From assembly GCF_019243775.1 (NCBI RefSeq), contig NZ_CP069157.1, forward strand, positions 992,001 through 1,056,000: 64,000 bases of DNA, read 5' to 3'. The first letter of the stretch is position 1, and every line of letters starts with the position of its first letter. Below the pieces are notes generated by a model. The model saw only the letters and a list, made by a program, of their open reading frames with translations. It had not been told where the DNA came from and did not search any database. Of the stretch, positions 1 through 64,000 are shown piece by piece. Source of the DNA: Morganella morganii. GTDB taxonomy: Bacteria; Pseudomonadota; Gammaproteobacteria; Enterobacterales; Enterobacteriaceae. The position numbers and the translations under genes were made by a program.

Positions 1-64
1 AACTAAAAACAGACAAACACATCACTTGCAGTTACAACCCGCAATCACGGGCAGGAGAGCATTT

Positions 65-1786
65 ATGGAGAGGTTGACAGGGGCAGAAATGATCGTGCGC
101 TCCTTAATTGATGAGGGCGTGTCACACGTATTCGGCTATCCGGGCGGTGCTGTTCTGGATATTTATGATGCACTGCATACGGTGGGTGGTGTCGGGCACA
201 TTCTGGTGCGTCACGAGCAGGCCGCCGTGCATATGGCGGACGGCTATGCCCGCGCGACCGGTAAAACCGGCGTGGTGCTGGTCACTTCCGGTCCGGGTGC
301 GACTAACGCCATTACCGGTATCGCCACCGCGTATATGGATTCGGTGCCGCTGGTGGTGCTGTCCGGCCAGGTGGCGAGCGCGCTGATCGGCAACGATGCC
401 TTCCAGGAAGTGGATATGGTGGGCATTTCCCGCCCGGTCGTGAAACACAGTTACCTGGTCCATGATGTCGCGGATATTCCGGCCACCATCAAAAAAGCAT
501 TCTATCTGGCACAGAGCGGCCGTCCGGGACCTGTGGTCATCGATTTTCCGAAAGATATTGTCCAGCAGCAGCATGAGTACAGCTACCCGTCACGGGTCAG
601 CCTGCGCTCCTATAACCCGACCGGAGCCGGTCATAAAGGGCAGATCAAACGCGCGCTTATCACACTGATGCAGGCGAAACGCCCGGTAATGTATATCGGC
701 GGCGGTGCTGTCAGTGCCGGATGCAGTCCGGAGATTTTCACCCTTGCGGATAAACTGCGTCTGCCGGTGGCGCTCTCCCTGATGGGGCTGGGCGCGTTTC
801 CGGGCACTCATCCGCAGTGTGTCGGCATGCTGGGTATGCACGGGACATATGAAGCAAACAATACCATGCATCACAGTGATGTGATTTTTGCCGTCGGTGT
901 CCGTTTCGATGACCGGACCACCAATAACCAGGCGAAGTACTGCCCGCAGGCAACCATCATTCATATCGATGTCGATCCGGCGTCTATCTCCAAAACCGTG
1001 GCAGCGGATATTCCGATCGTCGGTGATGCGAAACTGTGTCTCGCGCAGATGCTGTTACAGCTTGAATCTCTGACCGATGAACAGGATCCGGATGCACTGT
1101 GCGACTGGTGGCGGCGCATTGATCAGTGGAAAGCGAAACAGTGTCTGGCCATTGATGAGAGCGGTGAGAAAATCAAGCCGCAGACTGTGATCCGCACCCT
1201 GTGGGAACTGACGGAAGGGAAGGCGTATGTTACCTCCGATGTCGGTCAGCATCAGATGTTTGCCGCACTCTATTATCCGTTTGATGAACCGCGCCGCTGG
1301 ATCAATTCCGGCGGGCTGGGCACGATGGGCTTCGGGTTACCGGCGGCACTGGGTGTCCGGCTGGCGAAACCGGATGATATGGTGGTGTGTGTCACCGGGG
1401 ACGGTAGTATCCAGATGAATATTCAGGAACTTTCCACGGCATTACAGTTCGGGCTGCCGGTACTGGTGCTTAATCTTAACAACCGCTTTCTCGGTATGGT
1501 GAAGCAGTGGCAGGATATGGTTTATCACGGCCGTCACTCACACTCCTATATGGAATCGCTGCCTGATTTTGTCCGCCTGGCAGAGGCTTACGGGCATGTC
1601 GGTATCAGTATCAGTGATAAAGCCACGCTGCGTGAACAGCTTGCGGAGGCACTGCGCATTGTCCGCGAAGAGAAACGACTGGTGTTCGCCGATGTGATGG
1701 TGGATGAGAAAGAGCATGTTTATCCGATGCAGATCCGCAATGGCGGAATGGATGAAATGTGGTTAAGCAAAACGGAGAGGACCTGA
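65..1786 (+). CDS. ilvI: Acetolactate synthase III, large (catalytic) subunit
   Basis: Thiamine-diphosphate (ThDP) enzyme of valine, leucine and isoleucine synthesis. It condenses two pyruvates to acetolactate, or pyruvate with 2-oxobutyrate, in the cytosol together with IlvH. The 573 residues match E. coli IlvI (574) along the whole length. The catalytic glutamate is E51 in [13 protein letters not shown], and the ThDP motif starts at GDGSIQMN and closes at NLNN near residue 480. An in-frame ATG-like start exists upstream at 26, but the ATG at 65 has AGGAG 7 nt before it and aligns with the E. coli N-terminus. ilvH follows after 2 nt, so the two are co-translated. Only 64 nt of leader are in the window, so promoter and Lrp sites cannot be judged. 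Confidence 0.97.
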
Positions 1787-1788
1787 TC

Positions 1789-2280
1789 ATGCGCCGGATT
1801 CTGTCAATTTTATTAGAAAACGAAACAGGGGCGCTGTCCCGTGTGGCAGGGCTTTTTTCCCAGCGCGGGTATAATATCGAAAGTATCACCGCCGCCCCGA
1901 CCGATGACCCGTCACTGTTCCGTCTGACCATCCAGACCAAAGGCGATGCGCGGGTGCTGGAGCAGATTGAAAAGCAGCTCAATAAGCTGGTGGATGTGTT
2001 CCGTGTCACAGAACTGACCTCTGCCACTCACATTGAGCGTGAGGTGATGCTGGTGAAATTACAGGCCAGCGGCTACGGGCGGGATGAGGTCAAACGCAGT
2101 ACGGATATCTTCCGCGGACAGATTGTCGATGTGACCGCGACGCTTTATACCGTGCAACTGACCGGCACCAGTGAAAAGCTGGATGCCTTCCTGGATGCGG
2201 TGCGCGGCTTCGCGGAAATTGTGGAAATTGCCCGCTCCGGCATCGTCGGGATGTCGCGCGGCGATAAAATAATGCGGTGA
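1789..2280 (+). CDS. ilvH: Acetolactate synthase III, small (regulatory) subunit
   Basis: Regulatory subunit that activates IlvI and confers valine feedback inhibition. The 163-residue protein equals E. coli IlvH in length. An N-terminal ACT domain ([19 protein letters not shown], residues 1-75) is followed by the C-terminal ALS small-subunit domain ending SRGDKIMR. The reading frame is open 10 codons upstream into ilvI, but the ATG at 1789 matches the family start. It is the second gene of the ilvIH operon. Confidence 0.97.
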
Positions 2281-2322
2281 AATATTCGCGGTGAAAGGGT
2301 AAACTGATCACTCTTCTTATTT

Positions 2323-2344
2323 GGCCCGTTGTTCGGGCCGTTTC
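2323..2344 (+). terminator. Weak stem-loop after ilvH
   Basis: GGCCCG (2323-2328) pairs with CGGGCC (2334-2339) across a 5-nt loop, and the 3' side reads GTTTCC. The short, interrupted T stretch suggests at best partial termination between ilvIH and cra. Confidence 0.45.
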
Positions 2345-2364
2345 CTGATTTGTAAGGGGTTAAC

Positions 2365-3369
2365 GTGAAACTGGATGAAATCGCCCGCCTTGCCGGTGTG
2401 TCGCGCACGACGGCCAGTTATGTCATCAACGGAAAAGCAAAACAATATCGTGTGAGTGACAAAACTGTCGAAAAAGTGATGGCGGTGGTTCGTGAACATA
2501 ATTACCATCCGAATGCGGTGGCTGCCGGTCTGCGTGCAGGCCGTACCCGCTCTATCGGACTGGTGATCCCGGATTTGGAGAACACCAGCTACACCCGCAT
2601 CGCAAATTATCTGGAGCGCCAGGCGCGCAGCCGTGGTTATCAGTTGCTGATTGCCTGCTCTGAAGACCAGCCTGACAACGAAATCCGTTGTGTGGAACAC
2701 CTGTTACAGCGTCAGGTGGATGCGATTATCGTTTCCACCGCACTGCCGCCGGAGCATCCGTTCTATCAGCGCTGGGCAAACCGCTCCCTGCCGATTGTCG
2801 CGCTTGACCGCGCACTGGAAAATGAGCACTTTATCAGTGTGGTCGGGGATGACTTTGAGGACGCCAAAATGCTGGCATCCGAATTGCGTCAGTTCCCGGC
2901 AGAATCGGTGGTATATCTCGGCGCGTTACCGGAACTTTCCGTCAGTTTCCTGCGTGAACAGGGATTCCGTGAAGCCTGGGAAGGGGATGCACGTAACGTG
3001 AATTTCCTCTATGCCGACAGCTATGAGCGTGATGCCGCCGCCAAAGCGTTTGATACCTGGCTGGAAAGCAATCCGATGCCGGATGCGCTGTTTACCACCT
3101 CATTTGCCCTGTTACAGGGGGTGATGGATGCCACGCTGGCCCGCAGCGGCCGTCTGCCGGGGCAACTGGTGATCGCGACCTTCGGTGATCATGAACTGCT
3201 TGATTTTCTTGAGTGTCCGGTACTGTCCGTGGCGCAGCGTCACCGTGATATTGCGGAGCGTGTGCTGGAGCTGGTACTGGCAAGTCTGGATGAAAAACAG
3301 AAACCGGCTGCGGGTATCACCCGGATCCGTCGTGATCTGTGCCGTCGCGGAAGTCTGAGCCGCCGGTAA
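2365..3369 (+). CDS. cra: Catabolite repressor/activator Cra (FruR), LacI family
   Basis: Cytosolic DNA-binding regulator of central carbon flux whose DNA binding is relieved by fructose phosphates. The product is 334 residues, identical in length to E. coli Cra. Residues 1-55 hold the LacI-type helix-turn-helix ([20 protein letters not shown]) and the hinge helix region ([13 protein letters not shown]). The rest is the periplasmic-binding-protein-like effector domain. The start is GTG, with AAGGGG 8 nt upstream. It lies between ilvIH and the dcw cluster, as in E. coli, and ends before a strong terminator. Confidence 0.97.
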
Positions 3370-3400
3370 TATTCAGGCAGTAAAATCATTATTTTTACCG

Positions 3401-3434
3401 ATACCTGTACGGAAACGTATAGGTATTTTTGTTT
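3401..3434 (+). terminator. Rho-independent terminator of cra
   Basis: Stem ATACCTGTACG (3401-3411) pairs with CGTATAGGTAT (3416-3426), with one G-U pair and a GAAA tetraloop. It is followed by TTTTTGTTT. It separates cra from the dcw cluster promoter region. Confidence 0.85.
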
Positions 3435-3948
3435 AGTTTGTCCGGAAACAGATGAAAAACCCTTTTTGAGAGGAATCCTAAGAATTTTTTTTCAATTCTG
3501 CTGATTGACAGAAATTGACAATTTTCACACTACACCTTTCATTCCCCGGAAATTCACTTACTCCAATTAAGGGTATATGCCGCAGAATATCATTAGCCCG
3601 GTTTTGTGACAGTTATGCTATTGATAAACTGAATATTAAATTTTCAAATATCAAATAATCACGCTGTGTAACAGAAAGTAACAGCACAGATGACCGGAAC
3701 AAAAATCCCGGGGTCTTTGCGGTGATGGTGAATTTTTATCCTGAAAGTGAGGGACACCTCGCAAAAATGCATCTTTCTTTCGCCAGATTCGGTATAATTT
3801 GCCCCGGTTAGCCGAGTGCGTATTATGTGAATTTTTTTCTGATTTGAATCAGTGTGTTACCTCACTTCTGTTCCCTGAAGCAAAAAATCCCATATTTTCT
3901 CACCCCTTTATTCCCCGACAGCGGAAACGAAACCTTGTCAGCTCTGGC
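3435..3948. other. Long intergenic region upstream of the dcw cluster
   Basis: About 500 nt of AT-rich sequence with no credible coding frame on either strand. A perfect TATAAT at 3793-3798 could be a -10 box, but I see no matching -35 box at 16-18 nt. The stretch probably forms the distal regulatory region or leader of the division cluster. No further structure could be supported. Confidence 0.5.
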
Positions 3949-3978
3949 TTGACAAGCTTTTCCTACCATTCGTAAACT
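3949..3978 (+). promoter_or_regulatory. Main dcw cluster promoter (Pmra-like)
   Basis: A -35 box TTGACA (3949-3954, perfect) and a -10 box TAAACT (3973-3978) are separated by 18 nt. They lie about 60 nt before mraZ, where the E. coli Pmra promoter sits. The MraZ boxes begin just downstream, so repressor bound there would overlap the transcription start. Confidence 0.75.
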
Positions 3979-3984
3979 CTGTTG

Positions 3985-4009
3985 GTGGGGAATTGTGGGT
4001 GAAAGTGGT
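3985..4009 (+). promoter_or_regulatory. MraZ operator: three GTGGG direct repeats
   Basis: GTGGG occurs at 3985-3989 and 3995-3999, and GTGGT at 4005-4009, giving exact 10-bp spacing. This matches the known E. coli MraZ operator of TGGGN repeats separated by 5 nt. It lies between the promoter and mraZ and implies autorepression of the whole cluster. Confidence 0.85.
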
Positions 4010-4039
4010 AATTCAGGGCAAAACTGAGCGGAGAAACGA

Positions 4040-4498
4040 ATGTTTCGCGGGGCAACACTGGTTAATCTTGACAGCAAAGGGCGCATAACCGTACCGGCAC
4101 GGTACCGGTCGCTGCTTGCTGAAAAGTCGGAAGGTCAGATGGTCTGCACTATCGATCTCCACCAGCCGTGCCTGCTGCTTTACACCTTACCGGAGTGGGA
4201 ACTGATCGAACTGAAACTGGCACAATTGTCCACCATGGATCCCACAGAGCGCCGTGTTCAGCGCCTGTTGCTGGGCCATGCCACGGAATGCCAGATGGAC
4301 AGTGCGGGACGTCTTTTGTTAGCCGGTACACTGCGCACACATGCGCGGTTAACCAAAGAAGTCATGCTGGTCGGGCAGTTCAACAAGTTTGAGCTGTGGG
4401 ATGAGCAGACGTGGTATCAGCAGGTACAGGATGATATTGCTGCCGGGCAGACGGCATCCGGACCTTTATCCGCCCGGTTACAGGATTTATCACTTTAA
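4040..4498 (+). CDS. mraZ: Transcriptional regulator MraZ
   Basis: First gene of the division/cell-wall cluster. MraZ is a ring-forming AbrB/SpoVT-like DNA-binding protein that represses its own promoter. The 152 residues are the usual length. The two repeated SpoVT-AbrB motifs are visible as [14 protein letters not shown] (residues 10-23) and [14 protein letters not shown] (near 85-98). The stop codon abuts the rsmH ATG directly (TAA-ATG). The binding repeats are present 30-55 nt upstream. Confidence 0.97.
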
Positions 4499-5440
4499 AT
4501 GGCAGAGAGTCAGTTTCAGCATACCAGTGTTTTACTGGATGAAGCCGTTAACGGATTACAGATCCGCGAAGACGGCATTTATATCGATGGCACATTCGGC
4601 CGCGGCGGGCACTCCCGCCTGATTTTATCAAAACTCGGTCCGCAGGGGCGTCTGATCGCCATTGACCGGGATCCGCAGGCGATTGCCGCTGCGGCACAGA
4701 TTGACGACCCGCGTTTTTCCATTATTCACGGCCCGTTTTCCGGTATCGCCGGTTATGTGAATGATCTGGAACTGGGCGGACAGATTAATGGCGTTTTGCT
4801 GGATCTGGGTGTGTCCTCCCCGCAGCTGGACGACGCGGAACGCGGATTCTCCTTTATGCGTGACGGGCCGCTGGATATGCGGATGGATCCGACCCGCGGG
4901 ATCTCCGCTGCACAGTGGCTGACTGAAGCCAAAGAAGAAGATATTGCGTGGGTGCTGAAAAATTTCGGCGAAGAGCGTTTTTCGAAACGGATTGCCCGCG
5001 CGATTGTTGAACGCAATAAAACCGAAGAGCCGCTGACGCGGACAAAACAGCTGGCGGATTTAATTGCCGCTGTGTCTCCGGTGAAAGAAAAGCACAAGCA
5101 TCCGGCGACCCGCAGCTTCCAGGCTATCCGCATTTATGTCAACAGCGAGCTGGATGAGATCCGCCAGGCGCTGACCGGCGCACTGGGCATTCTGGCTCAG
5201 GGCGGCCGGTTATCGGTTATCAGCTTCCACTCGCTGGAAGACCGGATTGTGAAGCAGTTTATGCGTGATGAAAGCCGCGGACCACAGGTGCCGCACGGAT
5301 TACCGCTGACGGAAGAACAACTGAAAGCGCACGGCACACCGGCACTGAAACTGGCCGGAAAAATGAAACCGTCAGAGCAGGAAATCAGTGTTAACCCGCG
5401 TGCCCGCAGTTCGGTACTGCGCTTTGCGGAGAAAGCATGA
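4499..5440 (+). CDS. rsmH: 16S rRNA m4C1402 methyltransferase RsmH (MraW)
   Basis: S-adenosylmethionine-dependent methyltransferase that makes N4-methyl-C1402 in 16S rRNA with RsmI. The 313 residues equal the E. coli length. Visible features are the N-terminal [10 protein letters not shown], the SAM-binding [11 protein letters not shown] (about residues 30-40) and [11 protein letters not shown] (near 100). A helical insert is followed by [12 protein letters not shown] near residue 240. It starts immediately after mraZ and its TGA overlaps the ftsL start (ATGA). Confidence 0.97.
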
Positions 5441-5754
5441 CCACAGAACGGCACAATTTAGCCCGCGTTATTTGTCGTGACCTGCTGCGCCACGGATTTA
5501 TCCCTGCGATTTTATTTATCGCAGTGATCGTCAGCGCGATTTTTGTGGTCATCACGGCACATAAAACACGTCTGCTGACCGCAGAGCGGGAACATCTTGT
5601 GCTGGAGCGTAACTCGCTGGATATCGAATGGCGTAACCTGATTCTGGAAGAGAACGCCCTGGGGGATCACAGCCGTGTTGAGCGCCTGTCCGTTGAGCGT
5701 CTCAGTATGCAGCATGTGGATCCGGCAAACGAAAAAATTGTCGTAACAAAATGA
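5437..5754 (+). CDS. ftsL: Cell division protein FtsL
   Basis: Bitopic inner-membrane divisome protein that forms the FtsQLB complex and relays activation to FtsWI. It has 105 residues. A cytoplasmic segment is followed by one transmembrane helix (about residues 21-41, [17 protein letters not shown]) and a periplasmic coiled coil rich in E, R and L (residues 45-95). It overlaps the rsmH stop by 4 nt, and ftsI follows after 7 nt. Confidence 0.95.
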
Positions 5755-5761
5755 CGAAGGC

Positions 5762-7555
5762 ATGAAAAGCAGAAAAGCAGCAGGCAAAACGCAGGGCGGT
5801 GCCCGTATCAAACGTCCGGAAGAAAAAGCCAGTTTTATCAGCTGGCGTTTTGCGTTGTTATGCGGCGGTATCGGGCTTGCCCTGGCCGCCCTGCTGATCC
5901 GGGTCGCGTATTTACAGATTATCAACCCGGACATGCTGGTCAAAGAGGGCGATATGCGCTCGCTGCGCGTCCAGGAGATCCCGACCGCACGCGGTATGAT
6001 CAGCGACCGTATGGGGCGTCCGCTGGCGGTCAGTGTGCCGGTAAACGCCGTCTGGGCTGATCCGAAAGAGTTAGCCGACAAAGGCGGGGTAGGGGATGAC
6101 ACCCGCTGGCGCGCACTGTCCGAAGCGCTGAATATCCCGCTCGAACAGGTGAAAAGCAAAGTCACGGCGAATCCGAAAGGCCGCTTTGTCTATCTGGCGC
6201 GTCAGGTGAACCCGACCATCGGCGATTATGTGAAAAAACTGAATCTGCCGGGGATTTATTTACAGGCGGAATCAAAACGGTATTACCCGTCCGGCTCTGT
6301 GACTGCTCACATTATTGGTGTCACCAATATTGATGATGAAGGGATTGAAGGGGTCGAGAAAAGCTTTGACCGCTGGCTGACCGGGGTTCCGGGGCAGCGG
6401 ACAGTCCGTAAAGATCGCGGCGGTCGTGTTATTGAAGATACTATCGCCCGCGAAAGTCAGGCCGGACACAACCTGACACTCAGTATTGATGAGCGTTTAC
6501 AGGCGCTGGTATACCGCGAAATCAGCAGTGCGGTGGCACTGAACAAAGCGGAATCCGGCACGGCGATTCTGGTGGATGTGAACACCGGGGAAATTCTGGC
6601 GATGGCGAACAGCCCGTCCTATAACCCGAACAACCTCCAGGGCACGCCGAAAGATGCTATGCGTAACCGCGCTATCACCGATATTTTTGAACCGGGCTCG
6701 ACGGTAAAACCGTTGGTGGTGATGACAGCACTGCACAACAACATCATCAAACCGAACAGCGTGGTGAATACTTATCCGTACCGGATCAGTGGTCATGAAA
6801 TCAAAGACGTGGCGCGTTATGCCGAACTGACCATCACCGGTATTTTACAGAAGTCGAGTAACGTAGGTGTCTCAAGACTTGCGTTAGCGATGCCCGCTCA
6901 GGAACTCGTGGACGTCTATTCGCGTTTCGGGCTGGGAAAACCGACCAATCTGGGGCTGGTCGGAGAAAGCAGTGGCATATACCCAAGTAAAAAAACACGG
7001 TGGTCTGAGCTTGAAAGGGCCACCTTTTCTTTCGGTTACGGGCTGATGGTAACACCGTTACAGTTAGCACGGGCCTATGCAACAATCGGCAGTTTCGGGA
7101 TTTACCGCCCGCTGTCCATCACAAAAGTGGATCCGCCGGTGCCGGGCACCCGCGTCTTCCCTGAGCCGGTGATGAAAACCGTGGTTCAGATGATGGAAAG
7201 CGTTGCGTTACCGGGCGGCGGCGGAACGCGCGCTGCGATCAAAGGGTACCGCGTGGCCATTAAAACCGGGACCGCGAAAAAAGTGGGCGATGACGGCAAA
7301 TACGTGAACCGTTATATCGCTTACACCGCCGGGGTTGCACCGGCAAGCCGTCCGCGTTTTGCACTGGTTGTGATTATCAACGACCCGCAGGGCGGCAAGT
7401 ATTACGGGGGTGCGATCTCTGCACCGGTATTCGGTGCCATCATGGGCGGTGTTCTGCGGACAATGAACGTGGAACCCGATGCGCTGACACCGGAAGAACA
7501 AACTAATGAAGTGGTTATTAATAAACCAAAAGAGGGTACAAGTGGCAGATCGTAA
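5762..7555 (+). CDS. ftsI: Peptidoglycan D,D-transpeptidase FtsI (PBP3)
   Basis: Septal class B penicillin-binding protein that cross-links peptidoglycan with FtsW, and a target of aztreonam and cephalosporins. It has 597 residues (588 in E. coli), the difference lying mainly in a longer basic N-tail and C-tail. A transmembrane helix covers about residues 30-50. The PBP dimer module follows, then the transpeptidase with active-site S313 in STVK, S365-S366-N in KSSN, and K501 in KTG. The loop after the active site reads PYRISGHE with no YRIN/YRIK duplication of the kind known from resistant E. coli. It overlaps the murE start by 14 nt. Confidence 0.97.
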
Positions 7556-9029
7556 TTTGCGCGATTTACTCGCGCCGCTCGGTGTTGATGCACCGGCTAA
7601 GGCGTTACGTGATATGACCCTGGACAGCCGCAAAGCGGCTGCCGGTGATCTGTTTCTGGCGGTTAAAGGCCACCAGTCCGACGGACGTCACTACATTCCT
7701 CAGGCCATTGCCCAAGGTGTGGCTGCTGTGGTCGCGGAAGCGGATGGTGCGGCGGAAGACGGCAGTGTGCAGGTTCTGCATGGTGTACCGGTGGTGTATC
7801 TCAGCCACCTGAATGAAAAATTATCCCGCCTGGCCGGTGAGTTTTATCACCACCCGGCGGAACGCCTGAAACTGATCGGCGTGACCGGCACTAACGGTAA
7901 AACCACCACCACCCAGCTGCTGGCGCAGTGGACTCAGGCGATGGGCGAAACCAGTGCCGTGATGGGAACGGTGGGTAACGGGCTGCTCGGGCATGTGATC
8001 CCGACTGAAAACACCACCGGTTCAGCTGTTGATATCCAGCTCGAGCTGGACAAACTGGCGAAAAAAGGTGCCACAGTGGCGGCGATGGAAGTCTCCTCTC
8101 ACGGACTGGTACAGAGCCGTGTGGCGGCACTGCCGTTCCGGGCTGCGGTCTTTACTAACTTAAGCCGTGATCACCTCGATTACCACGGTGATATGGCCAA
8201 CTACGAAGCCGCCAAATGGCTGCTGTTCTCAACCCATCACAGCGAACAAAAAATTATTAATGCGGATGATGAGACAGGGCTGAAATGGCTGGCAAAACTA
8301 CCGGAAGCGGTCGCGGTCACGATGGATGATAATCTGCCGGCCGGCTGGCAGGGGCGTTTCCTGAAAGCGGTTTCTGTGGATTACCACGACAGCGGTGCGC
8401 ACATCACCTTTACCTCAAGCTGGGGCAATGGTGAGCTGGACAGCCCGCTGATGGGCGCCTTTAATGTCAGTAACCTGCTGGTGGCTGCGGCAACCCTGCT
8501 GGCACTGGGTTATGACCTGAATACACTGCTGCGCGCTGCAACCGCGTTAACACCGGTCTGCGGCCGGATGGAAGTCTTCACGGCGGATAACCGCCCGACG
8601 GTTGTTGTCGATTACGCTCACACCCCGGATGCGCTGGAAAAAGCACTGAGTGCGGCGCGTCTGCATACCAAAGGTAAACTGTGGTGTGTCTTCGGCTGCG
8701 GTGGTGATCGCGACAAAGGCAAACGTCCGCTGATGGGCGCAATTGCCGAGCAGGAATCCGATGTGGTGGTGATCACCGACGATAACCCGCGCAGCGAAGA
8801 GCCGCAGGCGATTATCAATGACATTATGGCCGGGCTGGTTGATACCTCCCGTGCACTGCCGATCCCGGGCCGTGCGGAAGCCGTCACCTTTGCGGTGATG
8901 CAGGCAAAACCGGATGACGTGGTGCTGGTGGCCGGAAAAGGGCATGAGGATTATCAGCTGGTCGGCAACCGCCGTCTGGACTACTCCGACCGCCTGACCG
9001 TCGCCCGCCTGCTGGGAGTAATGGCATGA
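7542..9029 (+). CDS. murE: UDP-MurNAc-L-Ala-D-Glu:meso-diaminopimelate ligase
   Basis: Cytosolic ATP-dependent Mur ligase that adds meso-diaminopimelate to the growing stem peptide. The GTG at 7542 gives 495 residues, exactly the E. coli length, with an N-terminus ([12 protein letters not shown]) matching the family. AGAGGG precedes it. The frame is open further upstream, but the extra 12 residues have no counterpart. The ATP loop is [10 protein letters not shown] (about residue 111 onward). The DAP-specificity motif DNPR is at residues 414-417. Confidence 0.96.
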
Positions 9030-10399
9030 TCCCGTTCTCCCTCGCTGATATCGCACAACTGACCGCCGGGGAGCTTATCCTCAGCGGCCACGCGGCATCA
9101 GAACGGATTGAGAGTGTCACCACGGACAGCCGTACTATCGGTGAACGTGCGCTGTTTATCGCCCTGGCCGGTGAACGTTTTGATGCTCATGATTTTATTG
9201 CGGATGTGGCAGCGAAAGGTGTTGCCGCCGTCCTGGTGAACCGCCGGATGGACGTGAACTGTCCGCAGATTATTGTTAAAGATACCCGCCTTGCGCTGGG
9301 GGCGGTGGCGAAAGGCAACCGTGACCGCAGTCAGGCGAAAGTGGTGGCGCTGACCGGTTCGTCCGGCAAAACGTCTGTCAAAGAGATGACGGCGGCGATT
9401 TTACAGCAGGCAGGCGAAACCCTGTTTACCGCCGGTAACTTTAATAATGATATCGGCGTACCGCTGACATTGCTGCGCCTGACAGAAAAACATCAGTTTG
9501 CGGTGATTGAGCTGGGTGCCAACCACACCGGCGAAATCGCCTATACCGCTGCCATGACACACCCGCAGACCGCACTGGTGAATAACCTGTTTGCCGCCCA
9601 TATCGGCGAGTTCGGTTCCGCAGAAGCCATCGCGCAGGCAAAAGGGGAAATTTTCACCGGACTGACTGACGAAGGCACCGCTGTCATTAATCTGGAAAGC
9701 AATGATGTCACTCACTGGCAGGCACATCTGACCCCGCGTCAGACCCGCTGGAGTTTCTCCGTTGATCCGCACCCGCAGGCCGATTTTTACGCGGCAGATG
9801 TGGTGATGAACCCGCTGACCACTGACTTTACCCTGCACACACCGGCAGGCAGCACCGCTGTCACCCTGCCGCTGCCGGGCCGTCACAATATTGCCAATGC
9901 TCTCGCGGCGGCGGCACTGGCACTGTCTGCCGGGGCAACACTGGCGGATATCCGCAGTGGTCTGGCACAAACCAGCGCCGTACCGGGACGGTTATACCCG
10001 GTTGAACTGGCACCGGGCAAGCTGATGATTGACGACACTTACAATGCTAATGACGGCTCAATGATTGCGGCAATCCGTGTGCTGGCACAATTACCGGGTT
10101 ACCGCGTGCTGGTTGCAGGGGATATCGGCGAGCAGGGCGGTTACGCCGAAGAGAGTCACCGCAGAGTCGGGCAGGCTGCCCGTGATGCCGGGCTGGATGC
10201 GGTGTTCACCGCAGGTCAGTTCAGTCATTTTATCAGTGATGAGTGTCAGGGACACCATTTCGCTGACAAAACAACCCTCATTGCTGCGCTGGCACCTCTG
10301 GTGGCACAGCATTCATCAATTTCAATTTTAGTTAAAGGTTCACGCAGCTCCGCAATGGAAGAAGTTGTGCACGCCTTGCAGGAGAATGTCCCATGCTGA
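9026..10399 (+). CDS. murF: UDP-MurNAc-tripeptide:D-Ala-D-Ala ligase
   Basis: Last cytosolic Mur ligase, adding the D-Ala-D-Ala dipeptide to UDP-MurNAc-tripeptide. It has 457 residues (452 in E. coli). The ATP-binding loop is [13 protein letters not shown] near residue 108. [23 protein letters not shown] and [10 protein letters not shown] are typical MurF signatures. It overlaps murE by 4 nt (ATGA) at its start and mraY by 7 nt at its end. Confidence 0.97.
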
Positions 10400-11475
10400 T
10401 TTGGCTGGCTGAGTATCTGGTGCAGTTTCATACCGCGTTTAACGTCTTCTCTTACCTGACGTTCCGCGCCATCGTCGGCCTGCTGACCTCGCTGATTATC
10501 GCATTATGGATGGGGCCGCATGTGATTGCGTATCTCCAGAGAATGCAGATTGGCCAGGTTGTCCGCAGTGAAGGGCCGGAATCGCACTTCAGCAAGCGCG
10601 GTACCCCGACCATGGGCGGCATGATGATCCTGTTCTCCATCGCCATTTCTGTTCTGCTGTGGGCGCGTCTGGACAACCCGTATGTCTGGTGTGTGCTGCT
10701 GGTGCTGATCGGCTACGGTATTGTCGGCTTTATCGATGACTACCGCAAAGTGGTGCGCAAAGATACCAAAGGGCTGATTGCCCGCTGGAAATATTTCTGG
10801 CAGTCCGTGCTGGCGCTGACTGTGGCGTTCAGTATGTATGCCATCGGTAAAGATACCCCGGCAACCCAGCTGGTGGTGCCGTTCTTTAAAGATGTGATGC
10901 CGCAGCTGGGTGTGCTGTATATCCTGCTGGCGTATTTCGTGATTGTCGGCACCAGTAACGCGGTGAACCTGACTGACGGCCTCGATGGTCTCGCGATTAT
11001 GCCGACCGTCTTTGTGGCTGCCGGGTTTGCGCTGGTGGCGTGGGCGACCGGTAACGTGAATTTCGCGCATTATCTGCATATCCCGTATCTGCCGCATGCC
11101 GGGGAACTGGTGATTGTCTGCACCGCGATTGTCGGGGCAGGGCTGGGCTTCCTGTGGTTTAACACCTATCCGGCACAGGTCTTTATGGGTGATGTCGGTT
11201 CATTGGCACTCGGCGGCGCGCTGGGTACCATTGCTGTTCTGCTGCGTCAGGAATTCCTGCTGCTGATTATGGGCGGTGTATTCGTGGTGGAAACTCTGTC
11301 GGTGATTTTACAGGTCGGATCCTTCAAATTACGCGGTCAGCGTATTTTCCGGATGGCACCTATTCATCACCATTATGAATTAAAAGGCTGGCCTGAGCCG
11401 CGGGTGATTGTCCGCTTCTGGATTATCTCCCTGATGTTAGTGCTGATCGGTCTGGCGACACTCAAGGTACGTTAA
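10393..11475 (+). CDS. mraY: Phospho-MurNAc-pentapeptide translocase MraY
   Basis: Polytopic inner-membrane enzyme that transfers phospho-MurNAc-pentapeptide to undecaprenyl phosphate, forming lipid I. The 360 residues equal the E. coli protein, with about ten hydrophobic helices. Conserved features are KRGTPTMGG (near 70), FIDDYRK with its acidic pair (near 115), [10 protein letters not shown] (near 195) and the cytoplasmic [13 protein letters not shown] near 320-332. It starts inside murF. Confidence 0.97.
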
Positions 11476-11477
11476 TC

Positions 11478-12794
11478 ATGACGAATTATCAGGGGAAAGA
11501 CATTGTGATTGTCGGGCTCGGTTTAACCGGGCTTTCCTGTGTGGACTTTTTTCTGTCACGCGGCGTTACGCCGAAGGTGATGGATACCCGCATCTCCCCG
11601 CCCGGCATCGATAAGCTGCCGGACAGCGTTCAGTGTCACTGCGGTGGTCTTGAAGCGCAGTGGCTGCTGGATGCAGACCTGATTATCGCAAGCCCGGGAG
11701 TGGCGGTCAGTACCCCGCAACTGCAGGCAGCGGCGCAGGCCGGTGCGGAAATTATCGGCGATATTGAATTATTTGCCCGCGAAGTGACTGTCCCGGTTGT
11801 GGCGATCACCGGCTCAAACGGCAAAAGCACCGTGACCTCCCTGGTGGGGGAAATGGGGCGCTGCGCCGGTCTGCGTACCGGTGTCGGCGGTAATATCGGT
11901 CTGCCGGCGCTGGAACTGCTGAAAGACGATTACGAGCTCTGTGTGCTTGAGTTATCCAGTTTTCAGCTGGAAACCACATTCAGCCTGAAACCGGCGGCGG
12001 CCACTGTTCTGAATGTCACGGAAGATCATATGGATCGCTACCCGCAGGGGCTGGAGCAGTACCGTGCGGCAAAACTACGTGTCTATCACGACGCTGCCGT
12101 CTGCGTGTATAACGCGGAAGATGCACTGACACAGCCCGGCTGTGATTGTGACCGCGCAGAATATGTCAGCTTCGGTGTTGAAACCGGGGATTACTGGCTG
12201 GATACCGATGAGCAGGCACTCTGCTTCTGCGGTGAAAAAATTATTAACTGCAGTGAGATGATCCTGCACGGCCAGCATAACTACTGTAATGCCCTGGCAG
12301 CTCTGGCGCTGGCAGATGCGGTTAATATCCCGCGTGAAGGCGCACTGAAAGCTCTGCGCACATACAGCGGTCTGCCGCACCGTTTTCAGTTGGTGCATGA
12401 ATCTGCCGGGATCCGCTGGATTGATGATTCCAAAGCCACCAACGTCGGCAGTACTGAAGCGGCGCTGAACGGCCTGCAGGTGGACGGCTGTCTGCATCTG
12501 CTGCTCGGCGGTGACGGTAAATCAGCGGATTTCTCTCCGCTGCTGCCGTACCTGAGCGGCGAAAAAATCCGTCTTTACTGCTTCGGGCGTGACGGCGAAC
12601 AACTGGCGCAGCTGCGTCCGGATGTCTCTCTGCTGACAGATACCATGGAGCAGGCAATGCGGGCACTGGCGCCGTCACTGGCCGCCGGGGATATGGTGCT
12701 GTTATCACCGGCCTGTGCGAGCCTGGATCAGTTCCGTAATTTTGAAGAGCGCGGGCGTGAATTTGCCCGTTTGGCACGGGAGTTAGCGGCATGA
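11478..12794 (+). CDS. murD: UDP-MurNAc-L-alanine:D-glutamate ligase
   Basis: Cytosolic Mur ligase adding D-glutamate to UDP-MurNAc-L-Ala. It has 438 residues, the E. coli length. The N-terminal dinucleotide-like fold ([15 protein letters not shown]) binds the UDP substrate. The ATP loop is [13 protein letters not shown] near residue 112. The C-terminal domain holds [11 protein letters not shown] and [12 protein letters not shown]. It follows mraY after 2 nt and overlaps ftsW by 4 nt. Confidence 0.97.
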
Positions 12795-13984
12795 GATTCC
12801 CCGGATCACAGCGTTTTAAAAACTGGATGATCGGCGAGCGTAACGGCGAGTTCAGTACGGTCGTGATGTATGACCGGACACTGCTGTGGTTTGCACTGGG
12901 ACTGGCCGCGATTGGCTTTGTGATGGTGACTTCCGCCTCTATGCCTGTCGGGCAGCGTCTGGCGGATGATCCTTTCTATTTTGCCAAGCGTGACGGCGGC
13001 TTCTTAATTTTTGCTTTTATTATCGCTGCGGTGATTATGCGGTTCCCGCTGGAAATGTGGCAGCGCTACAGCACATTACTGCTGATTGGTACGATCGGCG
13101 GGCTGATTGTGGTACTCGGCGTGGGCAGCTCGGTTAACGGGGCATCACGCTGGATAGCTATCGGGCCGATGCGTATTCAGCCTGCGGAAGTATCGAAACT
13201 GGCACTGTTTGTTTATCTCGCGAGCTATCTGGTGCGCAAGGTGGATGAAGTCAGAAATAACTTCTGGGGATTCTGCAAGCCGATGGGCGTGATGTTTGTG
13301 CTGGCGGTGTTACTGCTGTTACAGCCGGACCTCGGTACCGTGGTGGTACTGTTTGTCACCACACTGGCGCTGCTTTTCCTCGCCGGTGCCAAAATGTGGC
13401 AGTTTATCGCGATTATCGGCGGCGGTGTCGCGGCAGTGGTGCTGCTGATTATTGCCGAACCTTACCGTATGCGGCGTGTAACCTCCTTCCTTGACCCGTG
13501 GGAAGATCCGTTCGGCAGCGGTTACCAGTTAACACAGTCACTGATGGCTTTCGGGCGCGGTGATTATCTCGGTCAGGGGCTGGGCAACTCCATTCAGAAA
13601 ATGGAATACCTGCCGGAAGCGCATACCGACTTTATTTTTGCCATCCTCGGTGAGGAACTGGGGTATTTCGGTGTGATCCTGGTGCTGCTGATGGTCTTTT
13701 TTGTCGCATTCCGCGCCATGGTTATCGGCCGCCGCGCACTGATGATCGACCAGCGTTTTGCCGGTTTTCTGGCCTGTGCCATCGGCATCTGGTTCAGCTT
13801 CCAGGCCCTGGTTAACGTCGGTGCAGCCTCCGGCATGCTGCCGACCAAAGGGCTGACGCTGCCGCTGATCAGTTACGGCGGCTCGAGTTTAGTGATTATG
13901 ACCACAGCCATTGCCTTGCTGCTGCGGATTGATTTTGAAACACGCCTGGCAAAAGCCCAGGCATTCTCAAGGAGAGCGCGATGA
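12791..13984 (+). CDS. ftsW: Septal peptidoglycan polymerase FtsW (SEDS family)
   Basis: Inner-membrane glycosyltransferase that polymerises lipid II at the septum together with FtsI. It has 397 residues with about ten transmembrane helices. It is shorter than E. coli FtsW (414) because the cytoplasmic N-tail is reduced. Conserved SEDS stretches include [52 protein letters not shown] and the end PLISYGGSS. It is preceded by murD (ATGA overlap). AGGAGAG at its end provides the ribosome-binding site of murG. Confidence 0.96.
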
Positions 13985-14005
13985 GTAATAAAGCCCCCCC
14001 GTCTG
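13981..14005 (+). other. murG: Frameshifted 5' end of murG (run of seven C)
   Basis: The ATG at 13981 has AGGAGAG 6 nt upstream, overlaps the end of ftsW and begins MSNKAP as expected for MurG. The C run at 13994-14000 holds seven C. In this frame translation hits TAG at 14023. Removing one C gives [18 protein letters not shown], which joins the long downstream frame and matches the family N-terminus. So either the base count is a sequencing or assembly error, or the tract is a real slippery or variable site. Confidence 0.85.
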
Positions 14006-15055
14006 ATGGTGATGGCCGGTGGTAGTGGCGGACATGTCTTTCCGGGGCTTGCGGTTGCGCACTATTTACAGAGTCAGGGCTGGGAAATCCGCTGGCTGGG
14101 TACCCGTGATCGGATGGAAGCTCAGCTCGTGCCGAAACACGGCATTGATATCGATTTTATTGAGATTACCGGTCTGCGCGGCAAAGGCGTGAAAGCGCTG
14201 CTCACCGCGCCGTTCCGTATCGCGAAAGCGGTAAAACAGGCGAAAAAAATTATGTGTGACTACCAGCCTGATGCCGTGCTCGGCATGGGCGGGTTTGTTT
14301 CCGGTCCCGGTGGTGTGGCCGCCTGGCGCTGTGGTATTCCGGTGATCCTGCATGAGCAGAACGGTGTGGCCGGGCTGACCAACGGCTGGCTGTCGAAAAT
14401 CGCCACCACAGTATTACAGGGATTCCCGGGAGCGTTCCCGCAGGCTCCGGTGGTCGGTAACCCGGTGCGGGAGGATATCCTCAGTCTGCCGTCCCCGGCA
14501 GAACGCTTTGCCGGACGTGAAGGGCCGGTCCGCATTCTGGTGATCGGCGGCAGTCAGGGCGCCCGTATCCTGAACCAGACCCTGCCGGAAGTGGCCGGGA
14601 TTATGGGGGATGCAGTCTGTATCCGCCACCAGGCCGGCAAAGGCAGTGCGGAAAGCACACAAGCGCTGTATAACGCGCAGAATGCGTCAGACAGTGTGAC
14701 AGTCACAGAATTTATTGATGACATGGTTGAAGCTTATACCTGGGCGGATGTGGTTATCTGCCGCTCCGGGGCGCTGACCGTCAGTGAGATCGCGGTGGTC
14801 GGGCTGGGTGCGATTTTTGTGCCGTTCCTGCATAAAGACCGCCAGCAATACTGGAATGCGCTGCCGCTGGAACAGGCGGGTGCTGCGGTTATCATGGAAC
14901 AGCCGTCCTTTAATGCACAGGCGGTGGCAGAGCAGTTACGCGAGTGGGACAGACCACGCCTGCTGACCATGGCGGAAAAAGCACGGAGTGTCGCAATTAC
15001 CGATGCCACCAAACGGGTGGCGGATGCAATTATCGCGGCAGCGAAAAAACACTAA
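14006..15055 (+). CDS. murG: UDP-GlcNAc:lipid I GlcNAc transferase MurG (5' frameshift)
   Basis: Peripheral inner-membrane GT-B glycosyltransferase that converts lipid I to lipid II. The readable frame gives 349 residues from an internal ATG. The true start is very likely at 13981, with one C too many at 13994-14000, giving about 357 residues. Features are the lipid-contact loop [10 protein letters not shown], the second G-rich motif [10 protein letters not shown] (near 95), the donor site [10 protein letters not shown], and [10 protein letters not shown] with [10 protein letters not shown] at the UDP-GlcNAc pocket. The internal ATG at 14006 has no Shine-Dalgarno sequence and would lose the first beta strand residues. 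murG is essential in E. coli. Confidence 0.9.
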
Positions 15056-15080
15056 CGAATTGATATAGCGAAGAAATAAC

Positions 15081-16547
15081 GTGAATACACAGCAATTGGC
15101 GAAATTACGATCCTTCATTCCGGAAATGAAACGTGTCCGGCACATTCACTTTGTCGGTATCGGCGGTGCCGGTATGGGCGGGATAGCGGAAGTGCTGGCG
15201 AACGAAGGTTATGAGATCAGCGGGTCTGATCTGGCGCCGAATGCGGTAACAAAACAGCTGACTAACCTGGGCGCGACGATTTATTTCAATCACCGTCCGG
15301 AAAACGTGGCAGACGCCAGTGTGGTGGTGGTATCCACCGCCATTTCAGCGGATAACCCGGAAATCGTTGCGGCGCGTGAAGCCCGTATTCCGGTGATCCG
15401 CCGCGCGGAAATGCTCGCGGAACTGATGCGCTTCCGTCACGGTGTGGCGATTGCCGGTACTCACGGCAAAACCACCACCACGGCGATGATTTCCGGTATT
15501 TACGGCCGCGGCGGCCTGGATCCGACCTTCGTCAACGGCGGGCTGGTTAAAGCTGCCGGTGTGCATGCGCGTCTCGGCTCAAGCCGTTACCTGATTGCGG
15601 AAGCGGATGAAAGCGATGCTTCTTTCCTGCATTTACAGCCGATGGTGGCCGTGGTCACCAATATCGAGCCGGATCACATGGATACTTATCACGGTGATTT
15701 TGAAACCCTGAAAGACACCTTTGTGAATTTCCTGCACAACCTGCCGTTCTACGGCCTGGCTGTGGTGTGTATGGATGATGCGGTTATCCGCGAAATCGTA
15801 CCGCGTATCGGCCGTTATGTGATTACCTACGGTTTTCATGAGGATGCGGATGTCCGTATCACAGATTTTGAACAGCGCGGCTCACAGTGCTTCTTCACCG
15901 TTCACCGGGAGAATCTGCCGGATCTGACTGTGGAACTGAATGCACCGGGCCGTCACAACGTCCTGAATGCCACCGCGGCGATTGCGGTCGCGACAGAAGA
16001 AGGCATTCCGGATGAAGATATCCTGGCCTCTCTGCGTGAATTCCAGGGTACCGGGCGCCGTTTTGATTTCCTCGGCAACTTCCCGCTGGAGCACGTCAAC
16101 CAGAAAGAGGGCAGTGTGATGCTGGTGGACGATTACGGCCATCACCCGACCGAAGTGGATGCGACTATCAAAGCGGCAAGAGCAGGCTGGCCGGATAAGC
16201 GGATTGTGATGGTGTTTCAGCCGCACCGCTACACCCGTACCCGTGACCTGTATGATGATTTTGCCAACACGCTGGATCAGGTCGATATCCTGCTGATGCT
16301 GGATGTGTATGCCGCCGGTGAGCCGGTCATTCCGGGGGCGGACAGCCGCTCGCTGTGCCGCACAATCCGCCAGCGCGGTAAGCTGGATCCGATTCTGGTC
16401 ACCGAACCGGGCAAAATTGCAGCGGTTCTGGCACAGGTTCTTGAAGATAATGATTTAATACTGGTTCAAGGCGCCGGAAATATCGGTAAAATAGCGCGTA
16501 CATTGGCTGACACAAAATTACGACCGGTTTTGAGTGAGGATAATTAA
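15081..16547 (+). CDS. murC: UDP-N-acetylmuramate:L-alanine ligase
   Basis: First amino-acid-adding Mur ligase of the cytosolic pathway. It has 488 residues (491 in E. coli) and starts at GTG, giving [11 protein letters not shown] like the E. coli protein. The N-terminal UDP-binding motif is [16 protein letters not shown], the ATP loop [12 protein letters not shown] (near residue 125), and the central domain carries [12 protein letters not shown]. It follows murG after 25 nt and precedes ddlB by 2 nt. Confidence 0.97.
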
Positions 16548-16549
16548 GA

Positions 16550-17467
16550 ATGACTGAAAAAGTCGCGGTACTGATGGGCGGTACATCCGCAGAACGTGAA
16601 GTCTCCCTGGCTTCAGGTGCGGCGGTGCTCGCCGGTTTAAAAGAAGCCGGTATTAATGCATTCGGTGTGGATACCAAAGAGTATCCGGTTACCCGTCTGA
16701 AGGAAGACGGTTTTACCAAAGTCTTTATCGCGCTGCACGGCCGCGGCGGGGAAGACGGCACACTGCAGGGTTGCCTGGAGCAGATGGGACTGCCGTACAC
16801 CGGAAGTGGTGTCATGGCCTCCGCACTCTCTATGGACAAGCTGCGCACCAAACAGCTGTGGGCGGGCGCAGGTCTGCCGATTGCGCCGTATTTCGCCATC
16901 AGTGCAGCCCGTTTCGCGCAGATCAGCGATGAAGAATTACAGCAGGGTGTGGCACCGCTGGGTTATCCGGTGATTGTCAAACCAAGCCTGGAAGGTTCAA
17001 GTGTCGGTATGTCCAAAGTGGATAATGCGCAGGCGCTGCGTCCGGCACTGGAAGAAGCGTTTAAACACGACAAAGACGTGCTGGTGGAAAAATGGCTGAG
17101 CGGCCCGGAATTCACCGTGGGCTTCCTCGGTGAGCAGATGCTGCCGTCTATCCGTATTCAGCCGGCGGCGGTGTTCTACGACTACGAAGCCAAATATATT
17201 TCTGACGACACACAATATTTCTGCCCGGGCCTCGAAGGGGCACGCGAGACAGAAATCCGTGAGCTGGCAAAAGCTGCTTACAAAGCCGTGGGCTGTGAAG
17301 GCTGGGGCCGTGTGGATGTGATGCTCGACAGTGACGGGCAGTTCTACCTGCTGGAAGTGAACACTTCCCCTGGTATGACCAACCACAGTCTGGTGCCGCA
17401 GGCGGCGCGTCAGGCAGGCATGAGCTTCTCCGCTTTTGTGGCGGACGTTCTGGCACTGGCGGACTGA
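16550..17467 (+). CDS. ddlB: D-alanine:D-alanine ligase B
   Basis: ATP-grasp enzyme that makes the D-Ala-D-Ala dipeptide used by MurF. It has 305 residues, close to E. coli DdlB (306). Motifs include [29 protein letters not shown] (near 63), [12 protein letters not shown] (ATP-binding loop, near 144) and the C-terminal [13 protein letters not shown] with metal-binding Glu and Asn. It ends 1 nt before ftsQ. Confidence 0.97.
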
Positions 17468-17468
17468 T

Positions 17469-18272
17469 ATGTCACAGGCTGCACTGAATATGCGTGAACC
17501 GGATCCGGATTCGGATTATGACGGTTCACGTCCCAGTAACGGCACATACCTTGCCGGACTGCTGTTTTTCCTGATGGTGCTGGGAACGCTGGTCTGGGGG
17601 GGGCTGATGGTGCTGAACTGGATGAAAGATGCAGACCGCCTGCCGATGTCAAAACTGGTATTAACCGGTGAGCGCCATTACACGACAAACGATAATGTGC
17701 GCAAAGCGGTGTTATCCCTCGGGACGCCCGGCACGTTTATGAAACTGGATGTCAATGAAGTACAGCAGCAGCTGGAACGGATCCCGTGGTTACGTCAGGT
17801 CACTGTGCGCAAGCAGTGGCCGGACGAATTAAAAATTCATCTGGTCGAGTATGTGCCGTATGCACGCTGGAATGACTCACAGATGGTTGATGACGCCGGG
17901 CGGGTTTTCAGCCTGCCGGCGGAACTGACAGAAAAAGATTCTTTCCCGATGCTCTACGGGGCACAGGGCAGTGAACAGGATGTACTGAGCGGGTATCGTG
18001 AAATGGCGCAGCAGCTCAGCGGGACAGGGCTGAAAATCAAATCAGCTTCAATGTCACCGCGTCATGCCTGGCAGCTTGTGCTGGATAATGATGTCCGGGT
18101 TGAACTCGGACGGCTGGATACCAAAGGCCGGTTACAGCGTTTTATCGAACTGTATCCGACCCTGACGCAGGAACAGGACAAACGGGTTGATTATGTCGAT
18201 CTCCGCTATGACAGCGGTGCTGCGGTCGGCTGGGCGCCATTGCAGATCGATCCTTTCGCAAACGGACATTAA
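17469..18272 (+). CDS. ftsQ: Cell division protein FtsQ
   Basis: Bitopic divisome protein scaffolding FtsL and FtsB. The ATG at 17469 gives 267 residues starting MSQAALN as in E. coli. The frame is open upstream, but that part is ddlB sequence out of frame. A cytoplasmic tail of about 27 residues is followed by a transmembrane helix (about 28-50) and a POTRA domain beginning at [12 protein letters not shown] (near 59). The beta domain ends with the conserved [14 protein letters not shown]. Confidence 0.95.
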
Positions 18273-18306
18273 GACATAACAGGTAAAGAAGGCGGGCAGA
18301 ATAACA

Positions 18307-19563
18307 ATGATCAAAGCAACGGATAGAAAATTAGTCGTCGGCCTCGAAATAGGCACCGCCAAAGTATCTGCGCTTGTTGGTGAAATTCTGCCGGACGGTG
18401 TGGTGAACATTATCGGTGCGGGTAACTGCCCGTCACGCGGAATGGACAAAGGCGGCGTCAATGATCTGGAGTCGGTGGTAAAATGCGTTCAGCGTGCCAT
18501 CGACCAGGCGGAACTGATGGCGGACTGCCAGATATCATCAGTCTATCTGGCGTTATCCGGCAAACACATCAGCTGCCAGAATGAAATCGGTATGGTGCCG
18601 ATTTCAGAAGAAGAAGTGACCCAGGAAGATGTGGAAAATGTGGTGCATACGGCGAAATCTGTCCGTGTCCGCGACGAGCACCGTGTTCTGCATGTGATCC
18701 CGCAGGAATATGCCATCGATTACCAGGAAGGCATTAAAAATCCGGTGGGATTATCCGGTGTGCGGATGCAGGCGAAAGTGCATCTGATCACCTGTCATAA
18801 CGACATGGCAAAGAATATTGTCAAAGCCGTTGAGCGTTGCGGACTGAAAGTTGACCAGCTGATTTTTGCCGGTCTGGCATCAAGCTTCGCGGTACTGACG
18901 GAAGATGAGCGTGAGCTGGGTGTCTGTGTCGTGGATATCGGCGGCGGCACCATGGATATGGCGATTTACACCGGCGGCGCACTGCGTCACACCCGTGTTA
19001 TCCCGTATGCAGGGAATGTGGTGACCGGCGATATCGCGTACGCCTTCGGCACGCCGCCGAATGATGCGGAAGCCATTAAAGTCCGTCACGGCTGCGCGCT
19101 GGGGTCTCTGGTCAGCAAAGACGAAACCCTGGAAGTACCGAGTGTCGGCGGGCGTCCGCCGCGCAGTTTACAGCGCCAGACATTAGCCGAAGTGATTGAG
19201 CCGCGTTACACCGAATTACTCAATCTGGTTAATGACGAAATTTTGAAAGTGCAGGAACAATTACGTCAGCAGGGTGTCAAACACCATTTGGCCGCTGGTA
19301 TCGTGCTGACAGGTGGTGCGGCTCAGATTAACGGACTGGTTGAGTGCGCCCAGCGTGTTTTCCATACACAGGTTCGTATCGGACAACCGCTTAATATAAC
19401 CGGCTTAACGGATTATGCGCAGGAACCGTATTACTCTACAGCGGTAGGGTTGCTGCATTACGGAAAAGAATCTCACCTGGTCGGCGATACCGAGACAGAA
19501 AAACGTGCCTCGGTGGGCAGTTGGTTTAAAAAATTAACTGGCTGGCTCAGAAAAGAATTTTAA
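18307..19563 (+). CDS. ftsA: Cell division protein FtsA
   Basis: Actin-like ATPase that tethers FtsZ filaments to the inner membrane and recruits later divisome proteins. It has 418 residues (420 in E. coli). Phosphate motifs are GLEIGTAKVSALVG (near 12) and VVDIGGGTMDMAIY (near 210), with VLTGGAAQINGL near 335. The C-terminus GSWFKKLTGWLRKEF forms the amphipathic membrane-targeting helix. It follows ftsQ after 34 nt. Confidence 0.97.
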   Translation: MIKATDRKLVVGLEIGTAKVSALVGEILPDGVVNIIGAGNCPSRGMDKGGVNDLESVVKCVQRAIDQAELMADCQISSVYLALSGKHISCQNEIGMVPISEEEVTQEDVENVVHTAKSVRVRDEHRVLHVIPQEYAIDYQEGIKNPVGLSGVRMQAKVHLITCHNDMAKNIVKAVERCGLKVDQLIFAGLASSFAVLTEDERELGVCVVDIGGGTMDMAIYTGGALRHTRVIPYAGNVVTGDIAYAFGTPPNDAEAIKVRHGCALGSLVSKDETLEVPSVGGRPPRSLQRQTLAEVIEPRYTELLNLVNDEILKVQEQLRQQGVKHHLAAGIVLTGGAAQINGLVECAQRVFHTQVRIGQPLNITGLTDYAQEPYYSTAVGLLHYGKESHLVGDTETEKRASVGSWFKKLTGWLRKEF

Positions 19564-19624
19564 TTTGTATTAAGGCTGGCGATAATAGCCGCCATATAAG
19601 AAAGGCACAAAACGGAGAGAGATT

Positions 19625-20782
19625 ATGTTTGAACCGATGGAATTGACCAACGACGCGGTGATTAAAGTCATCGGCGTCGGCGGGGGCGGCGGTAACGCTG
19701 TTGAGCATATGGTCCGTGAACGCATCGAAGGCGTTGAGTTCTTCGCTGTGAATACGGACGCTCAGGCGCTTCGTAAAACCGCCGTCGGCCAGACTATCCA
19801 GATTGGTAACGGAATCACCAAAGGCCTGGGTGCGGGTGCAAACCCGGAAGTGGGCCGTAACGCGGCGGAAGAAGATCGCGAAGCGCTGCGCAATGCACTC
19901 GACGGTGCGGACATGGTCTTTATCGCAGCCGGTATGGGCGGCGGTACAGGAACCGGTGCGGCACCTGTTGTTGCTGAAGTTGCCAAAGAGCTGGGCATCC
20001 TGACTGTTGCTGTGGTGACCAAGCCGTTCAACTTTGAAGGCAAAAAGCGCATGGCATTCGCCGAGCAGGGGATTACTGAGTTATCCAAGCATGTTGACTC
20101 ACTGATCACCATCCCGAATGACAAACTGCTGAAAGTATTAGGCCGCGGGATCTCACTGCTGGATGCCTTCGGTGCCGCCAACGACGTGTTACGCGGCGCG
20201 GTCCAGGGTATCGCAGAACTGATCACCCGTCCGGGCCTGATGAACGTTGACTTTGCGGACGTCCGTACTGTGATGTCAGAAATGGGTTACGCGATGATGG
20301 GCTCCGGCGTGGCGCGCGGTGAAGACCGTGCGGAAGAAGCTGCCGAAATGGCGATTTCCAGCCCGCTGCTGGAAGATATCGACCTGTCAGGTGCGCGTGG
20401 TGTGCTGGTTAACATCACCGCGGGCTTTGACCTGCGTCTGGATGAGTTCGAAACTGTGGGTAACACTATCCGTGCATTTGCATCGGATAACGCGACTGTG
20501 GTTATCGGTACTTCCTTAGACCCTGAAATGAACGATGAACTGCGTGTGACTGTGGTCGCGACCGGTATCGGCATGGACAAACGTCCTGAAATCACGCTGG
20601 TAACCAATAAAGCGGTGCAGACCAACAACATGGAACATCGTTATGCACAAATGCAAAACAGCATGACCAGCATGGATGAGAGCAAATCAGTGGCACAGGT
20701 TGTCAACGATTCTTCAGCCCAGAGCAATAAAGAACCGGATTATTTAGATATCCCGGCTTTCTTACGCAAACAGGCTGATTAA
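19625..20782 (+). CDS. ftsZ: Cell division GTPase FtsZ
   Basis: Tubulin-like GTPase forming the Z ring. It has 385 residues (383 in E. coli). The G-box [10 protein letters not shown] lies near residue 105, and the T7 loop [11 protein letters not shown] near 207. A short linker leads to the C-terminal peptide [15 protein letters not shown] that binds FtsA, ZipA, ZapD and SlmA. GGAGAGA 5 nt upstream is a good ribosome-binding site. A conserved 61-nt gap separates it from ftsA. Confidence 0.98.
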
Positions 20783-20792
20783 ACCGAAAAGA

Positions 20793-20820
20793 TTTGCATC
20801 TCCGCTTTTTGTGCTAAACT
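20793..20820 (+). promoter_or_regulatory. Candidate lpxC promoter
   Basis: TTTGCA (20793-20798) and TAAACT (20815-20820) are 16 nt apart. A TG one base before the -10 (TGcTAAACT) makes an extended -10. The stretch resembles the E. coli sequence between ftsZ and lpxC as I remember it. It would give lpxC its own promoter inside the cluster. Confidence 0.5.
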
Positions 20821-20822
20821 AT

Positions 20823-20854
20823 CTCCCTTGTCATTAGTTTATAATGACAGGGAG
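20823..20854 (+). other. Stem-loop in the lpxC leader
   Basis: CTCCC-T-GTCATTA (20823-20836, one bulged T) pairs with TAATGAC-A-GGGAG (20842-20854) around a 5-nt loop, about 13 bp. There is no T run afterwards, so it is a leader structure rather than a terminator. It ends 26 nt before the lpxC ATG. Confidence 0.6.
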
Positions 20855-20880
20855 ACAGTTAATCAAACGAGACAGAAACG

Positions 20881-21798
20881 ATGATCAAACAAAGAACATT
20901 AAAGCGTATTGTTCAGGCTACGGGTGTAGGTTTACACACCGGCAAAAAAGTTACGCTGACAATGCGTCCGGCACCGGCCAATACCGGGATCATCTATCGC
21001 CGTACTGATCTTAATCCGCCTGTCGATTTTCCGGCAGATGCGAAATCCGTGCGTGATACGATGTTATGTACTTGTCTGGTAAATGAAGACAACGTACGTA
21101 TTTCCACGGTTGAGCATTTGAACGCAGCACTGGCCGGACTCGGCATTGATAACCTGGTTATCGAAGTCGATGCCGCTGAAATCCCGATTATGGATGGCAG
21201 CGCAAGCCCGTTCGTATTCCTGTTACTGGATGCCGGTATTGAAGAACTGAGCAGTGCGAAGAAATTCCTGCGTCTGAAAGAGACCGTCCGTGTTGAAGAT
21301 GGTGATAAGTGGGCTGAACTCTCTCCGTTTAACGGTTTCAGCTTAGATTTCACTATCGATTTCAACCATCCGGCGATCGATTCCAGCACTCAGCGCTACG
21401 CGATGAACTTCTCTGCGGAAAACTTTGTCCGGGATATCAGCCGTGCACGTACCTTCGGGTTCATGCGGGATATTGAATATCTCCAGTCCAAAGGCTTATG
21501 TTTAGGCGGAAGTTTTGACTGTGCCATCGTGGTGGATGATTACCGCGTACTGAATGAAGATGGCCTGCGTTTTGAAGACGAATTTGTCCGTCACAAAATG
21601 CTGGATGCTATCGGTGACCTGTTTATGTGCGGCCACAATATCATTGGTGCCTTTACCGCATTCAAATCCGGTCACGCACTGAATAACAAGTTACTTCAGG
21701 CTGTTCTGGCTAAAGAGAGCGCCTGGGAACTCGTGACATTCGAGAACGAAGCACAGATGCCGGTTGCATTCCGTGCACCGTCAACCGTACTGGCGTAA
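20881..21798 (+). CDS. lpxC: UDP-3-O-acyl-GlcNAc deacetylase LpxC
   Basis: Zinc-dependent deacetylase of the first committed step of lipid A synthesis. It has 305 residues, identical in length to E. coli LpxC. The zinc ligand motif [14 protein letters not shown] (His near 79) and [13 protein letters not shown] (His near 238, Asp near 242) are both present. The C-terminal tail ends in hydrophobic residues (STVLA), resembling the LAXXXXXAVLA-type tail recognised by FtsH in E. coli, so regulated proteolysis is plausible. It is the last gene of the + strand cluster. Confidence 0.97.
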
Positions 21799-21876
21799 TC
21801 AGGTCATGGCGCCACAGCTCGTTGCTCTGACCCTGACACTCCTGTCACTGACGTTATTTACCAAATAACCGTCTGC

Positions 21877-22404
21877 TTAATCTGCTGCACTGGTACTCTC
21901 TCCGGCCAGTGCAGCCAATTTCTCCAGCTTCTTCCTCAGTTTTTCCGGACTTCTCTGCGCCAGCGCTTTCAGTGAATTGGCACTCTCCGCACTTAATCTC
22001 CGTCCCGGCTCCGCTGTTTTTTGCCCTCTGCTATCTGAATTGCTGCTTTTATCACCACCCGGTAACCCTGTTGCTGATGATTTCATCAATGACGGATTGA
22101 TTTTGATGTCGATGGCCGATAATGATGGTAAAATCTCCCGGCGCAGTGCAGAACGCAGTGCGGGAAGTTCGTAACGCAGCCGGGTCATCTGTGCCGCATT
22201 AGAGACTTCCAGAATTAACAGTTGTTTGCGATAATTAGCCACGCGGCAGTGTGGTTTAAGCATCGCAGGCAGCAGCGCCAGAACGGCGCGGTTGAGTTTA
22301 AGTAACACGACAGCACGCTGCTGAATACTTTTAAGGGTATTATTATCCTTAGTCCCGCTTTCCAGCAGGCTTTCAAGGGAAACTGGCTGACTGTCGCGCA
22401 TCAC
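21877..22404 (-). CDS. DUF721 (DciA-like) protein
   Basis: A 175-residue protein whose N-terminal half (LESLLESGTKDNNTLKSIQQRA, then LPAMLKPHCRVANYRKQLLILEV and AAQMTRLRYELPALR) fits the DUF721/DciA family. DciA assists DnaB helicase loading in bacteria without DnaC. In enterobacteria the role of such paralogues is unclear. The C-terminal part (about residues 110-175) is low-complexity and basic (SSATGLPGGDKSSNSDSRGQK), probably disordered. It is divergent from secM, with about 30 nt between the two starts. E. coli lacks a gene here, although related genera carry one upstream of secM as far as I recall. Confidence 0.75.
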   Translation of the reverse strand: MMRDSQPVSLESLLESGTKDNNTLKSIQQRAVVLLKLNRAVLALLPAMLKPHCRVANYRKQLLILEVSNAAQMTRLRYELPALRSALRREILPSLSAIDIKINPSLMKSSATGLPGGDKSSNSDSRGQKTAEPGRRLSAESANSLKALAQRSPEKLRKKLEKLAALAGESTSAAD

Positions 22405-22422
22405 ATATACTCCGGATCTCGT

Positions 22423-22437
22423 GAGGGAAACACTATT
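22423..22437 (+). promoter_or_regulatory. Ribosome-binding site and ATT start of secM
   Basis: GAGGGA at 22423-22428 lies 6-8 nt before ATT at 22435. Homology to E. coli SecM (WRQFG, RRYFW) runs from 22447 with no ATG, GTG or TTG in this frame before it. The ATT start gives 170 residues, the same as E. coli SecM. Confidence 0.65.
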
Positions 22438-22947
22438 TTAAATCTTTGGCGGCAATTTGGCAGGCGTTATTTCTGGTGCCATCTCTTTATCGGGATTGTG
22501 GCGACCGGTTTTGGCCTGCCTGCGGTACTGAACAGTGGTGATGTTACCACAGCCGGTACCGGGACAACACAAAACCGCCAGAGTCAGGCATTATCCGCCT
22601 TTGACAGCCTGTTCCTGCAAAGCAGCCAGCCGGCGAGAACCTCACAGAACGTTAATTACTGGCAGCAGCATGCTGTCCGTAATGTTATCCGCCAGATTTC
22701 CTTTGCATTTTCCTGTCCGGAAGATGCCTCAAAAGATAATACCCCGGCAGAAGACCGGCATGATGCCTCCGCACAAAATATGCTGGCGGCACTGTATGCC
22801 ATTCTGACCGACTCCCCGGCTCTGCCTGTTTATCATCCGGCAGTTCTGCCGCAGCGTATTGCTGTAGTTAACCCGTCTCCGTCTTTTTCGGTTCAGTGGA
22901 TTGCCCGCACCGGCGGCATCCGTGCCGGTCCCGTACAATCAGCGTAG
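22435..22947 (+). CDS. secM: Secretion monitor SecM (translation-arrest peptide), ATT start
   Basis: Exported regulatory peptide whose ribosome stalls near its end unless it is pulled by SecA. Stalling exposes the secA ribosome-binding site. The start at ATT 22435 gives 170 residues. The N-region LNLWRQFGRRYFW and h-region CHLFIGIVATGFGLPAV form the long signal peptide as in E. coli. A GTG at 22498 would remove most of it. The arrest motif WIxxxxGIRAGP is present (WIARTGGIRAGP), with arrest Pro at 22930-22932. The upstream Phe is 4 residues before Trp rather than 5. The gene precedes secA by 70 nt. Confidence 0.85.
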   Translation: MLNLWRQFGRRYFWCHLFIGIVATGFGLPAVLNSGDVTTAGTGTTQNRQSQALSAFDSLFLQSSQPARTSQNVNYWQQHAVRNVIRQISFAFSCPEDASKDNTPAEDRHDASAQNMLAALYAILTDSPALPVYHPAVLPQRIAVVNPSPSFSVQWIARTGGIRAGPVQSA

Positions 22948-23017
22948 TTCCTCAAAAAAATTATTAACACATTGATTATTAACAAGGCCTGATTGTGCCT
23001 GAACAGAGACGTTTATT

Positions 23018-25729
23018 ATGCTGGTAAAATTACTGACCAAAATCTTCGGCAGCCGGAATGACCGTACTTTACGCCGCCTGCGCAAATCCGTGGAAGCTAT
23101 CAACCGGATGGAACCTGAGTTCGAAAAACTCAGTGATGATGAATTAAAAGCCAAAACACAGGAATTCCGTGATCGCCTGGCCAAAGGTGAATCCGAGCAG
23201 GATATCTTACCGGAAGCGTTCGCCACGGTACGTGAAGCCAGTAAACGTGTATTTGGTATGCGTCACTTTGATGTCCAGCTGATCGGCGGCATGGTGCTGA
23301 ACGAACGCTGCATCGCTGAGATGCGTACAGGTGAAGGTAAAACGCTGACCGCAACACTGCCTGCTTACCTCAACGCCCTGTCCGGCAAAGGGGTTCACGT
23401 GGTGACAGTGAACGACTACCTCGCCCAGCGTGACGCCGAAAACAACCGTCCGCTGTTTGAATTCCTCGGTATGACCGTCGGTATCAACCTGCCGGGCATG
23501 CCTGCACCGGCCAAACGCGAAGCGTACGCTGCGGATATCACTTACGGTACCAACAACGAATACGGTTTTGACTATCTGCGTGACAACATGGCGTTCAGCC
23601 CGGAAGAGCGTGTACAGCGCAAACTGCACTACGCGCTGGTGGATGAGGTTGACTCCATCTTAATCGATGAAGCCCGTACCCCGCTGATTATCTCCGGTCC
23701 GGCAGAAGACAGCTCTGAGCTGTACATGAAAGTGGATAAACTGATCCCGCGTCTGGTCCGCCAGGAAAAAGAAGATTCCGACACTTTCAAAGGTGAAGGT
23801 CACTTCTCTGTGGATGAGAAAACCCGCCAGGTCACACTGACCGAGCGTGGTCTGGTGCTGGTGGAAGAGCTGCTGTCTGAAGCGGGTCTGATGAATGAAG
23901 GTGAATCCCTGTACTCACCATCCAATATCATGCTGATGCACCACGTTATGGCGGGTCTGCGTGCGCACTCCCTGTTTGTCCGTGATGTCGACTATATTGT
24001 CAGCGAAGGTGAGGTTATCATCGTCGATGAGCACACCGGCCGTACCATGCAGGGCCGCCGCTGGTCTGATGGTCTGCATCAGGCAGTGGAAGCCAAAGAA
24101 GGTGTGGAAATCCAGAATGAAAACCAGACACTGGCTTCCATCACTTTCCAGAACTACTTCCGTTTATACACCAAACTGGCCGGGATGACCGGTACAGCGG
24201 ATACGGAAGCGTTTGAATTCAGTTCAATTTATAAACTCGATACCATTGTTATCCCGACTAACCGTCCGATGATCCGTAAAGATTTACCGGATCTGGTTTA
24301 TATGACAGAAGCTGATAAATTCAATGCCATCATTGAAGATATCCGCGAGCGTACCGCAGCCGGACAACCGGTCCTGGTGGGTACTATCTCTATCGAGAAA
24401 TCAGAGCTTATCTCCAACGCACTGAAAAAAGCCAAAATTGAACACAGCGTGCTGAACGCCAAATTCCACGCCATGGAAGCGGATATCGTTGAACAGGCGG
24501 GTCGTTCCGGTCACGTGACTATCGCCACCAACATGGCGGGTCGTGGTACGGATATCGTGCTGGGCGGCAGCTTACAGGCGGATCTGGCGGCGCTGGACGA
24601 GCCGACAGAAGAGAATATCGCTGCGGCGAAAGCTGCATGGCAGGAGCGTCACGATGCCGTTCTGGCGGCAGGCGGTCTGCATATCATCGGTACTGAGCGT
24701 CATGAATCCCGCCGTATCGATAACCAGTTACGCGGTCGTTCAGGTCGTCAGGGTGATGCCGGTTCTTCCCGCTTCTACCTGTCTATGGAAGATGCGCTGA
24801 TGCGTATTTTCGCCTCTGACCGTGTTACCGGCATGATGCGCAAACTGGGTATGAAAGAAGGTGAGGCGATTGAGCATCCGTGGGTAACCAAAGCGATTGC
24901 CAACGCACAGCGTAAAGTGGAAAGCCGTAACTTTGATATCCGTAAACAGCTGCTGGAATACGATGATGTGGCAAACGACCAGCGCCGTGCTATCTATACC
25001 CAGCGTAATGATCTGCTGGATAACGGGGATATCAGCGAAACTATCGACAGCATCCGTGGTGACGTATTCACAACAGTTATCGATGCACACATTCCGCCGC
25101 AGTCTCTGGAAGAAATGTGGGATATCCAGGGGCTGGAGAAACGTCTGGAACAGGATTTCGACTTACATCTGCCAATCAAAGAGTGGCTGGATAAAGAGCC
25201 TGAACTGCACGAAGAAACCCTGCGTGAGCGCATCCTTGACAAAGCGGTAGAAGTTTACAAAGCCAAAGAAGAGATTGTCGGCGCTGAAATGATGCGTCAC
25301 TTCGAGAAAGGCGTGATGCTGCAAACCCTGGATACCCTGTGGAAAGAACACCTGGCAGCAATGGATTACCTGCGTCAGGGGATCCATCTGCGCGGTTATG
25401 CACAGAAAGATCCGAAGCAGGAATACAAGCGTGAATCTTTCTCCATGTTTGCTAACATGCTGGAAGGTCTGAAATATGAAGTAGTCAGCACCATTTCCAA
25501 AGTTCAGGTCCGCATGCCGGAAGAAGTGGAAGCACTGGAGCAGCGTCGTCGTGAGGAAGCTGAACGTCTGGCACAGCGTCAGCAGCTCAGTCATGAAAAT
25601 GACAATGCTGCGCTGATGACCAAAACTGAAGCGGAAATGGCATCGGGTGTCCGCAAAGTCGGCCGTAACGATCCATGCCCTTGCGGTTCCGGTAAGAAAT
25701 ACAAGCAGTGCCACGGTGCACTGAAATAA
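23018..25729 (+). CDS. secA: Preprotein translocase ATPase SecA
   Basis: Motor ATPase driving proteins through SecYEG and partner of SecB. It has 903 residues (901 in E. coli). In order: Walker [12 protein letters not shown] (near 102-112), [26 protein letters not shown] (DEAD-like, near 209), the preprotein-crosslinking domain, NBD2 with [14 protein letters not shown] (near 505) and [21 protein letters not shown] split around 570. The C-terminal zinc site is [14 protein letters not shown]. It is translationally coupled to secM, and a terminator follows. Confidence 0.98.
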
Positions 25730-25763
25730 TCAGTCCTGACAGACGATTAGCATAATAAAGTAA

Positions 25764-25785
25764 AAAGGCGGGGGAACCCGCCTTT
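25764..25785 (+). terminator. Terminator after secA
   Basis: AAAGGCGGG (25764-25772) pairs with CCCGCCTTT (25777-25785) around a GGAA loop, followed by a pyrimidine stretch. It lies 34 nt after the secA stop and 25 nt before mutT. mutT may be read by readthrough or from its own promoter. Confidence 0.75.
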
Positions 25786-25810
25786 CTTCTGTAAATAAAA
25801 CGGACAGAAC

Positions 25811-26206
25811 ATGATGGAAAAAAAACACTTACGTATTGCCGCCGGCGTTATCCGTAATGCAGAAGGTGAGATATTTATTGCTCAGCGTCCGCTGAAATCT
25901 CATATGGGCGGTTACTGGGAGTTTCCCGGCGGTAAGCTGGAAGCCGGAGAGTCACCGGAGCAGGCGCTGGTGCGGGAGCTGGAAGAAGAGCTGGGTATTG
26001 TTGCGGTTCCCGGTGAACTGTTGCAGACGGCAGAACATGAATTTCCGGATCGCCTGATCACCATTTATTTCTTCCTGGTGGAAGAGTGGCAGAATGCGCC
26101 ATATGGCCGCGAAGGTCAGCCATCCCGCTGGGTAAAACAAACAGCACTGATTGCTGAGGAGTTCCCGCCGGTTAACCGGGGAATTGTGGCATTGCTGACA
26201 GAATAA
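25811..26206 (+). CDS. mutT: 8-oxo-dGTP diphosphatase MutT
   Basis: Nudix hydrolase that removes oxidised guanine nucleotides and prevents A:T to C:G transversions. It has 131 residues (129 in E. coli). The Nudix box is complete: GGKLEAGESPEQ then ALVRELEEELGI, residues about 38-61. Two adjacent ATG codons (25811 and 25814) could both serve, and the ribosome-binding site is weak. Its place after secA is as in E. coli. Confidence 0.95.
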   Translation: MMEKKHLRIAAGVIRNAEGEIFIAQRPLKSHMGGYWEFPGGKLEAGESPEQALVRELEEELGIVAVPGELLQTAEHEFPDRLITIYFFLVEEWQNAPYGREGQPSRWVKQTALIAEEFPPVNRGIVALLTE

Positions 26207-26256
26207 GATTCAGAGGTACGGCGGCGGCTGTTTTAATTCAGCCGCTGCCGGATTAA

Positions 26257-26463
26257 TCAGTACGGTGAACTGTCTTCCGGTTCACTCCAGGCTTCACTGT
26301 CAGAAAGGTCACTCTGACTGGCAATCCGTTTTTCTTCCGCAGCCCACTCCCCGAGATCAATCAACTGACAACGTTTACTGCAAAACGGGCGGTACGGACT
26401 TTCCGGTCCCCAGACAACTTCTTTTTTGCAATTCGGGCAGTTAACGATAATAGCTTCTGACAT
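26257..26463 (-). CDS. yacG: DNA gyrase inhibitor YacG (zinc protein)
   Basis: Small zinc-finger protein known in E. coli to bind GyrB and inhibit gyrase. It has 68 residues from the ATG at 26463 ([10 protein letters not shown]), with GGGAGG 6 nt upstream. An in-frame start further upstream (26496) adds 11 residues with no family counterpart. Zinc ligands are CPNC and FCSKRC, followed by [15 protein letters not shown]. It is downstream of zapD and coaE in one - strand run. Confidence 0.95.
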
Positions 26464-26476
26464 AACATCCTCCCTG

Positions 26477-27229
26477 TCAGCAACAGGCAATTTCAAACGG
26501 TAAAGTAGCCGGTATTATACCGTGTTCGCTGTCGGTATGCAGGAAGCGTATGGCAAAACGTGTTTTATGGCCGGAGACCTGCGGGTAAATCAGGAAATCA
26601 ACCGGCAGACGCAGACGCAGTAAATCCGCTCCTTCCGCATTATCCTGATAAAAACCGTTATGGCTTTCAGCCGCAACAAATGGTGCGGACTGACGCAGCA
26701 GGGTCAGCAGGCTGCCGAGTGCATTTTGCAGCGGCTGCAAACCTTCAATCCAGGCGGCCTGTGTGGTATCACGGACACTCTGCGGCAGATTCAGCCACAG
26801 ATGAAGGTAGGGCAGATCAAACCCGCAGCATCCGCCCGGGATACTCAGCCGCTGACGGACAATACCGATTATTTTATCTTCTTTCAGGTGCTGGGCGATG
26901 CGGGGCGCTTTGCTCAGTTCAGCGGCTTTTTGTTTCAGTTCGTCAGAAAACCCCCGGATCAGTGCCTGGTCAGCATTGGGGGCTTCTGCCCACATGGCCA
27001 GTTTTTTTTGCTGCTTTTCCAGCTCTTTTAAAATTTCCGAACGGACTTCACCGCGATCAATCACTTCAATAAATTCCGCGACGGCCCGGAAGAATGCCAG
27101 GCTGGACGGCAGAGAGTCCAGCGGGGAGAGCGTACTCATTTGCTGAAGTGATGTTTCAATGCGCAGCCATGAACGGGTTCGTTCGTTTAAAGGGTGTTCA
27201 AAAATAACAGACTGACGGATTTCGCTCAT
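26477..27229 (-). CDS. zapD: Z-ring associated protein ZapD
   Basis: Cytosolic cross-linker of FtsZ filaments that binds the FtsZ C-terminal peptide. It has 250 residues (247 in E. coli YacF/ZapD). It is helix-rich in the N-terminal half ([15 protein letters not shown]) with a C-terminal beta domain, including [16 protein letters not shown] and [17 protein letters not shown]. Its start overlaps the coaE stop by 4 nt, so the two are coupled. Confidence 0.95.
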
Positions 27230-27843
27230 GGGTGTTCCTGTTTTGGCTGACGGGCCAATGCTGTATAAAGTTCGTGCAGTGCAAGGACGCGGGGCATCAG
27301 CGGCTCATCGTTATCATGATTTGTCAGGATATCATCGGCAACGGCCAGACGTTGTTCACGGGATGCCTGCGCCCGCAGAATATTTTCGGCATGCTCAGCG
27401 GAAACGCCGTCACGGCGCATTGTCCGGGCGACTTGTTCGTGCGGATGAACATCCACAACCAGCACGCGATCCGCAAGGGAAGCAAGGTTATTTTCAACCA
27501 GAAGAGGAACCACCCAAAGGGCATAAGGGGCAGTGATATTGTTCAGCTGGCGCCGGGTTTCCTGATGGATAAGCGGATGCAGTAACTGATTGAGCCAGGT
27601 TTTTTCCGCGGGGTCTGCAAAGATCTCCCGGCGCAGTGCTGCTCTGTCCAGTGTGCCGTCTGCAGCCAGAATCCGGGTACCGAAGTGATCGGCAATAGCC
27701 TGTAATGCGGGCGTTCCCGGTTCAACCACCTGACGGGCAATAATATCCGCATCTGTCACAGGGACCCCGAGACGGGCAAACATATCCGCAACGGTACTTT
27801 TTCCGCTGCCGATACCTCCGGTTAACGCAACAATATAAGCCAT
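27226..27843 (-). CDS. coaE: Dephospho-CoA kinase
   Basis: Last step of coenzyme A synthesis: phosphorylates the 3'-hydroxyl of dephospho-CoA. It has 205 residues. The P-loop is [14 protein letters not shown] at residues 7-20, followed by [10 protein letters not shown] and VVPLLVEN. It heads the coaE-zapD-yacG run on the - strand. guaC, which neighbours hofC in E. coli, is not here. Confidence 0.96.
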
Positions 27844-27985
27844 TGTATTTCTGTCCTGATTGAAACAACGGGTAAATTGTACCTGATGAAATTAATTTCG
27901 CCTATGGCAAATAAGCGATGAATACAGAGATATTTCACAGGTTTGAATTTTTTTAATCTGTTTCTTTAAATTATGAATAGTTTTA

Positions 27986-29185
27986 TCAGACTAAAACTTC
28001 ACCGAGCCGGAATAAAGGTAAATACATTGCAATTAATAAAACAGCAACAAGAATTGCCAGCAGGATAAACAGTACCGGCTGGAGTATTTTAAAAAATGTC
28101 TGAATTTGGTTTAAGGCGAGAGATTTAAACCAGTCTGCGGTATAGAGAAAAAAGTGTCCGAATTGCCCGGTGGCTTCACCGGTGGCAATCAGCTCATGGC
28201 ACAGAGATGGGAATAACCCGGATTGTTTAATTGATTCACTGAATGTTTTCCCGTGAAGCAAGTCCTCCCGTATCACAGTTAATGCCTCTTTATATAACGG
28301 ATGTGTTGTTGTCATAATAAGTGTATTAATACCCGAAATAAGTGTAATGCCTGATTGTTGTGTTATTGCCAGTATCCGGAAAATATGAGAGACACAGCTG
28401 AAGATAATAATGTTTCCGATAAACGGAATACGCAGAATACAGGTTGATTCTGTTTTTTTTATATCCGGATGTCTTCGCCGAAATACATGATAAATAAATA
28501 TAATTGCAGTCATTATACCCATTGCCGGGATTGTGTAACCGGTAATAACACCAGAAACCCGGATCAGCCATTGCGTCAGAGCCGGAAGTTCCGCACCGAA
28601 TGAGGTATATATTTTTGCAAATTCAGGAATAACAAACAGAAACATTAATGTGATCATCAAAAAGCAGACAACTAACAATGCAACGGGATAGCGGATTGAT
28701 TTAATTAATGCAGCCCGGTGATCCCGGTTACTCTGAATATGCTGTGCAATCGTGTGAAGGCACTCCGGCAATTTTCCTGTCTCCTCCCCGACAGTGGCCA
28801 TCTGACAATAAAAGGAATCAAATAAACCGGGGTACTGCATTATTCCCTGAGTAAATGTTTTTCCCTGCTGAAGTTGTCTGATAAGAGCACGGACTACTTC
28901 TTTCCAGAGCGGGTGACTGCATTCACCTGCCAGTAGTGTGAGCGCTTTCAGTAACGGTAATCCCGACGTCAGTAATGTTGCCAGCTGCCGGGTAAAGTGC
29001 AGCAGATACTGTTTTTCTTTTTGTGAGCAGACCAGCCGTTTGCGGCAAAACAGTGATACAGGTGTGATGCTCTGCGAAATCAGCTGACTGACAGCATTAT
29101 TCTCTGAAGGTGAGATAAGCGTTCCGGTCACCACCTTGTCAGCGGGTGTCAGACCGGACCAGTCATACAGCCGGTAAATTTGCAT
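27986..29185 (-). CDS. hofC: Type IV pilus assembly platform protein HofC (GspF/PilC family)
   Basis: Inner-membrane platform of a type IV pilus-like system. It has 399 residues with two repeated T2SSF domains (HFTRQLATLLTSGLPLLKAL near 63, and a second near 265, SHIFRILAITQQSGITLISG). Each is followed by membrane helices (about 165-190, 215-240 and 370-392). GEETGKLPE and GEATGQFG are the repeated GE-TG motifs. The 3' two-thirds is visibly more AT-rich than neighbouring genes. It is encoded after hofB with a 27-nt gap. Confidence 0.9.
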   Translation of the reverse strand: MQIYRLYDWSGLTPADKVVTGTLISPSENNAVSQLISQSITPVSLFCRKRLVCSQKEKQYLLHFTRQLATLLTSGLPLLKALTLLAGECSHPLWKEVVRALIRQLQQGKTFTQGIMQYPGLFDSFYCQMATVGEETGKLPECLHTIAQHIQSNRDHRAALIKSIRYPVALLVVCFLMITLMFLFVIPEFAKIYTSFGAELPALTQWLIRVSGVITGYTIPAMGIMTAIIFIYHVFRRRHPDIKKTESTCILRIPFIGNIIIFSCVSHIFRILAITQQSGITLISGINTLIMTTTHPLYKEALTVIREDLLHGKTFSESIKQSGLFPSLCHELIATGEATGQFGHFFLYTADWFKSLALNQIQTFFKILQPVLFILLAILVAVLLIAMYLPLFRLGEVLV

Positions 29186-29212
29186 GGCATCACTCCTGTT
29201 GGTCAGCGGATG

Positions 29213-30736
29213 TTAAATATCCTGCATATGGTAAATCTCATTGAGTGTGGTTACCCCTGATTCCGCCAGCGCGATACCGGCATCAAACAGTGAACCGGGT
29301 AATTCACCGGCAGAAGAAGACATTGTGTGTTGCGGAGTGAGAAATGCAAAGCAGGCGGTACGCCCGTAATAGCCTGAAAAGCAGTGATCACAACCGTTTG
29401 CCTGCCACGGGGTGAGTTGATGTGTTTTTCCGCTGCTCAGTATCACGGTTTCTGTTTTCTGTTTCTGCGTTTTACAGCGCGGACACAACAGGCGGACCAG
29501 ACGCTGTGCAATGATCAGTTTGATGCAGGTTTTCATGAAATATTCATCAATACCCAGTTGCCTCAGTCGTGAATATGTATCCTCCGCAGAGTTTGTATGC
29601 AGAGTGGACAGCACCAGGTGACCGGTATGAGCTGCTTTGATTGCCATCTCGGCGGTGGGTTTATCCCGGATTTCCCCCACCATAATGACATCCGGATCCT
29701 GACGCAGCAGGGCCCGCAGGATGGCGGCGAAGCCCAGCTCAATTTTGGGGTTTATCTGCGTCTGGGTGATCCCCCGCAGCGGGATTTCCACCGGATCCTC
29801 AACACTGCAGATATTCCGGTTATTCTGATTCAGGTACTGCAGGCAGCCGTAGAGTGTGGCAGTTTTTCCGCTGCCGGTGGGACCGGTGAGCAAAATAATA
29901 CCGGTGGCACTGCCCAGACCTGTATGCAGCGTTTCCAGTTGCCGGGCCGTCAGCCCGGATTTTTCCAGCGCCAGATTCTGCGTGGTGCTCAGCAGGCGCA
30001 GTACGACTTTTTCACCATAAATTGTCGGCAGTGTGGCAACACGGACAGCATAGCGGGTGTTATTTTCCAGCCACTCAAACTGCCCGTCCTGGGGTAACCG
30101 TTTTTCGGCAATATCGAGGCCGGAAATGATTTTGATGCGGATAATTATCTCACTACTGATTTCCGGTGGCGGTGAATTCAGCGTATGCAGTTGCCCGTCG
30201 ATTCTGGCACGGATCCGGTAACCCTGTTGTGCCGGTTCAATGTGAATATCGGAGGCCCGTTTGGCAATGGCTCCGGCAATCAGCTGGTTAACAAACCGGA
30301 CAGCGGCGGATTGCTGTTCTGCCGGCCAGGTATCTGTCTCCGGCGCCCGGCGGGGATCCTGCGCCGGAGGCGGGGCAGGCGGCGGCAGTGGTGAACCGGT
30401 ACCTGTACAGTTATTGCCGGTATCCGCAGAGACCGGCGTGTTTGTCTCCGGGGTTACGCCGGGGAAAAGGACCGGCTCCGGCAGCGGGGTATTGCGGCGG
30501 CAGTAGGCCAGTTTTTCACTGTGCCACAATTCAATGTCCACCCGCTTACCGGCCAGAAACCGGATAGCAGACACAATATCTCTGCGCGGCTGCTGTGCGG
30601 CAGCAACTCTGACGGCATCGGGGTTATAGTCAATCAGCATCAGTTCATTGCGCTCACAAAGTGCATGAACTTCAGCCAGTAAGAGTTGTTCTTCCCCGCC
30701 GGTACGGGTGACAGGGGCGGGTGCAGCTGTTTGCAT
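29213..30736 (-). CDS. hofB: Type IV pilus assembly ATPase HofB (GspE/PilB family)
   Basis: Cytosolic hexameric ATPase powering pilin assembly. It has 507 residues. The N-terminal MshEN-like part is followed by a proline-rich linker (PLPPPAPPPAQDP, about residues 117-130). The ATPase core has Walker A GPTGSGKTATLYG, the Asp-box and Walker B VIMVGEIRD, and the His box AAHTGHLVLSTLHTN. A tetracysteine zinc motif (CPRC ... CDHC) follows, as in PilB/GspE. It sits between the pilin gene and hofC. Confidence 0.92.
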   Translation of the reverse strand: MQTAAPAPVTRTGGEEQLLLAEVHALCERNELMLIDYNPDAVRVAAAQQPRRDIVSAIRFLAGKRVDIELWHSEKLAYCRRNTPLPEPVLFPGVTPETNTPVSADTGNNCTGTGSPLPPPAPPPAQDPRRAPETDTWPAEQQSAAVRFVNQLIAGAIAKRASDIHIEPAQQGYRIRARIDGQLHTLNSPPPEISSEIIIRIKIISGLDIAEKRLPQDGQFEWLENNTRYAVRVATLPTIYGEKVVLRLLSTTQNLALEKSGLTARQLETLHTGLGSATGIILLTGPTGSGKTATLYGCLQYLNQNNRNICSVEDPVEIPLRGITQTQINPKIELGFAAILRALLRQDPDVIMVGEIRDKPTAEMAIKAAHTGHLVLSTLHTNSAEDTYSRLRQLGIDEYFMKTCIKLIIAQRLVRLLCPRCKTQKQKTETVILSSGKTHQLTPWQANGCDHCFSGYYGRTACFAFLTPQHTMSSSAGELPGSLFDAGIALAESGVTTLNEIYHMQDI

Positions 30737-30761
30737 AATGAATTCCTTTTCATGTCAGTAG

Positions 30762-31181
30762 TTACTTGATGACGTCAAGACAGATTTTTTTCAGTGCGTC
30801 TTCTTCGCTGTTACAGTCGGTTGTCCAGACCGTGATACCGTTAAGCGGATTTCTTACCGGGGTAGTGCTGACCGTCAGCGCAGCCAGTGAACTGTTTCCC
30901 TGTACCGTCACAACACCGTTTTCCGCTTTGACGGATTTGATGTAGCGCCCCGGAGTATCAGCCGGAATGGTGCCCGACCCGCTGTTGCATCCTGCAAAAG
31001 AGGGATTATCAAAACTGCACAGTTCCACGCTGGTTTTAAACGCGGTAACCGTGCGCAGCACGTCAATCAGTGCTGCCTTCCGGATATAGTTCTGATAGCC
31101 GGGAACCGCGATGGCACTGAGAACGGCCACAATGGCAACCACCACCATCACCTCGATTAATGTGAATCCGCGCTGGTTCAT
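30762..31181 (-). CDS. ppdD: Major type IV pilin PpdD-like prepilin
   Basis: A 139-residue prepilin. A short basic leader MNQRG is cleaved before F6 by prepilin peptidase, and Glu at mature position 5 lies in FTLIEVMVVVAIVAVLSAIA. The hydrophobic helix is followed by a globular domain with Cys pairs (near 54/65 and 122/133). A ribosome-binding site GGAG precedes the ATG. It is the first gene of ppdD-hofB-hofC. No prepilin peptidase, secretin or retraction ATPase is in the window, so function in pili or DNA uptake is unproven. Confidence 0.93.
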   Translation of the reverse strand: MNQRGFTLIEVMVVVAIVAVLSAIAVPGYQNYIRKAALIDVLRTVTAFKTSVELCSFDNPSFAGCNSGSGTIPADTPGRYIKSVKAENGVVTVQGNSSLAALTVSTTPVRNPLNGITVWTTDCNSEEDALKKICLDVIK

Positions 31182-31463
31182 ACAGATGCTCCTTTTTGTG
31201 TCTGTGAAAGAGGTACTTATTTAGCGTGATGCACTTTATTCAATGACGGGTCGGCAAAAAAGAGAGGTCTCCGGATTTCTCGGTACAGATGGAAAACTGC
31301 GGTGTAACATTTGAGAAATGCAGATTTTTTTTTCGGTCTGACACGCAAAAATCTGTCGTGAAAAATCAGTACTCCCCGGAAAGGGGGGAAGACACGTATA
31401 CTGTGCGGCACAAAATGATATTTATTATGTGATTGAATAACGGTTTTTTGCTCAGGAGAACGA
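31182..31463. other. Divergent ppdD/ampD intergenic region; nadC absent
   Basis: About 280 nt carrying the divergent promoters of ppdD and ampD. In E. coli the nadC gene lies at this place, but no remnant of it is readable here. A G/C-rich short palindrome (TCCCCggaaaGGGGgga, 31373-31389) is present. The only open frame (31217-31411, - strand) has no family features. Confidence 0.6.
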
Positions 31464-32024
31464 ATGGATATTCAGGATGGTTGGCTGACCACAGCGCGCC
31501 GGGTGATTTCACCGCATCACGATACCCGGCCGGAACAGGTGACTCCCCGTTTACTGGTGATCCACAATATCAGTCTGCCGCCGGGACAGTTCGGTGGTCC
31601 GTATATTGACCAGCTTTTTCAGGGCACGCTGGACCCGGATGCACATCCGTTTTTTGCTGAAATACAGGCGCTGCGGGTTTCCGCACATTGCCTGATCCGC
31701 CGGACCGGGGAAATTGTGCAGTATGTGCCTTTTGATGCACGGGCCTGGCATGCGGGGGTTTCCTGTTATCAGGGTACAGAAAAGTGTAATGATTTTTCCG
31801 TCGGTATTGAGCTGGAAGGCACGGATACCCGACCTTTTACGGATGAACAGTACCGCGCACTGACTGCGGTGACACAGGTGCTTCTGGCACACTATCCGCA
31901 AATAAAAGGGCATATCACCGGACACAGTGATATTGCGCCGGGGCGCAAAACGGATCCCGGTCCCTGTTTCGACTGGAACCGATACAGGAATTCACTGAAT
32001 CCGGCAGACGTTCCGGCTGAATAA
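31464..32024 (+). CDS. ampD: 1,6-anhydro-N-acetylmuramyl-L-alanine amidase AmpD
   Basis: Cytosolic zinc amidase that recycles anhydromuropeptides and so prevents AmpR-mediated induction of AmpC beta-lactamase. It has 186 residues. Zinc ligands H34 (LVIHNISLP), H154 (TGHSDIAPG) and D164 (KTDPGP) are present, as are catalytic K162 and Glu of VGIELEGTD near 116, matching the Citrobacter enzyme numbering. The gene looks intact. ampE, which follows ampD in E. coli, is missing, and pdhR comes next. Confidence 0.96.
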   Translation: MDIQDGWLTTARRVISPHHDTRPEQVTPRLLVIHNISLPPGQFGGPYIDQLFQGTLDPDAHPFFAEIQALRVSAHCLIRRTGEIVQYVPFDARAWHAGVSCYQGTEKCNDFSVGIELEGTDTRPFTDEQYRALTAVTQVLLAHYPQIKGHITGHSDIAPGRKTDPGPCFDWNRYRNSLNPADVPAE

Positions 32025-32442
32025 TCAGTAAAATTTCGCAGATATGACTGACGTGAAATTTTCCTGTTTACCGGTTCCCTGCTAGAATTAGCATTCCGGT
32101 AACCTGTTACTGATTAAATGCGTCTGGTGAGTATCGTTACAGCGGAAACAATCTGGCCGGGCTCTGTGAAGCGGAAAATCATCAATAAGATGCGGTGAAA
32201 ATGCACAAAAAGTGATTATTTATCCGTCGATCTGGTCACTGTAACGGTTCAGTTTGCGTATTTATCTGAATTTTAAACGTTAAATTCTGTAACATTCACG
32301 ATGCAGCATTTAAACGTATCAGTTATCAATTTATGCTAAAATTTAAAAAAAAATTGTTAAAACTTGCTGGTTTTTATGATTTAGCTCAAGGTCTTTATAG
32401 ACAGTTGGTGAATACTTTGTTACTTTAAGACCCTGTAAAAGA
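32025..32442. other. Intergenic region between ampD and the pdhR operator
   Basis: About 420 nt without a credible gene, increasingly AT-rich toward pdhR. TGCTA-gaat-TAGCA (32080-32093) is a small palindrome nested in TACCGG...CCGGTA. It has no T run, so it is a doubtful ampD terminator. Promoter elements for pdhR must lie in 32330-32440, but I could not assign them with confidence. Confidence 0.5.
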
Positions 32443-32459
32443 AATTGGTATTACCAATT
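32443..32459 (+). promoter_or_regulatory. PdhR operator
   Basis: AATTGGT-ATT-ACCAATT is a perfect 7-bp inverted repeat with a 3-nt spacer, matching the known PdhR consensus AATTGGTnnnACCAATT. It sits 55 nt before the pdhR ATG, where autorepression relieved by pyruvate is expected. Confidence 0.92.
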
Positions 32460-32513
32460 GACTACAAAACCCATGAAGCAATATTTATCCATGTTGATGG
32501 TTCTGATGCAAAT

Positions 32514-33278
32514 ATGGCTTACAGCAAAATCCGCCAACCAAAATTAGCCGACGTGATCGAGCAGCGGCTGGAACACTTAATCCTCGACGGCACTCTGAGC
32601 CCGGGGGAGAAGCTGCCGCCTGAACGCGAGCTGGCCAAACAGTTCGACGTCTCACGTCCCTCACTGCGCGAAGCAATTCAAAAACTTGAAGCGAAAGGCT
32701 TTCTGCTGCGCAGACAAGGTGGCGGCACATTTGTACAGAGCAATCTCTGGCAAAGCTTCAGTGACCCGCTGGCCCAGCTGCTGGAAGGGCATCCCGAATC
32801 TCAGTTTGATCTGCTGGAAACCCGTCATGCCCTCGAGGGTATTGCTGCCTATTATGCCGCACTGCGGGGAACCGAAGCGGATTTTGTCCGTATCACCAAC
32901 AGCCATCAGGCGATTGCCGATGCCCGCGACGCCGGGGATGTGGAAGCCGAATCTCAGGCTGTCCTGCAATATCAGCTGATTGTCACAGAAGCCGCACATA
33001 ATGTGGTGCTGTTACATCTGCTGCGCTGTATGGTGCCGATGCTGGAAAAAAATATCCGGCAGAACTTTGAATTCTTATATACCCGGAAAGAGATGCTGGC
33101 GATGGTCAGCGAGCACCGGGAACAGGTATTCCGGGCCATTATGAGCCGGTCGCCGGAGGTTGCGCGGGAAGCATCCCACCGCCATCTGGCATTCCTGGAA
33201 GACGTATTGCTGGATATGAGCCGTGAACACACCCGCCGGGAACGTTCACTGCGCCGTCTCCAGCAGTATACAGAATAA
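32514..33278 (+). CDS. pdhR: Pyruvate-responsive repressor PdhR (GntR family)
   Basis: Represses the pyruvate dehydrogenase operon and is released by pyruvate. The ATG at 32514 gives 254 residues starting [10 protein letters not shown] as in E. coli. The open frame begins at 32445 but covers the operator. A GntR winged helix is at residues 1-75 ([21 protein letters not shown]), followed by the FadR-type all-helical C-domain (FCD) with [15 protein letters not shown] and [15 protein letters not shown]. It heads the pdhR-aceE-aceF-lpdA order. Confidence 0.96.
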
Positions 33279-33298
33279 ATCAGTAATGGTTTTGGGGC

Positions 33299-33327
33299 TT
33301 ACAGATCCCTGAATGCTGCGTCTGTAA
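33299..33327 (+). other. Short stem-loop after pdhR
   Basis: TTACAGA (33299-33305) pairs with TCTGTAA (33321-33327) around a 15-nt loop and is not followed by T residues. It is one of two hairpins between pdhR and aceE and may modulate readthrough or mRNA stability. Confidence 0.5.
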
Positions 33328-33361
33328 GCTGACCTATGCATCAGCGGCAATATATAGCCGG

Positions 33362-33413
33362 GCCTATCTTCACGTCGCCCGCCACCGTTAAGACGGGATA
33401 CGTGAAGATAGGC
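33362..33413 (+). repeat. 14-bp perfect inverted repeat upstream of aceE
   Basis: GCCTATCTTCACGT (33362-33375) is the exact reverse complement of ACGTGAAGATAGGC (33400-33413). The 24-nt loop contains a further CCCG/CGGG pairing (33378-33381 with 33394-33397). No T run follows. The structure ends 42 nt before the aceE ATG and is therefore in the aceE leader or at an mRNA processing site. Confidence 0.8.
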
Positions 33414-33455
33414 TCCGAATATCATTAGAAACAGATAAACTATAAGGAATACACC

Positions 33456-36119
33456 ATGTCAGACATTTTGAACAATGACGTGGATCCGATCGAAACCCGC
33501 GACTGGCTACAGGCGATCGAATCGGTCATCCGTGAAGAAGGTGTTGAGCGTGCACAGTTCCTGATTGATCAGGTTCTGAATACTGCCCGTCAGGGTGGTG
33601 TGAGTGTTGCAGCAGGTGCTGCGGCCCGTAACTACATCAACACCATTCCTGTTGAGGATGAACCTGCCTACCCGGGCAACCTGGAGCTGGAACGTCGTAT
33701 CCGTTCTGCTATCCGCTGGAACGCTGTCATGATGGTCCTGCGCGCATCCAAGAAAGATCTGGATCTGGGCGGTCACATGGCATCTTACCAGTCTGCGGCT
33801 ACCATGTATGAAGTGTGCTTCAACCACTTCTTCCGTGCGCAGAACGAAAAAGACGGCGGTGATGTTATTTATTTCCAGGGCCACTTAAGCCCGGGCTACT
33901 ACGCACGCGCATTCATGGAAGGTCGTCTGACCGAAGAGCAGCTGAACAATTTCCGTCAGGAAATCGGCGGCAAAGGTCTGCCTTCTTATCCGCACCCTAA
34001 ACTGATGCCTAACTTCTGGCAGTTCCCGACCGTTTCTATGGGTCTGGGGCCGCTGGCGGCTATCTATCAGGCTAAGTTCCTGAAATATCTGGAACACCGT
34101 GGTCTGAAAGACACTTCCGAGCAAACCGTTTATGCCTTCCTGGGTGATGGTGAGATGGATGAGCCGGAATCTAAAGGTGCAATCAATATCGCTGTCCGCG
34201 AAAGCCTGGACAACCTGATCTTCGTTATCAACTGTAACCTGCAGCGTCTTGACGGCCCTGTAAACGGTAACGGTAAAATCGTTAACGAAATGGAAGGTAT
34301 GTTCGCAGGTGCCGGCTGGCAGGTAATCAAAGTCATGTGGGGCGGCCGCTGGGATGAACTGCTGAAGAAAGATACCAGCGGTAAACTGATCCAACTGATG
34401 AACGAAACCGTTGACGGCGACTATCAGACATTCAAATCCAAAGACGGTGCTTACGTCCGTGAACACTTCTTCAACCGCTATCCGGAAACTGCTGCATTAG
34501 TCAAAGACTGGACTGATGAGCAGATCTTCGCACTGAACCGCGGTGGTCACGATCCGAAGAAAATGTTCGCTGCACTGAAAAAAGCGCATGACACCAAAGG
34601 TAAACCAACTCTGATCCTGGCCCAGACCGTTAAAGGTTATGGTATGGGTGATACCGCTGAAGGTAAAAACATCGCTCACCAGGTTAAGAAAATGAACATG
34701 GAAGGCGTGCGCCATCTCCGTGATCGTTTCAATATCGATGTGGCTGATGATCAGCTGGAAAAACTGCCGTTCATCAAGTTTGACGAAAACTCTGAAGAGC
34801 AGAAATACATGATGGAACGCCGTGCGGCACTGCATGGTCCGGTTCCTTCACGCCGTTCTCATTTCGATGAGAAACTGGATATTCCTGCACTGAGCGATTT
34901 CAGCCAGTTACTGGAAGAGCAGAGCAAAGAAATCTCCACCACTATCGCGTTTGTGCGTGCACTGAACGTGATGCTGAAAAACAAATCCATCAAAGAACGC
35001 ATCGTGCCAATCATTGCTGACGAAGCACGTACATTCGGTATGGAAGGTCTGTTCCGTCAGATCGGTATCTACAACTCCAAAGGTCAGCTGTATACCCCGC
35101 AGGACCGTGAGCAGGTTGCTTACTACCGTGAAGATGTGAAAGGTCAGATCCTGCAGGAAGGTATCAACGAACTGGGTGCAGGTGCATCCTGGCTGGCAGC
35201 TGCGACTTCTTACAGCACCAACAACCTGCCGATGATTCCGTTCTACATCTACTACTCAATGTTCGGTTTCCAGCGTATCGGTGACCTGATGTGGATGGCA
35301 GGCGATCAGCAGGCACGCGGCTTCCTGATCGGCGGTACCTCAGGCCGTACCACCCTGAACGGTGAAGGTCTGCAGCACGAAGACGGCCACAGCCACATTC
35401 AGTCTCTGACTATCCCTAACTGCCTGTCTTATGACCCGTCATTCGCGTACGAAGTTGCGGTCATCATGCAGGATGGTCTGGAGCGTATGTATGGTGAAGC
35501 TCAGGAAAACATTTACTACTACATCACCACGCTGAACGAAAACTACCACATGCCTGCAATGCCGGAAGGTGTTGAGGAAGGTATCCGTAAAGGTATCTAC
35601 AAGCTCGAAACCCTGACCGGTGATAAAGGCAAGGTACAGTTACTGGGTTCAGGTGCGATTCTGCGTCATGTGCGTGAAGCAGGTCAGATTCTGTCTTCTG
35701 AGTACGGTATCAGCTCTGATATCTACAGCGTAACCTCGTTCACCGAACTGGCCCGTGAAGGTCAGGATTGTGACCGCTGGAACATGCTGCATCCGTCAGA
35801 AACCCCGCGCGTGCCTTACATCACTCAGGTGATGAACGATGCACCTGCTGTGGCGTCCACTGACTGGATGAAACTGTTCGCAGAACAGGTTCGCGGTTAT
35901 GTTCCTGCTGACCAGTACCGTGTACTGGGTACTGACGGTTACGGCCGTTCAGACAGCCGTGATAACCTGCGTCATCATTTCGAAATCGATGCCGGTTACG
36001 TTGTTGTTGCTGCTCTGGGTGAGCTGGCTAAACGTGGTGAAGTTGACGTGAAAGTGGTTGAAGAAGCCATTAAGAAATTCAGCATCAACCCTGAAAAAGT
36101 TAACCCGCGTGTGGCATAA
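33456..36119 (+). CDS. aceE: Pyruvate dehydrogenase E1 component
   Basis: Homodimeric thiamine-diphosphate E1 enzyme that decarboxylates pyruvate and acetylates the lipoyl groups of AceF. It has 887 residues, as in E. coli. The ThDP motif is GDGEMDEPES with INCNLQRLDGPVNG (near 230-270), and the active-site His-containing loop HEDGHSHIQS lies near 640-650. Codon use looks like that of a highly expressed gene. AAGGAA lies before the ATG. aceF follows after 13 nt. Confidence 0.98.
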   Translation: MSDILNNDVDPIETRDWLQAIESVIREEGVERAQFLIDQVLNTARQGGVSVAAGAAARNYINTIPVEDEPAYPGNLELERRIRSAIRWNAVMMVLRASKKDLDLGGHMASYQSAATMYEVCFNHFFRAQNEKDGGDVIYFQGHLSPGYYARAFMEGRLTEEQLNNFRQEIGGKGLPSYPHPKLMPNFWQFPTVSMGLGPLAAIYQAKFLKYLEHRGLKDTSEQTVYAFLGDGEMDEPESKGAINIAVRESLDNLIFVINCNLQRLDGPVNGNGKIVNEMEGMFAGAGWQVIKVMWGGRWDELLKKDTSGKLIQLMNETVDGDYQTFKSKDGAYVREHFFNRYPETAALVKDWTDEQIFALNRGGHDPKKMFAALKKAHDTKGKPTLILAQTVKGYGMGDTAEGKNIAHQVKKMNMEGVRHLRDRFNIDVADDQLEKLPFIKFDENSEEQKYMMERRAALHGPVPSRRSHFDEKLDIPALSDFSQLLEEQSKEISTTIAFVRALNVMLKNKSIKERIVPIIADEARTFGMEGLFRQIGIYNSKGQLYTPQDREQVAYYREDVKGQILQEGINELGAGASWLAAATSYSTNNLPMIPFYIYYSMFGFQRIGDLMWMAGDQQARGFLIGGTSGRTTLNGEGLQHEDGHSHIQSLTIPNCLSYDPSFAYEVAVIMQDGLERMYGEAQENIYYYITTLNENYHMPAMPEGVEEGIRKGIYKLETLTGDKGKVQLLGSGAILRHVREAGQILSSEYGISSDIYSVTSFTELAREGQDCDRWNMLHPSETPRVPYITQVMNDAPAVASTDWMKLFAEQVRGYVPADQYRVLGTDGYGRSDSRDNLRHHFEIDAGYVVVAALGELAKRGEVDVKVVEEAIKKFSINPEKVNPRVA

Positions 36120-36132
36120 GAGGTAAAAATTA

Positions 36133-38019
36133 ATGTCTATTGAAATCCATGTGCCCGATATCGGTTCAGATGAAGTTGATGTAACAGAAATTCTGGTCAG
36201 TGTCGGCGATAAAGTAGAAGCAGAACAATCACTCATCACCGTTGAAGGTGACAAGGCGTCGATGGAAGTTCCGTCTCCGCAGGCAGGGGTTGTTAAAGAA
36301 ATTAAAGTGGCTGTGGGCGACAAAGTCAGCACCGGCTCTTTCATCATGGTATTTGAAGCAGAGGCCGCAGCAGCGGCTCCTGCTCCGGCAGCTCAGGCTG
36401 CCGCACCGGCTGCTCCGGCGGCGGCTGCCGCATCCGCACTGAAAGAAGTTCATGTGCCGGATATCGGCGGTGACGAAGTTGACGTGACTGAAATCATGGT
36501 CAGCGTCGGCGATACCGTGACTGAAGAACAGTCTCTGATCACCGTTGAAGGCGACAAAGCGTCAATGGAAGTTCCGTCTCCGATGGCGGGCGTGGTTAAA
36601 GAGATCAAAGTTGCTGTCGGCGATAAAGTCAGCACCGGTTCCCTGATCATGGTCTTTGAAGTTGCGGGCGCAGCACCGGCGGCACAGCCTGCCGCAGCCG
36701 CTCCGGCTCCTGCAGCAGCGGCACCTGCCGTGGCAGCAGACAAAGAAATCCATGTACCGGATATCGGCGGTGATGAAGTTGACGTGACTGAAATCATGGT
36801 CAGCGTCGGCGATACCGTGACTGAAGAACAGTCTCTGATCACCGTTGAAGGCGACAAAGCCTCAATGGAAGTCCCGTCTCCGATGGCCGGTAAAGTTAAA
36901 GAAATCAAAGTAGCCGTTGGCGATAAAGTCAAAACCGGCTCTCTGATCATGGTATTCGAAGTAGCGGGTGCAGCACCTGCTCCGGCAGCACAGCCAGCCG
37001 CCGCCGCACCTGCGGCCGCAGCACCGGCGTCTGCACCGGCAGCGAAAGCCGCTCCGGCAGCAGCTCCGGCTGCGGGTAATGACTTCGTTGAGAACGATGC
37101 TTACGTTCACGCAAGCCCGGTTATCCGCCGTCTGGCCCGTGAATTCGGTGTGAACCTGGCGAAAGTCAAAGGCACAGGCCGTAAAGGCCGTATCCTGCGC
37201 GAAGACGTTCAGGCTTATGTGAAAGATGCGGTGAAACGCGCTGAAGCGGCTCCGGCTGCAGCTGGCGGCGGTTTACCAGGCATGCTGCCATGGCCGAAAG
37301 TGGACTTCAGCAAGTTCGGTGAAGTGGAAGAAGTTGAACTGAGCCGTATTCAGAAACTGTCCGGCGCTAACCTGAGCCGTAACTGGGTGATGATCCCGCA
37401 CGTTACGCTGATGGACGAAGCAGACATCACTGATGTTGAAGAATTCCGCAAACAGCAGAACAAAGAAGCTGAGAAGAAACAGCTGGGCGTGAAAATCACT
37501 CCGCTGGTCTTTGTGATGAAAGCCGCTGCCAAAGCGCTGGTCGAAATGCCGCGTTTCAACAGCTCTATCACCGAAGATGCACAGCGTCTGATTCTGAAAA
37601 AATATGTCAATATCGGTATCGCGGTAGACACCCCGAACGGCCTGGTTGTTCCTGTCATTAAAGACGTGAACAAAAAAGGTATTCTGGAACTGTCTTACGA
37701 ACTGGCTGAAATCTCCAAAAAAGCCCGTAACGGTAAGCTGACTTCTTCTGATATGCAGGGCGGATGTTTCACCATCTCCAGCCTGGGCGGTATCGGGACA
37801 ACCGGTTTCGCACCGATTGTTAACGCACCGGAAGTGGCTATCATGGGTCTGTCACGTTCATCCATGAAACCGGTATGGGACGGCAAACAGTTTGTTCCGC
37901 GTCTCATTCTGCCAATGTCACTCTCCTTCGACCACCGTGTGATCGATGGTGCTGACGGCGCCCGCTTCATCACGCTGATTAATCAGTACATGAGCGATTT
38001 ACGCCGCCTGGCGATGTAA
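36133..38019 (+). CDS. aceF: Dihydrolipoamide acetyltransferase (PDH E2), three lipoyl domains
   Basis: Core of the pyruvate dehydrogenase complex. It has 628 residues (630 in E. coli). Three lipoyl domains have lipoyl lysines K41, K142 and K242 in EGDKASME, spaced 100-101 residues, joined by Ala/Pro linkers. A peripheral subunit-binding domain ([16 protein letters not shown], near 330) leads to the catalytic domain ending with [15 protein letters not shown] (active-site His near 602). Lipoyl domains 2 and 3 are almost identical at the DNA level. A hairpin follows the stop. Confidence 0.98.
36475..36860 (+). repeat. Internal 300-bp periodic repeat in aceF
   Basis: Bases 36475-36560 are identical to 36775-36860 (86 nt, synonymous sites included), with strong similarity on both sides. 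The first lipoyl domain (36133 onward) is clearly more diverged. This suggests recent duplication or gene conversion between lipoyl domains 2 and 3. Confidence 0.85.
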
Positions 38020-38027
38020 GCAATTAC

Positions 38028-38056
38028 ACTGAGACCGGTGCAGAGCCGGTCTCAGT
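38028..38056 (+). other. Hairpin after aceF
   Basis: ACTGAGACCGG (38028-38038) pairs perfectly with CCGGTCTCAGT (38046-38056) around a 7-nt loop. No T run follows. A second small hairpin (CCCGgataaCGGG) lies near 38083-38095. The pair may protect the aceEF mRNA 3' end or allow partial termination before lpdA. Confidence 0.65.
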
Positions 38057-38114
38057 GGCGCAGGCTGAAACGTGCTCATCCCGGATAACGGGAGTCAGGT
38101 CACAGAACTGCGCC

Positions 38115-38143
38115 TTTCCAGGTTGTTAACAATTTTGTAAACT
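38115..38143 (+). promoter_or_regulatory. Candidate lpdA promoter and ArcA-like region
   Basis: TTTCCA (38115-38120) and TAAACT (38138-38143) are 17 nt apart. The spacer contains TTGTTAACAA (38123-38132), which resembles the E. coli lpd promoter region where ArcA binds, as I recall it. A separate lpdA promoter is expected because E3 also serves 2-oxoglutarate dehydrogenase and glycine cleavage. Confidence 0.5.
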
Positions 38144-38213
38144 GCTCTCAGTGTGTACGTCCCGGTGGAATATATGTCGTCTGACCCGCCGGACAAACAA
38201 TTAAGAGGTCACG

Positions 38214-39641
38214 ATGAGTACTGAAATTAAAGCCCAGGTCGTTGTACTTGGTGCGGGCCCTGCAGGGTATTCAGCGGCTTTCCGCTGTGCTGACTTAGGT
38301 CTGGAAACTGTCCTGATTGAACGCTATTCAACCTTAGGTGGTGTCTGCCTGAACGTAGGTTGTATCCCGTCTAAAGCATTACTGCATGTTGCTAAAGTGA
38401 TCGAAGAAGCGAAAGCGCTGGCTTCTCACGGCATCGTGTTCGGCGAACCGCAGACCGATATCGATAAAGTCCGTCTGTGGAAAGAGAAAGTTATTTCTCA
38501 GTTAACCGGCGGTCTGGCCGGTATGGCGAAAGGCCGTAAAGTGACTGTTGTGAATGGTCTCGGCCAGTTCACCGGCGCAAATACTATCGAAGTCAACGGT
38601 GAGAAGGGTAAAACCACCATCACGTTTGACAACGCGATTATTGCTGCGGGCTCACGCCCGATCCAGCTGCCGTTTATCCCGCACGAAGATCCGCGTGTCT
38701 GGGATTCAACTGATGCACTGCAGCTGAAAACCGTCCCGGGCCGTCTGCTGGTCATGGGTGGTGGTATCATCGGTCTGGAAATGGGTACCGTATACCACGC
38801 GCTGGGTTCACAGATTGATGTTGTTGAAATGTTTGACCAGGTCATTCCTGCGGCAGACAAAGATATCGTTAAACTGTTCACCAAACGTATCAGCTCCAAG
38901 TTTAACCTGATGCTGGAAACCAAAGTGACTGCCGTTGAAGCCAAAGAAGATGGTATCTATGTCACAATGGAAGGCAAGAAAGGCCCTGCAGAACCACAGC
39001 GTTACGACGCGGTTCTGGTGGCTATCGGCCGTACCCCTAACGGTAAACTGCTGGCGGCTGATAAAGCCGGTGTTGAAGTTGACGATCGCGGTTTCATTCA
39101 CGTTGACAAACAAATGCGCACCAACGTGCCGCACATCTTTGCTATCGGCGATATCGTCGGTCAGCCGATGCTGGCGCACAAAGGTGTTCACGAAGGTCAC
39201 GTGGCAGCCGAAGTTATCTCCGGTCTGAAACACTACTTCGATCCGAAAGTGATCCCATCTATTGCCTATACCGAACCGGAAGTGGCATGGGTTGGTCTGA
39301 CCGAGAAAGAAGCGAAAGAGAAGGGCATCAGCTACGAAACAGCAACCTTCCCGTGGGCAGCTTCCGGCCGTGCAATCGCGTCTGACTGCGCTGAAGGTAT
39401 GACCAAACTGATTTTCGACAAAGAATCTCACCGTGTTATCGGTGGTGCGATTGTCGGTACTAACGGCGGCGAGCTGTTAGGTGAAATCGGCCTGGCTATC
39501 GAAATGGGTTGTGATGCGGAAGATCTGGCACTGACCATCCACGCTCACCCGACGCTGTACGAATCAATCGGTATGGCGGCTGAGATTTACGAAGGCAGCA
39601 TCACTGACCTTCCGAATCCGAAAGCGAAAAAGAAAAAGTAA
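38214..39641 (+). CDS. lpdA: Dihydrolipoamide dehydrogenase (E3)
   Basis: FAD-dependent disulfide oxidoreductase that reoxidises dihydrolipoamide in the PDH and OGDH complexes and in the glycine cleavage system (gcv genes at 55872-60378 in this window). It has 475 residues (474 in E. coli). FAD motif LGAGPAGYSAAF, redox disulfide C45/C50 in GGVCLNVGCIPSK, NAD motif MGGGIIGLEMG (near 182) and the C-terminal His-Glu pair in HAHPTLYE (near 445). An AAGAGGT ribosome-binding site is present. Confidence 0.98.
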   Translation: MSTEIKAQVVVLGAGPAGYSAAFRCADLGLETVLIERYSTLGGVCLNVGCIPSKALLHVAKVIEEAKALASHGIVFGEPQTDIDKVRLWKEKVISQLTGGLAGMAKGRKVTVVNGLGQFTGANTIEVNGEKGKTTITFDNAIIAAGSRPIQLPFIPHEDPRVWDSTDALQLKTVPGRLLVMGGGIIGLEMGTVYHALGSQIDVVEMFDQVIPAADKDIVKLFTKRISSKFNLMLETKVTAVEAKEDGIYVTMEGKKGPAEPQRYDAVLVAIGRTPNGKLLAADKAGVEVDDRGFIHVDKQMRTNVPHIFAIGDIVGQPMLAHKGVHEGHVAAEVISGLKHYFDPKVIPSIAYTEPEVAWVGLTEKEAKEKGISYETATFPWAASGRAIASDCAEGMTKLIFDKESHRVIGGAIVGTNGGELLGEIGLAIEMGCDAEDLALTIHAHPTLYESIGMAAEIYEGSITDLPNPKAKKKK

Positions 39642-39682
39642 TCAGTAGACCCGGTAACCACGTTGTTACCCGGCTGAAGATA

Positions 39683-39716
39683 AAAATCCGGCTGCCTCTG
39701 GCGCCGGATTTTTTTT
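39683..39716 (+). terminator. Terminator of lpdA
   Basis: AAAATCCGGC (39683-39692) pairs with GCCGGATTTT (39703-39712) around a 10-nt loop, and T residues continue to 39716. A classical strong Rho-independent terminator closing the PDH block. Confidence 0.92.
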
Positions 39717-39966
39717 ATTCCCCGCTGTCAGCACCCGCCTGTGTATTCATAGACAAACCGGTATTATTCAGATATTAATAATTTCAGCGTGCTGACCGAC
39801 GTTCCCGGTGCAGCAGAACTACGCAAACGACCGTTTTTTGCATTTCCGGCGTAATCAATAATCGTGCAGATTCCTGTTTAAAACGGCATAACACTGGTGA
39901 AACGGGTAAGCAGCAAGTTTAATTCACTAATGTTATTCAGCTCACAAATTGTTTATGTTGCTTTAA
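39717..39966. other. Intergenic region upstream of acnB
   Basis: About 250 nt without a credible gene. It lies where E. coli carries yacH, and no remnant of that gene is visible. It leads into the acnB promoter region. Confidence 0.5.
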
Positions 39967-40005
39967 TGTGAATGAATTAACAATGTGTTTAAATTTTGAT
40001 ATGCT
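39967..40005 (+). promoter_or_regulatory. acnB promoter with CRP-like site
   Basis: TTAACA (39977-39982) and TATGCT (40000-40005) are 17 nt apart. TGTGA-ATGAAT-TAACA (39967-39982) resembles a CRP site (9 of 10 conserved bases) and overlaps the -35 box. GCTGAAAC at 40003-40010 is a possible Cra half-site. E. coli acnB is known to be CRP-activated and Cra-controlled, and the exact sites here are inferred. Confidence 0.55.
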
Positions 40006-40055
40006 GAAACCCCGTTGCCGGGCACTCATAAAAAACACAAAGCAAGGAGTACGTC

Positions 40056-42653
40056 GTGCTGGAAAATTACCGCAGGCACGTTGCCGAACGTGCAGCACAA
40101 GGGATCGCCCCTAAGCCATTGGAAGCCGCTCAGGTTGCTGAGTTAGTCGAATTACTGAAATCTCCGCCGGCAGGCGAAGAAGCGTTTCTTGTTGATCTGA
40201 TTACCAACCGTGTACCGCCGGGTGTTGATGAAGCCGCGTATGTGAAAGCCGGTTTTCTGGCCGCTCTGGCAAAGGGTGAAGCACATTCACCGCTGATCTC
40301 CGCTGAAAAAGCCGTTGAATTACTCGGAACCATGCAGGGTGGTTATAATATTCACGCCCTGATTGAATCCCTCGATAACGAAAAACTGGCCCCTGTGGCC
40401 GCCAAAGCGCTCTCTCATACTTTACTGATGTTTGATAATTTCTATGATGTGGAAGAAAAGGCGAAAGCCGGTAATTCCTATGCACAGAAAATTATTCAGT
40501 CCTGGGCTGATGCAGACTGGTTCCTGGAGCGTCCGCAGCTGGCAGAAAAACTGACCGTCACCGTCTTTAAAGTCTCCGGTGAAACCAATACCGATGATCT
40601 GTCACCGGCACCGGATGCCTGGTCGCGTCCGGATATCCCGCTGCATGCTCTCGCGATGCTGAAAAACCCGCGTGACGGTATTGATCCGGATGAACCGGGT
40701 AATATCGGTCCGGTTAATCAGATCGATCTGCTCAGCAAAAAAGGGTTCCCGCTGGCCTATGTCGGTGATGTGGTCGGTACCGGCTCTTCCCGTAAATCCG
40801 CGACCAACTCCGTGCTGTGGTTTATGGGGGATGATATCCCGTATGTGCCGAACAAACGCGGCGGCGGTATCGTGCTGGGCGGCAAAATTGCCCCGATTTT
40901 CTTCAACACGATGGAAGATGCGGGTGCTCTGCCGGTGGAAGTGGATGTCAGCAACCTGAATATGGGGGATGTGATCGACGTTTACCCGTATAAAGGTGAG
41001 ATCCGCAATCATGACACCAATGAACTGCTGGCGACATTTGAACTGAAAACCGATGTGCTGCTGGATGAGGTCCGCGCCGGTGGCCGTATCCCGCTGATTA
41101 TCGGCCGTGGCCTGACCGCCAAAGCCCGCGAGTCTCTCGGTCTGCCGCATACGGATATTTTCCGTCAGGCGAAACCGGTTGAGAAAAGCAGCCGCGGTTT
41201 CTCGCTGGCTCAGAAGATGGTCGGCCGTGCCTGCGGCGTGGCAGGTGTTCGTCCGGGCGAGTACTGCGAGCCTAAGATGACCTCTGTCGGCTCTCAGGAC
41301 ACCACCGGGCCGATGACCCGTGATGAACTGAAAGACCTGGCGTGTCTTGGTTTCTCAGCGGATCTGGTGATGCAGTCTTTCTGTCACACAGCCGCTTATC
41401 CTAAACCGGTGGATGTAAATACTCACCACACTCTGCCTGATTTCATTATGAACCGTGGCGGTGTGTCGCTGCGTCCGGGGGACGGTATCATCCACTCCTG
41501 GCTGAACCGTATGCTGCTGCCGGATACCGTGGGTACCGGTGGTGACTCACACACCCGTTTCCCTATCGGGATTTCCTTCCCGGCCGGTTCCGGTCTGGTT
41601 GCTTTTGCAGCAGCGACCGGCGTGATGCCGCTGGATATGCCGGAATCTGTGCTGGTGCGCTTTAAAGGAAAAATGCAGCCGGGGATCACACTGCGTGATC
41701 TGGTGCATGCCATCCCGTATTACGCTATTCAGCAGGGCCTGCTGACGGTGGAGAAAAAAGGGAAGAAAAACATTTTTTCCGGTCGTATCCTGGAAATTGA
41801 AGGTCTGCCGACACTGAAAGTGGAACAGGCGTTTGAGCTGGCGGATGCCTCTGCCGAGCGTTCTGCGGCGGGTTGTACCATCAAATTGGATAAAGCGCCG
41901 ATCACAGAATACCTCAATTCCAACATCGTTCTGCTGAAGTGGATGATTGCGGAAGGTTACGGCGATCGCCGTACCATTGAGCGCCGTATTCAGAGCATGG
42001 AAAAATGGCTGGCGGATCCGCAGTTGCTGGAAGGTGATGCGGATGCGGATTACGCAGCGGTGATCGAAATCGACCTCAATGACATCAAAGAGCCGATTCT
42101 CTGCGCGCCGAATGATCCGGATGATGCTCGTCTGCTGTCTGACGTGGCAGGCAGTAAAATTGATGAGGTCTTTATCGGCTCCTGCATGACCAACATCGGG
42201 CACTTCCGCGCGGCGGGTAAACTGCTCGACAGTCATAAAGGCCAGCTGCCGACCCGCCTGTGGGTGGCACCGCCGACCAAGATGGATGCCGCTCAGCTGA
42301 CAGAAGAGGGCTATTACAGCATCTTCGGTAAGAGCGGTGCCCGTGTTGAGATCCCGGGCTGTTCACTGTGCATGGGGAACCAGGCGCGTGTGGCGGATAA
42401 CTCAACGGTTGTTTCCACCTCCACCCGTAACTTCCCGAACCGTCTGGGTACCGGTGCCGATGTGTACCTGGCCTCTGCGGAACTGGCGGCGGTGGCTTCC
42501 CTGCTGGGGCGTTTACCGACACCGGCGGAGTATCAGACCTTTATGGATAAAGTGGATGAGACGGCGGAAGATACCTACCGTTACCTCAACTTTGACCAAC
42601 TGAATGAGTATACCAAAGTCGCGGATGGCGTGATTTTCCAGACTCAGGTGTGA
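40056..42653 (+). CDS. acnB: Aconitate hydratase B
   Basis: [4Fe-4S] dehydratase interconverting citrate and isocitrate in the TCA cycle, and an RNA-binding iron sensor as apo-enzyme in E. coli. It has 865 residues, as in E. coli, with a GTG start preceded by AAGGAG. The N-terminal HEAT-like domain is followed by the swivel domain ([15 protein letters not shown]), then the Fe-S domains with cluster cysteines in GSCMTNIGH (near 710) and PGCSLCMGN (near 769/772). Confidence 0.98.
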
Positions 42654-42691
42654 TAGTCAGCATCTGAATCAGTCCGCAGTTTTATTACCGG

Positions 42692-42723
42692 CGGGAGACA
42701 GCAACCACTGTCTCCCGTTTTTT
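42692..42723 (+). terminator. Terminator of acnB
   Basis: CGGGAGACAG (42692-42701) pairs with CTGTCTCCCG (42708-42717) around a 6-nt loop, followed by TTTTTT. A strong Rho-independent terminator. Confidence 0.93.
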
Positions 42724-42841
42724 ATACCTGTTATCCGGTTAATTACGGTATCAATGTACCTGGAAACGGGATAACCCGCTAAAATAAGAGCAGGTGTTGC
42801 ATACGTGACAGCGGTAAAGCATTAACAAGAGGTATACAGCG

Positions 42842-43213
42842 ATGGATTATGAATTTTCCCTCGGGATCGACGGGAACGTGATAGTTAAGCTGTCAATGGA
42901 TCACGAAGCGATCGGTCACTGGCTGAATGAAGAAGTGAAAGGGGATCTCTCGGTGATTGATGAGATAACCGTGGCATTTGACAGTATTAAAGGGCGGGAA
43001 CAACAGTGGCAGCGAGTGGGGCATGAATACACTTTGCTGATGGATGATGAGGAAATCATGATTAACGCGAATCAGATTACCTTTGAAACAGATGAGCCGG
43101 ACGAAGGCATGAGTTATTACGATAATGAAAGTATTGCATTCTGCGGCACAGCTGACTTTATGATTTTACTGGAAAACTATCGTAAATTTATTGTGACCGG
43201 CGGGCAGGGCTGA
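42842..43213 (+). CDS. yacL: UPF0231 family protein YacL
   Basis: A 123-residue acidic cytosolic protein of unknown function, similar along its length to E. coli YacL (MDYEF, GHEYTLLMDDEEIMINANQ, GMSYYDNES). It lies directly downstream of acnB as in E. coli. The next E. coli genes (speD, speE) are not present, and mscS follows instead. Confidence 0.93.
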   Translation: MDYEFSLGIDGNVIVKLSMDHEAIGHWLNEEVKGDLSVIDEITVAFDSIKGREQQWQRVGHEYTLLMDDEEIMINANQITFETDEPDEGMSYYDNESIAFCGTADFMILLENYRKFIVTGGQG

Positions 43214-43343
43214 GAATTTTTATTCTGAAATTTTCATTTGTTACGGTAATATAAACCAGAGGTTCTTTACCCGGGGCGATAATCGGTCGGTTATTGCAAC
43301 AATGTTGTTTTTCTTTATTTCCGGTAACTTATGAGGTGGATGA
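43214..43343. other. Synteny junction between yacL and mscS
   Basis: 130 AT-rich nt joining two blocks that are far apart on the E. coli map. No repeat, integrase fragment, tRNA or inverted repeat that would explain the joint is visible. It includes the mscS leader (GAGGTGG before the ATG). Confidence 0.6.
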
Positions 43344-44204
43344 ATGAATGAACAAATCCTGACGGACGGCCTGAATCAGGCAACCGGATGGCTGGCAAAT
43401 AATCAGGCATTGCTGCTGGATTATGCAGTGAATATTGTGGCTGCCGTACTGACCCTGATTATTGGTCTGTTTGTGGCAAAAATGGCTGCTAAAGCGGTTT
43501 CCCGCCTGCTGGCAATGCGCGGCGTGGATGTCACTGTCTCTGATTTTCTGTCCGCGATGGTTCGCTATGCGGTTATTGCCTTCACACTGATTGCGGTGCT
43601 GGGACGTCTCGGCGTACAAACCGCATCTGTGATCGCGGTGCTCGGTGCGGCAGGTCTGGCCGTTGGTCTGGCATTGCAGGGGTCACTCTCTAACCTCGCG
43701 GCTGGCGTGTTGCTGGTGGTTTTCCGTCCTATCCGTGCCGGAGAATATGTGGTTATCGGTGCGTCAGAAGGGACGGTTCAGAATGTGCAGATTTTTTCCA
43801 CCACACTGCGCAGCGCAGATGACAAAATCATTGTGATCCCGAACGGTAAAGTGATTGCGGGTGATATTATTAACGTGACCCGTGAACCGGATCGCCGCCG
43901 TGACATTATTGTCGGTGTGGCCTACAACGCGGATATTGATCAGGTCAAAGAGATTCTGACAGAGATCGTCGCGGCTGACCCGCGTGTCCAGAAAGAGAAA
44001 GGCATCGTGGTGCGTCTCAATGAAATGGCGCCGTCTTCTCTGAATTTCGTTGTCCGCTACTGGACAAAAAACGGCGATTTCATGGATGTATACTGGGATC
44101 TGCTGGAAAACTTCAAGCGCGCACTCGATAAGCATAATATCGGCATTCCGTTCCCGCAGCTTGATGTGCATATGCATCAGAATAGTCAGCAAACACAGGC
44201 ATAA
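43344..44204 (+). CDS. mscS: Small-conductance mechanosensitive channel MscS
   Basis: Homoheptameric inner-membrane channel that opens under hypo-osmotic tension. It has 286 residues (E. coli 286). Three transmembrane helices lie at about 28-52, 66-88 and 95-127. The pore helix TM3 has the Gly/Ala packing pattern ([19 protein letters not shown]). A cytoplasmic beta and alpha/beta cage follows, with [17 protein letters not shown]. In E. coli it precedes argO, and here an extra gene is inserted between them. Confidence 0.97.
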
Positions 44205-44219
44205 CAGGTGTATATTATC

Positions 44220-44251
44220 AGCGGTGCCCCTTTCGGGTGCCGCTTTTTTTT
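44220..44251 (+). terminator. Terminator of mscS
   Basis: GCGGTGCCC pairs with GGGTGCCGC (two G-U pairs) across a short loop, followed by eight T. It lies 17 nt after the mscS stop and 18 nt before the next ATG. Confidence 0.8.
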
Positions 44252-44269
44252 GCCGTACTGTGAGAGATT

Positions 44270-44755
44270 ATGATGAGCGAGCATTTACTTCATTTTATTC
44301 CTGAGACACTGAGTTATATCCCGGATGCTGAGCAGCAACAGGCTGCGGAGCAGTATCTGAGTGAGTGGATGGCGGCTGACGATATTATGCATCAGGCGGA
44401 TCCGGACGTTATGTTCTGGTCCGGCAGTGAAAATTTCCGTTATCCGCTTTGCCCTGTCTGCCGTAAGCCGGTTTCCGGTGTCTGGTGGGGCGCACAGATG
44501 AATGCGATTTTTGCGGTCACCGGACAGGCGCGTATCTCGGCGGCACTGACACCACGTAATACCCCCTGCTGCGGGGCGCCGGTCGTTATTCCGGATATGG
44601 ATTACGATGAAACCGGTGGTCTTGCGTGTTACGGGCTGACCGTCCGTTATAACAACAGTTTTATTGTCTGCATGGATAACGGGCGTGATGAAATTATCCG
44701 CCGTGTGAGTGAATGTCTCGGTACACCGGTGCGTCTGGTCTGGGAGTGGATCTGA
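44270..44755 (+). CDS. Unrecognised protein with CxxC and CC cysteines
   Basis: A 161-residue soluble protein, probably cytosolic (no signal peptide or membrane helix). I do not recognise a family. Four cysteines form C61-x2-C64 (YPLCPVCRKPVSGVWWG) and C100-C101 (PCCGAPVVIPDMD), compatible with a small zinc-ribbon-like fold. It has many acidic residues and ends in EWI. Two ATG codons (44270 and 44273) are possible. It has its own unit between the mscS terminator and the argO leader. E. coli has no gene here. Confidence 0.65.
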   Translation: MMSEHLLHFIPETLSYIPDAEQQQAAEQYLSEWMAADDIMHQADPDVMFWSGSENFRYPLCPVCRKPVSGVWWGAQMNAIFAVTGQARISAALTPRNTPCCGAPVVIPDMDYDETGGLACYGLTVRYNNSFIVCMDNGRDEIIRRVSECLGTPVRLVWEWI

Positions 44756-44822
44756 CAGCATTTTTCCGTGTGTTATTAGCCGCAGTAATGGTCCATTAAT
44801 GGTATTAATTTCACTAATACTG

Positions 44823-44879
44823 AAATCCCGGTAATATTCATTCCATCCGGCGTGGATTGAATAATTATCGGGATTTTTT
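44823..44879 (+). promoter_or_regulatory. Long hairpin with T run ending at the argO start codon
   Basis: AAATCCCG (44823-44830) pairs with CGGGATTT (44869-44876). The stem continues inward through a G-U pair, TAAT with ATTA, and ATTCA with TGAAT, with one bulged A (44863). A further TCCA/TGGA pairing lies within the loop. That makes about 18 bp plus an inner stem. TTTTTT (44874-44879) follows, and argO starts at 44882. The only Shine-Dalgarno-like bases (GGGA, 44870-44873) lie inside the stem. It looks like a terminator or attenuator that also hides the argO ribosome-binding site. Confidence 0.75.
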
Positions 44880-44881
44880 GC

Positions 44882-45505
44882 ATGTTATCGACTTATTTTC
44901 AGGGGTTATTACTTGGCGCAGCAATGATACTGCCGCTCGGGCCGCAAAACGTATTTGTATTACAGCAGGGGAGCCGTAAACAGTACCATCTGATGAGTGC
45001 ATTTTTATGCACGCTGAGTGATGTTTTACTGATCACGGCCGGGGTCTTCGGCGGCAGTGCGCTGCTGAGCCAGTCAGTGTGGCTGATGGCATTGGTTACC
45101 TGGGGCGGCGTGGCGTTTTTGCTGTGGTACGGCTGGGGGGCACTGCGGGCAGTTTTTACCGCTGATACCGCGCTGACCATGCAGGAACAGGTGGTCCGCA
45201 GTCGCTGGCGGGTGATTATGACGCTGGTGGCTGTTACCTGGCTGAATCCGCATGTTTATCTGGACACCTTTGTGGTGCTGGGCAGCATCGGCGGGCAACT
45301 CGGTTCTGATATGCGGATCTGGTTCACCGCCGGGGCAGTCTGTGCATCAATATTGTGGTTCTTCGGCCTGGCGCTGCTGGCGGCATGGTTCTCTCCGGTG
45401 CTGCAAAAACCGGTTTCACAGCGGATTATCAATCTGTTTGTCGGTTCGGTGATGTGGTATATCGCGATACAATTAGCTTTAAAAGGATTGAATATTTCTT
45501 ATTAA
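44882..45505 (+). CDS. argO: L-arginine exporter ArgO (LysE family)
   Basis: Inner-membrane exporter of arginine (and canavanine), activated by ArgP in E. coli. It has 207 residues with about six hydrophobic helices and the LysE signature [20 protein letters not shown] at residues 11-30. The start aligns one to one with E. coli ArgO (MLSTYFQGL versus MFSYYFQGL). The leader forms a hairpin that ends 3 nt before the ATG. argP, its expected regulator, lies 0.8 kb downstream on the other strand. Confidence 0.94.
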
Positions 45506-45547
45506 TCCGAAATATTGTTTCGTCAGAGTGTGGTAGTGTTACTAATT

Positions 45548-45574
45548 CCGGCATAACATTCTGTTATGTGACCG
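45548..45574 (+). other. Stem-loop in the yggE leader
   Basis: CATAACA (45552-45558) pairs with TGTTATG (45562-45568) around a 3-nt loop, flanked by CCGG on both sides. It lies about 25 nt before the yggE start. No T run follows, so it is a leader structure or operator-like palindrome. Confidence 0.45.
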
Positions 45575-45596
45575 GTTTAAAACAGAAGGAGGATAT

Positions 45597-46322
45597 GTGA
45601 AACTGAAATCTCTTGCTCTTGCCGCTATGGTTGCCCTGGGTGGTTACGCGGCAGCTGCTCAGGCAGCGGAAACGCCGGCAGGCCCGCATATTTCAACCTC
45701 CGGCAGCGCCGTGATCCAGGCTGAGCCTGATATGGCGACACTGTCCATCAATGTGACAGTAAAGGAAAAAGATGCGTCAGCCGCCAAAGCACAGGCAGAT
45801 AAACGTGTGGCGCAATATTTTGATTTCCTGAAAGCACAGGGAATTGAAAAGAAAGACATTAATGCGGCCAATATCAGTACCAGTCCGGATTATGTCTATG
45901 ACAAAGAGAAAGAAGAGTCCGTTATCCGTGGTTATAACGCCTCACGCTCTGTGACAGTGAAAGTGCATGACCTGAACAAACTGAACACACTGCTCGACGG
46001 TGCGCTGAAAAGCGGGCTGAATGATATCAGTGCCGTTGAGTTCGGGGTGAATAATCCGGAGAAATACCGTGAAGAAGTACGCCAGAAAGCGATTTCTGAT
46101 GCGATTTCACAAGCCAAATCGGTCGCAAAAGGCTTTGGTACTGAGCTGGGTGCGGTTTACAGCATCGGTTACAACGCACCACAGCCGGTTCCGGTAATGG
46201 CGCGTAATAAAATGATGCTGGCCGCCGGCGCACCGGCAGCAGTCTCTGCGGATGAAACCTATGAACAGCAGACTATCGATTTCCGCGACCAGGTGGATGT
46301 CGTGTTTGAACTGAAACGTTAA
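45597..46322 (+). CDS. yggE: Periplasmic SIMPL-domain (DUF541) protein YggE
   Basis: Periplasmic protein of the SIMPL family, linked in E. coli to oxidative stress. It has 241 residues. The GTG start is preceded by AAGGAGG. The signal peptide [20 protein letters not shown] ends near AQA-AET (cleavage about residue 24). The SIMPL domain follows ([37 protein letters not shown]). It is convergent with argP, the two stop regions overlapping by 4 nt. Confidence 0.95.
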
Positions 46323-47227
46323 GCCGTTTCAGGCTGCTCCTGCCGTAAGGTCTGACGCCCGTGTTTCAGCAGGGCGTCAGTCACCCGGCGCATGGTGGCA
46401 CTTTCCGGTGCAAACCGGTGCCAGTACAGCATCCGGCGCTGAAACAGCCCCGGTGTCAGATCCAGTAACTCTCCCCGCTCCAGTTCATCCGCAATCTGCA
46501 AATGCGGGATCATACAACAGGCTGAGCTCTGTTTTGCCAGCTGCACAAAGGCTTCTGAGGAATTGAGTACGTGGCTCGGCACACTGCCGGGGGCGAGGTC
46601 AAAATTGGTCTGCAAAAAGGCCATGTGCATGTCATCGAGATAATCAAACGCCACAGCCGGGGCTTTCAGCAGGGCACTGCGGCTGACACCGTCAGGAAAA
46701 TAACGGGCGGCAAATTCCGGTGAGGCGACAAAGAGGTAATCCAGCGCGCCAAGTTGATCCGCCAGACATCCGGGCAGCGGACGCGGCTGAATACTGACCG
46801 CACCGACCACTTCCCCGCGCCGCAGGCGTTCATGAGTCCGCGATTCATCTTCCACCTGAATATTCAGACGGATAGACAGGTCAGCCAGAACATGACGCAG
46901 TGCCGGGAGCAGCCAGGTCGCGAGGCTGTCGGCGTTGACCGCCAGAGAGATCAGCGGCGGCTCAATATTCCCGGCATCATCCCCCAGCCATTCCGCTTCG
47001 AGTAATTCCACCTGATGCAGCAGGCCGAGCAGCTTCTGGCCTTCTTCAGTCGGACGCGGCGGCACGGTACGCACCAGCAGCGGCTGCCCGAACAGATTTT
47101 CCAGCTGTTTGATGCGCTGCGAAACGGCAGACTGGGTAATACAGAGTTTCTGTGCAGCCCGCTCAAAACCACGTTCACGGATAACAGCGTCCAGCGCCTG
47201 CAGGGCACGATAATCCGGTCGTCTCAT
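46319..47227 (-). CDS. argP: LysR-type regulator ArgP (IciA)
   Basis: Lysine/arginine-sensing LysR-type regulator that activates argO in E. coli. The ATG at 47227 gives 302 residues starting [19 protein letters not shown] lies 9 nt upstream. A further upstream start (47257) adds 10 residues with no family counterpart. The winged helix-turn-helix is at residues 1-60 ([21 protein letters not shown]), followed by the substrate-binding domain. It is divergent from rpiA and convergent with yggE. Confidence 0.96.
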
Positions 47228-47297
47228 GGCGGTTTTCTCCTCTTTTTTATAAGTCATTCACAATATGCCACAATTCGCATTCCGGGGGAGAAATAAT

Positions 47298-47332
47298 TGC
47301 TATAATTATTGCGGGCTATGCCGGTGGCATAG
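47298..47332 (+). promoter_or_regulatory. rpiA promoter and leader hairpin
   Basis: TGcTATAAT (47298-47306) is a perfect extended -10 box, and no good -35 is visible. CTATGCC (47316-47322) and GGCATAG (47326-47332) form a 7-bp hairpin in the first transcribed bases, just before the rpiA ribosome-binding site. Confidence 0.6.
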
Positions 47333-47355
47333 GATGACGACGAAAAGGCAATAAC

Positions 47356-48012
47356 ATGACTCAGGATGAATTAAAAAAAGCGGTTGGCTGGGCAGCATTA
47401 GAATTCGTGAAGCCGGGCACCATTGTCGGTGTGGGCACCGGGTCCACCGCATCTCACTTTATTGATGCACTGGCAACCATGAAAGGCCAGATTGACGGCG
47501 CGGTATCCAGCTCTGTGGTCTCAACCGAAAAACTGAAAAGCTACGGCATTCCTGTGCTGGACTGCAATGATGTGGACAGTCTGGATGTGTATGTCGACGG
47601 CGCGGATGAAATTGACCACCATATGAATATGATCAAAGGCGGTGGCGCAGCACTGACCCGCGAGAAAATCGTGGCAGCTATCGCGAAGAAATTCATTTGT
47701 ATCGTGGATGAAAGCAAGCGTGTTGATATTCTCGGTAAATTCCCGCTGCCGGTGGAAGTGATCCCGATGGCGCGTTCTTATGTGGCGCGCGAGCTGGTCA
47801 AACTCGGTGGTCAGCCGGAATACCGTCAGAATGTGGTAACAGATAACGGTAACGTAATTCTGGATGTCTACAACCTGGAAATCCTGAATCCGGTTGAGCT
47901 GGAAAATAAAATCAACGGTATCGCCGGTGTGGTGACCGTTGGTTTATTTGCTAACCGTGGTGCCGACGTGGTGCTGATGGGTACTCAGGATGGCGTAAAA
48001 ACCATTAAATAA
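47356..48012 (+). CDS. rpiA: Ribose-5-phosphate isomerase A
   Basis: Interconverts ribose 5-phosphate and ribulose 5-phosphate in the pentose phosphate pathway. It has 218 residues (219 in E. coli). Substrate loop [15 protein letters not shown] (residues 25-39), catalytic region [23 protein letters not shown] split near 80-103, and [12 protein letters not shown]. The gene is monocistronic with its own terminator. Confidence 0.97.
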
Positions 48013-48048
48013 ATCAGTACTATATCTGTCATATTCAGATGCTGAATA

Positions 48049-48077
48049 AGGAACCGGAAACGGTTCCTTTTTTTATT
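48049..48077 (+). terminator. Terminator of rpiA
   Basis: AGGAACCG (48049-48056) pairs with CGGTTCCT (48061-48068) around a GAAA tetraloop, followed by a long T-rich run. A strong Rho-independent terminator. Confidence 0.93.
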
Positions 48078-48097
48078 TTTTTAAAATCATAAATTTC

Positions 48098-48113
48098 GGT
48101 GATATATATCACA
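48098..48113 (+). promoter_or_regulatory. CRP-like site upstream of serA
   Basis: GGTGA-TATATA-TCACA matches the CRP consensus TGTGA-N6-TCACA at 9 of 10 positions and is nearly palindromic. It lies about 185 nt before the serA ATG. E. coli serA is known to respond to CRP and Lrp, so a regulatory role is plausible. Confidence 0.6.
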
Positions 48114-48189
48114 ATTTTGTCTTTGATATGGCCAAAATATCAGCTCTCAGCGGCATTTTTTCATTTTCTCCTGTAAACCTGCCTTTTCC

Positions 48190-48212
48190 CTGTGACTTGT
48201 TCTGTGACTTGT
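48190..48212 (+). repeat. Tandem 12-nt repeat in the serA leader
   Basis: CTGTGACTTGT occurs at 48190-48200 and again at 48202-48212, separated by one T. It lies between the CRP-like site and the serA start and could be a regulator site or replication-slippage product. Confidence 0.6.
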
Positions 48213-48298
48213 ACAGGAGCGTGTATTGCGGAGACGTTATTTTTTGTTATTTTGATGTGAGGACAGGACATTTCGGGAACTTAACAAAAGGCAGGGTC

Positions 48299-49549
48299 AT
48301 GGTAAAAGTATCACTGGAAAAAGATAAAATTAAATTTCTGCTATTGGAAGGCGTACACCAGAGTGCGGTAGACAGTCTGAAAGCAGCGGGTTATTCAAAT
48401 ATTGAATATCATAAAGGCGCATTATCCACGGAAGAATTAAAAGAAGCGATCCGTGATGCACGCTTTATCGGTATCCGATCCCGTACCCAACTGACGGAAG
48501 AGATTTTTACCTGTGCGGAAAAACTGGTCGCCGTCGGTTGTTTCTGTATCGGGACTAACCAGGTTGATCTTGATGCAGCGGCAAAACGCGGTATTCCGGT
48601 CTTTAACGCACCATTCTCAAACACCCGTTCCGTGGCTGAGATGGTGCTGGGCCAGTTATTACTGCTGCTGCGCCGTATTCCGGAGGCGAATGCCAAAGCG
48701 CATCGCGGTATCTGGGATAAACAGGCGAAAGGCTGCTACGAGGCGCGCGGTAAAAAGCTGGGGATTATCGGTTACGGCCATATCGGGACACAGCTGGGGA
48801 TCCTGGCGGAATCCATCGGGATGGATGTCTATTTTTACGATATCGAAAACAAACTGCCGCTCGGCAATGCCACTCAGGTGCGCCATCTGTCTGAGCTGCT
48901 GAATATGAGTGATGTGGTCAGCCTGCATGTGCCGGAAACGGAATCCACCAAAAATATGATTGGTAAACATGAGTTTGAGCTGATGAAACCGGGGGCAATT
49001 TTTATTAACGCCTCACGCGGCACAGTAGTGGATATCCCGGCTCTGAGTCAGGCACTGGCATCAAAACACCTGTCCGGCGCGGCAGTGGATGTGTTCCCGT
49101 CTGAACCGGCGGCCAACAATGACCCGGCAGATCCGTTTATTTCAGAGCTGATTGGGTTTGATAATGTCATTCTCACCCCGCATATCGGCGGCTCCACTCA
49201 GGAAGCACAGGAAAATATCGGGTTTGAGGTCGGCGGTAAGCTGGCGAAATATTCCGATAACGGCTCGACGCTCTCTGCGGTCAACTTCCCGGAAGTGTCA
49301 CTGCCGGTGCATGGCCAGAATGCCAACCGTCTGCTGCATATCCACGAAAACCGCCCGGGACTGCTGACCAGCATCAACCAGGTCTTTACTGATCGCGGTA
49401 TTAATATCGCGGCGCAGTATCTGCGGACGGCGGGTGATCTGGGTTATGTGGTTATCGACATTGTGGCGAATAACAAAGATGAAGCTGACGACGTTCTGCT
49501 GCAGTTGAAAGCGCTGCCGGGAACTGTCAGAGCACGTCTGTTGTTCTGA
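48299..49549 (+). CDS. serA: D-3-phosphoglycerate dehydrogenase
   Basis: First step of serine synthesis: oxidises 3-phosphoglycerate, with allosteric serine inhibition. The ATG at 48299 gives 416 residues beginning MVKVSLEKDK (410 in E. coli). The frame is open back to 48128, but that part is the leader. The NAD motif GIIGYGHIGTQLG lies near residues 157-169. Catalytic region INASRGTVVDIPAL and HIGGSTQEAQENIG (His near 298) follow. A C-terminal ACT domain (from about 345, HENRPGLLTSINQVF) binds serine. Confidence 0.97.
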   Translation: MVKVSLEKDKIKFLLLEGVHQSAVDSLKAAGYSNIEYHKGALSTEELKEAIRDARFIGIRSRTQLTEEIFTCAEKLVAVGCFCIGTNQVDLDAAAKRGIPVFNAPFSNTRSVAEMVLGQLLLLLRRIPEANAKAHRGIWDKQAKGCYEARGKKLGIIGYGHIGTQLGILAESIGMDVYFYDIENKLPLGNATQVRHLSELLNMSDVVSLHVPETESTKNMIGKHEFELMKPGAIFINASRGTVVDIPALSQALASKHLSGAAVDVFPSEPAANNDPADPFISELIGFDNVILTPHIGGSTQEAQENIGFEVGGKLAKYSDNGSTLSAVNFPEVSLPVHGQNANRLLHIHENRPGLLTSINQVFTDRGINIAAQYLRTAGDLGYVVIDIVANNKDEADDVLLQLKALPGTVRARLLF

Positions 49550-49566
49550 GAGCGGTGATTGCTCTG

Positions 49567-49670
49567 CGGATAACGGGCAAAAACGAAAAGTCGCGGTAAA
49601 CACATCCGTGTGCGCTCAGGCGCGTCATCCATGACGCGCATGCTTTTCGTTTCATTTGCCCGTTAACCGC
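49567..49670. repeat. Large inverted repeat with two inner hairpins between serA and fau
   Basis: The left arm GCGG-a-TAACGGGCAAA-AACGAAAAG (49567-49590) pairs with the right arm CTTTTCGTT-tca-TTTGCCCGTTA-a-CCGC (49643-49670). That gives 24 bp with one A/A mismatch and one 3-nt bulge. Inside are CACAtccgTGTG (49601-49612) and GCGCGTCAtccaTGACGCGC (49620-49639). The whole would fold as a three-way junction. It lies between the convergent serA and fau, so it may terminate both. It could also be a mobile-repeat remnant or a small RNA. Confidence 0.75.
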
Positions 49671-49719
49671 TGTCGCTGTCAGCAGCAGATGGATTATTTA
49701 TCTGATTGTTTATACTGAT

Positions 49720-50325
49720 TTATTTATGTTCCGGCCACAGCCAGCGACGTGATGGCGTGATCACTTCCGGCAGCGGGACATCCCACTGTGCGGCAGGAAG
49801 TTCATCAACCTGCTGACAATCATGTGCCAGCCCCACCGGGTAAAACCCTTTCTTCTGCCAGCCTGTCAGTGTGCGGTCATAAAAACCGCCGCCCATCCCG
49901 AGACGCTCTCCTTTTTCATCAAACGCGACCAGCGGAATAAACATAATATCCAGTTCCTGCGGCGGTAATACCTGTGTGACATCCAATGCCGGTTCTGAAA
50001 TTGAAAATTTGTTTTTAATCAGCGGGGTATCAGGGCGATAAGCAAGGAATAACAGATGATGGCGGCTGAACGGGTGAAGAACAGGTAAAAATACCTGTTT
50101 TCCCTGTGACCACAGCCACTCTGTCAGCGGACGGGTATCAATCTCACCATCAAAAGAGAGAAACAGGGCAATATTATTGGCGCGGTGTATATCAGGGTGA
50201 TGAATGATTTGCTGAACAAGGTCTTGTGCGGCAGTGTTTTGCTGCTGAGGTGTCAGCGCACGGCGCTTATTGCGGATTAACTGACGCAGATGATGCCGCG
50301 CTTGTAACAACGGGTCATGAGTCAT
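49720..50325 (-). CDS. fau: 5-formyltetrahydrofolate cyclo-ligase (Fau/YgfA)
   Basis: ATP-dependent enzyme that returns 5-formyl-THF to 5,10-methenyl-THF, linked to glycine cleavage by-products. It has 201 residues. Basic N-terminal substrate region (LRQLIRNKRRALTPQQQ), FLSFDGEIDTRPL and the P-loop-like GMGGGFYDRTL (near 143). It lies directly downstream of 6S RNA on the same strand, as in most gammaproteobacteria, so co-transcription with ssrS is likely. Confidence 0.95.
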   Translation of the reverse strand: MTHDPLLQARHHLRQLIRNKRRALTPQQQNTAAQDLVQQIIHHPDIHRANNIALFLSFDGEIDTRPLTEWLWSQGKQVFLPVLHPFSRHHLLFLAYRPDTPLIKNKFSISEPALDVTQVLPPQELDIMFIPLVAFDEKGERLGMGGGFYDRTLTGWQKKGFYPVGLAHDCQQVDELPAAQWDVPLPEVITPSRRWLWPEHK

Positions 50326-50362
50326 AGTGAAATCAGCGAAATATCAGGAGATAAAGAAGAGA

Positions 50363-50545
50363 GAGGTCTCCAAGATGCCGTCGCAGGCTGTAACCCTTGA
50401 ACCCTTGGTTCAAGGTGAACGCGGTGTTGCTTCCATTAGGCTGCCTGAACGAATCAGGTATGCTCACCGGTGACAAATCACCACATTCTGTCTGTATCAA
50501 TATCGGCTCAGGGGACTGACCCGCAGACAAACATCTCAGAGAATT
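50363..50545 (-). ncRNA. ssrS: 6S RNA
   Basis: Abundant RNA that mimics an open promoter and binds sigma70 RNA polymerase in stationary phase. The - strand reads like E. coli 6S RNA over the full 183 nt: 5' TTCTCTGAGATG, then GTCAGTCCCCTGAGCC, central GAATGTGGTG and GGTGAGCA. It then has TTCACCTTGAACCAAGG, GTTCAAGGGTTACAGCCTGC and GGCATCTTGGAGA at the 3' end, pairing with the 5' end. It lies between zapA and fau, the conserved location. Confidence 0.95.
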
Positions 50546-50653
50546 TTGTGAACTTCATGTAACGTTGTTCTTAAACTCATTGTATGAAATCGGGCAGATA
50601 TTGCAACCTAATTTCTAAATTTTTTTTGTCTAGTGACTGATTTCTAAACAATT

Positions 50654-50983
50654 TTATTCAATAGGTGTTACCTGGCGCTCAGTGATTCGGGTTTGGTCAT
50701 GCAGCGCCTGCTCGATAGTCTGCTGTAACAGTTTTATCTTCTGTTCCATGTTATAGGCATAATCGCGCGTTTTCAATTTTTCTTGTGCCAGTTCGTGACA
50801 GATGTTTAACGCGACGATAAAAACGAGCTGTTCTGTGTTGGACACCCGGCTGCGTTCTTTCAGGTCCTGTAACCGTTGTTCAAGCTCCGCAGCAGAAGCG
50901 AGCAGAGCTTCTCTTTGTTCCGGTGGACAATTAACGCGCATGGAACGCCCGAATATCTGGATATCAACGGGTTGTGCAGACAT
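50654..50983 (-). CDS. zapA: Cell division protein ZapA
   Basis: Small cytosolic protein that bundles FtsZ filaments. It has 109 residues, as in E. coli. The N-terminal globular part is [21 protein letters not shown] long coiled coil follows from about residue 65 ([18 protein letters not shown]) to the end. AAGGA lies 7 nt upstream of the ATG. It is upstream of 6S RNA and divergent from ygfB. Confidence 0.96.
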
Positions 50984-51120
50984 GAAATCTTCCTTTGGTT
51001 CTGCAACAGGATATTATCCTGTGTGACGTGAATTGTGTACGTTATAGCAGCAGGCCGCAGCCCTTATCTGGTACAGCGGCGCCTCTTGATGGTAGCATAT
51101 CATGAACTGAAACCCGACTG

Positions 51121-51714
51121 GTGAGCAAAATAATGACCCCGGATAAAACACTGCCCGATTTTAAAACACTTGATGAACTTTTGCGTCAGCAGGCCGTCGC
51201 CATGACCGCGTCAGAGATGCACGGCCTGATCACGGGTCTGCTCTGCGGCGGTAACACAGATGACAGCTGGCTGGCACTGATCCACGACCTGACCAACGAA
51301 GGCATGGCGTTTTCACAGGTTCTGGCACAGCCGCTGCGTGCTCTCTTTAATACCACATTTGAACTGCTTGATGATACCGAATGTCAGTTTAATTTACTGC
51401 TGCCGGATGATGAAGCGGGTGTGTTTGCCCGGGCTGATGAGCTGGCCGGCTGGGTCAATCACTTCTTATTAGGTCTGGGTGTGGCGGATCCGAAATTCAG
51501 TGATCGCAAGGAAGTAAAAGAAATTGTGACTGATCTGCGGGAAATCGGCATGCTGGGCTATGATGAGGCAGAAGATGCCGAAGAGTTGGATGACGCGCTG
51601 GAAGAAGTGATCGAGTATGTCCGCGTTGCGGTACAGCTGTGCTATATCTCGCTGGCGAAGCCGCGCAGCGCACAAAAGGCTGATGCGCCGGAACAGAAAC
51701 CGACATTACACTGA
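51121..51714 (+). CDS. ygfB: UPF0149 family protein YgfB
   Basis: Cytosolic UPF0149 protein. Homologues in Pseudomonas influence ampD family expression, but a role here is unknown. It has up to 197 residues from the GTG at 51121 (MSKIMTPDK), or 193 from the ATG at 51133. Neither has a good ribosome-binding site. Conserved stretches are EMHGLITGLLCGG, LTNEGMAFSQVLAQPL, GWVNHFLLGLG and the C-terminal EQKPTLH as in E. coli. Confidence 0.92.
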   Translation: MSKIMTPDKTLPDFKTLDELLRQQAVAMTASEMHGLITGLLCGGNTDDSWLALIHDLTNEGMAFSQVLAQPLRALFNTTFELLDDTECQFNLLLPDDEAGVFARADELAGWVNHFLLGLGVADPKFSDRKEVKEIVTDLREIGMLGYDEAEDAEELDDALEEVIEYVRVAVQLCYISLAKPRSAQKADAPEQKPTLH

Positions 51715-51801
51715 TATATCTGAATCTGTCCGCAGCAGATAATCTGCGGCACACTGAACCATCAGATTCCTGAATCATCACACAGTACAAGGAAAGAGGG
51801 T

Positions 51802-53121
51802 ATGAATAAACAAGAATTTATCTCACGCCGTCAGGCATTGCTGGAAAAAATGGCACCGGCCAGCGCGGCGGTTTTCTTTTCGGCACCTCCGGCACAGCGC
51901 AATGCGGACAGTGAGTATCCCTACCGCCAGCACAGTGATTTTCTCTACCTGACCGGTTTCAGTGAGCCGGAAGCCGTACTGGTACTGATTAAAAGTGATG
52001 AAACCCATAACCACAGTGTTCTGTTTAACCGGGTTCGTGATCTGACGGCGGAAATCTGGTTCGGCCGCCGTCTCGGCCAGGATGCTGCGCCGGAAAAACT
52101 GGGTATTGACCGCGCACTGCCGTTTGATGAAATCAACGAGCAGCTCTGCCAGTTGCTTAACGGCCTCGACACCCTCTATTTCGCTCAGGGCGAAATGGCG
52201 TATGCTGATACCATTGTCTTTAATGCCCTCGATACACTGCGCCGCGGCAGCCGCCGTAACCTTTCCGCGCCGGGCACGATTATTGACTGGCGGCCGATTG
52301 TCCACGAAATGCGTCTGTTTAAATCCCCGGCGGAGCTGGACATCATGCGCCGTGCCGGGAAAGTCAGTGCACTGGCACACACCCGCGCGATGGAAAAATG
52401 CCGTCCGGGTATGTACGAATACCAGTTACAGGGCGAAATTGAACACGAATTTGTCAGTAACGGCGCGCGTTTCCCGTCCTATAACACCATTGTCGGCAGC
52501 GGTGAGAACGGCTGCATTCTGCACTACACCGAAAACGAATGCCGGATGAAAGACGGCGATTTGGTGCTGATCGACGCCGGATGTGAAATTGAGGGTTATG
52601 CCGGGGATATCACCCGTACCTTCCCGGTGAACGGCAAATTCAGCAAAGAGCAGCGCGAAATCTATGATCTGGTGCTGGAAACCCTGGATGTCTCCCTCGA
52701 ACTCTACCGCCCCGGTACTTCTATTGCAGAGGTGACAGAGCGCGTGGTGGAAATCATGACGGAAGGGCTGGTAAAACTCGGCTTACTGACCGGGGATGTG
52801 CCGCATTTGATCGAGACCAAAGCATACCGCGCATTTTTCATGCATAGTCTCAGCCACTGGTTAGGACTGGATGTACATGATGTCGGCCATTACGGCACAG
52901 AACGTGACCGCATCCTGGAACCGGGTATGGTGCTGACCATCGAACCGGGGCTGTATATTGCGCCGGATGCGGATGTGCCGGAAGCATATCGCGGCATTGG
53001 TGTCCGTATCGAGGATGATATTGTCATCACAGCGGACGGCAACGAAAACCTGACCGCATCAGTGGTCAAAAACGCAGATGATATTGAGGCGCTGATGGCG
53101 CAGGCAAAACAGGCTGAATAA
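51802..53121 (+). CDS. pepP: Xaa-Pro aminopeptidase P
   Basis: Dimanganese aminopeptidase cleaving N-terminal residues before proline. It has 439 residues (441 in E. coli). The N-terminal domain is followed by a pita-bread catalytic domain with metal ligands in DAGCEIEGYAGDITRTF (two Asp), HSLSHWLGLDVHDVG (His), TIEPGLYI (Glu) and RIEDDIVI (Glu). AAGGAAAGAGG precedes the ATG. ubiH follows after 3 nt. Confidence 0.97.
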   Translation: MNKQEFISRRQALLEKMAPASAAVFFSAPPAQRNADSEYPYRQHSDFLYLTGFSEPEAVLVLIKSDETHNHSVLFNRVRDLTAEIWFGRRLGQDAAPEKLGIDRALPFDEINEQLCQLLNGLDTLYFAQGEMAYADTIVFNALDTLRRGSRRNLSAPGTIIDWRPIVHEMRLFKSPAELDIMRRAGKVSALAHTRAMEKCRPGMYEYQLQGEIEHEFVSNGARFPSYNTIVGSGENGCILHYTENECRMKDGDLVLIDAGCEIEGYAGDITRTFPVNGKFSKEQREIYDLVLETLDVSLELYRPGTSIAEVTERVVEIMTEGLVKLGLLTGDVPHLIETKAYRAFFMHSLSHWLGLDVHDVGHYGTERDRILEPGMVLTIEPGLYIAPDADVPEAYRGIGVRIEDDIVITADGNENLTASVVKNADDIEALMAQAKQAE

Positions 53122-53124
53122 TTA

Positions 53125-54327
53125 ATGAGTGTGATAATCACCGGGGGCGGAATGACCGGCGCAACACTGGCGCTGGCACTTTCCCGCCTCAGTCACGGCA
53201 GGCTTCCCGTTGCACTGGCGGAAGCCAGATTACCGGATGACCATCATCCGGGGTTTGATGCGCGGGCGATTGCCCTGGCATACGGTACCTGTCAGCGGCT
53301 GGAGAAAATCGGGCTGTGGTCCGCCCTGAAAGCGCATGCGGCGCCGATTACCCGGGTGCATGTGTCTGATCAGGGGCATACCGGCTGTGTGAATATTACC
53401 GCCGGTGATTATGATATTGATGCGCTCGGACAGGTGATTGAGCTGTATGATGCCGGGCAAACCCTGTTTGCCGAACTGGCAAAAGCCGAAAATGTCACGT
53501 TGTATTGTCCGGACAGCGTAAAAAGCATTACCCGTACAATGGATTCGGTCAGTGTTCAGCTGGACAGCGGCAAAACACTGAACGGTCAGGTTCTGATCGC
53601 GGCGGACGGCAGTCACTCTGCGGTCGCGCAACAATGCGGTATGCAGTGGAGCGACACCCCGTATGAGCAGGTGGCGGTGATTGCCAATGTGATGACAGAA
53701 TTGGATCCGCAGGGGCGGGCGTTTGAGCGTTTCACCCCGCAGGGGCCGCTGGCCATGCTGCCGATGACAGAAGGGCGCAGTTCGCTGGTCTGGTGTCACC
53801 GTGCAGAGCATGCGGAAGCCGTGCGTGAATGGGATGATGAGACTTTCTGCCGCGAATTGCAGAAAGCCTTTGGCTGGCAACTGGGCAAAATTGTCACTGC
53901 CGGTGCCCGTCACTGTTATCCGCTGACTCTGAGTGCCGCGCACTCTCAGATTTCCCACCGCCTGGCGCTGGTGGGTAACGCCTCGCAGACACTCCATCCG
54001 ATCGCCGGCCAGGGTTTTAACCTGGGAATGCGTGACGTGATGGCACTGGCGGAGGTTATCAGTCAGGCGTTTTTATCACAGGAAGATATTGGTCAGTACC
54101 GTGTGCTGATGCAATATCATGCCGCCCGTGAGGCTGACCGGCAGGCGACAATGACCCTGACCGACAGCCTGGTGCGCCTTTTCTCCAACAGTTGCTTCCC
54201 GCTGGCCGCCGGACGGAATGCCGGTCTGATGGCAATGGAAATGCTGCCGTTTCTGCGCAACCGGCTGGCAAAACAGACTCTCGGCTGGGTCGCGCAGCCG
54301 CTTAACACCGCCACGGAAAGAGGATAA
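53125..54327 (+). CDS. ubiH: 2-octaprenyl-6-methoxyphenol hydroxylase UbiH
   Basis: FAD monooxygenase hydroxylating C1 of the ubiquinone ring in the Ubi complex. It has 400 residues. The N-terminal FAD motif is GGGMTGATLALALSRL, DARAIALAYGTCQRLE is near residue 48, and the second FAD motif is LVGNASQTLHPIAGQGFNLG near 290. The Asn in place of the usual Asp in GNA also occurs in E. coli UbiH. It sits in the pepP-ubiH-ubiI operon. Confidence 0.96.
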   Translation: MSVIITGGGMTGATLALALSRLSHGRLPVALAEARLPDDHHPGFDARAIALAYGTCQRLEKIGLWSALKAHAAPITRVHVSDQGHTGCVNITAGDYDIDALGQVIELYDAGQTLFAELAKAENVTLYCPDSVKSITRTMDSVSVQLDSGKTLNGQVLIAADGSHSAVAQQCGMQWSDTPYEQVAVIANVMTELDPQGRAFERFTPQGPLAMLPMTEGRSSLVWCHRAEHAEAVREWDDETFCRELQKAFGWQLGKIVTAGARHCYPLTLSAAHSQISHRLALVGNASQTLHPIAGQGFNLGMRDVMALAEVISQAFLSQEDIGQYRVLMQYHAAREADRQATMTLTDSLVRLFSNSCFPLAAGRNAGLMAMEMLPFLRNRLAKQTLGWVAQPLNTATERG

Positions 54328-54330
54328 ACA

Positions 54331-55566
54331 ATGCAGTCATATGATGTGGTAATTGCCGGTGGCGGCATGGTCGGGCTGGCACTGGCCTGTGGTCTGCACG
54401 GCTGCGGGCTGCGTATCGCCGTGATTGAAAAGCAGGCGCCGGATACCCGTTTTGATCCGCAGGCGCCGTTTGCTGTCCGGGTCTCCGCCATCAACAGTGC
54501 CAGTGAGCGCTTACTGGGGCGACTGGGTGTCTGGCAGGATATTCTGGCAAAACGCGCGGCACCGTATCAGGGCATGGAAGTGTGGGATAACGACAGCTTT
54601 GGCCGTATTGCGTTCAGCGCGGCGGAAGCCCATTGTGAACACCTTGGTCATATCATTGAGAACGATGTGATCCGCAACGCGCTCTGGGAGCGGGTGCAAA
54701 AGCTGTCTGATGTAACACTGCTCACCGGTACGCAAATCCGTCAGGTGGTGTGGGGCGAAAACGATGCCTTTATCACCCTGGAAAATGACGACATGCTCAC
54801 GACCCGCTTAGTGGCCGGGGCAGACGGTGCAAATTCCTGGCTGCGTCAGCATGCGGATATCCCGGTTTCGTTTTGGGATTATGAGCATCACGCGCTGGTC
54901 GCCACCATCCGCACAGAACTGCCGCATGAGAATGTGGCGCGTCAGGTTTTCCACGGCGACGGCATTCTGGCATTTCTGCCGCTGCCGGATGCACATCACT
55001 GCTCAATTGTCTGGTCTCTGCCCGGACTGACAGCACAGCACTGTCTGGATCTGGATGATGCTGCGTTTAACCATAAACTGGCAGCGGCGTTTGATCTGCG
55101 CCTCGGGCTGTGTGAAGTGGTCAGTGAGCGGCGGGCAATCCCGCTGACCGGACGTTATGCCCGTCAGTTCGCCGCGCCGCGTCTGGCGCTGCTGGGCGAT
55201 GCGGCTCACACCATTCATCCGCTGGCCGGACAGGGTGTTAACCTCGGTTTTATGGATGTGGCAGAGCTGATTGGCGAAATCCGCCGTCTGACGGCTGAAG
55301 GCAAAGATATCGGTAACTATTTCTGGCTGCGCCGTTTTGAGCGCCGCCGCAAGCAGAGTGCCGCAATGATGCTGGCCGGAATGCAGGGTTTCCGTGAACT
55401 GTTCGACGGCAGCAATCCGGTGAAAAAACTGGTCCGTGATGTCGGTCTGGTGCTGGCAGACACACTGCCGGGCGTGAAACCGGCGCTGCTGCGCCATGCC
55501 CGCGGACTGAGTGATATGCCGGACTGGCTGCGTGAACCGAAGCCGGCATCAGCTGAAAAAATCTAA
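54331..55566 (+). CDS. ubiI: 2-octaprenylphenol hydroxylase UbiI (VisC)
   Basis: FAD monooxygenase hydroxylating C5 of the ubiquinone precursor. It has 411 residues (400 in E. coli), with a longer C-tail. FAD motif AGGGMVGLALACGL, RVSAINSASERLL (near 52), GADGANSWLRQ (near 165) and ALLGDAAHTIHPLAGQGVNLG (near 288). It follows ubiH after 3 nt, so the two are translated together. Both paralogues clearly derive from one ancestor. Confidence 0.96.
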   Translation: MQSYDVVIAGGGMVGLALACGLHGCGLRIAVIEKQAPDTRFDPQAPFAVRVSAINSASERLLGRLGVWQDILAKRAAPYQGMEVWDNDSFGRIAFSAAEAHCEHLGHIIENDVIRNALWERVQKLSDVTLLTGTQIRQVVWGENDAFITLENDDMLTTRLVAGADGANSWLRQHADIPVSFWDYEHHALVATIRTELPHENVARQVFHGDGILAFLPLPDAHHCSIVWSLPGLTAQHCLDLDDAAFNHKLAAAFDLRLGLCEVVSERRAIPLTGRYARQFAAPRLALLGDAAHTIHPLAGQGVNLGFMDVAELIGEIRRLTAEGKDIGNYFWLRRFERRRKQSAAMMLAGMQGFRELFDGSNPVKKLVRDVGLVLADTLPGVKPALLRHARGLSDMPDWLREPKPASAEKI

Positions 55567-55871
55567 TTTAAGGGCTTTTTTCACATTAGTTTTATTCATA
55601 ATGCACTAAAAATTAACCGGTCGATCCGGCCGGTGTTTTAGTGCATTCCCGCCGCTTAATTCAAAACTATCACCTGTTAATGCTTTTTTGCGCCTCAGGG
55701 CTCAGAATGGCAGATGAAAAATCTGCATACTGACGGCTCGTATTTTTCCGTCCGCGTACACGGTCACAATTTTTTCTTATGGTTACGTTTGTGATTCGGT
55801 GATAACGTCAGGAAAAGGGTATCGTTTGCGCGGTACACGCTGCGCACTATGTCTGACTGAAAGGGGATAGA
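55567..55871. other. Intergenic region upstream of gcvT
   Basis: 305 nt without a gene. It holds a large inverted repeat at 55600-55647 (listed separately) and then an AT-rich stretch leading to gcvT, where GcvA/Lrp-type control would be expected. No glycine-riboswitch signature could be found. AAAGGGG before the gcvT ATG is the ribosome-binding site. Confidence 0.55.
55600..55647. repeat. 12-bp perfect inverted repeat between ubiI and gcvT
   Basis: AATGCACTAAAA (55600-55611) is the exact reverse complement of TTTTAGTGCATT (55636-55647). ACCGG (55616-55620) pairs with CCGGT (55630-55634) inside. It has no T run on the + strand side. It begins 33 nt after the ubiI stop and could be a protein-binding palindrome, an mRNA 3'-end hairpin or part of a small RNA. 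Confidence 0.75.
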
Positions 55872-56966
55872 ATGGCACAACACACACCACTGTCCGGTGA
55901 GCACGTTGCCTGCGGGGCAAAAATGGTGGATTTCCACGGCTGGATGATGCCGCTGCACTACGGCTCCCAGATCGAAGAGCACCACAATGTCCGCAATGAC
56001 GCCGGTATGTTCGATGTTTCCCATATGACAATCGTGGACTTTCATGGTCCGCAATGTCAGCAGTTCCTCCGTTATCTTCTCGCCAACGATGTGGCAAAAC
56101 TCACCGAAAAAGGCAAAGCACTGTATACCGGGATGCTCAATGCGTCCGGCGGTGTGATCGATGATCTTATCGTCTATTACTTTGCGGATGATTTTTACCG
56201 GCTGGTGGTGAACTCCGCCACCCGTGAAAAAGATCTGGCGTGGATTGACGAACATCGCAAAAACTTTGCGGCTGAGATGACAGTCCGTGATGATTTGGCG
56301 ATGATTGCTGTTCAGGGGCCGCATGCCAAAGAAAAAGTTGCGACACTGCTGAGTGCGGAACAAAAAGCCGCCGTCGCCGGGATGAAACCGTTTTACGGCG
56401 TGCAGAGCGGCGATTATTTCATTGCCACTACCGGGTACACCGGCGAGGAAGGTTATGAAATCGCGCTGCCCGCAGAGCAGGCTGCTGACCTGTGGAAAAA
56501 ACTGCTGGCCGCCGGGGTGAAACCTGCCGGGTTAGGAGCGCGGGATACCTTACGCCTCGAAGCTGGCATGAATCTTTACAGCCAGGAGATGGACGAAACC
56601 GTCAATCCGCTGGCGGCGAATATGGGCTGGACTATTGCCTGGCAGCCGGAAGACCGGAAATTTATCGGCCGTGAGGCACTGGAAAAATTCCGCCGTGACG
56701 GCACTGAAAAACAGGTCGGTCTGGTGATGCGCGAAAAAGGCGTACTGCGGGCCGGAATGGAAGTCCGCTTTACTGATGAGCTCGGCAAATTACAGACCGG
56801 CGTTATCACCAGCGGAACTTTCTCCCCGTCACTGGGATTCAGTATCGCGCTGGCCCGCGTCCCGCAGGGGATCGGCAATACCGCTATTGTACAGGTGCGC
56901 AACCGTGAAGTGCCTGTTGAGGTCGTGAAACCGGGATTTGTCCGTAACGGCAAAGCACTGGTCTGA
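55872..56966 (+). CDS. gcvT: Glycine cleavage T protein (aminomethyltransferase)
   Basis: Transfers the methylene group from aminomethylated GcvH to tetrahydrofolate and releases ammonia. It has 364 residues, as in E. coli. [24 protein letters not shown] (split at residues 4-27), MFDVSHMT (near 49), [16 protein letters not shown] (folate-binding Glu region) and a C-terminal barrel ending FVRNGKALV. It is the first gene of gcvTHP. Confidence 0.97.
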
Positions 56967-57021
56967 ACATCCGTATTTTATTGTTAAATTTTGAGAAACC
57001 CGATAACAGGAGCCGTTGGCG

Positions 57022-57417
57022 ATGAGTAATATACCTGAGAATCTGAAATATACAGAAGATCACGAGTGGGTTCGCCATGAGAGTGGTGATGAGTATGTGG
57101 CAGGGATCACTGACTACGCGCAGGAACTGCTGGGCGATGTGGTTTTTGTTGAATTACCGGAAGTGGGTGATGAAATCACGTTTGGTGAGGCATTCGGTAC
57201 CGTTGAGTCGGTAAAAGCGGCATCTGACCTGTATGCGCCGGTGACCGGCACCGTTATCGCCGTGAACGAAGCACTGGAAGACAGCCCGGAACTGGTAAAC
57301 AGCGAGCCGTATGAAGGCGGCTGGATGATCCGTATTAAAATCACGGATCCGGATGAGTTTGCCGGTCTGATGGACGCAGCCAAATACGCAGAACTGCAGG
57401 CTGAAGAAGAAGACTGA
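57022..57417 (+). CDS. gcvH: Glycine cleavage H protein
   Basis: Small lipoyl carrier that shuttles the aminomethyl group between GcvP, GcvT and Lpd. The ATG at 57022 gives 131 residues ([10 protein letters not shown]). A TTG two codons earlier is too close to the AGGAG ribosome-binding site. The lipoyl lysine is K65 in [12 protein letters not shown]. The acidic C-terminus is AEEED. A terminator-like hairpin separates it from gcvP. Confidence 0.97.
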
Positions 57418-57428
57418 CGGATTGCGGA

Positions 57429-57459
57429 ACCCTGTTTGTAAGTAAACAGGGTTTTTTTT
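57429..57459 (+). terminator. Terminator-like hairpin between gcvH and gcvP
   Basis: ACCCTGTTT (57429-57437) pairs with AAACAGGGT (57444-57452) around a 6-nt loop, followed by eight T in total. It lies inside the gcv gene run, 12 nt after the gcvH stop and 43 nt before gcvP. It would lower gcvP expression relative to gcvTH unless read through. Confidence 0.82.
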
Positions 57460-57501
57460 CGGGTTTTTATTGAATCAGACAATGTCAGGAACCGGAGAAC
57501 A

Positions 57502-60378
57502 ATGACTCAAACTTTAACGCAGCTTGAAAACCGGGGTGAATTTGTCCGCCGTCATATCGGCGCATCCCCTGAACAACAGCAGCATATGCTGAAAACGGTC
57601 GGTGCGGCATCACTTGAAGATCTCACCCGCCATATTGTCCCTGATGATATTCAGCTGGATATCCCGCCTGCCGTGGGCGAAGGGGCAACCGAACAGGATG
57701 CGCTGGCAGAACTGAAAATCATTGCCGGGCTGAATCAGCAATTTACCTCTTACATCGGCCAGGGCTATGCACCGACCATTCTGCCGCCGGTAATTTTACG
57801 CAATCTGCTGGAAAATCCGGGCTGGTATACCGCGTACACGCCGTATCAGCCGGAAATCTCCCAGGGCCGCCTGGAAGCACTGCTGAATTTCCAGCAGGTG
57901 ACTATCGACCTGACCGGTCTGGAGCTGGCATCTGCCTCACTGCTTGATGAAGCGACCGCTGCGGCGGAAGCGATGGCGATGGCAAAACGCGTCAGCAAAA
58001 AGAAAAATGCCAACCGCTTTTTCATTGCGGATGACGTGCATCCGCAAACCCTGGATGTGATCCGCACCCGCGCTGAATATTTCGGTTTTGAACTGATAAT
58101 CGATAGTGCGGAAAAAGCCCTTGATTACGATGATGTGTTCGGTGTGCTGTTGCAGCAGACCGGCACCGGCGGACAGATCCATGATTACCGTGAATTACTG
58201 GCACAGTTACATCAGCGTCAGGTGATCACCAGTGTGGCAGCCGATATTATGGCGCTGGTCCTGCTGGAAGCGCCGGGCAAACAGGGCGCGGATATCGTCT
58301 TCGGCTCAGCCCAGCGTTTTGGTGTGCCGATGGGCTACGGCGGCCCTCATGCTGCCTTCTTTGCCTGCCGTGATGCTTACAAACGTGCGATGCCGGGCCG
58401 TCTTATCGGGGTATCCATTGATGCCGCCGGTAACCGTGCTCTGCGTCTGGCGCTGCAAACCCGCGAACAGCATATCCGCCGTGAAAAAGCGAACTCCAAT
58501 ATCTGTACCTCTCAGGTTCTGCTGGCAAATATCGCCGGGATGTATGCGGTCTACCACGGGCCGGAAGGTTTGAAACGGATTGCCGGCCGCATTCACCGCC
58601 TGACCGATATTCTGGCGAAAGCGCTGACAGATGCAGGTCTGCGTCTGCGTAACACCACCTGGTTTGATACCCTGACGATTGAAGTGCAGGACAAAGCTGC
58701 CGTTCTGGCCCGTGCCAAAGCGGCGCGTATCAACCTGCGTACCGATCTGCCGGGTGCCGTTGCGGTCACCCTGAGCGAAACCACGCAGCGTGAATGTCTG
58801 GAAAATCTGTACGCGGTACTGACCGGACAGGAAGCACAGTGGGATATTGATGCACTCGATGCACAGGTTGCCGCTTCTTCTGAATCCATTCCTGCCGCGC
58901 TGCGCCGCGAAGGGGAGATTCTGAAGCATCCGAACTTCCGCCGCTATCACAGCGAAACGGATATGATGCGCTATCTGCACAGTCTGGCCCGCAAAGACCT
59001 GGCGCTGGATCAGGCGATGATCCCGCTCGGCTCCTGTACCATGAAACTGAATGCGGCTGCGGAGATGATCCCGATAACCTGGCCGGAATTCGGTAATATG
59101 CATCCGTTCTGCCCGCCGGAGCAGGCTCAGGGCTATCATGTGATGATAGAACAGCTCTCCCGCTGGCTGGTGTTGCTGACCGGTTATGACGCCATGTGTA
59201 TGCAGCCGAACTCCGGCGCACAGGGGGAATATGCCGGGCTGGTGACTATCCGCCGCTATCAGGAAAGCAAAGGTGAAGGGCACCGCACTATCTGTCTGAT
59301 CCCGCAGTCTGCTCACGGCACTAACCCGGCCTCAGCCAATATGGCGGGGATGGAAGTCGTGGTGGTGGCCTGTGATGAAGACGGTAACATTGATCTGGCG
59401 GATTTACGGGCGAAAGCAGAACAGCACAGTGAAAATCTGTCCTGTGTGATGATCACTTATCCGTCCACCCACGGGGTGTATGAAGAGGGTGTGCGCGAAG
59501 TCTGTGATATCATTCATGAATTCGGTGGCCAGGTGTATCTGGACGGCGCGAACATGAACGCACAGGTCGGCGTGACCACGCCGGGCTTTATCGGCGCGGA
59601 TGTTTCTCACCTTAACCTGCACAAGACCTTCAGTATTCCGCACGGCGGCGGCGGCCCGGGTATGGGGCCGATTGGTGTGAAAAAACACCTCGCACCGTTT
59701 GTGCCGGGGCACACCATTGTCACCTCTGAGCTGCTGACCTCTCAGGGCGCGGTATCCGCCGCACCGTTCGGCAGTGCTTCCATTCTGCCGATCAGCTGGA
59801 TGTATATCCGCATGATGGGTGCGCAGGGGCTGCGTCAGGCCAGTCAGGTGGCGATCCTCAATGCCAACTATATCGCAGCACGGCTGAAATCCGCTTACGA
59901 TGTGCTTTATACCGGCCGTAACGGCTATGTGGCGCATGAATGTATTCTGGATATCCGTCCGCTGAAAGCGAAGTTTGGTATTACGGAGATGGATATTGCC
60001 AAGCGTCTGATTGACTACGGTTTCCATGCACCGACTATGTCTTTTCCGGTCGGCGGCACACTGATGGTTGAGCCGACAGAGTCCGAAAGCCAGACGGAGC
60101 TGGATCGCTTTATTGATGCGATGCTGGGTATCCGTGCGGAAATGGAGCGGGTCGGCAGTGGTGAGTGGACAGCGGAAGATAACCCTCTGGTGAATGCCCC
60201 GCATATCCAGACTGAACTGGCAGCGGAGTGGTCACACCCGTACAGCCGTGAAGTGGCGGTATTCCCGACTCAATCCACCCGTGACAACAAATACTGGCCG
60301 ACGGTTAAACGGCTGGATGATGTCTACGGTGACCGTCACCTTCAGTGCTCCTGTGCACCGATGAGTGATTACGAGTAA
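57502..60378 (+). CDS. gcvP: Glycine dehydrogenase (decarboxylating), P protein
   Basis: PLP enzyme that decarboxylates glycine and loads the aminomethyl group onto GcvH. It has 958 residues (957 in E. coli), made of two homologous halves. The PLP lysine is K708 in [18 protein letters not shown]. Also visible are [20 protein letters not shown] (near 113), [19 protein letters not shown] and [21 protein letters not shown] precedes the ATG. Confidence 0.97.
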
Positions 60379-60394
60379 ACGGTAAACGATAAAG

Positions 60395-60430
60395 AAAAGG
60401 CCGGTTGTGGTAACACAACCGGCCTTTTTT
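60395..60430. terminator. Bidirectional terminator between gcvP and the HD gene
   Basis: AAAAGGCCGGTTGTG (60395-60409) pairs with CACAACCGGCCTTTT (60414-60428) around a GTAA loop. A/T runs on both sides let it serve both convergent genes. Confidence 0.92.
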
Positions 60431-60431
60431 A

Positions 60432-61037
60432 TCAGTGCAGCCAGCCTTTCTGCTTCGCGGTATCCAGTTCGGCGCGTAACCACGCCCAGAATGCCGGATG
60501 CACATCCGCAATAAATTTCGTGCGGTCAATTACCTGTTCCAGTGAAATATTGTTTTCCACCCAGCTCTGACCATTGTTGTGCAGATTCATCAGCACCGGC
60601 ATCACGCGGTCGATCATATTGGCGATACGGGCTTCGCAGGTCTCTGCGGCGTCATACTCATTCCACAGCGCCTGAAACTCATCCGCCTGCGGCTGCGGCA
60701 GCAGGCCGAAAATCCGTTTTGCGGCAGCCACTTCTTTTTCCGCAATCGCTTCGCGGGCGGCCAGATCAAAGACCAGCACGTCCCCGGCGTCAATTTCCAC
60801 CACATCATGCAGCAGTGCCATTTTCAGGATCCGCAGCATATCCGCATCCTCAACATACGGCGCAAAAGCCATTGCTGTCATGGCAAAATGCCAGCTGTGT
60901 TCAGCGGAGTTTTCCTGACGTTCATTGTTCAGCAGGCGGGTTTTGCGGTAAACGCTTTTGAGCTTATCCAGCTCCATAACAAAGGTGATTAACTGAGAAA
61001 AAGGAATGACTTCCTGTGCGGGAACAGCTGATGACAT
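60432..61037 (-). CDS. HD-domain phosphohydrolase (YfbR/HDDC2-like)
   Basis: A 201-residue cytosolic HD-superfamily protein. Metal-binding residues fit the HD pattern: His in ENSAEHSWHFAM (near 47), HD in KMALLHDVVEIDAGD (near 75-76) and a distal Asp in ANMIDRVMPVL (near 141). The set resembles 5'-deoxynucleotidases of the YfbR/HDDC2 group, so nucleotide monophosphate hydrolysis is a plausible but untested activity. In E. coli no such gene lies between gcvP and ygfZ. Its 3' end shares the gcvP terminator. Confidence 0.8.
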   Translation of the reverse strand: MSSAVPAQEVIPFSQLITFVMELDKLKSVYRKTRLLNNERQENSAEHSWHFAMTAMAFAPYVEDADMLRILKMALLHDVVEIDAGDVLVFDLAAREAIAEKEVAAAKRIFGLLPQPQADEFQALWNEYDAAETCEARIANMIDRVMPVLMNLHNNGQSWVENNISLEQVIDRTKFIADVHPAFWAWLRAELDTAKQKGWLH

Positions 61038-61116
61038 AACAACCTCAATACGGATTTATACGGAATACCCCCGGGCGCAGAGACAGGGTATCTCTGCGCC
61101 CGGGTATGACGGGAAA

Positions 61117-62100
61117 TCAGGCTTCTTCAGTAAAGGAGTACGGCAGCGGGAAAAGGCTCAGGCGGCTTTCTTCATCTTCACGGATACGGAAGACAGCATC
61201 TTCCTCCGTATCATTATTCATCACAATCTGCACCAGAACGCGGTCATCGCTCAGGCGGACAGCCGCGAGAATGGTACCGGTGCGGCGCCAGTTTTCACCC
61301 AGCTGACGCTCAGCATCATCACCGGCGACCGGCACATGGCGGCTGTGACCAATCAGTGTGAACATGGCGCGTTTGTTGGCACCGCGGAATTTGGCGCGGG
61401 CGACCATTTCCTGGCCGGTATAACAGCCTTTCTTAAAGCAGATACCCCGGGGAAGGGATTGCAGATTTGTTGCCTGCGGCAGAAATTCACCGACGGTTGC
61501 CGCATCAATTACGGCGTAACCAGCTTCAATATCCAGTGCGGTCCACTGAGTGTCAGACGCGTCCGGCAGAGACAGGGCATCAGATAAAGCACCGGCCTGT
61601 TCAGCGGTTTGGATCAGAATAAAACGCCCCTGCGGCAGCGGCAGATACAGCAGCGTGGTGTCATCGCTGCTGACAACCTGAGTGTCCGCATCCGGAACTG
61701 TGCTGAAATGTGCCTGTAAGACTTCTGCCGCACCGTGACCGGCGATCCCGGTCAGGACAGCACTATCATCAGCGGCAATCGTCACTTTGGAAAATACCGC
61801 GTATTTTTTCAGTTCCGCGAGCTGGGTATCCAGCGCACTGCGGCGGATAAGGTAGGCGTAACCGTCTTTATAATGAAACAGACGCAGATCACTCCACATC
61901 TTCCCTTTGGCATCACAATGGGCACACAGCACATGCTGATCATCAGCCATAGCGTCGATATCAGCGGTGACCTGTCCCTGAAGATACTTCTGACTATCCG
62001 GGCCGGTGATGGTCACCAGCGCCAGATCGCTGAGGGAAATGCGTGTCAGGGGGAGAGAATCACTCAGTTGCGGGAGTAATGTATTTGTTTCTGTGTTCAT
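61117..62100 (-). CDS. ygfZ: Folate-binding Fe-S cluster protein YgfZ
   Basis: GcvT-like folate-dependent protein needed for full activity of some Fe-S enzymes such as MiaB in E. coli. It has 327 residues (326 in E. coli). The signature KGCYTGQEMVAR, with its conserved Cys, lies near residues 226-237. The N-terminal barrel includes YLQGQVTADID and CDAKGKMWSDLRLF. It is divergent from sdhE. Confidence 0.96.
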   Translation of the reverse strand: MNTETNTLLPQLSDSLPLTRISLSDLALVTITGPDSQKYLQGQVTADIDAMADDQHVLCAHCDAKGKMWSDLRLFHYKDGYAYLIRRSALDTQLAELKKYAVFSKVTIAADDSAVLTGIAGHGAAEVLQAHFSTVPDADTQVVSSDDTTLLYLPLPQGRFILIQTAEQAGALSDALSLPDASDTQWTALDIEAGYAVIDAATVGEFLPQATNLQSLPRGICFKKGCYTGQEMVARAKFRGANKRAMFTLIGHSRHVPVAGDDAERQLGENWRRTGTILAAVRLSDDRVLVQIVMNNDTEEDAVFRIREDEESRLSLFPLPYSFTEEA

Positions 62101-62376
62101 GATGTTTTACCTGTCCGGAGAGCTGTGCAATGTATGGTAAAAGAGATAACAGACATTGCAAGAGAATATTATTGACCCTTTGTGTGATGCGGTACGTGCG
62201 GAGTGACAATGAAACCGGCAGTTGCGGATTTCATTTATTTTTCCGCCTGAGACGCATTTTTCTCCGGCATGTGCGGCAGACGATTTTCTTTATTGTCAGG
62301 GCTTGGTAGGCTACGCTGGTATCATCAGTTATGTTTACCGGTCTGATAAACCGCTTCTTATAAAAAGGATATACCG
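62101..62376. other. Divergent ygfZ/sdhE promoter region
   Basis: 276 nt without a gene, carrying the divergent promoters of ygfZ and sdhE. No promoter pair or palindrome could be assigned with confidence. Confidence 0.5.
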
Positions 62377-62664
62377 GTGTTAGATATTGAAAATAAAGCC
62401 CGCATCCACTGGGCCTGCCGTCGCGGCATGCGGGAGCTGGATATTGCGATTATGCCGTTTTTTCAGCATGAATATGACACGCTGACCGATGCTCAGAAAC
62501 AGGATTTTGTGCAGTTGCTGAACTGCCCGGACCCGGATCTGTTTAACTGGCTGATGAATAAAGGCCGTCCGGATGATGAGGCGCTGTATCAGATAATCCG
62601 GCTGATTCAGGAACGTAATCAGGCACGGATGGCAGCACAGAACGCAGCGTATTATCCGGACTGA
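62377..62664 (+). CDS. sdhE: Succinate dehydrogenase flavinylation factor SdhE
   Basis: Small helical protein promoting covalent FAD attachment to SdhA and FrdA. It has 95 residues (88 in E. coli) from a GTG start, with AAAGGAT upstream. The diagnostic RGxxE motif appears as RRGMRELD at residues 15-22, followed by [14 protein letters not shown]. ygfX follows, but 151 nt further on, whereas in E. coli the two overlap. Confidence 0.95.
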
Positions 62665-62815
62665 GCGGCAGAAAAAGTCATAACCGGTCACAGTTATTTC
62701 ATAGGAAACCGGGAAGGAATGCCGTATATTTTCCGGCTGACGGACGCGGGATAACCGGGTTCTCAGCCGGACAGCGGGTGCTGTCATTATGTCAGGATAC
62801 AGAGGGGGCAGACCG

Positions 62816-63223
62816 GTGGTTTTATGGAAATCAGTATTACGTGTCTCATTTAATACTCAGGTCTTCTCAACACTGATTTACGGTGTGCTGGCGCTGAGTG
62901 TATTATTTGCGCCCTGGCCCGGCAGAACCTCATTTATCTGGCTGCCGCTGACATTGCTGCTGATCGCAGGCTGGGGGCGGACACAGTATAAAATCAGCAA
63001 ACGCGCCGGTCCCGCCAGTCTGCAGAATCAAAACCGGATTTTATGGCGTAAAAGCGAGTGGGAAATCACTAAACCGCCATATATTACCCGGCTGGGTATC
63101 CGTCTGCATCTGCGCTCACTGACCTCCGGGCGGCAGAAATACCTGTGGATAGCCTCTGACAGTGTCCCGAAAGAGGCATGGAGCAGCCTTAATCAGCTGC
63201 TTTTACAGTACCCGGATATCTGA
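62816..63223 (+). CDS. ygfX: Inner-membrane protein YgfX (CptA)
   Basis: Inner-membrane partner of SdhE/CptB, described in E. coli as a toxin-like inhibitor of cytoskeletal polymerisation. The GTG at 62816 gives 135 residues (MVLWKSVLRVS), the same length as E. coli. GAGGGGG lies 7 nt upstream. An ATG at 62789 would add nine residues but has no ribosome-binding site. Two transmembrane helices cover about residues 15-34 and 38-56. The C-terminal half is soluble and contains KYLWIASDSV. Confidence 0.88.
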   Translation: MVLWKSVLRVSFNTQVFSTLIYGVLALSVLFAPWPGRTSFIWLPLTLLLIAGWGRTQYKISKRAGPASLQNQNRILWRKSEWEITKPPYITRLGIRLHLRSLTSGRQKYLWIASDSVPKEAWSSLNQLLLQYPDI

Positions 63224-63228
63224 TCGGC

Positions 63229-63747
63229 CTACAGCAGTTCCTGAACTTCCTCAAGTACCTGCATACACCATGTGGCGATGCGCTCTTCGCTTTCGTCATA
63301 CTGATTGACATCATCAAGTGCCAGGCCGACAAAGTGTTTGCCGTCCGGGGTCAGGGCTTTCGGGCTGGTGAAGGTATAACCGTCCACCGGCCAGTAACCG
63401 GCAAATTTTACCCCGGATGATTGCAGCTGCTGATGCAGATAGCCCAGTGCGTCCAGGAACCAGTCGCTGTAATCCACCTGATCACCCATGCCGTACATAG
63501 CGACAATTTTTCCCGATAAATCAAGCTGCGGCAGTTGCTCCCACACCGCCAGCCAGTCTTCCTGGATTTCACCGAAATCCCAGGTCGGAATGCCGAGGAT
63601 CAGCACCGGGTAGCTTTCCATCAGTTGCAGATCTGTCTCTTTCACATCATGGAGTTCAACGAGATCATCACCTAAAATATCACGGATTTTTTCAGCTGCC
63701 ATTTCGGTATAGCAGGTGCTGGAACCATAAAAAAGACCAATTTTCAT
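63229..63747 (-). CDS. fldB: Flavodoxin FldB
   Basis: Long-chain flavodoxin, an FMN electron carrier. It has 172 residues (173 in E. coli). FMN phosphate loop [13 protein letters not shown] (residues 7-19), [14 protein letters not shown] near 53 and [18 protein letters not shown] near 85. It is convergent with ygfX (5 nt gap) and divergent from xerD, as in E. coli. Confidence 0.96.
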
Positions 63748-63881
63748 CTGTTTATTCTGCTGTGTATCGGGTAAAAAATGAAAGCCCGCCGCCTCTGTGC
63801 GCTGCTTTCATCACAGGATTACGGTATTGTAACAGAAGATAAGTTAATTCTGACACGGGAATTCAAACGGGAGGTCAGCGG

Positions 63882-64000
63882 TGAAGGACGCCGTACAACA
63901 CAGCGAAAGTGATGCACTGACAGAGCAGTTTCTTGATACTATCTGGCTGGAACAGAATTTATCGGAAAACACTCTGGCATCCTATCGCCTGGATTTACAG
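63882..64000 (+). CDS. xerD: Tyrosine recombinase XerD, 5' part (cut by window end)
   Basis: Start of the site-specific recombinase that resolves chromosome dimers at dif with XerC. The first 39 codons are visible from the GTG at 63882 (GGAGG 6 nt upstream). They include the conserved EQFLDTIWLEQNLSENTLASYRLDL of the SAM-like core-binding domain, split across residues 14-38. The N-tail is several residues longer than in E. coli. The catalytic domain lies outside the window. Confidence 0.92.

Follow-up and report, generated by a model that had tools for sequence, protein, structure and literature searches.

The secM gene of Morganella has lost its canonical start codon and very probably begins at AUU

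Introduction

An AUU start codon is known for just two genes of Escherichia coli (PMC9410913), and changes to this codon are rare: among 36 genome triplets, a switch to AUU was found in 1 of 61,358 ancestral AUG starts and in 1 of 5,080 GUG starts (PMC5622118). The autocontrolled E. coli gene infC, which encodes IF3, combines an AUU start with an upstream Shine-Dalgarno (SD) sequence, the arrangement that is also proposed here for secM in Morganella. The product of infC is the very factor that senses its start codon, which creates a feedback loop; Morganella secM has no such loop and a weaker SD. The second close parallel is E. coli pcnB, coding for poly(A) polymerase I, with an ATT start and the SD GAGGU. 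According to Binns and Masters (2002, as cited in PMC9410913), the AUU start limits pcnB expression in E. coli. The ATT of pcnB is common to E. coli and Morganella, whereas that of secM occurs in Morganella only, with 188 other loci compared. In Streptomyces, too, a non-canonical codon holds down a regulator: sigR starts at GTC and is repressed by IF3 (PMC5472188). That gene differs from Morganella secM in its codon (GTC, not ATT), in encoding a sigma factor, and in that its IF3 effect was shown experimentally.

Other enterobacterial secM genes likewise lie upstream of secA and encode a signal peptide and an arrest motif. Unlike the Morganella gene, they start with GTG or TTG seven codons, or with ATG six codons, before the tryptophan of the WRQFG motif (positions -7 and -6), often with a slight SD. 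SecM controls SecA, the motor of protein export. In E. coli, both the basal and the regulated expression of SecA depend on the arrest of SecM (Murakami 2004, as cited in PMC5821084), so an altered initiation of secM could affect secA. A search of the literature turned up no work on the secM gene of Morganella, nor any on secM genes that start at AUU. The comparisons reported here make it very likely that Morganella secM is a new addition to the few genes that start at AUU. A regulatory gene of textbook standing, coupled to the essential secA, would thereby have moved its start to AUU and retained it genus-wide.

Genomes and loci compared

The secM start regions were collected across the GTDB family to which Morganella belongs, which gave 188 loci from 187 other genomes. 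One genome was included twice, and where both positions held a canonical codon, the codon at -7 was counted. The genus itself was represented by six Morganella genomes, including three of M. morganii and two of M. psychrotolerans. The window is the whole stretch of M. morganii DNA that was analysed, 64,000 nucleotides long; its relevant features are listed in Table 1.

Table 1 Features of the secM region (positions in the window)
Feature	Position	Strand	Basis
Invariant 62-nt block spanning SD, ATT and next codons	22394..22455	+	Comparison of six Morganella genomes
Possible -10 element TATACT of a secM promoter	22406..22411	+	Read by eye
Mini-ORF GTG AGG GAA ACA CTA TTT TAA, out of frame, overlapping ATT, without SD	22421..22441	+	Sequence; SD test
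SD match TGAGGG	22422..22427	+	-4.6 kcal/mol, aligned spacing 4
AAC ACT, aligned with the ATG start and codon 2 in relatives	22429..22434	+	Alignment with L017, L018, L010 and L016
ATT, putative start; internal Ile codon in the ancestor	22435..22437	+	Six Morganella genomes; aligned with internal Ile codons of relatives
secM CDS from ATT, 170 codons and stop	22435..22947	+	NCBIfam NF002799 and Pfam SecM profile matches, dN/dS
GTG, first ordinary in-frame start codon, rejected	22498..22500	+	SD overlaps spacing zone; 21 conserved codons lost
Approximate arrest segment coding WIARTGGIRAGP	22900..22938	+	Translation; GIRAGP common to relatives
secA, regulated gene downstream of secM	23018..25729	+	ORF list

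Results and discussion

Loss of the canonical start codon

The open secM frame reaches back to 22306 and ends directly upstream of secA. When it was scanned, no in-frame ATG, GTG or TTG was found between 22306 and GTG 22498. The homology to SecM nevertheless begins well before this GTG, as the sequence-only reading of the region had claimed: the protein read from ATT 22435 scored 162 bits against the NCBIfam SecM profile NF002799 (cut-off 100), while the protein read from GTG 22498 reached 102 bits, barely above the cut-off. The difference of 60 bits corresponds to the 21 codons upstream of GTG 22498, which encode WRQFGRRYFW as the n-region together with half of the hydrophobic core. With the Pfam SecM profile PF06558, the protein from ATT obtained 150 bits against a cut-off of 25.

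A canonical start was present in all 188 loci outside Morganella, either at -7 (GTG in 154 loci, TTG in 5) or at -6 (ATG in 29). Members of Morganella were the only ones in the compared set without either codon, and no independent loss of the canonical secM start was detected elsewhere among the 188 loci. Aligning the secM leader across relatives, a check that had been proposed for this start, thus showed the ordinary start to be missing in Morganella alone. Relatives such as L017 read GAAGGATTAATGAGTATTTTAAATCTTTGG, the counterpart in Morganella is GAGGGAAACACTATTTTAAATCTTTGG, and the positions homologous to the ATG and GTG starts of relatives read AAC and GGA. On this alignment the ancestral ATG has become AAC, followed by ACT, and the lineage of Morganella no longer has the canonical secM start.

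The Morganella genomes agreed in their open frame and start region, with ATT kept in 6/6. Since all six carry this sequence, a strain oddity or a sequencing error is excluded as the source of the missing start. An indel upstream of the gene that would link the frame to an ordinary start codon, named beforehand as an observation that would speak against ATT, was not found in the six genomes, in all of which GTG 22421 is out of frame. A candidate for such an indel, the run of four T behind GTG 22421 (ATTTTAAAT), was rejected, as it is ancestral and lies in frame in the relatives.

The loss of the ordinary start codon could by itself be read as a sign that secM is untranslated or decaying in Morganella. 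This reading is barely credible, given that the 170-codon frame is intact in 6/6 genomes, the WI and GIRAGP parts of the arrest motif are retained and dN/dS among the Morganella genomes amounts to 0.09-0.20. The gene is under purifying selection in this genus.

Probable initiation at ATT 22435

ATT 22435 is the best-supported start of secM in Morganella and, judged from the comparisons, very probably the one in use. The proposal that secM starts here, made from this one stretch of DNA, is well supported by the lost start, the selected frame, an SD-like site and the lack of a linking indel. The placement of the elements was confirmed: ATT occupies 22435-22437 and is preceded by GAGGGA at 22423-22428, which ends 6 nt before it, with GAGG ending 8 nt before it. 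The SD match in Table 1 overlaps this hexamer. An equally good SD at usable spacing occurs at about 1.2% of the positions in the window and before 10 of its 746 ATT triplets. In the first batch of non-Morganella loci (n = 118), an SD of -4 kcal/mol was reached in only 4%, and 56% had none. With so few relatives reaching this value, the SD of Morganella secM is much better than is normal for the family, which would fit compensation for a weak start codon. A stronger SD constraint has been described for GUG and UUG genes (PMC5622118).

Two genes of the same genome served as positive controls. The infC locus reads ATT AAA GGC GGA behind a GGAGG SD (match of -7.0) and the pcnB locus reads ATT TTA AAC CGA with an SD match of -5.4; neither has a canonical codon in frame upstream. 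Morganella secM shares with these AUU-start genes the lack of a canonical codon near the homologous start, a spaced SD and a conserved ATT. The start contexts of secM (ACT ATT TTA AAT) and pcnB (ACC ATT TTA AAC) resemble each other strikingly, a likeness that is probably due to chance because ATT TTA AAT is ancestral in secM.

Translation from ATT yields 170 residues, the length of E. coli SecM, which had been taken as support for this codon. The length itself was confirmed, but it does not mark the E. coli start, as the homologous starts lie further upstream. The start codons of relatives map two (ATG) or three (GTG) codons upstream of ATT, and the equal length is therefore a coincidence of indels.

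The first ordinary start codon in the frame, GTG 22498, would give a SecM of 149 residues without a working signal peptide, with the upstream homology as a relic. Its product still matches the Pfam SecM profile with 147.5 bits. This start is nonetheless very unlikely: it would remove the charged part of the signal peptide and half of its core, its sole SD match is too near the codon to function, and export could not relieve the arrest of a product that lacks the n-region. Moreover, the 21 codons before GTG 22498 do not look like a relic. They keep the family sequence WRQFGRRYFW...HL..G, and between genomes they showed 0-1 nonsynonymous changes despite a dS of up to 0.6-0.7 elsewhere in the gene. 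Only three of the codons 1-21 vary among the Morganella genomes, two synonymously and one between F and L, at a position that is also variable in relatives.

The conservation extends upstream of the coding sequence. The invariant block 22394-22455 is the longest invariant run within about 1.1 kb around the site in the six genomes, while across much of the remaining sequence about 6 in every 30 positions distinguish the two Morganella clades. A promoter or the divergent start of dciA may account for part of this invariance. A consensus promoter scan detected no promoter on the + strand near secM.

The dciA gene (DUF721; Pfam DciA 46.7 bits) occupies 21877-22401 in antisense orientation between lpxC and secM. 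Its start lies about 30 bp from that of secM, and the two genes have a very short divergent region in common.

The mini-ORF that opens at GTG 22421 is preserved in 6/6 Morganella genomes, its stop overlaps the ATT region, and most relatives start secM with GTG. Ribosomes might thus start at this out-of-frame GTG, read six codons and enter secM by a -1 shift or by termination and restart at ATT 22435. We regard this route as improbable to much the same degree as a start at GTG 22498. The SD test revealed no SD before GTG 22421, the mini-ORF contains no slippery heptamer, and tRNA-Phe would need to re-pair from UUU to AUU. Its conservation is unspecific, since the entire segment is invariant, and the GTG that relatives have at codon -7 is an in-frame codon situated 5 nt closer to the gene than GTG 22421. 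A restart after the mini-ORF would in any case use ATT 22435.

A near-cognate codon further upstream, ATC 22345 or CTG 22387, could serve as start on a longer transcript reading through from lpxC. SD-like matches precede both codons (-4.5 and -3.4 kcal/mol, respectively), yet both fall within the antisense dciA region. Many relatives have no upstream extension at all, their frame being closed 7-13 codons before WRQFG, and the family comparison shows that relatives have no need for such a start. Near-cognate initiation upstream is thus even less probable than a start at either GTG.

For initiation at ATT 22435, the following course of events is proposed. The usual start, an ATG two codons before an internal Ile codon, would have been destroyed in the Morganella ancestor through substitutions together with a slight change in length, and initiation would have shifted to the ancestral Ile codon, assisted by a TGAGGG SD that is better than in most relatives. 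The initiator tRNA would read AUU as fMet, leaving SecM two residues shorter at its N-terminus. The shortened protein would retain its signal peptide and probably its arrest motif and still control secA. The history of this proposed start shift is readable in the region, with the ATG lost, the SD present and the internal Ile codon reused. With gene finders restricted to ATG, GTG and TTG, secM would be called from GTG 22498 and the signal peptide of SecM would be missed.

Possible consequences for secM and secA

Initiation at AUU itself, a low efficiency of this codon and discrimination by IF3 are what we infer for secM. Discrimination of IF3 against the AUU of secM is a sound prediction from the work on infC (PMC5472188), and sigR of Streptomyces shows that wiring of this kind can exist. 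The further suggestion that the ATT ties secA induction to initiation-factor status is speculation. It appears unlikely that the ATT start is an adaptive device by which IF3 sets entry into secM, so that SecA supply would respond to export capacity and also to initiation-factor status, alongside infC and pcnB. In the relatives the secM start is usually weak, mostly a GTG with little SD. Low ribosome entry may belong to the way secM is built to work, in which case AUU with a better SD may simply restore that rate. Morganella secM offers a clean test case for IF3 tuning of a Sec regulator.

Arrest segment and secM-secA junction

The arrest motif of E. coli SecM is F150xxxxWIxxxxGIRAGP. Compared with it, the Morganella protein has WI and GIRAGP in register, with Ser at the position of F150 and Phe one position later. 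Within 22880-22938 the sequence FSVQW stands against FSTPVW in E. coli, the Phe being one position nearer to Trp, in 6/6 Morganella genomes. Between 22930 and 23017, a predicted fold pairs GTACAATCAG, at the end of secM, with CTGATTGTGC just before secA. This predicted pairing resembles the known helix of the secM-secA leader.
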